From NCBI GenBank assembly GCA_030426845.1, contig JAUHXR010000033.1, forward strand, positions 1-43,266: 43,266 bases of DNA, written 5' to 3'. The translations under genes were made by a program, and so were the position numbers. This DNA is from Polyangia bacterium (GTDB lineage: Bacteria > Myxococcota_A > Polyangia > Polyangiales > Sandaracinaceae). This document shows, in pieces, positions 1-43,266 of this stretch (position 1 is the stretch's first letter; each line of letters starts with the position of its first letter). The notes under the pieces were generated by a model. The model saw nothing but the letters and a program-made list of their open reading frames with translations, was not told the DNA's origin and did not search any database.

Positions 1-2
1 GC

Positions 3-149
3 GGCGGGGGCGACACCGGCGGCAGCGGCGGCGGCGACACCGGCGGCGGTGGTGCTGGCGGCGGCGGCGGCGGCGCTGGCGGCGACACCGGCGGCGGCGA
101 CACCGGTGGCGGCGGCGAGACCGCGCCTCCCGACAACCCGTTCGGCTGA
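3..149 (+). CDS. C-terminal fragment of a Gly/Asp/Thr-rich low-complexity protein (5' end outside window)
   Basis: An open frame enters from the left edge and stops at TGA 147-149, giving about 48 residues. The visible part is almost entirely Gly with GDTGGG-like repeats and ends in the tail ETAPPDNPFG. The DNA is correspondingly repetitive. No transmembrane segment or sorting signal follows the Gly-rich tract, so nothing suggests a MYXO-CTERM or GlyGly-CTERM anchor. Such Gly-rich tails are common in large surface or TPR proteins of myxobacteria, but no function can be assigned from this fragment. The reading frame is favoured over the overlapping Ala-rich frame because it ends cleanly before non-coding tandem repeats. 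Confidence 0.55.
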   Translation, partial: GGGDTGGSGGGDTGGGGAGGGGGGAGGDTGGGDTGGGGETAPPDNPFG

Positions 150-215
150 TCGGTCACCGGCGTCGGGCGCTCGCTTGTCCGGGCGGTGTAGGGGCGCTCG
201 TTGCCCTGGCGCTGT

Positions 216-271
216 CGTCCGACCTCGCTCTCGTCCGACCTCGCTCTCGTCCGACCTCGCTCTCGTCCGAC
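216..271. repeat. 16-bp intergenic tandem repeat, three full copies plus half a copy
   Basis: The unit CGTCCGACCTCGCTCT occurs at 216-231, 232-247 and 248-263 without mismatch, and its first 8 bases recur at 264-271. The 16-bp period is not a multiple of three, which argues that this is non-coding spacer between the Gly-rich gene and the convergent rhomboid gene. No function is evident; slippage expansion is the simplest explanation. Confidence 0.85.
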
Positions 272-291
272 GCCCGCGTCCTCCGACCGCG

Positions 292-1002
292 TCAGCGCGG
301 GCGCATGCGGCGCAGCTCGGGGCGGACCACCCGCGGTCCGGGAGCGCGACCGTGCGTGCGAGCGAACAGACGGACGAGCGCGAGCCCCGCGACGAAGCCG
401 CCGACGTGGGCGAAGAACGCGACCCCACCCCCGCCCGCGACGTCGGCGAGGCTGAAGAAGCCGTAGACGAGCTGGAGCCCGAACCAGACGAAGAGGAAGA
501 CCCACGCGGGCAGCTCGACGAACTGCAGCAGGACGAAGATCGGCACGACCGTGACCACCCGCGCCCGGGGGAACAGCATCAGGTAGCCGCCGAGCACCCC
601 CGCGATCGCGCCGGACGCCCCGACCATCGGCACCTTCGCGCCGGGATCGATCGCCACCTGGGCGGCGACCGCCGCGAGCCCACTCAGGACGTAGAACAGG
701 AGGAAGCGGCTGCGCCCGAGCGCGTCCTCGATGTTGTCGCCGAAGACGTAGAGGAACCACATGTTCCCCAGCAGGTGCATCCAGCCGCCGTGGAGGAACA
801 TGCTCGTGAGCGGCGTCATCCAGCTCCCGAGGCTCGGCTCCTGGGTCAGGTAGTAGGGCACCACGCCCCAGCGCATCACGAAGCCCTCGAGCGCGGGGCC
901 CAGCATCCACTGGTAGATCCACACCGCGACGTTGAGCGCGATGAGCCCGTAGGTGAGGTAGGGCCGCGCCTTGGTGGGGTTGATGTCCCGAAGAGGGATC
1001 AC
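292..1002 (-). CDS. Rhomboid family intramembrane serine protease
   Basis: 236-residue integral membrane protein with the rhomboid hallmarks. The sequence HGGWMHLLGNMW (residues 71-82) carries the conserved His and Asn80 of the oxyanion region. GASGA (128-132) holds the nucleophile Ser130, and AHVGG (198-202) holds the catalytic His199. About six hydrophobic segments are visible. The family cleaves transmembrane substrates within the inner membrane using a Ser-His dyad. The Arg/Pro-rich C-terminal tail after residue 215 is probably cytoplasmic. The gene is divergent from the helicase at 1089 with a short spacer, and no substrate is obvious among its neighbours. It is not clearly a rhombosortase, since the neighbouring Gly-rich protein lacks a C-terminal anchor. 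Confidence 0.93.
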   Translation of the reverse strand: MIPLRDINPTKARPYLTYGLIALNVAVWIYQWMLGPALEGFVMRWGVVPYYLTQEPSLGSWMTPLTSMFLHGGWMHLLGNMWFLYVFGDNIEDALGRSRFLLFYVLSGLAAVAAQVAIDPGAKVPMVGASGAIAGVLGGYLMLFPRARVVTVVPIFVLLQFVELPAWVFLFVWFGLQLVYGFFSLADVAGGGGVAFFAHVGGFVAGLALVRLFARTHGRAPGPRVVRPELRRMRPR

Positions 1003-1088
1003 CGCCGGAACCTAAGGACTCCACCGGCGGCGTCAAACCACGCGCCGGGCCTCGCCGCGCCGATCGCTTCTTGGTAGAGAGCTGGTCT

Positions 1089-3020
1089 GTGCGCGCGCGC
1101 GATCTCCTGGACGAGGCGGGCCCGCTCGCCGCCGCCCTCCCGGGCTACGAGCGGCGCGAGGCTCAGCTCCGGATGACCGATCTCGTCGAGGCCACCCTCG
1201 AGCAGAAGGGCGTCGCGCTCGTGGAGGCCGGGACGGGCACTGGCAAGACGCTCGCGTACCTGGTGCCGGCCATCCTGAGCGGGCTCAAGGTCGTGATCTC
1301 GACCGGCACGCGGAACCTCCAGGACCAGATCATGGAGAAGGACCTGCCCCTGCTCCGCGAGCACCTCGGGATCCCGGTCGAGGCGGCCTGCATGAAGGGC
1401 CTGACGAACTACCTCTGCCGGCGCCGCTACCGGCAGCTGCTCGAGAGCCCCGACGCGGACCGCCCGACGATGTCGCGCCGGCTGCCCATCCTGATGGACT
1501 GGGTCGAGCGGACGGCCACCGGCGACCGCGCCGAGCTCGACGCCCTCGCCGAGGACGACCCCGTGTGGGCCGCCGTCCAGAGCGCACCCGACACCCGGGT
1601 CGGCGCGCGGTGCGCCTACCACGAGGACTGCTTCGTCACTGCGATGCGGCGCCGCGCGGAGGCCGCCCGACTCGTCGTCGTCAACCACCACCTCTTCTTC
1701 GCCGACCTCGCGACCCGCGGCCCGCACGGCGGCGGGGTCCTGCCGGACTACGACGCGGTGATCTTCGACGAGGCCCACCAGGTCGAGGACGTGGCCACGT
1801 TGTTCTTCGGCGTCCAGGTCAGCCAGCAGCAGATCGAGAAGCTGGTCCGCGACGCCGAGCGCGCGCTCCCGCCGGTCGCGAGCAGCGAGCGCGTCCTGCG
1901 CCGCGCGCTCCACGACGCCGAGGATCTCTTCGCGCGCCTCCCCGAGCCGACCCGCGAGGGTGGGCGCGCCGCGCTCCCGCCCGAGCTCCTCGGCGGCGCC
2001 GACTACCACGCGCTGGACGCGTCCCTCGAGGCGCTCGCCCTCGTGCTCGAGCGCGAGGCGAGCGACCCATCCGACGGGGGGCCCCGGGCTGGTGCGATCC
2101 TCCGTGAGCAGCAGCTCGGCCAGCTCGCGCGGCGCACCCACCGGCTCCGCGACGGGCTCGCCAAGGTCGCCGACGGCGCGACGAGCGCCGCGATCACCTG
2201 GGCCGAGCGCACCGGACGGCGAAGCGCGGTCGGCGCCTCCCCGGTCCGGGTCGGCCCCATCTTCCGCGACGAGGTGCTGCACCGCGTCCCCGCGGTCGTC
2301 TTGACGAGCGCGACCCTGACCACCGGCGGCTCGTTCGACTACGTCCGGCGCCGCCTCGGGATCGACTTCGAGGTCGACGAGGTGCAGCTCGAGTCGCCCT
2401 TCGACCACGCCCGCCAGGCCGCGCTCTACCTGCCGCCGCTCCCGGACCCGCGCTCGCCCGCCTTCCCCGACGCCGCGATCGCCGAGATCGTCCAGCTCGT
2501 GCGGCTCACCGGCGGCGGCGCCTTCGTGCTGACCACCTCGCTCCGCTCGATGAGCCGCCTCGCCGAGGGCGCGCGTCGCCAGCTCCGCGGCCGCCCGATC
2601 TACGTCCAGGGCGAGGCCCCGAAGGGCGCGCTCCTCGCCCGCTTCAAGGACGACGGCGACGCGGTGCTCTTCGCCACGATGAGCTTCTGGGAGGGCGTCG
2701 ACGTTCCCGGCCGCGCGCTCCGCCTCGTGGTGATCGACAAGCTACCTTTCGACGTCCCGACCGACCCGCTGGTCGAGGCCCGCTGCCGCGCGCTCGAGGA
2801 AGAGGGCGAGGCGCCGTTCATCCGCTACCTCGTTCCGTCCGCCGCGCTCACCCTCAAGCAGGGCTTCGGCCGGCTGATCCGTTCGCGCGGCGACCGCGGC
2901 ATCGTCGCGGTCCTCGACTCGCGGCTGACGCAGAAGGGCTACGGGCAGGTGTTCCTCAAGAGCCTGCCTCCGGCCACGCGATGCGAGCGCCTCGATCAGC
3001 TCACGGCGTTCATGGCGTGA
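1089..3020 (+). CDS. dinG: ATP-dependent DNA helicase, DinG/YoaA (XPD-like, Fe-S) family
   Basis: Superfamily 2 helicase of the Rad3/XPD type, acting in DNA repair and resolution of unusual DNA or R-loop structures. Numbering from GTG 1089 (643 residues): Walker A EAGTGTGKT 46-54, DEAH 227-230, then motifs SFWEGVDVPG and QGFGRLIRS near the C-terminus. Four cysteines (about 101, 110, 175 and 181, in ACMKGLTNYLC and ARCAYHEDC) match the 4Fe-4S cluster of XPD/DinG helicases. The start is uncertain: TTG 1071 is in frame and gives 649 residues, but GAGAG at 1077-1081 sits 7 nt before GTG 1089, so the GTG is preferred. There is no N-terminal exonuclease domain, so it is closer to the short Gram-negative type than to Bacillus DinG. 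It is convergent with the small secreted protein at 3045. Confidence 0.9.
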   Translation: MRARDLLDEAGPLAAALPGYERREAQLRMTDLVEATLEQKGVALVEAGTGTGKTLAYLVPAILSGLKVVISTGTRNLQDQIMEKDLPLLREHLGIPVEAACMKGLTNYLCRRRYRQLLESPDADRPTMSRRLPILMDWVERTATGDRAELDALAEDDPVWAAVQSAPDTRVGARCAYHEDCFVTAMRRRAEAARLVVVNHHLFFADLATRGPHGGGVLPDYDAVIFDEAHQVEDVATLFFGVQVSQQQIEKLVRDAERALPPVASSERVLRRALHDAEDLFARLPEPTREGGRAALPPELLGGADYHALDASLEALALVLEREASDPSDGGPRAGAILREQQLGQLARRTHRLRDGLAKVADGATSAAITWAERTGRRSAVGASPVRVGPIFRDEVLHRVPAVVLTSATLTTGGSFDYVRRRLGIDFEVDEVQLESPFDHARQAALYLPPLPDPRSPAFPDAAIAEIVQLVRLTGGGAFVLTTSLRSMSRLAEGARRQLRGRPIYVQGEAPKGALLARFKDDGDAVLFATMSFWEGVDVPGRALRLVVIDKLPFDVPTDPLVEARCRALEEEGEAPFIRYLVPSAALTLKQGFGRLIRSRGDRGIVAVLDSRLTQKGYGQVFLKSLPPATRCERLDQLTAFMA

Positions 3021-3044
3021 GCCGCCGCGCGCGGCCGAGCCGGC

Positions 3045-3497
3045 TCACCCTCCACCGCTCGCGACGCGCGGCGGGCGACGCCAGATCCACGACTGGCGGG
3101 CGCCTCGCTGGACGCCGAGCCGGACACGGGCCCCTCGCCAGCGGGGCGCGCCACGCACGTAGCCGGGCTCGCCGGCGGCGTCGGCCGCTAGCGCCCTGAG
3201 GTCCATCGGCCAGACCCGCCCGGTCGGCAGGTGGACGAAGTACGCCTCGCTCAAGTGCAGCTGCGTGGTGTGGCGCCAGGCGCACGCCAGCCACGGCCCT
3301 CGCTCGGCGCAGCGCAGGCGCCCGCGGTGCGTCCCCGCCTCACCACGCAGCGAGACGCGACGCGAGCCGACGCGCAGGGCGCAGACTCCGTGCCGATCGC
3401 ATCGCACCTGCCACTCGTCGGCGCGGGCCGACGCGGTGAACGCCGTGAGGACGCAGAGGAGAGCCGCGAGGCTCAGAGCCTGACGCGCGATCGGCAC
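3045..3497 (-). CDS. Small secreted Cys-containing hypothetical protein
   Basis: 150-residue protein starting at GTG 3497 with a signal peptide (MPIARQALSLAALLCVLTA... followed by ASARA, probable cleavage before DEW). The mature part has paired cysteines (QVRCDRHGVC, then RLRCAERGPWLAC) suggesting disulphides, then a Trp/Arg-rich C-terminal half ending in a short Gly run. It matches no family I recognise. It lies 46 bp downstream of speA on the same strand and could be co-transcribed with it, though no functional link is apparent. The signal peptide makes it more credible than the overlapping frames. Confidence 0.6.
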   Translation of the reverse strand: MPIARQALSLAALLCVLTAFTASARADEWQVRCDRHGVCALRVGSRRVSLRGEAGTHRGRLRCAERGPWLACAWRHTTQLHLSEAYFVHLPTGRVWPMDLRALAADAAGEPGYVRGAPRWRGARVRLGVQRGARQSWIWRRPPRVASGGG

Positions 3498-3543
3498 GAC
3501 CCCGCAGACGGGCGGGCGGCCCGCCGCATTCCGCAGGCCGCGC

Positions 3544-5538
3544 TCAGCGCGCCGGCTTCGGGTTCTGCAGCGGCGGCGGCGGCGGCACGCTGGGGTGATC
3601 GGCGGGGCCGTCCGAGTCGCCCGTGAGGTAGGTGTACCCGCGCAGCGACTCCTCGTAGTGGCGCATCAAGAGCCGCACGTTCTCGATCGTGATCAGGCCC
3701 CGACGGCGCGCGCTCTCCGCCTGCAGACGGAGCCGCTCGACCATCTCCTGCGGCTCGTACTCGACGTAGCCGAGGACCTCTCGGACCGAGTCCCCGTAGA
3801 CGACGCTGGCGACCTCGTAGCCGTCCTCCTCGAGGCTCACGTGGACCGCGTGGGTGTCGCCGAAGAGGTTGTGGAGGTCGCCGAGGATCTCCTGGTAGGC
3901 GCCGTTCAGGAACATCGCCATGAAGTAGCGCTCGCCCGCTCGGATCTCGTGGACCTCCAGCGCGCGCTTGACGTCCTCGAAGTCGATGAAGCGATCGATC
4001 TTGCCGTCGCTGTCGCAGGTCAGGTCGGCGATGGTCGCGCGCTCGGTCGGCTCCTCGTCGAGCCGGTGAATGGGCATCACCGGGAAGAGCTGCCCGATCG
4101 CCCACACGTCCGGCGCCGACTGGAAGACGCTGAAGTTGCAGTAGTAGATCGCGCTCATCATCTCCTCGAGCGACTGCACCTCCTCGGGCACGGTCTTGAC
4201 GCGCGACGCGAGGGCGGTGATCCGATCGAGGCAGTGCCAGTAGAGGCGCTCCGCCTGGGCGCGCTGGCGGAGCGTGATGTAGCCGAACTTGAAGAGGCTG
4301 TCGGCCTCCTCCTTGCCTTGCTGCGCGTCATGCAAACTCTCTTGCAAGTTCTTGGCGCGGACGTTCTCCCAGGTCTCGTAGAGCTCGTCGAGCACCCGGT
4401 GCGCGCCCTCGCCGGGGTGATCGGGCGCCGCGCCGCCGGAGCGCACGCCGTTGGTCCCGACCACCTCGAACACGAGCACCGACTGGTGCGCGCTCACCGC
4501 GCGCCCGCTCTCGCTCACCAGCGTCGGGACCGGGACGCCCTTGCGATCGCACGCCTCCTTGACCTCGGAGACGACGTCGTAGGCGTACTCCTGCTCGTCG
4601 TAGTTCATCGACGCGTGGAAATCGGTCTTGCTCCCGTCGTAGTCGACCGCGAGGCCGCCGCCGACGTCGAGGTAGCCCATCTTGGCGCCCATCTGCGCGA
4701 GCTCGCCGTAGATGTGGGCCGCCTCGCGCAGCGCGTTCTTGACCGGGATGATGCTCGAGATCTGCGAGCCGATGTGGAAGTGCAGGAGCTGCAGGCAGTC
4801 GAGCATGTCGCGCTCTTTGAGGCGGTCGACGACCTCGACGATCTCCGCGACGCTGAGGCCGAACTTGGCGCGATCGCCGGTCGACGTGTTCCACCGGCCG
4901 ACCCCGCGCGAGCTGAGCTTGGCGCGCACCCCGAGCGCGGGCCGGACGCCCGTCTTCTCTGCCGCCGCGAAGGCGTGGTCCAGCTCCTCGAGCCGCTCGA
5001 GGACGACGAAGACCTTCTTGCCGAAGAGCTGCGCGAGGAGCGCGGTCTCGACGTAGGCCCGGTCCTTGTAGCCGTTGCACACGATCAGCCCGCCGTCGGT
5101 GCCCATCGCCGAGAGGGCGATGAGGAGCTCGGGCTTGCTGCCCGCCTCGAGCCCGAACTCCCACGGCCGCCCGTGCTCGACGACCTCGTCGATGAAGTGC
5201 CGCTGCTGGTTGACCTTCACCGGGAAGACGCCCTGGTAGCGCCCGTCGTACTCGTACTCCTCGATCGCCCGCCGGAAGCACTCGTTGATGTGCTTGATGC
5301 GGTGCTTGAGGACGTCCGAGAACCGGATGAGGAGCGGCAGGTCGAGCCCACGCGCCTCGAGGTCACGCGTGAGCTCGAAGAGATCGACGACCGGCCCGCC
5401 CTCGGTGCCCACCTCGACGCGGCCGGCCGCGTTGATCCGGAAGTACGGCGCCCCCCAGCGGGAGATTTGATACAGCTCCGCGCTCTGGGCGAGGGACCAG
5501 GCGGGCGGGGCGTCGGACGGGTCGTTGGGCTCGGTCAT
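3544..5538 (-). CDS. speA: Biosynthetic arginine decarboxylase
   Basis: PLP-dependent fold-III decarboxylase converting arginine to agmatine, the first step of the agmatine route to putrescine. With ATG at 5538 it has 664 residues, close to the usual 630-660 of SpeA. Visible landmarks are the N-terminal region WSLAQSAELYQISRWGAPYF, the PLP lysine in FPVKVNQQ (Lys108), GSKPELLIAL, CNGYKDRAYVE, HFHIGSQ, the Gly-rich phosphate loop LDVGGGLAVDY and SESGRA. An upstream in-frame extension to 5730 is rejected because it runs through the divergent kinase gene and has no SpeA-like sequence. A Pro-rich tail (PPPPPLQNPKPAR) ends the protein. The gene is divergent from the kinase, with a gap of about 60-100 bp. 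Confidence 0.95.
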   Translation of the reverse strand: MTEPNDPSDAPPAWSLAQSAELYQISRWGAPYFRINAAGRVEVGTEGGPVVDLFELTRDLEARGLDLPLLIRFSDVLKHRIKHINECFRRAIEEYEYDGRYQGVFPVKVNQQRHFIDEVVEHGRPWEFGLEAGSKPELLIALSAMGTDGGLIVCNGYKDRAYVETALLAQLFGKKVFVVLERLEELDHAFAAAEKTGVRPALGVRAKLSSRGVGRWNTSTGDRAKFGLSVAEIVEVVDRLKERDMLDCLQLLHFHIGSQISSIIPVKNALREAAHIYGELAQMGAKMGYLDVGGGLAVDYDGSKTDFHASMNYDEQEYAYDVVSEVKEACDRKGVPVPTLVSESGRAVSAHQSVLVFEVVGTNGVRSGGAAPDHPGEGAHRVLDELYETWENVRAKNLQESLHDAQQGKEEADSLFKFGYITLRQRAQAERLYWHCLDRITALASRVKTVPEEVQSLEEMMSAIYYCNFSVFQSAPDVWAIGQLFPVMPIHRLDEEPTERATIADLTCDSDGKIDRFIDFEDVKRALEVHEIRAGERYFMAMFLNGAYQEILGDLHNLFGDTHAVHVSLEEDGYEVASVVYGDSVREVLGYVEYEPQEMVERLRLQAESARRRGLITIENVRLLMRHYEESLRGYTYLTGDSDGPADHPSVPPPPPLQNPKPAR

Positions 5539-5638
5539 CGGCGCGGGGATCTTGTTGGGTGTGGCTGACCAGGGCAACGGGTTTTCGCCCCAGCCCATGT
5601 CGCTCGATCCGATCCGCGGGTACCCTCCGTCATCGGGC

Positions 5639-7171
5639 ATGGACGACTCCAACGCGCTCGCCGAGACGGTCGCCGCGACCCCGACGCCGGGAGGTCTCTC
5701 CGCGCCGTCGAGCGACGACGCGGAGGGCATGAGCGGCGCGACGCTCGATCACTTCTCGATCGGCGAGCGGCTCGGCAAGGGCGGGATGGGCGAGGTCTAC
5801 GCGGCGACCGACACCTCGCTCGACCGGCCGGTCGCGATCAAGGTGCTGCGGCCCGAGCTCACCGCCCACGCCGCGATGAGCGAGCGGTTCCTGCGCGAGG
5901 CGCGCGCGCAGGCCTGCTTCAACCACCCGAACATCGTCCACATCTACTACATCGGCCGGCGCCCCACCCCGTCCGGCGAGGCGTCGCTCTTCTTCGCGAT
6001 GGAGCGCGTGGCCGGCGGCGACCTGGACGATCTGCTCACCCGCGGCGAGGTGATGCCGCCCGAGGAGGCGCGCCTCGCGATGCTCCAGGTCGCGCGCGGG
6101 CTGCGGGCCGCCCACCGCGCCGGGGTCATCCACCGCGACATCAAGCCGTCCAACCTGATGGTGAGCGAGGAGGGGCTCATCAAGATCGCCGACTTCGGCC
6201 TCGCCAAGCCGATGGACGGCGACAACCAGATCACCCAGGAGGGCTCGCTCGTCGGCAGCCCCTACTACATGTCGCCCGAGCAGGCGGTCGGCGACGCGAT
6301 CGACCACCGGGCGGACATGTACTCGCTCGGCGCGTCGTTCTATCACCTGCTCAGTGGGCGGCCGCCGTTCGACGGGCCCCGCCCGATGGCGGTCGTCGCC
6401 AAGCACCTCAGCGAGGACCTCACCCCGCTCCGCGAGGTCGCCCCGCACGTCTCGCCCCGGCTCGCGAAGATCGTCGAGCGCCTCCTCGCGAAGAAGCCCG
6501 ACGACCGCTTCGAGGACTACGACGCCCTGATCGCCGCGCTCGAGGCCGCCGCGCCCCGCCCGCGCGCCCACGCGCCGTTCATGACGCGCGCCGCGGCCGC
6601 GCTCGTCGACTTCTTCCTCGCCGGCGCGCTCATCGGCGCGCTCCGCTGGGTCGGCCTGCTCGTCTACCTCGTCGTGGTCACCGTCGGCTACGCCTGGCGC
6701 GGCCAGTCCCCGGCCAAGTTCCTCCTCGGCATCGAGGTGATCCGCGACGACGGCGGTCGGCTCGGCTGGCTCCGCGCGGCCGCCCGCACCGTGTCGCAGC
6801 TCTGGATGCCGATCCTCGCCGGCGGGCTCATCGCGCTCACCAGCGGCGTGCCAGAGCTGCTCAACACGATCGAGACGCTCCACACCGAGTCGATCGACGA
6901 GCTGCGCAGCGTGCTCGTCGCGCTCGGGATCAGCCACGGCGCGATGAGCATCCTCTACTTCGTCGGCCTCGGCCTCGCGCTGTTCCACCCGGAGGACAAG
7001 ACCGTGCACGATCTCCTCTGCCGCACCCAGGTCGTCTACCGCCTGAAGGCGCGCGCCGCGAGCGCGGCCTCCGGCTCGAGCGCCGGCAGCCAGCCCGACC
7101 TCGAGTCGCTCGGCAAGAAGCTCAGCACGCGCCCGCCCCCCGCCGACGGAGACGACGATCAGGTCAGGTAG
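5639..7171 (+). CDS. Serine/threonine protein kinase fused to an RDD-family membrane domain
   Basis: Numbered from ATG 5639 (510 residues), the N-terminal half is a complete Hanks-type kinase: Gly loop GKGGMGEVY 46-54, ATP lysine Lys68 in VAIKVL, catalytic HRD 165-167 in HRDIKPSN, DFG 185-187 and SPEQ 212-215. All key residues are present, so activity is expected. From about residue 305 it continues into an RDD-type domain: PFMTRAAAALVDFF, several hydrophobic helices, GQSPAKFLLGIEVI and DKTVHDLLCRTQVVY. This puts the kinase on the cytoplasmic side of the inner membrane. An alternative start at ATG 5597 adds 14 residues. The last 13 bp overlap the end of the convergent prenyltransferase gene. 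Substrates are unknown; the FHA protein at 22853-23677 is a possible phosphothreonine reader, but that link is speculative. Confidence 0.92.
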   Translation: MDDSNALAETVAATPTPGGLSAPSSDDAEGMSGATLDHFSIGERLGKGGMGEVYAATDTSLDRPVAIKVLRPELTAHAAMSERFLREARAQACFNHPNIVHIYYIGRRPTPSGEASLFFAMERVAGGDLDDLLTRGEVMPPEEARLAMLQVARGLRAAHRAGVIHRDIKPSNLMVSEEGLIKIADFGLAKPMDGDNQITQEGSLVGSPYYMSPEQAVGDAIDHRADMYSLGASFYHLLSGRPPFDGPRPMAVVAKHLSEDLTPLREVAPHVSPRLAKIVERLLAKKPDDRFEDYDALIAALEAAAPRPRAHAPFMTRAAAALVDFFLAGALIGALRWVGLLVYLVVVTVGYAWRGQSPAKFLLGIEVIRDDGGRLGWLRAAARTVSQLWMPILAGGLIALTSGVPELLNTIETLHTESIDELRSVLVALGISHGAMSILYFVGLGLALFHPEDKTVHDLLCRTQVVYRLKARAASAASGSSAGSQPDLESLGKKLSTRPPPADGDDDQVR

Positions 7172-8034
7172 ATGATCGCGATCGTCGTGACCACGCCGAG
7201 CACGCCGGTCGCGAGGAAGGGCCCATCGCGCAGCATCTCCTCCGTCGGGCTCTCCGACTCGGGCCGGTTGCGCACGAGGTGGATGAAGCGGAGCACGCCG
7301 ACGAGGAGGAACACGCTCGTCACGATGAGCAGGTCCGTCCCGAACGCGGCGCGCGTGTGCGGGTCGAGCGTGTAGACGCAGTAGGTCGCGAAGGTCGCGG
7401 TGCCGGTGATCCAGAGCAGCACGTTGACGGCGCGGCGGCTGTAGCGCTCGAGCACCTTGCGGCTCGACGCAGAGCCGGTGCGCTCCTGCACGACGAGCTC
7501 GTGCATCCGCTTGCCGAGGCCGAGGAAGGTCGCGAGGAGGAACGTGACGATCAGGAGGTAGAGCGACGGCGGGACGTCGGCCGCGAAGGAGCCGGCGACC
7601 ACGCGGAGCTCGAAGCCGAGCGCGATCGAGAGCACGTCCACGTAGGCGACGCGCTTGAGGCCGAAGCTGTAGGCGATGTTGTTCGCGAGGTAGCCGGCGA
7701 GGCTGGCGAGGAACCAGGCGCTCACGAACCAGCCGGCGCCGAGCGCGACGACGCCGAGGGCGATCATCACGAGCGCCGCCGCCCGCTCGGTCACCGCGCC
7801 GGAGGCGATCGGGCGGTTCTTCTTCACCGGGTGCGCGCGATCGGCGTCGACGTCGACCAGGTCGTTGAGGACGTAGACCGCGCTCGCGAGGAGCGAGAAG
7901 CAGGCGAAGCCGGCCAGCGCGCCGAGGACCTTGCGGAGGTCGAAGAGCTCCTGGGCGAAGATCACGGGGGCGAGGACGAAGAGGTTCTTCACCCACTGGT
8001 GAGGCCTCATCGTCTTGATCAGCCCGCGGAGCAT
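7159..8034 (-). CDS. UbiA-family prenyltransferase, resembling decaprenyl-phosphate phosphoribosyltransferase
   Basis: 291-residue membrane enzyme from ATG 8034, rich in hydrophobic helices. It opens with RPHQWVKNLFVLAP. The first Asp-rich motif, NDLVDVDADRAHP, is followed by KKNRPIASGAV, and a second conserved region reads YSFGLKRVAYVDVLSIALGFELRVVAG. This pattern matches the Rv3806c-like decaprenyl-phosphate phosphoribosyltransferase group better than UbiA or CyoE proper. In actinobacteria that enzyme makes decaprenyl-phosphoryl-ribose, the arabinan precursor; in Gram-negative bacteria the acceptor and use are less defined. A longer in-frame start near 8229 is rejected because its sequence lacks the family pattern and crosses the hairpin region. 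The gene is convergent with the kinase and overlaps it by 13 bp. Confidence 0.85.
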   Translation of the reverse strand: MLRGLIKTMRPHQWVKNLFVLAPVIFAQELFDLRKVLGALAGFACFSLLASAVYVLNDLVDVDADRAHPVKKNRPIASGAVTERAAALVMIALGVVALGAGWFVSAWFLASLAGYLANNIAYSFGLKRVAYVDVLSIALGFELRVVAGSFAADVPPSLYLLIVTFLLATFLGLGKRMHELVVQERTGSASSRKVLERYSRRAVNVLLWITGTATFATYCVYTLDPHTRAAFGTDLLIVTSVFLLVGVLRFIHLVRNRPESESPTEEMLRDGPFLATGVLGVVTTIAIIYLT

Positions 8035-8342
8035 GGCGGGCGACCATAGCCCCTCCGCCCGCGAGACGGTAGCGGGAGGCTCCCCGCGCGAGCGCCCGAG
8101 CCGTTGAAGTGAGGGGCCCCCACCGGCGACCCGACCATTCGGGTCGTCGACCTCGGACCCGGCGGGGGCCCCGTCAGCTCTGTCGACGCGTGAGGGCGCG
8201 AGAAGTTTCGTCGCGCGTCGCGAGCCCACCCTCTTGCCGGCGCGGAGACCACGAGCGACCCCGCGGGAACCCCCACGCCCTGTCGCTTGTCCAGGGCTGG
8301 GGCGGTGAGTACCGTTCCCGCTCCCCGCCGCCCGGAGACCCC
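8035..8342. other. 308-bp intergenic region between divergent genes, containing a nested inverted repeat
   Basis: This is the only gene-free stretch over 300 bp. It lies between the divergent prenyltransferase (start 8034) and the DUF3857 gene (start 8343), so promoters for both should be here, but I could not pick convincing -35/-10 pairs. It contains the hairpin at 8113-8172 and, at 8334-8337, a GGAG Shine-Dalgarno element 5 nt before GTG 8343. No convincing small ORF is seen. Confidence 0.6.
8113..8172. other. Nested GC-rich inverted repeat (possible structured leader or regulatory element)
   Basis: The outer arms GGGGCCCCC (8113-8121) and GGGGGCCCC (8164-8172) are perfect complements, extended by CCGG/CCGG (8123-8126 with 8159-8162) after one A/C mismatch. 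Inside is a perfect 8-bp hairpin, CGACCCGA (8127-8134) with TCGGGTCG (8139-8146), loop CCAT. There is no T-run on either strand, so it is not a classical intrinsic terminator. It could be a 5'-UTR structure of the gene at 8343, a protein-binding palindrome or a small-RNA fold; the sequence alone does not decide. Confidence 0.6.
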
Positions 8343-11300
8343 GTGATCCCCACGCGCATCCTCTCGCTCGCCGCCTCGATCGGCCTGCTCCTCGCCGCCT
8401 CGACGGCCGCCGCCGACAACCCCTTCGAGGCCGAGCAGGCCGCCCACGAGCGCGAAGCGCGCCAGGCCGGGCGCTCGCCTCGGGCGATCCTCGGGGTGCT
8501 GGAGCTGTGGCGCGGCGCCGCGGACGTCCGACCCGAGGTCACCCTAGGCCACCTCGACCGCATCATCGCGGATCGCCGCGTCTCCGCGCCCGTGCGGATG
8601 TACGCGCGTGGCCTCCGGGCGCGGATGCGCCTCCAGATGGGCGACCCCGACGCGAGCCGGCGAGAGATCGACGAGCTCGGCTTCGTCCGGCGCTGGCGCG
8701 TGGTCGGGCCGTTCGACAACGAGGGCAAGACGGGTTTCGATCGCGAGTACCCGCCGGAGGCCCAGCGCATGGGCCCCCTCGACCCGGAGGCGGAGTTCGA
8801 GGGCCGCGAGCGGCCGGTGCGCTGGCGCGAGTACCCGGACGTGTCGTGGCACGGCTACGTCTCCTTCGACGCGGTGATGCGTCCGCGCGCCAACGTCTGC
8901 GGCTACGCGGAGACCTTCGTCACCAGCGAGCGCGCCCAGGCGCTGAGCCTGTGGGTCGGCGGCGGCGGCGCGACGCGCGTGTGGTGGAACGGCGAGGTCG
9001 TCCACGAGGACCCCGCCTACCGGACCCCGCACCCGGACCGCTCGGTCGCGGTGGTGGGCGCGCGCCAGGGGCTCAACCGCTTGCTCGTCAAGGCCTGCGC
9101 GGCCGAGGGCGTCTGGGGCTTCTACCTCCGGGTGGGCGACGCAGCGGGCGAGCCGGCGCGCGGGCTCGGCTTCGAGGCGACGGCCGACGCGGAGGCGATC
9201 GGGCAGCTCACGCCGGGCTCGGGGGTGAGCCGGCTGCCCCGGCCGCCGGTGGCCCCGTTCGCCGGGCTCGAGGCCGCGGCCGAGGGTGAGCGCGCGCCGG
9301 CCGGCGCGCTCGAAGACCTCGCGCGGTTCCTCTCGATGACCGGCGCGGACGACCCGGCGGAGGAGCGCGCGCGCCAGCTCGCGGCCCGCGCCGCCGACGC
9401 CTCACCGAACGTAGCCCGGCTCGCGCTCGCGGCCGGCCTCGCGAACCAGCGCGGCGAGGCGATGCGCTTCGGCCGGCGCGCGGTGGAGCTGGGCGGGCGC
9501 GAGGCGACCCTGCTCGACGCGCAGATCACGGCCGGCGGGCCGAGCCCCGAGGCGGCGCTGCCGATCCTGGACCAGCTCCCGCGGGGCACCGCCGAGTGGA
9601 TGCAAGGAACGTTGCTTCGCGCGGACATCCTGCGCACGCTCGGGCTCAACCACGCGGCCCGCGCGCGCGTCGACGAGGCGGCCGCGCTCGCGCCGGGGGC
9701 GATCCGCTGGGTCGCGGCCCAGGCCGCGGCGGCCGGGGCCTCCGAGCGCCGCGATCGTCTCATCGAGCTGCGCCGCGAGCTGCTCTCGATCCGCTACGAC
9801 GACCTGGGCTCGCGCCGGGTGCTCCTCGACGACGCGCTGAACCGCGGCGACGAGACCGGCGTCAACGCGCAGCTCGACATCTACCGGCGGCTCGCCGCCG
9901 ATCGCGCCAGCACCTACGTCATGGCCGGCCAGGTCTACGAGGCGCTCGGGCGCTCGGACCTCGCGTTCGCCACCTTCCGCGCGGGCCTCGAGGTCGCCCC
10001 CGAGGACGCGAACCTCCACGTCGCCCACGGCCGCGCGCTCCTGCGGGCCGGGCAGCGCGACGCCGCCTCCGGCGCGCTCCGGCAGGCCCTCGCGCTCCGG
10101 CCGCAGGACGCCGCGACGCGCGAGCTCCTCGAGCAGATCGAGCCGCAGGACCGGATGGACGAGGCCTTCGCGGTCGCCCCCGAGGAGCTCCTCGCGCGGC
10201 AGACCGAGGGCGACGGCTACCCGCTCACCGTCCTCGAGGACCTCACGGTCAACACCGTGTTCGAGAGCGGCCTCGGCTCGCGCTTCCGGCAAGTCGCCGT
10301 GCAGATCCACGATGACGAGGGCGCGCGGAGCTGGCGCACCTACGGCATCCAGTTCGACCCGGACGTGCAGCGGGTCGACGTGCGGCAGGCCCGGGTGTTC
10401 CGCGGCGGGCAGCAGCTCAGCGCGGCGCGCGCCTTCGAGCAGCAGCTCGGCGAGCCCTGGTACCGGATGTACTACGACACCCGCGCGCGCGTGGTGGTCT
10501 TCCCGGACCTCGAGCCGGGCGACGTGGTGGAGATCCAGTACCGCGTGGACGACGTCGCGCCGCGCAACCTCTTCCACGACTACTACGGCGACCTCGCCTA
10601 CCTCCAGACGACGACCCCGCGGGCGCGGCTCGACTACGTGCTCATCACCCCGCCGGGCCGCGAGTTCTACTTCAACGAGCCGCAGATGCAGGGCCTCGCG
10701 CACGAGCGCACCGAGCGGGACGGCCGGCGCGTCGATCACTTCCACGTCACCGACGTGCCCGCGCTCCGGGTCGAGCCGTCCTCACCGGGGATGACCGAGC
10801 TGGTGCCCTACCTCCACGTGTCGACCTACCGCACGTGGGAGGACGTCGGCCGCTGGTACTGGGGTCTGATCCGCGACCAGCTCTACGCCGACGAGTCCCT
10901 GCGGCGCACCGTTCGGGAGCTGATGGACGGCGCGACCGACACCCGCGAGAAGGTCCGGCGCATCTACGACTGGGTCATCCGCAACACCCGCTACGTCGCC
11001 CTCGAGTTCGGCATCCACGGCTTCCTGCCGTACCGCGTACCGGACATCGTCACGCGCGGCTTCGGCGACTGCAAAGACAAGGCGTCGCTCATCTACACGA
11101 TGCTGCGCGAGGCGGGGATCGACGCGCGCATCGTCCTGACGCGGACCCGACGCAACGGCGAGATCTCGGGCCAGCCGGCGTCGCTCGCGGTGTTCGACCA
11201 CGCGATCGCCTACGTGCCGGAGCTCGACCTCTACCTCGACGGCACCGCGGAGTTCACCGGCCTCGACGAGCTGCCGCAGATGGACCAGGGCGTGACCGTC

Positions 11301-11996
11301 CTGCGCGTCGGGCCCGACGACGTGACCCTCGCCGAGACGCCGATGATGCCCGCCGACGCCAACCGCCTCGCGCGGGAGCTGACGCTGACCTTGACGCCGG
11401 ACGGCTCGGGCCGGGTGGCGGCCTCCGAGGAGATCCGCGGCGTGTCCGCGCCGGGCTACCGCTCGCGCTACCAGTCCGCGGGTCTGCGGGCCGAGCGCCT
11501 CGAGCGGCGCACGCGCTCGCTGTTCTCCGGCGCCGAGCTGGCCGAGCAGAGCTTCGAGAACCTCGACGACTTCAACGCGCCGGTGCGGCTCAGCTACGAG
11601 GCCACCGCGCCCACCCTCGCGGTGCGCGACGGCCGCGCGCTCCGGGTCGCGCCGTCGGTCCTCGGGCGGCTCAGCCAGAGCCTCGCGAGCGCGTCCAGCC
11701 GCAACCTGCCGCTCGATCTGGGCGCGCGCAGCTCCTACACGGAGGACCGCCGTGTGCGCCTGCCGCGGGGCTGGACGGTGAGCGAGCTGCCCGAGGGCGG
11801 CTCCGCGGAGTCGCGCTTCGGCCGGCTCTCGATCGAGGTCACGCGCGAGGGCGACTCGGTCCGCGCGCGCACCTCCTACGCGCTCGAGGCCGACCGGGTC
11901 TCGGTCGACGACTACCCCGAGTTCCGGCGCTGGGTGCAGGCGGCCGACCGCATCCTGCAGCAGCGCCTCACCGTCACCCCGGGAGGTGAGCGATGA
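8343..11996 (+). CDS. Secreted DUF3857/transglutaminase-core protein with TPR-like repeats (catalytic triad intact)
   Basis: 1217 residues from GTG 8343, chosen because GGAG at 8334-8337 is well spaced and a signal peptide (MIPTRILSLAASIGLLLAAS..., AxA site before DNPF) follows directly. After a W-R-V-V-G-P-F motif (about residue 120) comes a beta-sandwich-like segment (LWVGGGGATRVWW, NRLLVKACAAEGVWGFYLRV). TPR-like helices lie around 480-620, DUF3857 at about 627-800 and a transglutaminase core at about 830-970. The predicted triad is present: Cys910 in GFGDCKDKA, His953 in FDHAIAY and Asp966 in YLDGTAEF. The protein is probably periplasmic or surface-exposed; the substrate of this family is unknown. 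Its stop overlaps the start of the next paralogue (ATGA, 11993-11996), implying translational coupling. Confidence 0.85.
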   Translation: MIPTRILSLAASIGLLLAASTAAADNPFEAEQAAHEREARQAGRSPRAILGVLELWRGAADVRPEVTLGHLDRIIADRRVSAPVRMYARGLRARMRLQMGDPDASRREIDELGFVRRWRVVGPFDNEGKTGFDREYPPEAQRMGPLDPEAEFEGRERPVRWREYPDVSWHGYVSFDAVMRPRANVCGYAETFVTSERAQALSLWVGGGGATRVWWNGEVVHEDPAYRTPHPDRSVAVVGARQGLNRLLVKACAAEGVWGFYLRVGDAAGEPARGLGFEATADAEAIGQLTPGSGVSRLPRPPVAPFAGLEAAAEGERAPAGALEDLARFLSMTGADDPAEERARQLAARAADASPNVARLALAAGLANQRGEAMRFGRRAVELGGREATLLDAQITAGGPSPEAALPILDQLPRGTAEWMQGTLLRADILRTLGLNHAARARVDEAAALAPGAIRWVAAQAAAAGASERRDRLIELRRELLSIRYDDLGSRRVLLDDALNRGDETGVNAQLDIYRRLAADRASTYVMAGQVYEALGRSDLAFATFRAGLEVAPEDANLHVAHGRALLRAGQRDAASGALRQALALRPQDAATRELLEQIEPQDRMDEAFAVAPEELLARQTEGDGYPLTVLEDLTVNTVFESGLGSRFRQVAVQIHDDEGARSWRTYGIQFDPDVQRVDVRQARVFRGGQQLSAARAFEQQLGEPWYRMYYDTRARVVVFPDLEPGDVVEIQYRVDDVAPRNLFHDYYGDLAYLQTTTPRARLDYVLITPPGREFYFNEPQMQGLAHERTERDGRRVDHFHVTDVPALRVEPSSPGMTELVPYLHVSTYRTWEDVGRWYWGLIRDQLYADESLRRTVRELMDGATDTREKVRRIYDWVIRNTRYVALEFGIHGFLPYRVPDIVTRGFGDCKDKASLIYTMLREAGIDARIVLTRTRRNGEISGQPASLAVFDHAIAYVPELDLYLDGTAEFTGLDELPQMDQGVTVLRVGPDDVTLAETPMMPADANRLARELTLTLTPDGSGRVAASEEIRGVSAPGYRSRYQSAGLRAERLERRTRSLFSGAELAEQSFENLDDFNAPVRLSYEATAPTLAVRDGRALRVAPSVLGRLSQSLASASSRNLPLDLGARSSYTEDRRVRLPRGWTVSELPEGGSAESRFGRLSIEVTREGDSVRARTSYALEADRVSVDDYPEFRRWVQAADRILQQRLTVTPGGER

Positions 11997-14900
11997 GCCC
12001 CCGTCGGATTCCCCTGCGCGCGAGCCTCCTGCTCGGCCTGCTCCTGAGCGCGGTCGCCTGCGGCGGCGCGCAGCACGGCCGCACCCCGACGATCGACGAG
12101 CTGCGCCGGCGCGCGGACGAGCGCCCCGACGACCCGGACGCGCAGCGCGCGGTGGCAGAGGGCGAGCTGCTCCTGCGGGGCGGCGACGCGACCCAGGCCC
12201 GGGCCCGGATCGATCGCGCGCGTGAGCTCGCCCCGAACGACCTCACGCTCCTCTACCTCTCGGCCAACGAGCACGAGCTGCACGGCGATCCGGCGGCCGC
12301 GCTCGAGGAGTACCTCGCGCTGGTGGTCGGGGCCGCGCGCTCGCGGAGCCCGCTCGCCGCGGCCCTCGCGGAGGTCGCGGCCGCGGAGATCGAGGGCCTC
12401 GACGACGCGGTGGAGGGCTACCCACGCCTCGTCGCGGAGGCGCTCGACCCGCTCGTCGAGGAGCCCGGCGCGATCGGCGACGGAGCGCGCTCGACCGTGA
12501 TCGACCTGCTGATCGACCTCGCCTATCGCCGCGGCGACACCGAGCGGGTCCGCGCGCTCACCGCCGCCGCTGGCTGCGCGGACGAGTGGCGGGTCGCCGG
12601 CCCGTTCGGCCCGCGGCACCTCCTCGGCTTCGACGACGCCCTCGCGCCCGAGTCCGACGCGACGCTGGCCGAGCGCTACGACTACGGCCACGGCCGCGGC
12701 CAGCGCCCGACCCGCGACGTGCGCGCGCGCGGCTGCACCGCGCACCTCGGCCTCGGGCCGATCGTCGGCGCGGGGACGACCTACGCGGAGGCCGAGGTCG
12801 AGGTCGCGTCCGCCGGCCGCTGGGTGCTCCGGGTCGAGACCCCGAACGCGGTGGAGGTCTTCGTCGACGGGGCCTCGATCGCCCGGCTCGACCGACGCGT
12901 CACCTCGATGGCGCGCGTCACCTACCACCCGGTCGAGCTCAGCGCGGGCGCGCACCTCGTCCGGCTCAAGATCACGACGCGCCACCCGAACCCCGTCGCC
13001 TCGATCGCCCTGTCGCAGACGGCCGGCGCCCCGGGCGGCGCGGCCGTCGAGGCGCGGACCCTGACCGAAGCCTTCCTCCGTGCGCAGCGCGCGCTCAGCC
13101 GCGGGGACGTGGTCGACGCGCGCGAGCAGCTCCGCGCCCACCTCACCGAGGACGGCTCGCCGGTGATGCTCATCGCGGGCGCGGCCGCGGCCCTCAACGA
13201 TCCGCTCCGCGGCTCGACCGTCCGCCACGACCAGACGCGGCGGCTCCTCACCTGGGCGAGCGCGCGCGACGAGCGGGCGTGGTTCCCCCGCCTCACCCTC
13301 GCGCAGCTCGAGGCCAACGAGGGGCGGGACCAGGCCGCGATCGCGATCCTCCGCGACGCCACCGAGCGCTGGCCGTCGATGGTGATCTTCCCGCTTCAGC
13401 TCACCGACCTGCTCGAGCAGCGCGGCTGGCTGGCCGCGGCCGAGGGTGCGGTCGAGGCCGCGCGGGAGGCCGTCCCGTCCGCCTGCCGCCCGCTGCGGGC
13501 CGCGCTCGGCCACGCGGAGCGCCGCTCGCGGGCGAGCGAGGCGATGGCCCACGCCCGGGCGCTCGTCCAGTGCGACGCGCGCTCCGACGCGCTGCTCCGG
13601 CTCCACGTGCGGCGTCGCGAGTGGGACCTCGCGAGCGCGGAGCTCCAGCGCCTCGCGACCCTCGAACCGGAGGCGTCCACGATCGGCGAGCTCCAGGCCC
13701 GCCTCGACATGGCCAACGCGCGCGGCGACGACGACGCGGTGGCCGAGGTGCTCGAGGCGCTCGGCGAGCGCATGCCCCGCTCCGACCTGCTCGTCCTCGC
13801 GGAGGCCGACCGCGCCCTCGCGGCCCAGGGCGCCCAGGCCGCCCGACAGCAGCTCACGGCCGCCCTCGCGCGTGAGCCCGAGGCGATGGGCGGGCTCCGT
13901 CGCGCGCTCCGCGCGATCGGCGGTGACAGCCCGCTCGAGGCCTACCGACGCGACGGGCGCGAGGTCATCGACGCCTTCGAAGCGAGCGGCCGCGTGTACG
14001 AGGAGCCGATGGTCCTGGTGTTCGACTACACCGTCTACCGGGTCTTCGACGACGGCTCGATGCTCGAGCTGACGCACAACATCTTCCGCCTCGACAGCCA
14101 GGAGGCGGTCGACCGGATGGGCGAGTTCCAGGTGCCGGACGGGGCGCACATGCTCACCCTCCACACCGTCAAGGCGGATGGCACGCGGCTCGAGCCCGAC
14201 GAGATCGCGGGCAAGGAGACGCTGTCCTTCCCGAACCTCTCGCCCGGCGACTACATCGAGTTCGAGTACATGCGCGGCCGCCCCGCGCCGGCCGGCTACC
14301 CCGGCGGCTTCCTCGGCGAGCGGTTCTACTTCCGCAACTACGAGACGCCGTTCGACCTGTCGCAGCTCACCGTGGTGACGCCGCAGCCGCTCGAGCTGGA
14401 CCCGCGCGGCGAGGCGCCCGAGACCGAGCGCCGCGAGGCGGACGGCCTCGCCGTCTACCGCTGGACCGCGCGCGAGAGCCGGCCCTTCACGCAGGAGCCG
14501 GCCGCGGTCGCGCCGCGCGAGTTCTTCCCGTCGATCTACTGGGGTCGCGGCGCGACCTGGCCGCAGTACGTCGAGTCGCTGCGCGACGTGCTCGCGGACC
14601 GCGACGTCCACGACCCGGCGGCCGCCCGCCTGGTGGCCGAGGTGGTGGGCGAGGCGACCGCTCCCGACCAGGTCGCGGCCCGCCTGCACCGCTGGGTGCT
14701 CGAGAACATCGAGGACTCCGAGGACGTGTTCGGCCTCTCGCCCGCGATGCTCGCGGCCCGGACCGGCAACCGCACCCGGGTCCTCCGCTACCTCCTGTCG
14801 ATGGCCGGCCTCGACGCCGACCTCGCCCTCGCGCGGAGCTTCACCGCCGACGCGCACACCTCGGAGCTGGCCGACGACGACACCTACCAGCACCTGGTGA

Positions 14901-15691
14901 TCCGCCTGCGCACCCCCGAGGGCCCGCGCTGGCTGCACGCGGGCGCCCGCGGCGCGCCCTACGACTTCTTGCCGCCGCACCTCCGCGGAATGGACGCGCT
15001 GGTGCTCAACGCGGAGGCCGAGCGGGTCACGGTCGGCGAGCGGGACCTCAACGCGGACCTCCGGACGGTGGAGGTCGACGTGCGGCTGCGTCGCGACGGC
15101 GGGGCCGAGGTGCGGGTGGTGGAGACCTTCCGCGGCGCCGGCGCGGTGCTGTGGCGCAACCAGCTCGAGGAGATCCCGGACGCGGACCTCGAGCCGCAGT
15201 TCGAGTCGGCCTACGTCGCCAACCTCCTGCCGGGGGGTCAGCTCACGCGCCTGGTGGTCGGGGGCCGCGAGGACCCCGAGCAGCCGATCACGCTTCGCTA
15301 CGACGTGGACGTGCCCTCGCTCGCGCGCGCGACCGGCGGCTCGCTCGTCCTGCCGGCGGTCTACCGCGCCCGGCTCGGCCCGCAGTACGCGCGGGTCGCC
15401 AGCCGCACGACGACCCAGCTCGTCGGCGAGGGGCTCGCGCTGGACGTCGAGGTGCACGTGCGCCCGCCGGAGGGCGCCTCCGTGGGGAGCCTCCCGCCCG
15501 AGGCGGAGCTGAGCGGCGTCCACGGCTCCGAGGCCCGGATGACCGCAGCGCGGGAGGGCGCGGTGATCGTCCTGCGGCGCAGCTACCGGATGCCGAGGAT
15601 GCGGGTCGAGCCGGCCGAGTACACCCGGCTCGCCAGCTTCTGTCGGCAGGCCGACGAGGCCGAGTCGGGCGAGCTCGTGCTCGGCCTGTAG
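11993..15691 (+). CDS. DUF3857 lipoprotein with a degenerate transglutaminase-like domain (tandem paralogue)
   Basis: 1232 residues. The N-terminus MSPRRIPLRASLLLGLLLSAVAC has a lipobox-like end with Cys23, so a lipoprotein is likely. It shares the layout of its upstream neighbour: a W-R-V-A-G-P-F motif near residue 200, a beta-sandwich-like segment, TPR-like helices, DUF3857 at about 670-820 and a transglutaminase-like region at about 890-985. The key difference is that the GDC catalytic motif is replaced by TGNRTR (Gly925-Asn926-Arg927) with no Cys nearby. His967 (YQHLVIRL) persists, but the Asp position is not preserved. Protease-type or transglutaminase catalysis is therefore unlikely; a binding or scaffold role beside the active paralogue is inferred. 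The gene starts inside the stop of its neighbour. Confidence 0.82.
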   Translation: MSPRRIPLRASLLLGLLLSAVACGGAQHGRTPTIDELRRRADERPDDPDAQRAVAEGELLLRGGDATQARARIDRARELAPNDLTLLYLSANEHELHGDPAAALEEYLALVVGAARSRSPLAAALAEVAAAEIEGLDDAVEGYPRLVAEALDPLVEEPGAIGDGARSTVIDLLIDLAYRRGDTERVRALTAAAGCADEWRVAGPFGPRHLLGFDDALAPESDATLAERYDYGHGRGQRPTRDVRARGCTAHLGLGPIVGAGTTYAEAEVEVASAGRWVLRVETPNAVEVFVDGASIARLDRRVTSMARVTYHPVELSAGAHLVRLKITTRHPNPVASIALSQTAGAPGGAAVEARTLTEAFLRAQRALSRGDVVDAREQLRAHLTEDGSPVMLIAGAAAALNDPLRGSTVRHDQTRRLLTWASARDERAWFPRLTLAQLEANEGRDQAAIAILRDATERWPSMVIFPLQLTDLLEQRGWLAAAEGAVEAAREAVPSACRPLRAALGHAERRSRASEAMAHARALVQCDARSDALLRLHVRRREWDLASAELQRLATLEPEASTIGELQARLDMANARGDDDAVAEVLEALGERMPRSDLLVLAEADRALAAQGAQAARQQLTAALAREPEAMGGLRRALRAIGGDSPLEAYRRDGREVIDAFEASGRVYEEPMVLVFDYTVYRVFDDGSMLELTHNIFRLDSQEAVDRMGEFQVPDGAHMLTLHTVKADGTRLEPDEIAGKETLSFPNLSPGDYIEFEYMRGRPAPAGYPGGFLGERFYFRNYETPFDLSQLTVVTPQPLELDPRGEAPETERREADGLAVYRWTARESRPFTQEPAAVAPREFFPSIYWGRGATWPQYVESLRDVLADRDVHDPAAARLVAEVVGEATAPDQVAARLHRWVLENIEDSEDVFGLSPAMLAARTGNRTRVLRYLLSMAGLDADLALARSFTADAHTSELADDDTYQHLVIRLRTPEGPRWLHAGARGAPYDFLPPHLRGMDALVLNAEAERVTVGERDLNADLRTVEVDVRLRRDGGAEVRVVETFRGAGAVLWRNQLEEIPDADLEPQFESAYVANLLPGGQLTRLVVGGREDPEQPITLRYDVDVPSLARATGGSLVLPAVYRARLGPQYARVASRTTTQLVGEGLALDVEVHVRPPEGASVGSLPPEAELSGVHGSEARMTAAREGAVIVLRRSYRMPRMRVEPAEYTRLASFCRQADEAESGELVLGL

Positions 15692-15748
15692 CCGCTCGAT
15701 TCGCTACCGGCGCGGTCGCGCGCGCCCGAAGTTGACAAGCTCAGCGGA

Positions 15749-16177
15749 ATGGGAGATGTCCCTGATCCCTCTGTGAGCTTCGAGGTCAAAGTCCTGAGCC
15801 CGAGCCCCACCCGCGTCGTCGTGCGGGTGGCGGGCGTCCTCGACGAGCACACGGGGGCCGAGCTGAGCGAGAAGGTCGGGGCCCAGCTCGAGCGCGGCGT
15901 GACCCACGTCCTGCTCGACCTGCGCGGCCTGACCGACTGCAAGATCCTCGGCCGTCAGGCGCTGCGCCAGCTGCAGGGCACGCTGCTCGAGGCCGGGGCC
16001 CGCACCGCTTACCTCACCGGGAGCCCGCGGATGCGGGGGATGACGCTCATGGTCATCAACGGGAGCAAGGATCCGTACGCCGCGACGTTCGTGAACCCGC
16101 CGGAGGCCGACGACTGGCTCGAGTCCGAGGTGGACCGCCGCGCGCGCAACGTGGCGTTCACGGAGAAGAACGCATGA
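15749..16177 (+). CDS. STAS-domain (anti-anti-sigma-like) protein lacking the phosphorylatable Ser
   Basis: 142 residues. The core FEVKVLSPSPTRVVVRVAGVLDEHTG... THVLLDLRGLTDCKILGRQALRQL fits a STAS fold: strand, GxLDE, a DL-x-G strand, then a helix. In SpoIIAA-type proteins the strand is followed by D-S-S-G, where a Ser is phosphorylated by an anti-sigma kinase. Here the aligned positions read K-I-L-G (Lys65 to Gly68), so the usual switch residue is missing. It probably works as a constitutive binder or structural STAS module. The stop overlaps the next start (ATGA at 16174-16177), so it is likely translated together with the AhpD-like protein. Identification rests on fold-level pattern, with no exact motif match. 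Confidence 0.72.
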   Translation: MGDVPDPSVSFEVKVLSPSPTRVVVRVAGVLDEHTGAELSEKVGAQLERGVTHVLLDLRGLTDCKILGRQALRQLQGTLLEAGARTAYLTGSPRMRGMTLMVINGSKDPYAATFVNPPEADDWLESEVDRRARNVAFTEKNA

Positions 16178-16812
16178 GCCCGGCGCCCTGGTACACGCGC
16201 TGGCTGATGCGCGGCACGGACTGGGCGTGGAGCCTCCACACCGGTTACACGACCCCGTTCATCGTGGAGATCGCGGAGTCCTATGGGCTCAGGAACGCGT
16301 TCAAGCTGCTCGGCGCGATGACCGGGAGCACCAACCGCCTCGAGGCGGCGTGGGGCAAGGTGGACGCCCAGCTCGTGCTCGGCATCGCCGGCACGTGGAA
16401 CGGCTGCCGGTTCTGCGGCGCGGGCCACATCTACGCGGCCAACCTCCTCTTCTTCCGCGAGCACGGCGAGCTGATGCCGCTGGACGAGCGGGAGATCTTC
16501 GAGCTGCAGCGCATGGGCTTCGACGAGCTGGTCGACCACGTCACGGGACAGTTCGCGTCGGGCAGCCAGGCGGTGCGGAGCCTGCTGCCGGTCGTCACGC
16601 GCACCTTCGAGATCGAGCGCGGCGACAAGGGCCGCGAGGGCGACGACCGGGACGTGGCGATCCTCAGCGCGATCGAGACCTGGAACCAGCTCAACGAGTG
16701 CTCGGTCGAGAAGGTCTACGACCTCGAGATCGATCTCGTCCCCGCGCTCGCCACCGTCTTCAAGGACAAGAAGCTCATCAAGCGCTACCAGGCCGCGCGC
16801 GGCCGGGGCTGA
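16174..16812 (+). CDS. AhpD-like / carboxymuconolactone decarboxylase-fold protein
   Basis: 212 residues. The signature is WNGCRFCGAGH, giving Cys78-x-x-Cys81-x3-His85, the redox or proton-relay motif of AhpD-like proteins. The family is all-helical and includes alkylhydroperoxidase AhpD and decarboxylases. The C-terminal half (EIERGDKGREGDDRDVAILSAIETWNQLNE...) is not family-diagnostic. There is no signal peptide, so it is presumably cytoplasmic. Overlap with the STAS gene suggests a two-protein unit, perhaps redox sensing linked to partner switching; that is inference. Its 3' end faces the di-haem oxidoreductase gene, with a hairpin between them. Confidence 0.75.
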   Translation: MSPAPWYTRWLMRGTDWAWSLHTGYTTPFIVEIAESYGLRNAFKLLGAMTGSTNRLEAAWGKVDAQLVLGIAGTWNGCRFCGAGHIYAANLLFFREHGELMPLDEREIFELQRMGFDELVDHVTGQFASGSQAVRSLLPVVTRTFEIERGDKGREGDDRDVAILSAIETWNQLNECSVEKVYDLEIDLVPALATVFKDKKLIKRYQAARGRG

Positions 16813-16867
16813 GCGCACCCTCGATCCGTCGCCGCCCGCTCGAGCCGGTCGCGCCCCACAAACCGAA

Positions 16868-16895
16868 GCGCCGGACTCCCGAAGGAGCCCGGCGC
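16868..16895. terminator. Bidirectional hairpin terminator with a UUCG loop on the minus strand
   Basis: A 12-bp stem (GCGCCGGACTCC, 16868-16879, with GGAGCCCGGCGC, 16884-16895) closes a 4-nt loop. Read on the minus strand the loop is C(UUCG)G, the exceptionally stable tetraloop, and the single mismatch becomes a G-U pair, so the structure is better for minus-strand transcripts. It lies between the convergent ends of the AhpD-like gene (16812) and the di-haem gene (16924). The following minus-strand bases (CTTCGGTTTGTGG) are only weakly U-rich. Confidence 0.6.
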
Positions 16896-16923
16896 GTGGT
16901 GTCTTGGGGTCGCGAGGGGGCTC

Positions 16924-18276
16924 TCAGAGCCGCATCAGGAACTCCATGATGCGGTTCTGCGAGCGGGTCGAGAGCGAGTCGAAGCGGTCACGGGACGCCT
17001 GCCCCTCGCCGCCGTGAGCGAGGATCGCCTCGCGCAGGTCCGCGGTGCGGCCGTCGTGGAGGTAGGCGGTCTTGAAGCGGAGGCCCCAGAGCGGGGTGGT
17101 GCGCCAGTGGCCGCCGCGGGCGCGGCCCATGGTCCGGCCGATGGTCGTCCCGCCGTTGTCGGCGAGGGCCGGGCCCATGTCGTGGACGAGGAGGTCCGAG
17201 TAGGCGTGGACCCACTCGCGCTCGAGCTGGGGCACGCGGACGCTCGAGCCGTCGGCGAGCTCCATGTAGTAGCGGTTGGCGGTGCGCATCCGCGGCACGT
17301 GGCAGCTGTCGCAGCCGATGGCGTGGAAGAGCACCCGGCCGCGCGCGCTGTCGCGGGTCGGGCGGAGCCGCGGGGGCGGCGCGAGCAGGGCCTGGAAGTG
17401 GTACAGCGCCATGCTGTCTTCCTGGGTCACGTCGTTCGGGTGATCGAGCGCGACGTCACACTCCGGCGGCAGCTCCCCGCCGTTGACGAGCCCGGTCGGG
17501 GTGCGCTCCTGCGGGAAGAACGGGTTGCTGACACCGAGCTCGATGTTGAACGGATCGGCCGAGAACTGCTCGAGGGTCGCGGTCTGCGCCCGCCAGCCGA
17601 AGCGGCCGACGCGCGAGGCCCCGCGGAGCTGACGCTCCGGCTGCGCGGCGGTCGGGGTGGGCTCGAGCGCCTGCGGCTCGCGACCCCAGTTGGCGAAGCC
17701 GATGATCCCGTCGCGGCCCCAGCCCTCGCGTCGCAGGATCGTGCGGTCCGGGATCGCGTCGAGGAGACCGAAGCCCCACACCGCGGGCGTGTGGCGCTCG
17801 CTCACGACGTTGGCGAAGGCCGGGACGGTCTCCGCGTTGAACGGGCAGGCCGGGAAGCCGTTGTCGCGGATCGAGCGGGCCTGGCGCACCGGGCCGCCGA
17901 ACGTGCGCAGCGCGTTGTAGAGGCCGCCCTGGTCGAGCCCGAAGTGGATGACGTTGAACGACGAGCCGACGCCGTTCGGGTCCGGGCCGCCGGGCCGGCC
18001 GCCGAGGCCGCCGTGGCAGGTCTGGCAGGCGCGCTCGTTGTAGAGCGGCCCGAGGCCCTCCTCGGCGGTGAACTCATGCAGGAAGACGTCTTGACCCACG
18101 TTGAAGAGCGCCTGCAGCTGCGGGGAGAGGCCCGCGAGGGGCTCGCCCGCGTCGGGCTGACGCGGGTGGTGCGCCGCCGCGTGGTCGCCGTCCGGGCCGG
18201 GGACGAGCAGCGGGCTGAGCATCGCGGCGAGGACCGCGACGCCGAGGGTGAGCTTCTTGGTGCCGTTGTTCTTCAT
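16924..18276 (-). CDS. Di-haem oxidoreductase / putative peroxidase (DUF1111, 'thiol oxidoreductase' family)
   Basis: 450 residues with an N-terminal secretion signal (KKLTLGVAVLAAMLSPLLVPG). It has two CxxCH haem c sites: Cys84-Cys87-His88 (CQTCHGG) and Cys322-Cys325-His326 (CDSCHVP). Family hallmarks include RHTPAVWGFGLLDAI, GRFGWRAQTATLEQF, HAYSDLLVHDMG and, near the C-terminus, LWGLRFKTAYLHDGR. It is a periplasmic c-type cytochrome related to MauG/CcpA-type enzymes; the physiological substrate is not known. It begins 3 bp after the stop of the lipoprotein gene, so the two form an operon. A UUCG-loop hairpin follows its stop. Confidence 0.93.
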   Translation of the reverse strand: MKNNGTKKLTLGVAVLAAMLSPLLVPGPDGDHAAAHHPRQPDAGEPLAGLSPQLQALFNVGQDVFLHEFTAEEGLGPLYNERACQTCHGGLGGRPGGPDPNGVGSSFNVIHFGLDQGGLYNALRTFGGPVRQARSIRDNGFPACPFNAETVPAFANVVSERHTPAVWGFGLLDAIPDRTILRREGWGRDGIIGFANWGREPQALEPTPTAAQPERQLRGASRVGRFGWRAQTATLEQFSADPFNIELGVSNPFFPQERTPTGLVNGGELPPECDVALDHPNDVTQEDSMALYHFQALLAPPPRLRPTRDSARGRVLFHAIGCDSCHVPRMRTANRYYMELADGSSVRVPQLEREWVHAYSDLLVHDMGPALADNGGTTIGRTMGRARGGHWRTTPLWGLRFKTAYLHDGRTADLREAILAHGGEGQASRDRFDSLSTRSQNRIMEFLMRL

Positions 18277-18279
18277 GAT

Positions 18280-19299
18280 TCAGAGCCCCCCGCCGCAGAG
18301 GTCGACCGAGCCCGCAGGCCACGGGTCGAGCTGACCGTTGATCCCGTCCTCCTCGATGAGCGTCCCGAAGGAGCGCATGTCGAGGCGCATGGGCCGCGGG
18401 ATCTCCTGCGGGTACATGTTCCCCCACCCGATGAAGGTGGCGTCGCGGTACGCGAGGTACGCGGGCTTCGGGAAGGGCTCGTAGCTCGAGGCCACGCCGA
18501 TGCCCTCGCCGTTCCAGATGGACTCGAGGAACCAATCCCAGCTCATGTACATCTCGTCCGGGAGCCGGGTCTGGGTCCAGTAGTTGTTGAGCTCGTCGGG
18601 CCGGCAGAGGTTGTAGGGGATGATGAGCGCGATCACGCCAGGCGTGCCCATCATGTCCTCCATGCGGTCGTAGTTGAACGTGAAGTGCGCGCTGCCGGAG
18701 CCGTCCGGGTTGCTCTCGAAGAGCGGCGTGCAGAACATCCGCGTGGCGGTGGCCGGGACGGGGAAGTAGGTGCCGGCCGGCGGCCACGGACGCGGCCCGA
18801 TCGGCTCGAAGTCGTAGCGGGTGCCGATGAAGTCGAGGGTCGTCGCGTCGTAGTAGGCGTTCTCCTGATAGCGCCCGATGATCGAGCCCATCATCCACAT
18901 CTGCCAGCGGCCGTCCGACACGGTGGTCGGCTGGGTGTTGAACGCGGTGCTGTCGTCGAAGTCCTTGGAGAAGGTCTGGCGGTACGGGTAGGCGCCCTCG
19001 GTCCAGTTGGCGTAGAGGTCCACGGTGTTGGCCGACTTCGAGTAGTCGATCCGGATGTGGACCTCGCCCTCGAGCCCGCGGAAGCAGAACTCGTTGGGCA
19101 GGCAGAAGCCCTGCGTCATGTCGAACTCGATGCTGCCCTCGTCGGGCGGCGCGTAGACGTAGCGGTCCTCGATCGTCGAGCGACCGTTCGACAGCTCCGG
19201 GACCGACGTCAGCGCGGCCCCGGTCGACCCCACGTCCCCCGGCTCCGCGCACGCCGCGAGCAACAGGCAGCTTCCAAACAGCAGGAGCCCTCTTCGCAT
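18280..19299 (-). CDS. Lipoprotein of unknown function, first gene of the di-haem operon
   Basis: 339 residues from ATG 19299, with a clear lipoprotein signal MRRGLLLFGSCLLLAAC (lipobox LAAC, Cys17). An in-frame ATG at 19320 adds 7 residues; the purine-rich AGAGGGG just before 19299 supports the shorter form. The mature protein is rich in aromatic residues and Asp/Tyr (EFDMTQGFCLPNEFCF, MYMSWDWFLESIWNGEGIG) and has scattered Cys. I recognise no domain. It precedes the DUF1111 cytochrome with only 3 bp between, so it is probably a partner or exported substrate-binding component. The divergent gene is an enhancer-binding-protein-like regulator. Confidence 0.75.
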   Translation of the reverse strand: MRRGLLLFGSCLLLAACAEPGDVGSTGAALTSVPELSNGRSTIEDRYVYAPPDEGSIEFDMTQGFCLPNEFCFRGLEGEVHIRIDYSKSANTVDLYANWTEGAYPYRQTFSKDFDDSTAFNTQPTTVSDGRWQMWMMGSIIGRYQENAYYDATTLDFIGTRYDFEPIGPRPWPPAGTYFPVPATATRMFCTPLFESNPDGSGSAHFTFNYDRMEDMMGTPGVIALIIPYNLCRPDELNNYWTQTRLPDEMYMSWDWFLESIWNGEGIGVASSYEPFPKPAYLAYRDATFIGWGNMYPQEIPRPMRLDMRSFGTLIEEDGINGQLDPWPAGSVDLCGGGL

Positions 19300-19416
19300 C
19301 CTCGTCGTCCCCTCTCTCATGCGCCGACCCCTCAGCGCGTGTGGAAGACTTCCTTACAAGAGTCGATCCAGGCCGGGATCGAGCGTGAGATCAAGAATCC
19401 GCCCAGGGTGCGGCTG

Positions 19417-19442
19417 TTTGATTTCCATCAATCGTTTGATTT
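19417..19442. promoter_or_regulatory. AT-rich candidate operator between regulator and di-haem operon
   Basis: In the roughly 160-bp divergent spacer there is a conspicuous AT-rich island. TTTGATTT occurs twice, at 19417-19424 and 19435-19442, 18 bp apart. The first copy is part of the inverted repeat TTGAT-TTCC-ATCAA (19418-19431). A second small palindrome, GGAAG-A-CTTCC, lies at 19343-19353. These are plausible binding sites for the adjacent regulator. I could not find a convincing sigma-54 -24/-12 element for the minus-strand operon. Confidence 0.4.
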
Positions 19443-19459
19443 GCTACAGTCCGTGTTCG

Positions 19460-20854
19460 ATGACGCCGGGCCGAGGATCGCTGGGGACGATCGCGATCAT
19501 CGGCGCCGAGCCGACGGGCTCGGGCATCCGGCAGCGCCTGGTCGAGCGGGGCTACGACGTGGTGATGGAGGGCGCCGCGCCGGTCCCGAGCGAGCGCGCC
19601 CTCGAGGCGGATCTGTTCCTCGCGTGCGTCCCGATGCCCGGTCAGTCGGTGGCCGAGCTGCGCTCACGCATCCGGGCTGCGGGCTCGGAAGCCCCCGTGA
19701 TCGCTATTGGATCGAGCGACGACCTCGGCGCCGAGGAGTCGATCGAGGCGGTCTTCGACACGGTCCCCGACCCGATGCAGAACCCACACCGGCTGCTCGG
19801 CGCGGTCGGCTACGCGCTCGGCGCCCGCCAGGAGGATCGCGAGCTCGACTACCTGCGCAACCGCGAGACCGCGGACGCGGCCCAGATGGTGGGCCGTGAT
19901 CCCTCGATGCGGCCGGTGTTGCATTTCATACAGCAGCTCGCGCGCCGCAGCGCGATGGGCGTGGCCCCGACGATCCTGCTCCTCGGCGAGACCGGGACGG
20001 GCAAGGGCCTGCTCGCCAAGATGATCCACCAGGCCGGCGTCCGGCGGAACCGCCCCTTCGTCCAGGTCAACTGCGCCGCCATCCCCGACACCCTCGTGGA
20101 GAGCGAGCTGTTCGGACACGAGAAAGGCGCGTTCACGGACGCGCGGCGCACCCGGGTGGGGCTCTTCGAGACCGCCGACGGGGGCACGCTGTTCCTGGAC
20201 GAGATAGGCTCGTTTCCCCTCCACTTGCAACCCAAGCTGCTGACGGCCCTCGAAGACAAGCGGATCCGGCGGGTCGGCGGCGAGGAGGCGGTGGAGGTGG
20301 ACGTCCAGGTGATCGCGGCCAGCCAGCCCCGGCTGCGTCAGATGGTGAAGGAGGGCCTGTTCCGCCAGGACCTCTTCCACCGCCTCAACGTCGCGTCGGT
20401 CTCGCTCCCGCCGCTGCGCGACCGAGGCGACGACCGCAAGCGGCTCGCCGAGCGCTTCGTGAGCGAGTTCTGCGTGGAGTACGGCCTGCCGCGCAAGACG
20501 CTCTCGGACGACGCGCTGAAGTTCATCCAGCGCTACCACTGGCCGGGCAACGTGCGGGAGCTGCGCAACCAGATCGAGCGCATCGTCCTGCTCTCGGACG
20601 AGCCGACCATCCAGGGCTGGCAGTTCGAGCGCTCGAGCGGCGAGTTCCTCCGGGTCGACCTGCAGCAGCAGGAGTCGGGCATGCAGATCAAGCTGCCCAG
20701 CCACGGCATCTCGCTCGTCGAGGTCGAGAAGGAGCTCATCAAGCGCGCGCTCGAGCTCAACGAGGGCAACGTCAGCGCGACCGCGCGCTACCTCGGGATC
20801 AGCCGGCAGACGCTGATCTACCGGCTCAAGAAGCACGACCTCGCCGCCGAGTGA
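19460..20854 (+). CDS. Sigma-54-type enhancer-binding regulator with degenerate receiver domain
   Basis: 464 residues from ATG 19460. Residues 9-120 resemble a receiver domain in length and pattern, but the phospho-Asp position in [11 protein letters not shown] is Cys56 and the conserved Lys position in VPDP is Asp104, so normal phosphorylation is not expected. The AAA+ domain follows: Walker A GETGTGKG 176-183, GAFTDA 223-228 (the sigma-54 contact loop, with Asp for the second Gly), Walker B LFLDEIG 244-250, LFHRLNV, and [10 protein letters not shown] Fis-type HTH ends it ([22 protein letters not shown]). It is divergent from the lipoprotein/di-haem operon and is a natural candidate for its regulator. 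Frame upstream of 19460 is non-coding in character. Confidence 0.88.
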
Positions 20855-20884
20855 TCCGGCGGGCGAGCGGCGCAGAGAGCCGCC

Positions 20885-21907
20885 TCAGCGGCCGGCGACC
20901 ACCCGACAGGCGCGCTCGTCGCCGAGCTCGCACGCCCGGGTGAAGAGCTCGCGCGCCCGCGCCCGATCGCGCGCGACCCCGACCCCGCTCGCGTAGCTCG
21001 CCGCGAGGTTGAAGCAGCCGAGCGACGAGCCCGCCTCGCACGCCTGGGTGAAGAAGCCGCTCGCCCGACCGTGATCCTGCGGCACCCCGCGCGCGGTGCT
21101 GTAGAGCGACCCGAGGCTGGCGCAGGCGTCGCCCTGGTGCGCCTCGCAGGCCACCTCGTAGCGCGCCCGGGCAGCCTCGTAGTCGCGGGCGACGCCGCGG
21201 CCCTCCTCGAGCATCCGCCCCTGACCGAGGCAGGCGAGGGTCATCCCCTCGTCGCAGGCCTGTCCGAAGAGCCCCGCCGCGCGCGCCGCCTCGGCCGGCT
21301 CGTGCTCGAGCGCGAGCGCGAGGTTGTAGCAGGCCCGCGGGTCCTCCCCCGCGCAGCCGCGCTCGAAGAACGCCCGCGCGCGCGCCGCGTCGGCCTCGCC
21401 GCCGATGCCCTGCGACAGCATCAGCCCGAGGTTGTTGCAGGCCGCGACCACGTCGGCCTCGCAGGCGCTCGTGAAGAGCGCGCGGGCCCGGGCCTGGTCC
21501 GGCGGGAGGTCGCCCACCGGCCGCGCGATCACGACGGCGAGGTTGTAGCACCCGAAGCTGTCCCCCGCGTCGCAGGCCCGCTCGAAGAGCGCCATCGCGC
21601 GCGCCGGGTTGGTGGTGACGCCGCGCCCCGCGTAGTAGCTGGCGCCGAGCGCGGTGCAGCCTCGCGGCTCGCCGCCCTCGCACGCGCGCTCGTAGAGTGC
21701 GTTGGCCGCGGGCACGTCGGGGGCGCCCGCCTCCCCCGTCTCCGCGGCGCGGCCCGCCTCGAGGCAGGCGGCCGCGTCCCCGGCCTCACACGCCGCCGTC
21801 CGGTCGCCGTCGGCCACCGGCTCCTCGGCGTCGGTAGCCGACGCGCCGCAGGCCGACAGGAGGAGGAGCGCGAGCGCGGCGCGCGGACCGGAGGCGGTGG
21901 ATCGCAC
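20885..21907 (-). CDS. Cys-rich Sel1-repeat lipoprotein
   Basis: 340 residues from GTG 21907. The signal VRSTASGPRAALALLLLSAC has a lipobox (LSAC, Cys20). The mature part is a run of about nine Sel1-like repeats, each with a C-x7-C pair (CEAGDAAAC, CEGGEPRGC, CDAGDSFGC and so on to CELGDERAC), typically followed by G-x-x-Y-x-x-G-x-G-V and A-x-x-L-F. Spacing matches Hcp-like cysteine-rich Sel1 proteins, in which each pair forms a disulphide that staples the helix pair. It is therefore probably a periplasmic or surface helical solenoid for protein binding. The gene is last in a four-gene minus-strand cluster, 35 bp after the hydrolase, and convergent with the regulator. Confidence 0.85.
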   Translation of the reverse strand: MRSTASGPRAALALLLLSACGASATDAEEPVADGDRTAACEAGDAAACLEAGRAAETGEAGAPDVPAANALYERACEGGEPRGCTALGASYYAGRGVTTNPARAMALFERACDAGDSFGCYNLAVVIARPVGDLPPDQARARALFTSACEADVVAACNNLGLMLSQGIGGEADAARARAFFERGCAGEDPRACYNLALALEHEPAEAARAAGLFGQACDEGMTLACLGQGRMLEEGRGVARDYEAARARYEVACEAHQGDACASLGSLYSTARGVPQDHGRASGFFTQACEAGSSLGCFNLAASYASGVGVARDRARARELFTRACELGDERACRVVAGR

Positions 21908-21942
21908 GCGGGCGAGCTTACCCGATCGCGAACGAGTCGGGC

Positions 21943-22899
21943 TCAGCCGTCGGCGCGGCGGCCGTCGGCGCGACGCGCGTGCTCGACGATGTGGCCGACG
22001 AGCGTCGGCCAGGCGCCGTGGGGCAGGTCGTGGCCCATGCCCTCGATCAGCTCGAGGCGCGCCCCCTCGATCGCGGCCGCGGTCATGCGCCCACCGACCG
22101 GCCGGATCAGGGGATCGACCGTGCCGTGCAGCACGAGGGTCGGCGTCTTCACGAAGCGGAGCCGCGGGGTGCGGTCGCCGCTGGCGCCGATCGCGGCGAA
22201 CTGCCGCAGCACGCCCACCGGGTAGGAGCCACGATCCCACGCGCGGCCCGCCGTCTCACGGAGCGCGTCGAGGTCCTTCTCGAACCCGGTCGAGCCGACG
22301 GTCGTCCAGAAGCGCACCGCGTTCTGCATCGCCTCGTCGCGCGTGCGCGGCGGCTTGCTGAACAGCGCGCGCATCGCCTTGGGCTCGCTGATGTAGACCC
22401 CCGTCTGGCCGGTGCTGCTCATCATCGAGGTCAGCGAGCGCAGGCGCTGGGGATGAGTGATCGCGAGGGTCTGGGCGATCATCCCGCCCATCGAGATCCC
22501 CACGACGTGGGCGTCCTCGATGTCGAGCGCGTCGAGGAGGAGCGCGGTGTCCTCGGCCATGTCCTCGAGCGCGTAGGGCGCGTGGGACCGCATGCCGAGC
22601 ATCGCCTGGAACATCGTCCGGCCGGCCGACGGGACGGGCAGGTGCTCGAGCCTCGTCGATCGGCCGACCTCACGGTTGTCGAACCGGATAACCCGGTAGC
22701 CCGCCTCGACGAGACGGTCACGGAAGCCGTCCGGCCAGTGCACGAGCTGACCGCCGATGCCCATGATCAGGACGAGCGGCGGACCCTCGCCCACGTCCTC
22801 GACGCAGAGCGTCAGGCCGTTGGCCAGGCGTACGAGCCGCTCGGCCGATGGCTCAGCGGTAGGTGAAGCGGATCTCGTAGTCGCAGAGCTGGTAGACAT
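21943..22899 (-). CDS. Alpha/beta-hydrolase fold protein
   Basis: 318 residues from ATG 22899, with GAAGAGGGTG just upstream as a likely ribosome-binding site. Landmarks are the oxyanion strand VLIMGIGGQ, FDNREVGRS, the nucleophile elbow GISMGGM (Ser136), Asp in HGTVDPLI and His in GMGHDLPHG, giving a complete Ser-Asp-His triad. The family includes esterases, lipases and peptidases, and the substrate cannot be read from sequence. The start lies 47 bp inside the 3' end of the FHA gene, suggesting coupling. It resembles the hydrolase at 37452-38273, with the same G-x-SMGGMIAQ-x-LAI block, so the two are probably distant paralogues. Confidence 0.88.
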   Translation of the reverse strand: MSTSSATTRSASPTAEPSAERLVRLANGLTLCVEDVGEGPPLVLIMGIGGQLVHWPDGFRDRLVEAGYRVIRFDNREVGRSTRLEHLPVPSAGRTMFQAMLGMRSHAPYALEDMAEDTALLLDALDIEDAHVVGISMGGMIAQTLAITHPQRLRSLTSMMSSTGQTGVYISEPKAMRALFSKPPRTRDEAMQNAVRFWTTVGSTGFEKDLDALRETAGRAWDRGSYPVGVLRQFAAIGASGDRTPRLRFVKTPTLVLHGTVDPLIRPVGGRMTAAAIEGARLELIEGMGHDLPHGAWPTLVGHIVEHARRADGRRADG

Positions 22900-23677
22900 C
22901 ACCCTCTTCGACGCGCTTGCTGTCGATCTTGCGCCCCTGGAACTCCACCCCGTTCGTGGAGCCGAGGTCCTTCAAGTACCAGCTCCCGTTTTGCCAGATC
23001 ACCGCCGCGTGGCGCCGGGAGATGTTGCCGTCCTTGATGGGCAGGTCAGCCGTCTTGGTGCCGCGGCCGATGATGAACTCTTCCTTGGCCACGGGGAACT
23101 TCTGCCCGTTGAAGATCACGTAGAGGGGCATCATGCCCGCGCCGGGCTGAGCGACCGGGGCGTGGCTGGGGGCGCCGCCGCCCGGGAGCGGCGGGGGAGC
23201 GCCGGGGTGGCCCGAGGGCGGACCACCGAATCCGGGCGGGGGCTGGTAGGGCGCGGGCTGGGGCATCGGCGCCGGCGAGTGCGAGCCGTAGGCGGGCGGG
23301 CGCTGGGTCGGCGGCGGTGGGTACGACGACGGGCGCTGCTGCTGCGGGGGCGGGTAGCCGCCGTAGCCAGGGTTGGGCGGCGGCGGGTAGCCTCCACCCG
23401 GCGCGGGCGCGGCGTAGCCTCCGCCCCCGTAGCCCTGGTGGGCGGGCGGCGGCGCCGAAGGGATCGCCGGCTGGCCGCCGGGGCCCGCCGGTCTCGAGGC
23501 GCCGGGCCCGGGCGTTCGCACCCCGTAGTTCCGCGAGCGCGCGTACTGCCGCATCGCCTCGTTGATGAGGTAGTCGACCGAGCACTCCAGCTCGCCGCTC
23601 ATCTGCTCGAAGATCTCCCACAGGTAGTCCCGACACTGGAACTGGCGCAGGGTCTTCTTGTTCTGGTCGTGGTTCAT
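22853..23677 (-). CDS. FHA-domain protein with small N-terminal helical domain and Pro-rich linker
   Basis: 274 residues in three parts. Residues 1-50 are a charged helical segment (QCRDYLWEIFEQMSGELECSVDYLINEAMRQYARSR) reminiscent of ribbon-helix-helix proteins; that resemblance is weak. Residues 55-180 are a Pro/Gly/Ala linker. Residues 184-274 are a forkhead-associated domain with Gly204-Arg205 (FIIGRG), Ser220-x-x-His223 (NISRRHAAV) and DLGSTNGVEF, the residues that contact phosphothreonine. FHA domains bind phosphothreonine peptides made by Hanks-type kinases. It sits 33 bp downstream of the lipoprotein gene at 23711 and overlaps the hydrolase start. Confidence 0.9.
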   Translation of the reverse strand: MNHDQNKKTLRQFQCRDYLWEIFEQMSGELECSVDYLINEAMRQYARSRNYGVRTPGPGASRPAGPGGQPAIPSAPPPAHQGYGGGGYAAPAPGGGYPPPPNPGYGGYPPPQQQRPSSYPPPPTQRPPAYGSHSPAPMPQPAPYQPPPGFGGPPSGHPGAPPPLPGGGAPSHAPVAQPGAGMMPLYVIFNGQKFPVAKEEFIIGRGTKTADLPIKDGNISRRHAAVIWQNGSWYLKDLGSTNGVEFQGRKIDSKRVEEGDVYQLCDYEIRFTYR

Positions 23678-23710
23678 CGCCGTGAATCGGAGCCCGCGCC
23701 CCGCCTCGTG

Positions 23711-25285
23711 CTACTCGGAGCCGCCCTCGGACTCGCCGCCCTCGGAGTCACCGCCGGCCGCCTCACCCTCCGCGGCCTCCGGCGCAGACTCGCCCTCGGT
23801 GGGGTGCAGCCGCTCCTGCACCGCGTTCGCGACCGCGTCGGCGACCTTGCCGACGGTGTCCTGCTCCTCCCAGTGCTCGCCGTTGGTCGCGGCCGAGTCG
23901 GAGGCGAGCGCGCGGATCCGGGCGATGTCGCCGTCCTCGGCGCGGCGCTCCCAGTAGTAGAGCGCGATCACCCGGCGGTACCACTCGGACGCGCGGAGCT
24001 GCGCGTTCATCAGGTCGGCCGGGGGCGGGCGGAGCTGGCTGAGGCGCTCGCCGTAGCCGTAGAGCTCCTCGCGGGCGTAGGCCTCGGCGTCGAGGCTCGT
24101 CAGGAACTGCTGCACGACGTCGTTGCCGCCGAGGGTCAGGATGAGCGACCCGACGCGCCAGCGGACGCGCCAGTCCTCGGTCTCGTTGAACGTCGGCCAG
24201 AGGCGGGTGACCGCGCTCGCAGCCCGCGAGTCGGCGATGCGATCGAAGGCGTAGTCGCGGACCTCGATGGCGGTCTCGGCGTTGAGCGCCATGTCGAGGA
24301 GCGGGTCGACCTGGTCGGGCCGGACGCCGCCCTCCATCGCCTGGAGCGCCTTGGTGCGGCGGCTCTGCACCGCCTCGGCCCCGACCCCCTCCACCGCGGT
24401 GGCGCGGGCGATCTCGAGGAGGCGGTCCTGGACGGCCCGCTGGTCGTTCAGGTGCTTCATCGCCGGCAGCGCGCCGAGCGTGATGAAGTTCTCCCGGTTG
24501 AGCGCGGCCGCGATCTCGATGCGGTTCTCCTCGACCTCGCGGTTCTGCGAGCGGAGCTGCTCGCGCAGGCTCGTCTTGAGCCAGTCGAGGTACTCGGCCC
24601 CCTCCATCTCACGCTCGATCTCGACGAGGCGCTCCGCCGCGCGGTCCTTCGTCTCGTCGTCGCCCAGCGTGCTGATCAGCTCGGCGAGCTTCACCAGCGC
24701 CTGCTGCGGCAGCCGAGCGTTGAGAGCGCCGACGAGCCGGGACGCCGCCGGAGCGCCGAGCTGACGCACGACCTGCTCGGCGCTGTAGTTGCCCGCGAGG
24801 CTGCGGCCGTTGAAGTCGACGGTGAACCAGTCGACCACCGCGTCGGTGAGCTCGGTGCGGTGCTGCTCGCCCGCGTAGGGGATGAGCAAGAAGGCCGCGT
24901 CCTTGGCCCGGACCTGCCGCGCCGGGACCCCCTCGCTGTCCTCGCCGCCCGCCTGCTCGACGTCGCCGCCGCGCATCATCTCGATGAGCCCGGGGACCAT
25001 CTGGCCGACGACGCGGGTGCGGGTCTCCTCGTCGAGTCGACGGACCGCGGCCTGGAGCTCCGAGACCCCGTCGACGTCCTCGCGCGGCTCCATCCGGACG
25101 AGGGCTAGGCCCGCGTAGACGCGAAGATCGTCCTCATACTTGTCAGCGAGGAGGACAGCGACGATCTTCCCTGGGCCCTTGATGGTGCCCATCCAGTAGT
25201 CGATGTCGTCGTTCGTGACCTTGCAGCCGGACGCGAGCGCCAAACACAGACAGGCGCCGAGGATGGGTCGTACAATCCGTCGCAT
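23711..25285 (-). CDS. Lipoprotein with HEAT-like helical repeats
   Basis: 524 residues from ATG 25285. The N-terminus MRRIVRPILGACLCLALASGC carries a lipobox (LASGC, Cys21). The rest is strongly helical and Leu/Ala/Arg-rich (DDLRVYAGLALVRMEP, RVRWRVGSLILTLGGNDVV), compatible with HEAT/ARM-type repeats, but no exact family is recognised. It ends in an acidic Glu/Gly/Ser tail. A longer in-frame start at 25321 is rejected because it lacks a signal sequence and overlaps the likely promoter. It is first of the four-gene minus-strand cluster with the FHA protein, hydrolase and Sel1 lipoprotein, and divergent from ftsK. Confidence 0.75.
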   Translation of the reverse strand: MRRIVRPILGACLCLALASGCKVTNDDIDYWMGTIKGPGKIVAVLLADKYEDDLRVYAGLALVRMEPREDVDGVSELQAAVRRLDEETRTRVVGQMVPGLIEMMRGGDVEQAGGEDSEGVPARQVRAKDAAFLLIPYAGEQHRTELTDAVVDWFTVDFNGRSLAGNYSAEQVVRQLGAPAASRLVGALNARLPQQALVKLAELISTLGDDETKDRAAERLVEIEREMEGAEYLDWLKTSLREQLRSQNREVEENRIEIAAALNRENFITLGALPAMKHLNDQRAVQDRLLEIARATAVEGVGAEAVQSRRTKALQAMEGGVRPDQVDPLLDMALNAETAIEVRDYAFDRIADSRAASAVTRLWPTFNETEDWRVRWRVGSLILTLGGNDVVQQFLTSLDAEAYAREELYGYGERLSQLRPPPADLMNAQLRASEWYRRVIALYYWERRAEDGDIARIRALASDSAATNGEHWEEQDTVGKVADAVANAVQERLHPTEGESAPEAAEGEAAGGDSEGGESEGGSE

Positions 25286-25297
25286 GGGCGGGGTCCG

Positions 25298-25325
25298 ATA
25301 GTAGAGGAATCCGCGTCCCAATCAA
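25298..25325 (-). promoter_or_regulatory. Candidate sigma-70-type promoter for the lipoprotein-FHA cluster
   Basis: On the minus strand TTGATT (25325-25320) is followed after 16 bp by TACTAT (25303-25298), a reasonable -35/-10 pair. It would start transcription only a few bases before ATG 25285, implying a nearly leaderless message. That short leader is a reason for caution. Confidence 0.3.
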
Positions 25326-25436
25326 GCGTGCGTTTCCCCCGCGTCGGATCCGGTAAGTCCCCGAAAAGACGGCGCGCCACAAAGTTGACCCGCAACCCCC
25401 CAAGGGCCCACCCTGCGGTGTAGGGAGGTAGTCTAC

Positions 25437-27914
25437 TTGGGCGCACCCCAGAGTACATCTGTCGACGAGATGCCCGCGGTCGGCCGGCGCCACGAGGTGC
25501 TGGGTATCGTCTGCGCGGCCGCCACTGCGCTCGTCGGGCTCTCGCTGTGGTCGTACGACGCGGACGGCGGGAGCAACTGGATCGGGCCGGTGGGGGCCGG
25601 CCTCGCGGGGGTCCTCGCGACCGCGTTCGGCGTGGCCGCGTGGCTCGTCCCCATCGAGCTGGCGCTCGCGACCGGGCGGCTCTTCAGCAAGAGCACGGTC
25701 GCCCTCGGGATCGGTCGCGTCGCGAGCACGGTGGTGATCGTGCTGGTCGGCTGCGCGATGGTGCACCTGCTGCTGACCGGCGAGACGGTCTTCGGCGGTC
25801 ACCTCCCGGGCGGGCTGCTGGGCGAGGTCCTCGGCGAGGTGATGCGCTCGCTGCTCGGCCTGGTCGGCTCGTACCTGGTGGGCAGCGCGGTCATCCTCAT
25901 CACCGTCGTCCTGCGCACGCCGTTCAGCGTGATCCAGAGCGCCCGCAAGGCCTACGTGGGGACCCTCGCGGCCGGCGCGCGGGCCCGCGAGTGGGCGAAC
26001 ACGGGCCTCGAGGCGTGGCGGGAGGCCAAGGAGCTCGAGCGCCTCGAGCGCGAGGAGGCCGAGCGCGCGGCCGCGCCGCGGATCGTCTCGGACGCGACGC
26101 TGGACGGAGACGACGAGCCCGACGCCGACCCGGTCGTCTTCGCGGGCGAGGCGATCGAGGTCGACGACGACGAGCTCGATGAGATCGAGGAGCCCGAGGT
26201 CGCGCGGCCCAAGGCCGCGTCGCCGAAGGTCGCCGCGGAGCCCGAGGTCGAGGAGGCGGAGCCCCCGCCCCTGCCGAAGAAGAAGGCGAAGGCCAAGCGC
26301 GGGCCCGCGGGCCCGACGATCGTGGCCCCGGTCGCGAACGCCGCGCCGAGCGCGGTGCGGATGCCCGAGGTGCACGGCGACTTCGAGCTGCCGCCGCTCG
26401 ACGTCTTCGACGAGCCGCCGGCCCAGGCGATCCGCGTCGACGCCGAGACCCTGCGCGACAACGCGCGCCAGCTCACCGAGAAGCTCGAGGCCTACCGGGT
26501 CAAGGGCCGGGTCGACGAGATCCACCCGGGCCCGGTCGTCACGATGTACGAGTTCGAGCCGGAGAGCGGGACCAAGATCTCCAAGATCGCCGGCCTCAGC
26601 GACGACCTCGCGATGGCCCTCGCGGCCCACAAGGTGCGCATCGTCGCGCCGATCCCCGGCAAGGCCCGCGTCGGCTTCGAGCTGCCCAACGAGGACCGTC
26701 AGACGGTGTTCCTGCGCGAGGTCCTCGAGGACGACCGCTGGCACAAGCTCAAGGCCTCGCTGCCGGTCGCGTTCGGCAAGGACATCGCCGGCCAGCCCGT
26801 CTACGGCGACCTCTCGAAGATGCCTCACCTCCTGGTCGCGGGCGCGACCGGCAGCGGCAAGAGCGTCGGCCTCAACGTGATGCTCTGCTCGCTGCTCTCG
26901 CGCCGCACGCCCGAGGAGGTGCGGATGCTGATGATCGACCCGAAGGTGGTCGAGCTCGCGGTGTTCGACGGCATCCCGCACATGCTCCTGCCGGTCGTGA
27001 CCGACATGAAGAAGGCCGCGCTCGCGCTGCGCTGGGCGGTCGACGAGATGGAGCGGCGCTACCAGCTCTTCGCCGACGCGGGGGCCCGCAACATCACGAC
27101 CTTCAACCAGCGGGTGGACAAGGTCCTCGCGGGCGAGATGCCGGCGGAGAAGCTGTTCAAGAGCCGCAAGGGGAAGGTCCGCGCTCAGGGCGAGGATGGG
27201 CAAGAGGTCTTGCTCGACCCGGCCGACGGCGAGCAGCCCGACGCGGTCGGCACGCCGGAGCGGCTGCCCTACGTCGTGGTGGTCGTCGACGAGTTCGCCG
27301 ACCTGATGATGGTCGCGGCGAAGGACGTCGAGGCGGCCATCGCGCGGCTCGCGCAGAAGGCGCGCGCGGCCGGCATCCACGTGATCCTCGCGACGCAGCG
27401 GCCGAGCGTCGACGTCATCACCGGCATGATCAAGGCGAACTTCCCCGCGCGCATCGCGTTCAAGGTGAGCCAGCGCGAGGACAGCAAGACGATCCTCGGG
27501 CGCAACGGCGCCGAACACCTGCTCGGCATGGGCGACATGCTGATGATCCCGCCGGGCTCGAGCGACCTGCGGCGCGTGCACAGCGCCTACGTGAGCGAGG
27601 ACGAGGTCAAGCGCCTCTGCGACACCCTGCGCGAGCAGGGCAAGCCGGTCTACGACGACAAGATCCTCGAGCCGCGGGACGAGGAGGGCGGCGGCGACGG
27701 CGCGGGCGGCGGGAGCGACGACCCCGTCTACGACCGCGCGGTCGCGTGCGTGGCCCAGGCCGGCTACTGCTCGATCAGCCACATCCAGCGACAGCTCAGC
27801 GTCGGCTACAACAAGGCCGCGAAGCTCGTCGACCGGATGGAGAAGGACGGCGTCGTCGGCCCGGCCAGCTCGAAGGCAGGCGGCCGCCGCGAGGTCCTCA
27901 TCCAGGCGGTGTGA
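25437..27914 (+). CDS. ftsK: DNA translocase FtsK
   Basis: 825 residues. The start is TTG 25437, supported by GGGAGG at 25423-25428, 8 nt upstream; ATG 25470 is the alternative. The N-terminus has about four membrane helices (residues 22-38, 50-75, 88-115, 140-160), anchoring it at the septum. A charged, Glu/Pro/Lys-rich linker (about 175-300) precedes the motor: Walker A GATGSGKS 469-476 and Walker B VVVVDEFADL (Asp618-Glu619), with TQRPSVDVITG and KANFPARIAF further on. The C-terminal winged-helix gamma domain (SISHIQRQLSVGYNKAAKLVDRME) reads KOPS and activates XerCD. The motor carries an extra charged segment near 575-605. Its last 17 bp overlap the convergent thioesterase gene. Confidence 0.95.
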   Translation: MGAPQSTSVDEMPAVGRRHEVLGIVCAAATALVGLSLWSYDADGGSNWIGPVGAGLAGVLATAFGVAAWLVPIELALATGRLFSKSTVALGIGRVASTVVIVLVGCAMVHLLLTGETVFGGHLPGGLLGEVLGEVMRSLLGLVGSYLVGSAVILITVVLRTPFSVIQSARKAYVGTLAAGARAREWANTGLEAWREAKELERLEREEAERAAAPRIVSDATLDGDDEPDADPVVFAGEAIEVDDDELDEIEEPEVARPKAASPKVAAEPEVEEAEPPPLPKKKAKAKRGPAGPTIVAPVANAAPSAVRMPEVHGDFELPPLDVFDEPPAQAIRVDAETLRDNARQLTEKLEAYRVKGRVDEIHPGPVVTMYEFEPESGTKISKIAGLSDDLAMALAAHKVRIVAPIPGKARVGFELPNEDRQTVFLREVLEDDRWHKLKASLPVAFGKDIAGQPVYGDLSKMPHLLVAGATGSGKSVGLNVMLCSLLSRRTPEEVRMLMIDPKVVELAVFDGIPHMLLPVVTDMKKAALALRWAVDEMERRYQLFADAGARNITTFNQRVDKVLAGEMPAEKLFKSRKGKVRAQGEDGQEVLLDPADGEQPDAVGTPERLPYVVVVVDEFADLMMVAAKDVEAAIARLAQKARAAGIHVILATQRPSVDVITGMIKANFPARIAFKVSQREDSKTILGRNGAEHLLGMGDMLMIPPGSSDLRRVHSAYVSEDEVKRLCDTLREQGKPVYDDKILEPRDEEGGGDGAGGGSDDPVYDRAVACVAQAGYCSISHIQRQLSVGYNKAAKLVDRMEKDGVVGPASSKAGGRREVLIQAV

Positions 27915-28305
27915 CGAGCGCGCGCAGCCGCTCCGGCACCGGCGTCGGCGCGCGGGTCTCGACGTCGACGCAGACGCTGACGAGCTCGGCCCGCGCGAGC
28001 TCCTCACCGCCCGGCCCGCGCACCACGTAGGCGCTCGTCACGCTCGTCCGGCCGACCCGGGCGAGGGAGACCTCGATCGCGAGGGCCTCCTCGAAGCGCG
28101 CGCTGCCGGCGTAGTCGCAGCGCGCGCTCACGTAGAACATGTCGACGCCCTCCTCGACGAGCGCCTGCCAGGGGCAGCCACGCGCGCGCATGAACGCGGC
28201 GAGCGCCTCGTCGCAGAACGTGAGGTAGTTGGCGAAGTACATGTGGCCCTGCGCGTCGGTGTCGGCGAAGCGCACGGGCATGCGGTGGACGAAGGGCTCG
28301 CGCAT
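27898..28305 (-). CDS. Acyl-CoA thioesterase, 4-hydroxybenzoyl-CoA thioesterase / YbgC type
   Basis: 135 residues from ATG 28305; ATG 28317 is in frame and would add MVAP. The hot-dog-fold signature VRFADTDAQGHMYFANYLTFCDEA contains the catalytic Asp of the DxDxxGHxxxxxY motif. Strands such as CDYAGSARFEEALAIEVSLARVGRTSVTSAY fit the rest of the domain, and the length is normal for the family. The enzyme hydrolyses acyl-CoA thioesters in the cytoplasm; the YbgC branch works beside Tol-Pal, but no tol gene is present here. The 3' end overlaps ftsK by 17 bp in convergent orientation. Confidence 0.9.
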   Translation of the reverse strand: MREPFVHRMPVRFADTDAQGHMYFANYLTFCDEALAAFMRARGCPWQALVEEGVDMFYVSARCDYAGSARFEEALAIEVSLARVGRTSVTSAYVVRGPGGEELARAELVSVCVDVETRAPTPVPERLRALVTPPG

Positions 28306-28393
28306 CGGCGCGACCATACCCCGATGAACACGAGCGGCCCTCGGGGCGTCAGAGCAGACCATGACGCGACAAACCGATACGCTCGGCTCCGTC

Positions 28394-29152
28394 ATGCGCT
28401 GGATCGCCCCGCTCGCCCTCGCCCTGCTCCTCGTGCCCGGCGGCGCCGACGCGCAGCCGCCGATGAGCGCGTCGGACCGCGCCGAGGCGCTGCGCGGCGT
28501 GCGCGCGATGGCCGACTGCCTCGAGCGCCAGCGCACCGAGCTGTCGCGGGTCCTGCGGTTGATCCGCGAGTCGGAGGAGCAGCGCGACTCCGCCCGCGAC
28601 GCCCGGGTGCGCGGCGACGCCGAGCGCGCGATCGAGGCCCTCATCGCGCGCGCCGGCGACGTCCGGCGGGCCGCCCAGGGCTGCGTGCGCGACGGCTTCC
28701 CCGAGCCGGGCCCGACCTCGGTCGAGGTGCGCGACCCGCCCCCCGATCCGAGCGCCGACGCGGTCGCGGGGACCGGCGGCACGGTCCGCCGGATCGAGGA
28801 CGACGCTGCGCTGACCGAGCAGATCCATGTGGTGCGCGGCGAGCAGGTCGACGGCCAGGGCAGGGTCGACCGGGACGTCATCCGGCGGGGCGTCCGCGCG
28901 ATCGCGGGGCGGCTCGACCGCTGCTACGCGGCCTACCTCGACCGCGGCGCGCTCGAGGCGCGCCAGCTCGACCTGGTGTTCACCCTGCGCGGCTCGGGCA
29001 CGCCGCGCGCGGTCGAGATCGAGCGCTCCGGCTTCGCCGACCCGACCTTCGAGCGCTGCGTCCGCACCGCCGGCCAGGGCCTGCGGTTCTCCCGGCCCCC
29101 GAGCGGCGAGGCGGTCTTCAGCTACACGCTGCGCTTCGGGCGCGGCGCCTGA
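28394..29152 (+). CDS. AgmX/PglI C-terminal-domain protein (exported)
   Basis: 252 residues from ATG 28394, which places the signal peptide at the start (MRWIAPLALALLLVPGGADA, cleavage near AQPP); an upstream ATG at 28361 would add 11 residues. The N-terminal half is a charged helical region. The C-terminal half has the AgmX/PglI pattern: VIRRGVRAIAGRLDRCYAAYL, LDLVFTLRGSGTPRAVEIERSGFADPTFERCV and GLRFSRPPSGEAVFSYTLRF, with two conserved cysteines. In myxobacteria the domain is named from proteins of adventurous gliding and is TonB-like in strand pattern. It is convergent with the Cys-rich lipoprotein, with only 3 bp between the stops. Confidence 0.8.
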   Translation: MRWIAPLALALLLVPGGADAQPPMSASDRAEALRGVRAMADCLERQRTELSRVLRLIRESEEQRDSARDARVRGDAERAIEALIARAGDVRRAAQGCVRDGFPEPGPTSVEVRDPPPDPSADAVAGTGGTVRRIEDDAALTEQIHVVRGEQVDGQGRVDRDVIRRGVRAIAGRLDRCYAAYLDRGALEARQLDLVFTLRGSGTPRAVEIERSGFADPTFERCVRTAGQGLRFSRPPSGEAVFSYTLRFGRGA

Positions 29153-29155
29153 CGC

Positions 29156-30394
29156 TCACGGCGAGCCGGGCACCGACACGGCCATCGAGCGGACCTCGAC
29201 CTCGAGCCGGTACGGCGGGCACTCCGCGAGCGGCGGGCCGGGCGGCCCGGTGACCGCCACGATGGCCCGGGTCATCTGGCAGGCCCGGAGCAGCTCGATC
29301 TCGATCCGCGCCTCGGTGGAGGTCACCGTGCAGCCCGCGGCGGACATGCTCACCCCGTCGCCGCTGCACAGGAACGTGGCCGTGGAGCCGTCCACGCAGG
29401 CCGATGGGTGGATCGTGAGCTGGCGCGTCTGCCCCGAGGGGAGGTCGCTGATGCGTGCGGTCACGCGGGTCCCTCCTTCCTCGACCGCGCCGGTCCACTG
29501 GATGTCGTACAGGTAGCGGTCCGTGTCGGCCCGGCCGCTCGCCTTGTAGATGTTGCTGCTCGCCTCGACCGCGGTGACACCAGGCGCGATCGGGCCGAGC
29601 TCCACGCCGACGTCGTTGGCCGGCTCGTTCGCGTCCTCGCGGCAGCAGCTGCAGACCACCATCGTCCCGCGGCACTCGTCGAAGATGGCGCCGCAGGCGT
29701 CCGCCGAGGCGCATGGATCGGCGCAGCACGCGCCGGCCTCGCACGCCGCGCCGTTCGCGCAGCCGCCGCAGTCGAGCGTCCCCCCGCAGCCGTCGTCGAC
29801 CGGCCCGCACTCCTCCGGCACCTGGTCGCAGGTCGTGAACGGGCGGCAGCCGCAGAGGTTGGCCTCGACCGCCCCGCACTCCGCGGGGGGCGCGCACTCG
29901 CCGCACTCGAGGATGGTGCCGCAGCCGTCGCTCGCCACGCCGCAGTCGAAGCCCTGGGCGGCGCAGCTCGTCGGCGTGCACAGCCCGACCCCGCACACGT
30001 CCGGGACGCCGCCGCCGCCGCAGGTCTCTTCGGGCCCGCAGCCGCCGCAGTCGATCGTCCCGCCGCAGCCGTCGGGCACCCGCCCGCAGCGCCCGTCGCA
30101 GCCCGACGCCGCACACCCGCAACGGTTGGTGTCGCAGCGCTCGCCCGCGCCGCAGCCGCCGCAGTCGATCGTCCCGCCGCAGCCGTCGTCGATCGTCCCG
30201 CACTCCGCGAGCCGGTCCGCGCAGTTGAAGCGGCGGCACGCCCCGGCGAAGCAGAGCCCCGCCTGGCAGGTCATCTCGGGCGGGCAGTCGGCGTCGGCGT
30301 CGCACACGTAGACCCCGCTCGGGATCGACGGAGCGCAGCCGACCGCGACCAGCGCGAGCACGGCCGTGGGCAGAGACGCGAGCCCATGACGCAT
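29156..30394 (-). CDS. Cys-rich lipoprotein with DGCGGT repeats
   Basis: 412 residues from ATG 30394, signal MRHGLASLPTAVLALVAVGC (lipobox-like, Cys20). After a DADCPPEMTCQAGLC segment come about four full repeats built on CG-x3-DGCGGT-x-x-CGGC and one degenerate copy (about residues 65-250). The C-terminal 160 residues form a beta-rich domain (TDRYLYDIQW, GGTRVTARISDLPSG, RLEVEVRSMAVSV). Such Cys/Gly repeats are typical of secreted myxobacterial proteins and are expected to be disulphide-linked. The start overlaps the stop of the TPR gene by one base (TGATG), implying coupled translation. No enzymatic motif is seen. Confidence 0.8.
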   Translation of the reverse strand: MRHGLASLPTAVLALVAVGCAPSIPSGVYVCDADADCPPEMTCQAGLCFAGACRRFNCADRLAECGTIDDGCGGTIDCGGCGAGERCDTNRCGCAASGCDGRCGRVPDGCGGTIDCGGCGPEETCGGGGVPDVCGVGLCTPTSCAAQGFDCGVASDGCGTILECGECAPPAECGAVEANLCGCRPFTTCDQVPEECGPVDDGCGGTLDCGGCANGAACEAGACCADPCASADACGAIFDECRGTMVVCSCCREDANEPANDVGVELGPIAPGVTAVEASSNIYKASGRADTDRYLYDIQWTGAVEEGGTRVTARISDLPSGQTRQLTIHPSACVDGSTATFLCSGDGVSMSAAGCTVTSTEARIEIELLRACQMTRAIVAVTGPPGPPLAECPPYRLEVEVRSMAVSVPGSP

Positions 30395-31203
30395 CAGAAC
30401 ACCCCCGCGTAGGATACGCCGCCCGGCCCGAAGCGCAGCGCGGTGTCCTCGGAGACGCTGACGCTGGCGATCCCCCACGTGAGCCCGGCGACGATCGCGG
30501 CGGCGCCGACCCCGATCGAGACCCAGCCCGCGATGCGCAGCGCCTCGGCGCGCCCGTACGCGTCCGAGACCTCCGCCCAGCGCGGCTGCGACGGGTCGGT
30601 GACGCAGCCGCTCGGCTCGCTCACGCAGGCCGCGTCGAGCTCGCCGATCACCACGAGGACGACCCCGGCCGCCGCGGCGGCCCCACCCGCGCCGAGGACC
30701 ACCCAGGGGGCCGCGCCGGGATCGGCCGGCCGCTCGCGTCGCGCGCGCTCCGCGGCCTCGCGCTCCTGGGCGAGCTGCGCCTCGAGCCGCTCCCGCTCCT
30801 GCCGCCGCCGCTCCCGCTCGGCCACCTCCCGTTCGACGCGGGCCTCCTCCTCGGCCAGGTCGCGCTCGAGCACCGCGATGCGCGCCTCGACCGCCTCGCG
30901 ATCCTCGCTGTCGGGCACGCCCTCGAGGTAACCCCGGTAGGCGGCGAGGGCGATGTCATCGCGCCGCAGCCGGTCCGCGCACTGGGCGACGTTGTAGAGG
31001 ATCTCCGCGTTCCCGGTGAGCTCGTGGGCCTCCTGGAACCCTCGCATCGCGGCCTCGTAGTCGCCGCCCTCGTAGGCGACCAGCGCGCGCTCGAACGCGG
31101 CGCGGGCGCGTGCGAGGTCGACGTCCTGCGCGTATGCCTCCTGCGCGCTCGCCACCGCCGCGAGCGCGAGGAGCACCGCGACCGCTCGCGAGCATCCGTT
31201 CAC
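30394..31203 (-). CDS. Exported TPR / coiled-coil membrane protein
   Basis: 269 residues from GTG 31203, chosen because a signal peptide starts there (VNGCSRAVAVLLALAAVASAQEAYA); ATG 31236 is an in-frame alternative. Residues 26-95 form TPR-like helices (RAAFERALVAYEGGDYEAAMRGFQEAHELTGNAEILYNVAQC). A highly charged coiled coil follows, then two hydrophobic segments (WVVLGAGGAAAAAGVVLVVIG and WVSIGVGAAAIVAGLTWGIA) around a short Cys-containing loop. This layout is frequent among myxobacterial envelope proteins of unknown function. Its stop shares one base with the start of the DGCGGT lipoprotein, and it is divergent from bioA. Confidence 0.75.
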   Translation of the reverse strand: MNGCSRAVAVLLALAAVASAQEAYAQDVDLARARAAFERALVAYEGGDYEAAMRGFQEAHELTGNAEILYNVAQCADRLRRDDIALAAYRGYLEGVPDSEDREAVEARIAVLERDLAEEEARVEREVAERERRRQERERLEAQLAQEREAAERARRERPADPGAAPWVVLGAGGAAAAAGVVLVVIGELDAACVSEPSGCVTDPSQPRWAEVSDAYGRAEALRIAGWVSIGVGAAAIVAGLTWGIASVSVSEDTALRFGPGGVSYAGVF

Positions 31204-31234
31204 CCGCCCACGATACCGCGACCGAAGACCGCAC

Positions 31235-32554
31235 ATGAAGCTCCCCGCGAACCTCACCCGCGCCGACGTCGTCGCCCTCGAGCGCCGCCACGTCTGGCCG
31301 CCCTACACCTCGAGCGAGCGGCACGAGGCGACCGAGCCCCTCGTCGTGGTCGGCGCCGAGGGCCCGTGGCTCGAGGACGCGGACGGCCGTCAGCTCCTCG
31401 ACGCGAACTCCTCCTGGTGGACCTGCACCCTCGGCCACGGGCACCCCCGGCTGCGCGCCGCGCTCACGCGCCAGGCCGAGGCGCTGATGCACGTCGCGGC
31501 GGGGGGAATTACCCACGCGCCGATCGCGCTGCTCGCCCAGGAGCTCGCCGCGGTCGCCCCCGAGGGGCTCGAGCGGGTCCACTTCTCCGACGACGGATCG
31601 ACCGCGGTGGAGGTCGCGATCAAGGTCGCGTTCCAGTACTGGCAGCAGAACGGCCGACCCCGCCGGACCCGCTTCGTGACCCTGAGCGGCGCCTACCACG
31701 GCGACACGATCGGCGCGGCGAGCCTCGCGTCCCTCGACGAGTTCCACCGCGTGTTCCACCCGATCCTCTTCGACGTCGTGCGCCCCCCGCGCCTCGGCGA
31801 GGCGGGCGGCTGGGACCGGGTGTTCGAAGAGGTGATCGCCCAGGTCCGCGCGCGCCCCGACGAGATCGCGGCGGTGGTGGTCGAGCCGCTCGTCCAGGGC
31901 GCGGCCGGCATGCAGGTGTACCGGCCCGAGCTCCTCCGGGCGTTGCGCGAGGCGACGCGGGAGGTCGACACCTTCCTGATCGCCGACGAGGTGTTCAGCG
32001 GCTACGGCCGGACGGGCCACATGTGGGCCTGCGAGGCGGCCGGGGTCTCACCCGATCTCCTGTGCACCGCCAAGGGGTTCACCGCGGGCGTGCTCCCGAT
32101 GGCCGCGACCCTCGCGACCGGGCGCGTCTACGACGGCTTCCGGGGCGGCGCCGGGCGTGCGCTGATGCACGGGCACACCTTCTGCGGCAACCCGTTGGGC
32201 GCGGCGGTCGCGCGAGAGGTGCTCGCGGTCTACCGCGACGAGCGCATCCTCGAGCGGGTGCGCGCGGCCGCCCCGGTGATCCGCGCGGGCTTCGACGAGA
32301 TCGCGAAGCTCGAGGGGGTCCGGCGCGTGCGGACGCTGGGCATGATCGGCGCGGCCGACGTCGGGGACGGCGGCTACGGCGGGAGGATGGGCTGGAGAGT
32401 GTTCGAGGCAGCGCTCGAACGGGGGGCGTTCCTGCGCCCGCTCGGGGACACCGTCTATGTGGTCCCGCCGCTCAACCTGGACCCGGATTTGCTCACGCGG
32501 CTGCTCGACATCCTCCGGGACAGCGTGCGACAAGCCCTGACGAGCCGCGACTAG
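31235..32554 (+). CDS. bioA: Adenosylmethionine-8-amino-7-oxononanoate aminotransferase
   Basis: 439 residues, the normal length for BioA. It transfers an amino group from S-adenosylmethionine to KAPA, giving DAPA, the penultimate-but-one step of biotin synthesis. Visible hallmarks: RRHVWPPYTS near the N-terminus, NSSWWTCTLGHGHPRL, SGAYHGDT, a conserved Asp in FLIADEVFSGYGRTG, PLP lysine Lys280 in LLCTAKGFTAG, and HGHTFCGNPLGAAVA. The motifs separate it from ornithine- and GABA-type class III aminotransferases. No other bio gene is nearby, so the pathway must be scattered. The start ATG lies in a CATG that also gives an ATG on the opposite strand. Confidence 0.92.
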   Translation: MKLPANLTRADVVALERRHVWPPYTSSERHEATEPLVVVGAEGPWLEDADGRQLLDANSSWWTCTLGHGHPRLRAALTRQAEALMHVAAGGITHAPIALLAQELAAVAPEGLERVHFSDDGSTAVEVAIKVAFQYWQQNGRPRRTRFVTLSGAYHGDTIGAASLASLDEFHRVFHPILFDVVRPPRLGEAGGWDRVFEEVIAQVRARPDEIAAVVVEPLVQGAAGMQVYRPELLRALREATREVDTFLIADEVFSGYGRTGHMWACEAAGVSPDLLCTAKGFTAGVLPMAATLATGRVYDGFRGGAGRALMHGHTFCGNPLGAAVAREVLAVYRDERILERVRAAAPVIRAGFDEIAKLEGVRRVRTLGMIGAADVGDGGYGGRMGWRVFEAALERGAFLRPLGDTVYVVPPLNLDPDLLTRLLDILRDSVRQALTSRD

Positions 32555-32602
32555 CCGCCGCAAGGGCCAGTCGCTCCCATTCGTCGGCCCTCCTCCGTAG
32601 AC

Positions 32603-35164
32603 TTGCCGAGCGTGCAGCGCCTCACCGATGCGATCGCCACGATCGTCACGCGACGACGCGGAGCGGTGCTCGCGTTCATCGCGGTCCTGACGCTCGCGAC
32701 CGGCGCGTGGCTGCCGACGCTCGACGTCGACCCGCGCCCGCAGCAGCTCACGGTGAGCTCGCTCGAGGACCAGGGCCAGATCAACGCCGCGTTCGCCGAG
32801 CGCTTCGGCAACCCCGACCACGTGGTGGTCTTGCTGGTGTCGGCTGAGGACGTCCTGGACGCCGAGCCGCTCGCCTACGTGCACCGCCTCGCGACCGCCT
32901 TCGCGGAGGAGCCGTCGGTCGTGCGGGTGGAGGGGATCACCGTCACGCCGCTCCCCGTCCCGGTGGAGGAGGGTGGCTCGGGGGAGGGCCTCGACGACCT
33001 CGACACCCTCGACGACCTCGACGACCCGGACGGCGGCGAGGACGTCGACCCCGAGGTGGAGGAGGCGCTCGGCGTCCTCGTGCGCACGAGCCCAGAGCGC
33101 TTCCCGATGGGCCTCGGCACGATCGCCGACCGGATGGGCGGCGTCGAGTACCGCGGCGCGATCGAGGGCGACGAGGTCACCGAGGCCGAGCGGCTCCGCC
33201 TGCGCGCGCTCCTCGAGGACGCGCCGCTGGTGGAGGGCCGGCTGATCAGCGAGGACCGCACCCTCGCCGCGGTCGCGCTCTTCCTCGACGAGAGCGTCGA
33301 CGACCCCCAGGTCATGCAGGAGACGGTGCGCTCGATCGACGCGCGCCTCGCGGAGCTCCCGCCGCCGCCCGGCGTCAGCATCGCGACGGGCGGCCTGCCG
33401 CACCTGTTCAACTCCATCATCGTGAAGATGGAGCACGACAACTTCCGCATCGTGCCCCTCACGCTCCTCGTCTGCCTCGCGCTCCTCTACCTCTCGTTCC
33501 GGTGGATCCCCGGCACCTTCCTGCCGGTCACCGCGGTCGGGCTGAGCGCGGTGATGATCATCGGCTCGATGGCGCTCTTCGGCGAGACGATGAACGTCAT
33601 CAACAACATCATCCCGCCGCTCTTGATCATCATCGGCGTGAGCGACTCGATCCACCTGATCGGCCGCTACCGGGAGGAGCTGGAGCACGCGGAGTCGAAG
33701 CTCGAGGCGGCGCGCAACACCGTGCGCTCGATGGCCGTGGCGTGCTTCTTGACCTCGATCACCACCGCGGTCGGGCTCGCGTCCCTCGTCGTGAGCCAGA
33801 CGGAGATGCTCCAGCGCTTCGGCGTCATCGCGGGCGCCGGCGTGATGCTCGCCTACGTCGTCACGATCGGGTTCCTCCCGTCGGCGATGACCTTCTTCAA
33901 GCCGCCGCTCTCGCGCGAGGAGCTCCGCAAGAAGCGCGCGGTCGCCGCCTACCGCGACCCGGCCGAGGGCGATGTCCCCCAGGCGGACACCGGCCTGCTC
34001 GAGAGCGGCATCGTGTGGCTCACGTCCCTCATCCTCGAGCGGCCGTGGCCGTTCCTCGTCGGCGCGCTCCTCGCGTGCGGCGGCCTCGTCTATACCGCGA
34101 TTCACGTGGACGTCGACAGCGCGCTCCTCGACGAGTTCGACGAGGAGGACGACGCCTTCCGCAGCACGACGCTGATGGAGGAGAAGCTGGAGGGCGTCCG
34201 CCCGCTCGAGATCATGCTCGAGGCCGACGACGCGGGCCGGTTCCACGACCCCGACGCGCTCGCCGCGATCGACGAGACCGAGGCGTGGCTGCGCGGGCAG
34301 CCGGCGGTGCTCGGGACGCTCGCGTCGACCGACTTCCTCCACGAGAGCTGGGCCCGGGTGACCGACGACCCGGCGGCGGCCGAGGAGCGGTTCCAGAGCC
34401 GCGAGCAGGTCGACGCGCTCGCCCTCCTCTTCGCGCAGACCGAGCGCGACCCGCTCCAGGCGTTCGTGGCGGAGGACGGCCGGGTCACCCGCATCCAGGT
34501 GCGCCTCGCCGACGTCGGCGCGGCCGCGAGCCTCGTCCTGATCCGCGACCTGCGCGCCCACCTCGACGAGCGCTTCGGCCCGCTCGGGGTGCGCGTCTCG
34601 ATGACCGGCGAGGGCTACACCGGCTCGGTCGGCCTCGACGCGGTGGTGCGCGATCTGCTCGGGAGCCTCCTCACCGCCGTCCTCATCATCTTCGGGATGT
34701 TGGTGTTCCTCTTCGGGAGCTGGCGGCTCGGGCTCCTCAGCATCCCGCCGAACGTGATCCCGCTCGTCGGCACGATGGCGTGGATGGCGGTCCGCGAGAT
34801 CCCGCTCAACGCGGCCACCGTGATCGTCTTCTCGATCAGCCTCGGGCTCGCGGTCGACGGGTCGATCCACCTGCTCGCGCGCTACCGCGAGGAGATCAGC
34901 ACCGGCCTCGAGCGCAACGCGGCGCTGCTGCGGGCCGCGCGCGGCACCGGGCGCGCGGTGGTCGTGAGCTGCGTGACCCTCATGCTCGGCTTCGGGGTGA
35001 TGCTCCTGAGCAGCTTCGTCCCGGTGCGGCGCTTCGGCGAGCTGATCGGCGTCACGGTCGGGATGTGCCTCGTCTCGACGCTCGTCGTGCAGCCCGCGCT
35101 GCTGCGCGTCTGGGCCCCGGAGCGCCCGCCCAACCGCTTCCGGCGCGGCAAGTCGGACGCGTAG
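32603..35164 (+). CDS. RND-superfamily (MMPL/SSD-type) membrane transporter
   Basis: 853 residues from TTG 32603; GTG 32612 is an equally plausible start, and neither has a strong ribosome-binding site. The layout is two repeats of a periplasmic loop plus about five membrane helices. Each repeat carries the same signature on the fourth helix: GVSDSIHLIGRYREE near residue 350 and LAVDGSIHLLARYREE near 755. This is the arrangement of MMPL/patched-like exporters, which move lipids or hydrophobic compounds using the proton gradient. An Asp-rich tract sits in the first periplasmic loop (about 122-155). No membrane-fusion partner is adjacent. It precedes the response-regulator/lnt run by 35 bp. Confidence 0.88.
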   Translation: MPSVQRLTDAIATIVTRRRGAVLAFIAVLTLATGAWLPTLDVDPRPQQLTVSSLEDQGQINAAFAERFGNPDHVVVLLVSAEDVLDAEPLAYVHRLATAFAEEPSVVRVEGITVTPLPVPVEEGGSGEGLDDLDTLDDLDDPDGGEDVDPEVEEALGVLVRTSPERFPMGLGTIADRMGGVEYRGAIEGDEVTEAERLRLRALLEDAPLVEGRLISEDRTLAAVALFLDESVDDPQVMQETVRSIDARLAELPPPPGVSIATGGLPHLFNSIIVKMEHDNFRIVPLTLLVCLALLYLSFRWIPGTFLPVTAVGLSAVMIIGSMALFGETMNVINNIIPPLLIIIGVSDSIHLIGRYREELEHAESKLEAARNTVRSMAVACFLTSITTAVGLASLVVSQTEMLQRFGVIAGAGVMLAYVVTIGFLPSAMTFFKPPLSREELRKKRAVAAYRDPAEGDVPQADTGLLESGIVWLTSLILERPWPFLVGALLACGGLVYTAIHVDVDSALLDEFDEEDDAFRSTTLMEEKLEGVRPLEIMLEADDAGRFHDPDALAAIDETEAWLRGQPAVLGTLASTDFLHESWARVTDDPAAAEERFQSREQVDALALLFAQTERDPLQAFVAEDGRVTRIQVRLADVGAAASLVLIRDLRAHLDERFGPLGVRVSMTGEGYTGSVGLDAVVRDLLGSLLTAVLIIFGMLVFLFGSWRLGLLSIPPNVIPLVGTMAWMAVREIPLNAATVIVFSISLGLAVDGSIHLLARYREEISTGLERNAALLRAARGTGRAVVVSCVTLMLGFGVMLLSSFVPVRRFGELIGVTVGMCLVSTLVVQPALLRVWAPERPPNRFRRGKSDA

Positions 35165-35199
35165 CGCGAGGCTACGTTTCGTTCTACGGTCCGGACGCG

Positions 35200-35580
35200 A
35201 TGGCGCCTCGTCCCCGCATCCTCGTTGCCGAAGACGACCCCGACGTCCTCAAGATGCTCGAGCACGTGCTGCGCACGCTCGGCGACGTCGAGACGGTGAC
35301 CAACGGGCGCGACGCGCTCGGCCGAGCCCAGGTCGAGCGGCCCGACGTCGTGGTGACCGACGTGATGATGCCGCAGATGGACGGCCTCACCCTCGCCAAA
35401 GAGATGAAGCAGGACCCGAAGCTCTCGACCGTCCCGGTCGTGATGCTGACGGCCAAGACGGGCCCCCGCGACGTGATCGCCGGGATCAACGCGGGGGCGC
35501 GGTTCTACCTGACCAAGCCCTTCAAGACCGAGGAGCTCATCGCCAAGGTGCGCAAGGCCCTCGGGCTCGCCGCGTCGTAG
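35200..35580 (+). CDS. Single-domain response regulator (CheY-like)
   Basis: 126 residues, only a receiver domain. Acidic pair Asp12-Asp13 (VAEDDPD), phospho-acceptor Asp54 (VVVTDVMMPQMDG), Thr84 (VVMLTAKTG) and Lys106 (LTKPFK) are all present, so it should be phosphorylatable. There is no DNA-binding or enzymatic output domain, which implies action by protein contact. No histidine kinase is adjacent, so its partner must be elsewhere. It ends 3 bp before the start of lnt and follows the transporter by 35 bp, suggesting one transcript. In contrast with the regulator at 19460, its active site is intact. Confidence 0.93.
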   Translation: MAPRPRILVAEDDPDVLKMLEHVLRTLGDVETVTNGRDALGRAQVERPDVVVTDVMMPQMDGLTLAKEMKQDPKLSTVPVVMLTAKTGPRDVIAGINAGARFYLTKPFKTEELIAKVRKALGLAAS

Positions 35581-35583
35581 ACC

Positions 35584-37455
35584 GTGGGTCGGCGACCGAA
35601 GCGCGCGCGCCGGGGCCCGGCTCGCGGCCGATCTGGCCAGCCCCGATCGGACCAGCCCCGATCCAGCAAGGCGGGTGCAGACAAGACGCGCGCAGACAAG
35701 ACGCGCGCGGACAAGACGCGCTCGGGCCGCTCGAGGACGCCGCCGGGCGAGGCGCCGCCGCGCGACTGGGCCGGCATCGCGCGCGACGTCGGCCTGCTCC
35801 TCCTCAGCGCGGTCCTGATGTTCCTCGGCTTCGCCGGCTTCGGCGTCTGGCCGCTCGCGTTCGTCGGGATGGTCCCCGCGCTCTTCGTGTTCGACCGCCA
35901 CCCGCAGGGCTTCGCGTTCTTCTGGCGCGCGCTGCTCTTCGGCTACGTCGCCTACTACGGCGGCTTCTACTGGGTGGTGAACACGATCGTCGACTTCGGC
36001 GGCTTCCCCTACCTGCTCGCGCTCGCCTTCGCGTCGATCTACTTCCTCTACCAGGCCTTCGAGTTCGTCCTGATCCTCTGGCTGTGGCGGCGCGCGCGCG
36101 AGCGCGGCTGGAACGCCACCGCCTCCCTCGTCGCCGCCTACCTCGCGGCCGAGGCGGTCTTCCCCCAGCTGTTCGACCACTTCTACGGCAACAGCTTCCA
36201 CATGCTCCCGTACCTCACCCAGGTCGCCGACCTGGGCGGGCCGATGCTCTTGACCGCCCTCGCGATGGCAGGCAACGGCGCGGCCTACGAGCTGGTGCGC
36301 GCGCGGGTGCGCGGCGAGCCCTGGCCCCGCGTCGCCCCCGCGGTGTTCGCCGCCGCCGCCCTCTTCAGCGTCGGCTACTCCGCGTACCGGATCGGCGCGG
36401 TCGAGGCGCGGATGGCCGAGGCGGAGTCCATCACCGTCGGGGTCGTCCAGACCAACATGGGCATCCACGAGAAGTGGGAGGACCCGGGCGAAGGTCTGCG
36501 CCGACACGTCGCGCAGTCGCTCGCGCTCGAGGCCGAGGGCCCGCTCGACCTGCTCGTGTGGCCGGAGTCGGCCGCGTCGTTCCGCCTCCCGCGCGACCCG
36601 GGCGTCCCGGTGCGCCCGTTCTTCGAGCGCGCGCTCGACTTCTACCGCGTCGAGACCGACGGCTTCCCCGAGGCGCCGCTCGTCTTCGGCGGGCTCTCCT
36701 CGGACGGCGGCGGCGCGGACCGGCGCCTCTACAACACCGCGTTCATCACGGACGACGACGGCCGCATCGCGGCGCACTACGACAAGACCTACCTGCTCGC
36801 GTTCGGCGAGTACATCCCGTTCGGCGAGCAGTTCCCCCAGCTCTACGACTACTCGCCGAACACCGGGCACTTCCAGGCCGGCGACCACGTCCACCCGCTC
36901 CCGTTCCGCGACTACCGGGTGAGCGTGCTCGTCTGCTACGAGGACATCCTCCCTGGCTTCGTGCGCCGCTTCGTCCAGGAGGGCGACCCGCACCTGTTGG
37001 TGAACATCACCAACGACGCGTGGTTCGGCGACACGCAGGAGCCCTACGTCCACCTCGCGCTCGCGAAGATGCGGGCGATCGAGCACCACCGTTACCTCGT
37101 GCGCGCGACCAACACCGGCGTGAGCGCGATCATCGATCCGCTCGGGCGCGTGATCGAAGAGGGCCCGCTGTTCGAGAGCGCGTCGCTCCGCGGCGAGGTC
37201 CAGATGCTCGACGGCTGGACGCTCTACCAGACGGTCGGCGACTGGCCGGGCTACGCGGGGCTCGGCGCGATCGTGTTCTTCGCGTTCATCGGCCGGCGCC
37301 GCCGCAAGGAGCGCCGCGCGGACGAGGACAGCGACGAGCACAGCGACGAGGACGCCCGCGACGCGCCGCCTGCCGACTCTCCGAGGGACGAGCCTCCGAC
37401 GGACGAGGCGCCAGCAAAGCAGCCCGCGGCGCCGACGACCGAGGAGGAGGAGTGA
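35584..37455 (+). CDS. lnt: Apolipoprotein N-acyltransferase with basic N-terminal and acidic C-terminal extensions
   Basis: 623 residues from GTG 35584. The enzyme adds the third acyl chain to the N-terminal Cys of lipoproteins in the inner membrane. Six to seven hydrophobic helices (about 68-290) precede a carbon-nitrogen-hydrolase domain with the catalytic triad Glu328 (VWPESAASF), Lys401 (YDKTYLLAFGEYIPFGE) and Cys451 (VLVCYEDILP); NITNDAWFG follows. Unusual features are a Lys/Arg/Ser/Pro-rich N-terminal extension of about 62 residues containing KTRAD repeats, and a Glu/Asp-rich C-terminal tail after residue 575. It is longer than the usual 500-540. It overlaps the next gene by 4 bp (GTGA). 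Confidence 0.93.
   Translation: MGRRPKRARRGPARGRSGQPRSDQPRSSKAGADKTRADKTRADKTRSGRSRTPPGEAPPRDWAGIARDVGLLLLSAVLMFLGFAGFGVWPLAFVGMVPALFVFDRHPQGFAFFWRALLFGYVAYYGGFYWVVNTIVDFGGFPYLLALAFASIYFLYQAFEFVLILWLWRRARERGWNATASLVAAYLAAEAVFPQLFDHFYGNSFHMLPYLTQVADLGGPMLLTALAMAGNGAAYELVRARVRGEPWPRVAPAVFAAAALFSVGYSAYRIGAVEARMAEAESITVGVVQTNMGIHEKWEDPGEGLRRHVAQSLALEAEGPLDLLVWPESAASFRLPRDPGVPVRPFFERALDFYRVETDGFPEAPLVFGGLSSDGGGADRRLYNTAFITDDDGRIAAHYDKTYLLAFGEYIPFGEQFPQLYDYSPNTGHFQAGDHVHPLPFRDYRVSVLVCYEDILPGFVRRFVQEGDPHLLVNITNDAWFGDTQEPYVHLALAKMRAIEHHRYLVRATNTGVSAIIDPLGRVIEEGPLFESASLRGEVQMLDGWTLYQTVGDWPGYAGLGAIVFFAFIGRRRRKERRADEDSDEHSDEDARDAPPADSPRDEPPTDEAPAKQPAAPTTEEEE
35637..35721. repeat. 15-bp tandem repeats inside the 5' end of lnt
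   Basis: Two adjacent repeat families: CCAGCCCCGATC... units at 35637-35651 and 35652-35666, and GCAGACAAGACGCGC at 35677-35691, 35692-35706 and (one mismatch) 35707-35721. The 15-bp period keeps the frame and encodes the KTRAD repeats of the cytoplasmic extension. Confidence 0.8.
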
Positions 37456-38273
37456 GCGCTCCCGAGCGGACGGACGGCGCACCGCGGATCGCGTTCTGGC
37501 GTCACGGCGAGCGCGGCCCGCGCGTGCTGCTGATCATGGGCCTCGGCATGCGCGGGCTCGCGTGGCGCCCGCAGGTCGAGGGGCTCGCACCGACGCACCG
37601 GCTGCTCACCTTCGACAACCGCGGGATCGGCGAGAGCGACGACGGCCCGCGCGGCCTCTCGATGGCGCTCATGGCCGACGACGCGCGGCGCGTGCTCGAC
37701 GCGGCCGGCTGGGACGACGCCCACGTGGTGGGCGTGTCGATGGGGGGCATGATCGCGCAGGAGCTGGCGATCCGGGCTCCGGCGCGCGTCCGCAGCCTGA
37801 GCCTGATCGCGACCCACGCGGGCGGGCCGATCACGTGGCGGCCTCCGCTGACCGGGCTGCGCGGCTTCCTCGAGGTCAACCTCCTCCCGCCCGAGCAGCG
37901 CTTCGCGGCGCTCGCCTACCTGCTCTATCCGGCGGACTTTCTCCGGGTCGTCGACCGCGCGCAGATCGTCCAGCGCATGCGCGATCAGCTCGGCGGTCGC
38001 GCCTCGGCCACCGCGCGGCGGCGCCAGCTCGCGGCGGTGATGCGCCACGACACGCGCGCGCGCCTCGCCTCGGTCACCGCGCCGGGCCTCGTGATCTGCG
38101 CGGGCCGCGACGCGCTCGTGCGCCCCGCCGCGTGCCGTGCCCTCGGGCGGCAGCTCCCGGGCGCGCGCCTCGTGGAGCTCGACCAGGCGGGGCACGGCGT
38201 GACCTTCCAGTGCGCGCGCGTCGTGAACGGCCACCTCGCGCGCCACATCGCCCGCGCCGAGAGCGCCGGCTGA
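37452..38273 (+). CDS. Alpha/beta-hydrolase fold protein
   Basis: 273 residues from GTG 37452, which overlaps the stop of lnt (GTGA). Typical elements are VLLIMGLGMRG, FDNRGIGESD, the nucleophile elbow GVSMGGM (Ser96), Asp in CAGRDALVRP and His in DQAGHGVTF, so the triad is complete. There is no signal peptide. The substrate is unknown; esterase or pimeloyl-ACP-esterase-like roles exist in this fold, and bioA lies some 5 kb upstream, but the sequence does not support calling it bioH. It shares extended similarity in the catalytic block with the hydrolase at 21943-22899. Confidence 0.88.
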   Translation: MSAPERTDGAPRIAFWRHGERGPRVLLIMGLGMRGLAWRPQVEGLAPTHRLLTFDNRGIGESDDGPRGLSMALMADDARRVLDAAGWDDAHVVGVSMGGMIAQELAIRAPARVRSLSLIATHAGGPITWRPPLTGLRGFLEVNLLPPEQRFAALAYLLYPADFLRVVDRAQIVQRMRDQLGGRASATARRRQLAAVMRHDTRARLASVTAPGLVICAGRDALVRPAACRALGRQLPGARLVELDQAGHGVTFQCARVVNGHLARHIARAESAG

Positions 38274-38285
38274 GACGCGCGCGCG

Positions 38286-38359
38286 TCACGCGCGACCCGG
38301 AAAATTCACGCGCGCGGGCCAGCTTCGCATTGACAGCGGCCCACGCGGTGGCATTCGAT
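38286..38359 (+). promoter_or_regulatory. Candidate promoter and direct repeat upstream of the nuclease-fold gene
   Basis: TTGACA (38330-38335) with TTCGAT (38354-38359) 18 bp downstream is a plausible -35/-10 pair. Upstream, TCACGCGCG occurs at 38286-38294 and 38306-38314, exactly 20 bp apart (about two helical turns), suggesting an activator or repressor site. The transcript would begin within a few bases of GTG 38368, which is a weakness of this reading. Confidence 0.3.
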
Positions 38360-38367
38360 GACCCGCG

Positions 38368-39378
38368 GTGTCGAGACGCCTCCTCAGTGTCGTCCCTCCC
38401 CTGCTCGTCCTGGCCCTGCTGCTCGCGACGAGCGGGCCGGCCGAGGGCACGGCCTACTCGCGCGTGTTCATCAACGGCACCCCCGTCCCCGTCTACTTCA
38501 ACGACGGCGACAGCTTCCGCATCTTCGGCGGCGAGTTCCGCGGCAGCCAGTGCCGCCTCGCCGGCTTCAACACCCTCGAGAGCTTCGGCCCGGCGCACCA
38601 GTGGGGCGAGTGGCACCCCTACGAGCTCTACATCAACGCGAAGATGGCGACCTACAACGGCCGCCGCGGCACGTGGCACTGCGAGACCGACGGCTCGCGC
38701 GACGGCTACGGCCGCATCCTGATGGACTGCCCCGATCTGGCGGTCGATCAGATCCGCAACGGCTACGCCCACGCCTACCAGGTGGACGACACCCCGTCGC
38801 GCCCCGCGTACCTGCGCGCGCAGCAGGAGGCGATCCAGAACCGCCGCGGCATGTGGGCGCACGGCGTGCCCGACTACGTGATGACCTCGATCCACTCGGC
38901 GGACGAGGACCTCGGCCGGGACGTTCACTACAACCGCCTCGTCTCGGTGCGCGACGCGCACACCGAGAGCATGCAGCACCGCGACACCTACTCGGAGTGC
39001 AGCTGGATCTGCAACGACGAGATCCGCGTCGAGCTCCCGCCGATCGAGGCGGCCGCGCGCCGGCTGCGCGAGGACCCGCAGATCGGGCCGCTGCTCGCCG
39101 ACTTCTTCAACCTCCACCTCGTCGAGTTCGTCTCGCGCTACCGCCGCGTCGGTGAGCTGCCCGAGTACCTCGAGGGCGAGGCTCGGCCGCTCGTCGAACA
39201 GCGCCTCGCGCGCGAGCAGGCGCAGGGGATGCTCGGCGAGACCCGCACCGTCCGCGGCTCGTGCATGCTCCACGTGCCCTTCGATCGCCGCTACGGGCAG
39301 GACCGCGCCGAGTGCCTCCGCGGGCACGGCACGCCGCCGCCCGGCAGCCACTGGGCCAACCACGGGGGCCACCACTGA
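38368..39378 (+). CDS. Secreted staphylococcal-nuclease (SNase)-fold protein
   Basis: 336 residues from GTG 38368, signal peptide MSRRLLSVVPPLLVLALLLATSGPAEG. Residues 40-160 fit the SNase fold: NDGDSFRIF (Asp46-Asp48), CRLAGFNTLES, GYGRILMDC and the closing GMW motif. Against staphylococcal nuclease, the first calcium Asp (Asp48), Arg35 (here Arg63), Glu43 (Glu71) and Arg87 (Arg116) are kept, but calcium ligand Asp40 is Asn68. The C-terminal 170 residues are a helical, His/Arg-containing extension with several Cys and no recognised domain. It may be an exported nuclease with altered metal binding, or a non-catalytic nucleic-acid or protein binder. Its stop shares one base with the start of the repeat lipoprotein (TGATG). 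Confidence 0.8.
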   Translation: MSRRLLSVVPPLLVLALLLATSGPAEGTAYSRVFINGTPVPVYFNDGDSFRIFGGEFRGSQCRLAGFNTLESFGPAHQWGEWHPYELYINAKMATYNGRRGTWHCETDGSRDGYGRILMDCPDLAVDQIRNGYAHAYQVDDTPSRPAYLRAQQEAIQNRRGMWAHGVPDYVMTSIHSADEDLGRDVHYNRLVSVRDAHTESMQHRDTYSECSWICNDEIRVELPPIEAAARRLREDPQIGPLLADFFNLHLVEFVSRYRRVGELPEYLEGEARPLVEQRLAREQAQGMLGETRTVRGSCMLHVPFDRRYGQDRAECLRGHGTPPPGSHWANHGGHH

Positions 39379-41465
39379 TGCGCCGCACAACGACGATGGT
39401 AGGGAGCCGCGCCGCGCTCTCGTCCCTGGCGCTCGCCCTCGGCGGGCTCCTCCTCGGCGGCCCCGGCTGCTTCTCGCTCGACCTCGACGGCGACGGCGAC
39501 ATCGACGTGCCGCCCCGCGGCGGCGATGAGAGCGACTACATCAGCTGCTCGAACGGCCGCGACGACGACCTCGACGGACGCATCGACTGCGAGGACTCCG
39601 ACTGCCTGATGCGGGGCCACTGCGGCGAGCAGATCCCGATCCTCCCGCCGGTCGGCTACGAGAACACCTTCGAGACCTGCAGCAACGGGATCGACGACGA
39701 CGAGGACGGCCAGTTCGACTGCGGCGACCGCGGCTGCCAGAACATCCAGGAGCTGTGCTGCGCGATCGAGTTCGACGACGCCTCGTGCAGCAACCTCCTC
39801 GACGACGACGGCAACGGCTTCGCCGACTGCGCCGACTTCAGCTGCCGCAACAACCCCTACGTGACGGTGTGCAACGCCGAGACGGACTGCGGCGACGGCC
39901 TCGACAACGACGGCGATCGGCTCGCCGACTGCCGGGACGAGGACTGCCTCGACATCGCGCCCTGCTCGGAGTCCGACGACGACGAGTGCCGCAACGGCGA
40001 CGACGACGACGGCGACGGGCTCGTGGACTGCGAGGACCCGACCTGCTCGGGCTCCGCGCCCTGCCCGGCCGAGACCGACTGCACCAACGGCGCCGACGAG
40101 GACGGCGACGGGCGCACCGACTGCGAAGACCGCGACTGCTACATGGAGGACGTCTGCCTCGGGCCCGAGGGCAGCCTGGCGCGGTGCAGCGACGGCAACG
40201 ACAACGACGGCAACGGCTTCACGGACTGCGGCGACTTCGCCTGCACGATGGAGTCGCGGGGCGCGACCCCCGAGGCGGTCATGTTCTGCGCGACCCGCCC
40301 GGACGAGGACTGCGCCAACCGCGTCGACGACGACCACGACGGCAACGTCGACTGCGACGACCGCGACTGCCAGGGCACCCCGGCCTGTCCCCAGGAGGAC
40401 GACATGGTCGAGTGCTTCGACGGCGTGGACAACGACGATGACGGGTTCATCGACTGCGACGACTTCTCCTGCAACGACGTCGAGCGTGGCAACGCCGACC
40501 CGGCCGTCGCCGCGGCCTGCGCGGAGGCGGCCGAGAGCACGCTCGAAGAGTGCATGAACGGCATCGACGACGACGGCGACGACTTCACCGACTGCGCCGA
40601 CTTCAGCTGCTCGCGGGACGGCGACCCCGACGCGGTCGAGTTCTGCTCGACCATCAGCGAGACGAGCTTCGCCAACTGCCGAGACCGGATCGACAACGAC
40701 CGCAACGGCTTCACCGACTGCGCCGACTTCGGCTGCCAGTTCAGCTCGTTCGTCCTCGGGACGCAGTTCTGCGACACCGCCGCGGACTGCCCGGGCGCCA
40801 ACTACGTGTGCCGCGAGACCCGGCTGTCCAACCCGGAGAGCCGAAGCCGCGTCCCGTTCTGCTTCGCGGAGTGCGCGGGGGCCGGCGACTGCGCGCCCGG
40901 GTGGGAGTGCCAGAACGTCACGGTCCCGGGCGGCTCGCTGCCCATCTGCGTCCACACCTGCAGCACCGACGCGGACTGCCCGCTCGGCGACTCGTGCTTC
41001 GCCGGCGCGTGCCTCGCCATCCGCAGCCCCTGCTCGGAGAGCGTCTTCGCGAACGAGGACAGCAACTTCCAGGAGGACTCCGCGATCACCACCGCGACCT
41101 GCGGAGAGCAGCTCGCGATGGCCACCCGGAGCTGCACCGACGGCGTCGACGGTGATCGGGACGGGTTCGCCGACTGCTACGACTGGGAGTGCAACCACAA
41201 CCCACGCGTGCGCGTGGTGCCCTCCGGCCTGAGGCCCGACGACTGCTTTGTCGAGCAGGAGCCGGGCAGCGCCGTCTGCACGCCTGCCGTCGGCGCCAAC
41301 GGCGTTCCCCTCTGCCCGCCGCTGTGTCGCTACACGGGCGGACGCACCTGCGCGCTGGGGCCCCAAGCGGGTCAGGCCTGCGCGACGGACGCGGACTGCT
41401 CCGACATCCCCGACGCCTGCTCGCTCCCCGGCCCGCGCGGCCGCGAGCTCGTCTGCCCCCAGTAG
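39378..41465 (+). CDS. Lipoprotein with twelve 20-residue Cys/Asp repeats
   Basis: 695 residues from ATG 39378, signal ending LLLGGPGC (lipobox-like). From Cys57 to Cys453 there are eleven copies, and one more from Cys586, of a 20-residue unit: C-x-N/D-x-x-D-x-D-x-D/N-G-x-x-D-C-x-D-x-x-C (fixed C-x13-C-x4-C). The DxDxDG core resembles calcium-binding loops, and the three cysteines would allow disulphides within or between units. Between repeat eleven and twelve are sections of the D-x-DCP-x-x-x-x-C type common in myxobacterial secreted proteins. It is coupled to the SNase gene by TGATG and followed by the barrel gene carrying the same repeat. Codon use matches the neighbours. Confidence 0.82.
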   Translation: MRRTTTMVGSRAALSSLALALGGLLLGGPGCFSLDLDGDGDIDVPPRGGDESDYISCSNGRDDDLDGRIDCEDSDCLMRGHCGEQIPILPPVGYENTFETCSNGIDDDEDGQFDCGDRGCQNIQELCCAIEFDDASCSNLLDDDGNGFADCADFSCRNNPYVTVCNAETDCGDGLDNDGDRLADCRDEDCLDIAPCSESDDDECRNGDDDDGDGLVDCEDPTCSGSAPCPAETDCTNGADEDGDGRTDCEDRDCYMEDVCLGPEGSLARCSDGNDNDGNGFTDCGDFACTMESRGATPEAVMFCATRPDEDCANRVDDDHDGNVDCDDRDCQGTPACPQEDDMVECFDGVDNDDDGFIDCDDFSCNDVERGNADPAVAAACAEAAESTLEECMNGIDDDGDDFTDCADFSCSRDGDPDAVEFCSTISETSFANCRDRIDNDRNGFTDCADFGCQFSSFVLGTQFCDTAADCPGANYVCRETRLSNPESRSRVPFCFAECAGAGDCAPGWECQNVTVPGGSLPICVHTCSTDADCPLGDSCFAGACLAIRSPCSESVFANEDSNFQEDSAITTATCGEQLAMATRSCTDGVDGDRDGFADCYDWECNHNPRVRVVPSGLRPDDCFVEQEPGSAVCTPAVGANGVPLCPPLCRYTGGRTCALGPQAGQACATDADCSDIPDACSLPGPRGRELVCPQ

Positions 41466-42124
41466 TCACGAAAAGGACCGTGATCGAGATGACAAGCCTC
41501 TGGCGAACGAACGGGCTCGGTGCGGCGGCCGTCCTCTGCCTGCTCATCGGCTCGCGCGCGATGGCGCAGGCCCCCGAGGGCGACGGGTCGATCGAGGGCT
41601 CCAGCGACGTCGTCGACCAGGGCATGGGCGACCCGGCGGTCGATCTCACCCCTCCGCAGCCCGCGACGCCCCCCGTCGCGCCCCAGCCCGCGACGCTCAC
41701 CCGTGAGTCGGTGTGCAACGACCGGCAGGACGACGACGGCGACGGCCTCGCCGACTGCGCGGACGCGGACTGCTTCGACAGCAGCTACTGCCAGGCCGGC
41801 GGCTCCGAGGAGCGCACGAACCGCGCGTGCAGCGACTGGATCGACAACGACGGCGACGGCGCGGTCGACTGCGAGGACGACGACTGCAGCGGCGACCACA
41901 TCACCGTCTGCGGCGGCTCGTTCAGCGGCGGCGCGGCGGGCGGCGGCGCGGGGCTCAGCAACCCGGCCGACCAGGACGAGATCCCGGAGCTCGAGGGCGA
42001 CATGAGCGTCGAGGACCTCGTGGGCCGGATGGGCGACGTCGACGGCGAGCGCAACGACTACCTCTGCTCCGACGGCGTCGACAACGACGGCGACGGACGC
42101 ACCGACTGCCAGGACTTCGGCTGC
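39546..42124 (+). repeat. Fifteen dispersed copies of a 60-bp repeat coding for the C-x13-C-x4-C unit
   Basis: Twelve copies lie in the lipoprotein gene (39546-40736 for eleven, one from 41133) and three in the barrel gene (first from 41714, last ending 42124). Most share GAC GGC/GAC-rich cores and a GACTGC followed by GAC. Copies diverge at the DNA level more than at Cys, Asp and Gly positions, indicating selection on the protein motif. Confidence 0.75.
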
Positions 42125-43246
42125 CGCTTCGACCCCTCGGTCACCGTCTGCTCGAGCGCGCCGGGCATCCGCTTCAGCGTGGTCGCCGGCATCGCGGGCA
42201 GCCTCCGGATCGACGAGACCCCGGACATCGACGGCGACGGCTTCACCGAGTACACGGACCCGGCCGGCGACGTGCGCTTCACGCGCATCCAGCTCCGCGC
42301 CCTCGGCCCGATCCCGTTCATCCAGAACTCGTTCTTCCTGATCAACCTGCGGGCCGAGCGGACGCTGCGGATGACCTTCGCGACGTTCAACATCCCGATC
42401 AGCAACGAGGGCCACTACATCTCGCTCAACAGCGGCTCGGGCGGCCTGAGCCCGGGCCTGATCGTGTCGACGTCGAAGCAGCCCCTGCTCGACCCGCCGT
42501 TCTACCTCTTCAACGCCTTCGAGCGCGGCAACGGCGCGGCCCTCGAGGTCGGCGGCCCGATCACGAGCGACAACATGCTTCGCTTCCGTGTGTTCGCGGC
42601 CGGCGGCTCGGGCGAGTTCAACGGCAACGTCGGCGGGCGCTTCTTCCGCAGCGACGAGCGCAACTTCAGCTACGCGGGCGGCGCGCAGCTCCACGTCAAC
42701 CTGGTGGGCCAGTACGATCGCTTCGACACGCCCTACCTCTACACGCCGGTGCCCCTCACCGCGGCGATCACGGCCGGCGCCCGCTTCGATCAGCGCCCCG
42801 TCGAGCGCTACGTCGCGTGGAACGTCTTCGGGACGCTGCGCTTCTGGCACCTCTCGTTCCGCGCGGAGAGCTACAGCCGCTACGTCCTCGACTTCGACGG
42901 CATCCAGACGGCGTGGAACTTCCAGGCGTCGGTGCTCCTCATCCCGCGGACCCTCATGCTCGCGGCCGACGTCGGCGGCTTCTTCGTTCCGCTCGAGTAC
43001 GATCCGGCCGTCCTCGCCGAGGTCGGCGGCTTCAGCTCCGAGTTCCGCGAGCCGATCGAGCAGTTCCAGTGGCGCGTGGCGATGCACTGGTACTACTTCC
43101 GCAACATCGGGATCCTGAGCTTGCTGTACTCGATGAACATCGAGTGCCAGCAGGTCTTCGGCGACTCGTGCACGCCCGCCGAGGCCACCCCGGACGCGGC
43201 GCTGACCGAGCACGAGGTCCGGCTCGAGGCGCAGTTCCGGTTCTGA
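41489..43246 (+). CDS. Predicted outer-membrane beta-barrel protein with three N-terminal Cys/Asp repeats
   Basis: 585 residues from ATG 41489 (GTG 41480 is in frame), signal peptide MTSLWRTNGLGAAAVLCLLIGSRAMA. Residues 76-212 hold three copies of the C-x13-C-x4-C Asp-rich unit found in the upstream lipoprotein, separated by Gly/Ala linkers. From about residue 220 to the end the sequence alternates polar and aromatic residues in short strands (RLRFWHLSFRAESYSRYVLDF-like blocks, WRVAMHWYYFRNIGILSLLYSMN) and ends EVRLEAQFRF, with a terminal Phe as expected for BAM-assembled barrels. It is likely an outer-membrane porin or receptor whose repeat region faces the periplasm or surface. Only 20 bp of window remain after its stop. 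Confidence 0.75.
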   Translation: MTSLWRTNGLGAAAVLCLLIGSRAMAQAPEGDGSIEGSSDVVDQGMGDPAVDLTPPQPATPPVAPQPATLTRESVCNDRQDDDGDGLADCADADCFDSSYCQAGGSEERTNRACSDWIDNDGDGAVDCEDDDCSGDHITVCGGSFSGGAAGGGAGLSNPADQDEIPELEGDMSVEDLVGRMGDVDGERNDYLCSDGVDNDGDGRTDCQDFGCRFDPSVTVCSSAPGIRFSVVAGIAGSLRIDETPDIDGDGFTEYTDPAGDVRFTRIQLRALGPIPFIQNSFFLINLRAERTLRMTFATFNIPISNEGHYISLNSGSGGLSPGLIVSTSKQPLLDPPFYLFNAFERGNGAALEVGGPITSDNMLRFRVFAAGGSGEFNGNVGGRFFRSDERNFSYAGGAQLHVNLVGQYDRFDTPYLYTPVPLTAAITAGARFDQRPVERYVAWNVFGTLRFWHLSFRAESYSRYVLDFDGIQTAWNFQASVLLIPRTLMLAADVGGFFVPLEYDPAVLAEVGGFSSEFREPIEQFQWRVAMHWYYFRNIGILSLLYSMNIECQQVFGDSCTPAEATPDAALTEHEVRLEAQFRF

Positions 43247-43266
43247 TCCCCGGGCTCCGCGTCGCG

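Follow-up and report, generated by a model that had tools for sequence, protein, structure and literature searches.

Why should an exported nuclease-like protein, a lipoprotein and an outer-membrane barrel be encoded in one row, and what might they do together? The question is raised by three consecutive plus-strand genes at positions 38368-43246 of the window (the whole stretch of 43,266 nucleotides analysed here, which is an entire contig, C38, of a 9.4 Mb assembly in 538 contigs). An earlier reading (hereafter the original prediction) had described the first gene, SN1, as encoding a protein with the staphylococcal nuclease (SNase) fold, the second, LP, a lipoprotein with twelve repeats, and the third, BB, a beta-barrel with three further copies, and had proposed that LP and BB associate and could display the nuclease at the cell surface. 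Direct reading of the sequence confirmed the three open reading frames and both of the predicted junctions: the stop codon of SN1 (TGA) and the ATG of LP share one base in the sequence TGATG, while BB follows LP after 23 bp (Table 1).

Table 1 Features of the SN1-LP-BB locus and of the adjoining contig. Coordinates refer to the window unless another contig is named.
Feature	Position	Strand	Description
SN1	38368..39378	+	336 aa, GTG start; exported staphylococcal-nuclease-fold protein
SN1 Sec-type signal	about residues 1-27		predicted
SNase domain of SN1	38458..38865	+	about residues 31-166
LP, repeat lipoprotein	39378..41465	+	695 aa, ATG start at 39378
LP Cys31, putative lipidation site	39468..39470	+	atypical GGPG-C; Cys kept at the equivalent place in relatives
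LP, 12 acidic double-disulphide repeats (NF033662)	39546..41192	+	first Cys at residues 57, 101, 137, 171, 204, 235, 270, 312, 346, 392, 434, 586
BB, outer-membrane protein	41489..43246	+	585 aa, C-terminal 16-stranded barrel ending in RF
BB Sec-type signal	about residues 1-26		predicted
BB, three N-terminal NF033662 repeats	41714..42151	+	first Cys at residues 76, 114, 193; predicted periplasmic
BB porin-fold barrel, 16 strands	42170..43243	+	residues 228-585; predicted model
Overlap with contig C188 (L091)	43140..43266	+	127 bases, identical
SN2, second SNase lipoprotein	C188:193-852		equivalent to window position 43332 onwards

Linkage and distribution of the gene row

An alignment of the barrel domain, with the repeats left out, was scanned against 84,980 species genomes and returned 59 loci, the most distant barrels of which share about 36% identity with the query. 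The titles of these entries are all myxobacterial or uninformative ('Deltaproteobacteria', 'Proteobacteria', 'bacterium'), and the carriers include Enhygromyxa salina, Nannocystis and Paraliomyxa (Paraliomyxa miuraensis). Upstream sequence was sufficient in 54 of these loci, and all 54 show SN1, LP and BB in this order on one strand; the other 5 of the 59 are contig ends. Counted by pattern across the 54 loci, LP carries 7-18 repeats, and BB carries three in 53 loci and two in one. A draw of 377 Myxococcota genomes, which overlaps the 59-locus scan so that the two counts are not independent samples, contained BB in 60 genomes, always as a single copy, with a strong SN1 in 60 of 60; one further genome has a strong SN1 at a contig end. 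The original prediction had named rare co-occurrence in related genomes as evidence against a unit. We looked for it and found the opposite in all testable loci.

Beyond the trio the outer neighbours vary, and clustering of the flanking genes revealed no family in more than 9 of the 59 loci. Since the linkage is invariable and no outer neighbour family exceeds this number, the trio SN1-LP-BB is the unit. Its parts belong to known families, and our literature search found no paper describing the gene set as a module, in agreement with the earlier statement that no such system was known. Such strict conservation of an undescribed gene row points to a real function, which could be tested in the cultured Enhygromyxa salina and Paraliomyxa miuraensis. 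The upstream Lnt and alpha/beta-hydrolase genes were rejected as parts of the system; they adjoin the trio in close relatives, outside of which other genes stand in their place. The Lnt (apolipoprotein N-acyltransferase) gene, at 35584-37452, precedes the trio in several genomes of the own family and in none beyond it.

In its own family, the gene row continues past the end of the window. The last 127 bases of the window are the first 127 of contig C188 in the same assembly, and the next gene there, SN2, starts 85 bp after BB by the contig join. The product of SN2, a lipoprotein of 219 aa, has a canonical SNase domain (PF00565, E 6.9e-14, 52.6 bits; thermonuclease, E 6.4e-23) and the invariant residues D93, D95, R111, E119 and R160. 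The gene follows BB in 10 of 10 genomes of the own family (f1). When 96 relatives were examined, strong relatives of SN2 (E<=1e-57) turned up in 15 genomes, each of which carries the trio; this association has a probability of about 6e-10 under independent genomes, and the genomes are not independent. A search of the 9.4 Mb own genome found no SNase-family gene besides SN1 and SN2. Thus, the predicted extent holds for the three genes, and its end boundary falls one gene short. In two genomes of another family, f12 (L087, L089), the region upstream of SN1 holds SN2 and a further repeat lipoprotein in divergent orientation.

The SNase fold of SN1

SN1 passes PF00565 marginally (21.7 bits against a gathering cut-off of 21), and staphylococcal nuclease is the only significant PDB match of its AlphaFold2 model (pLDDT 92.9; Foldseek, prob 1.00), which bears out the predicted fold. 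Other fold identities were rejected, and the phmmer matches to MamM (E above 0.1) are chance. An alignment of the SN1 and SN2 profiles (hhalign prob 97), together with the published motif, places the catalytic Arg/Glu/Arg positions at R63, E71 and R116, with D48; we take the catalytic and metal-ligand roles of these residues from Staphylococcus aureus SNase. D46, D48, R63, N68, E71 and R116 are invariant in 49 relatives, and so are the six Cys residues among the relatives of SN1.

SN1 thus resembles the staphylococcal nuclease/thermonuclease family in its fold, its DGD motif and its catalytic Arg/Glu/Arg positions. It differs from other PF00565 SNases in several respects: six invariant Cys residues, a C-terminal extension, an invariable place beside LP and BB in the cluster genomes, and two substitutions in the D-[TA]-P-E motif. 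There, the metal-ligand Asp is replaced by the invariant N68 and the Pro by Leu (L70), while D48 of the DGD motif is retained. Because of these two replacements, the activity or metal use of SN1 may differ from that of SNases. A shorter SN1-like gene (L151-L168), encoding about 230-300 aa, is solitary in 17 Myxococcota genomes that lack the barrel, and several cluster genomes carry it in addition to SN1. No LP or BB lies beside this shorter gene in the flanking regions that were read; it is a paralogue, and the linkage of the trio is unbroken by it.

Acidic repeats and a porin-fold barrel

LP contains no lysine, 158 Asp and Glu residues and 71 Cys residues. By pattern, it holds exactly 12 repeats and BB exactly three, as predicted, and the NCBIfam model NF033662, 'acidic double-disulfide repeat', scores 249.9 bits on LP (12 stretches) and 85.2 bits on BB (three stretches). 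Since these scores far exceed the curated cut-off of 41, the repeats are not a chance pattern. All 15 agree with NF033662 with no difference at the level of the repeat; what is unusual, compared with other NF033662 proteins, is that a lipoprotein made purely of repeats is paired with a porin that also bears them. The assignment of LP as a lipoprotein draws on its relatives: its own lipobox (GGPG-C31) is atypical, and nearly all relatives with a visible start have a Cys that closes the hydrophobic signal a short distance ahead of the repeats.

Human teneurin-4 (7plp) has a C-rich domain to which the profile built from BB relatives (A1) gives a match with an E value of 3.2e-7. In this domain, eight acidic side chains together with an Asn hold three calcium ions; it also contains three disulphides and stabilises a compact scaffold (PMC9058538). 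We mapped its nine side-chain ligand positions onto 722 bacterial repeats (545 from LP, 177 from BB). Positions +2, +5, +6, +7, +9, +13 and +16 are Asp, Glu or Asn in 97-100% of them, where +5, +7, +9 and +13 were partly used to select the repeats and the fully independent positions are +2, +6 and +16. At the other two, -3 and +18, these residues occur in 36% and 38% of LP repeats and in 97% and 62% of BB repeats. The bacterial repeats therefore resemble the teneurin domain in the sequence match and in the spacing of Cys and calcium-ligand residues. They differ from it in that two of the nine ligand positions vary in LP, in having four Cys residues each rather than the six of the teneurin-type domain (disulphides 1-3, 2-5 and 4-6), and in forming tandem arrays within an unrelated protein context. 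Calcium binding by the LP and BB repeats is likely from this homology, which favours the calcium and disulphide role suggested earlier. In these tandem repeats, bacteria have relatives of the C-rich domain with which neuronal teneurins bind calcium, a kinship for which we found no published statement.

The original prediction took the shared repeats as a sign that LP and BB associate. Association draws its evidence from the conserved linkage; repeat sharing itself is poor evidence of LP-BB binding, because about a dozen other contigs of the own genome carry the NF033662 repeat, and we set it aside as proof. These contigs are C499, C461, C378, C245, C106, C124, C143, C387, C278, C273, C182 and C361. 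A 1240-aa frame on C461 holds some 17 copies.

As LP is nearly nothing but repeats and the homologous teneurin-4 domain stabilises a compact scaffold (PMC9058538), LP and BB could mainly form a calcium-stiffened periplasmic tether, with SN1 as a structural or binding protein, a role with which the Asn at position 68 is also compatible. The invariance of the residues at the catalytic positions of SN1 and the recurrence of further nucleases beside the trio argue against such a tether, and we regard it as quite unlikely.

The structure model of BB shows 16 strands between residues 228 and 584, in line with the predicted beta-barrel (overall pLDDT 78.5, with mostly 80-97 in the barrel and lower values at the N-terminus). 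The best matches of the barrel in VIA-align are OprO (Z 25.4) and OprP (Z 25.2), with an rmsd of 3.2-3.3 Å over 294-298 residues, followed by PorB (Z 23.1). Membership in PF07396, the family of these phosphate porins, was rejected: BB has no Pfam match at E<=1, hhalign gives a probability of at most 27%, and the fold alone matches. For this reason we call BB a porin fold by its model and not a proven OprP relative. The N-terminal repeats and the co-encoded nuclease are further differences from OprP and OprO. A search for an arginine ladder like that of the OprP/OprO lumen yielded eight conserved basic and four conserved acidic residues in the predicted lumen of BB, for which a residue mapping to OprP is impossible.

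These features of the barrel suggest that BB might import phosphate or nucleotides released by SN1 and SN2, in a system for phosphate and nucleoside scavenging. The closest solved folds are polyphosphate-selective (OprO) and phosphate-selective (OprP), and the predicted orientation of the eight basic residues is towards the lumen; the four acidic residues in the same predicted lumen, the unsupported PF07396 membership and the flanking-gene clustering, in which no phosphatase or nucleoside transporter recurs near the trio in the 59 loci, weigh against such a channel. We consider it a tentative and somewhat doubtful possibility. A parallel by role is provided by Vibrio cholerae, in which the exported nucleases Dns and Xds are combined with the outer-membrane nucleotide channel OmpK (PMC4723616). 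The trio differs from that system in that a single conserved row of genes encodes it, including a lipoprotein of predicted calcium-binding repeats, and its nutrient role is putative.

In 16-stranded porins, both ends are periplasmic, and the third repeat of BB ends seven residues ahead of strand 1. Because the repeats directly precede this strand, they should be periplasmic, by the model and by analogy with porins. The N-terminal residues of OprP are described as periplasmic (PMC4849052). The periplasm is where an inner-leaflet lipoprotein and SN1, exported through Sec, would encounter these repeats of BB, although some myxobacterial lipoproteins may be surface-exposed.

This predicted orientation disfavours the proposed display at the cell surface, in which LP and BB would associate outside through their repeats and hold SN1 there to degrade extracellular or prey DNA. 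The conserved Cys of LP and the calcium ligands of the repeats are compatible with such an arrangement, and the extracellular nucleases of V. cholerae are known to feed porins (PMC4723616). Against it, besides the position of the BB repeats directly before strand 1, SN1 carries a Sec signal only, with no visible route across the outer membrane. Surface display is therefore unlikely in our estimation.

Nucleic-acid genes beside the trio and a candidate envelope module

Further nucleic-acid genes recur near the trio. Other SNases are found in L139, L144, L145 and L146, and exported EEP-nuclease lipoproteins flank the trio in four loci (L115, L119, L134 and L148, the last matching PF19580/PF03372). 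Such nuclease genes are rare: in 12 genomes, SNase matches number 0-3 and PF19580 matches 0-1 per genome, and the sole PF19580 gene of one of the genomes (G041) lies about 1.2 kb from SN1. In 19 of the 21 genomes of one family (f26), spanning several genera, a ComEC gene (PF03772 with DUF4131 and a metallo-beta-lactamase domain) directly follows BB on the same strand; the loci with ComEC after BB include L101, L107, L116, L121, L122, L128, L137 and L147. Nine f26-like loci have an ExbB-like gene before SN1, and eight of these have the full ExbB-ExbD-ExbD set. Where the ComEC loci extend far enough upstream, this set immediately precedes SN1. The ComEC-trio arrangement is probably one ancestral arrangement that has long been retained. 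The original prediction described the trio correctly; it missed SN2 and the ComEC and additional nuclease genes that accompany the trio in other lineages. Anti-phage defence was also considered and provisionally set aside: PADLOC gives no match for SN1, LP or BB, and SN2 matches one SNase-domain model only.

With ComEC directly after BB and the Exb genes before SN1, SN1 might be a periplasmic entry nuclease of the ComEC import route, the Gram-negative counterpart in role of EndA and NucA. This arrangement is confined to one family, the own family has its ComEC elsewhere in the genome, and duplex DNA does not fit through a porin, all of which make a role in DNA uptake improbable. There is a precedent in the entry nucleases EndA and NucA, and many transformable bacteria have no identified entry nuclease (PMC8579336). 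Compared with EndA and NucA acting with ComEC, the trio likewise provides an exported nuclease-like protein, with ComEC adjacent in f26 only; it differs in its SNase-fold enzyme, its outer-membrane partners and its Gram-negative setting, and its transformation role is putative, suggested by the gene adjacency to ComEC.

The reading that we prefer, at a probability of about 0.5, is that SN1, LP and BB, with SN2 in the own family, form one myxobacterial envelope module that processes nucleic acids at the outer membrane; this confidence overlaps with those of the alternatives, some of which are special cases of it. BB would form a 16-stranded porin-like channel whose three calcium-filled, disulphide-locked repeats would hang into the periplasm, and LP would be a lipid-anchored rod composed almost wholly of NF033662 repeats, so that the repeats would provide a stable, calcium-loaded scaffold. 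SN1, as a soluble, disulphide-rich candidate nuclease exported with LP and BB, would probably be held at the LP/BB assembly. Nucleic acid or its fragments at the outer membrane would be cut by SN1 and, where present, by SN2, and the products would serve as nutrient or, where ComEC shares the gene row in f26, possibly pass to ComEC. The module would resemble porin-lipoprotein-hydrolase scavenging systems in role.

Several observations count against the envelope module. N68 and the Leu-for-Pro substitution in SN1 do not follow the SNase motif, the EEP nucleases accompany the trio in four loci only, and the ComEC link, which may go back to a single event, is limited to one family. In addition, NF033662 repeats occur in many other proteins of the own genome, and the orientation is taken from a predicted model and porin precedent. 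Myxobacteria are both predators and scavengers, and the handling of nucleic acids at their envelope is little described. Since the module connects an exported nuclease-like protein with a porin, and with ComEC in one of its lineages, it becomes testable whether DNA processing has an outer-membrane partner.

A more ambitious version of the envelope module is a dedicated Myxococcota machine for nucleic-acid import and processing, in which the porin, the calcium-loaded lipoprotein rod and the docked SNase would constitute a periplasmic station, and in which one family would couple this station to an ExbB-ExbD-ExbD motor and ComEC, giving a full route from the outer membrane to the cytoplasm. We consider this machine, as a whole, unlikely. 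The ExbB-ExbD-ExbD set upstream of SN1 resembles AglR-AglQ-AglS in composition.
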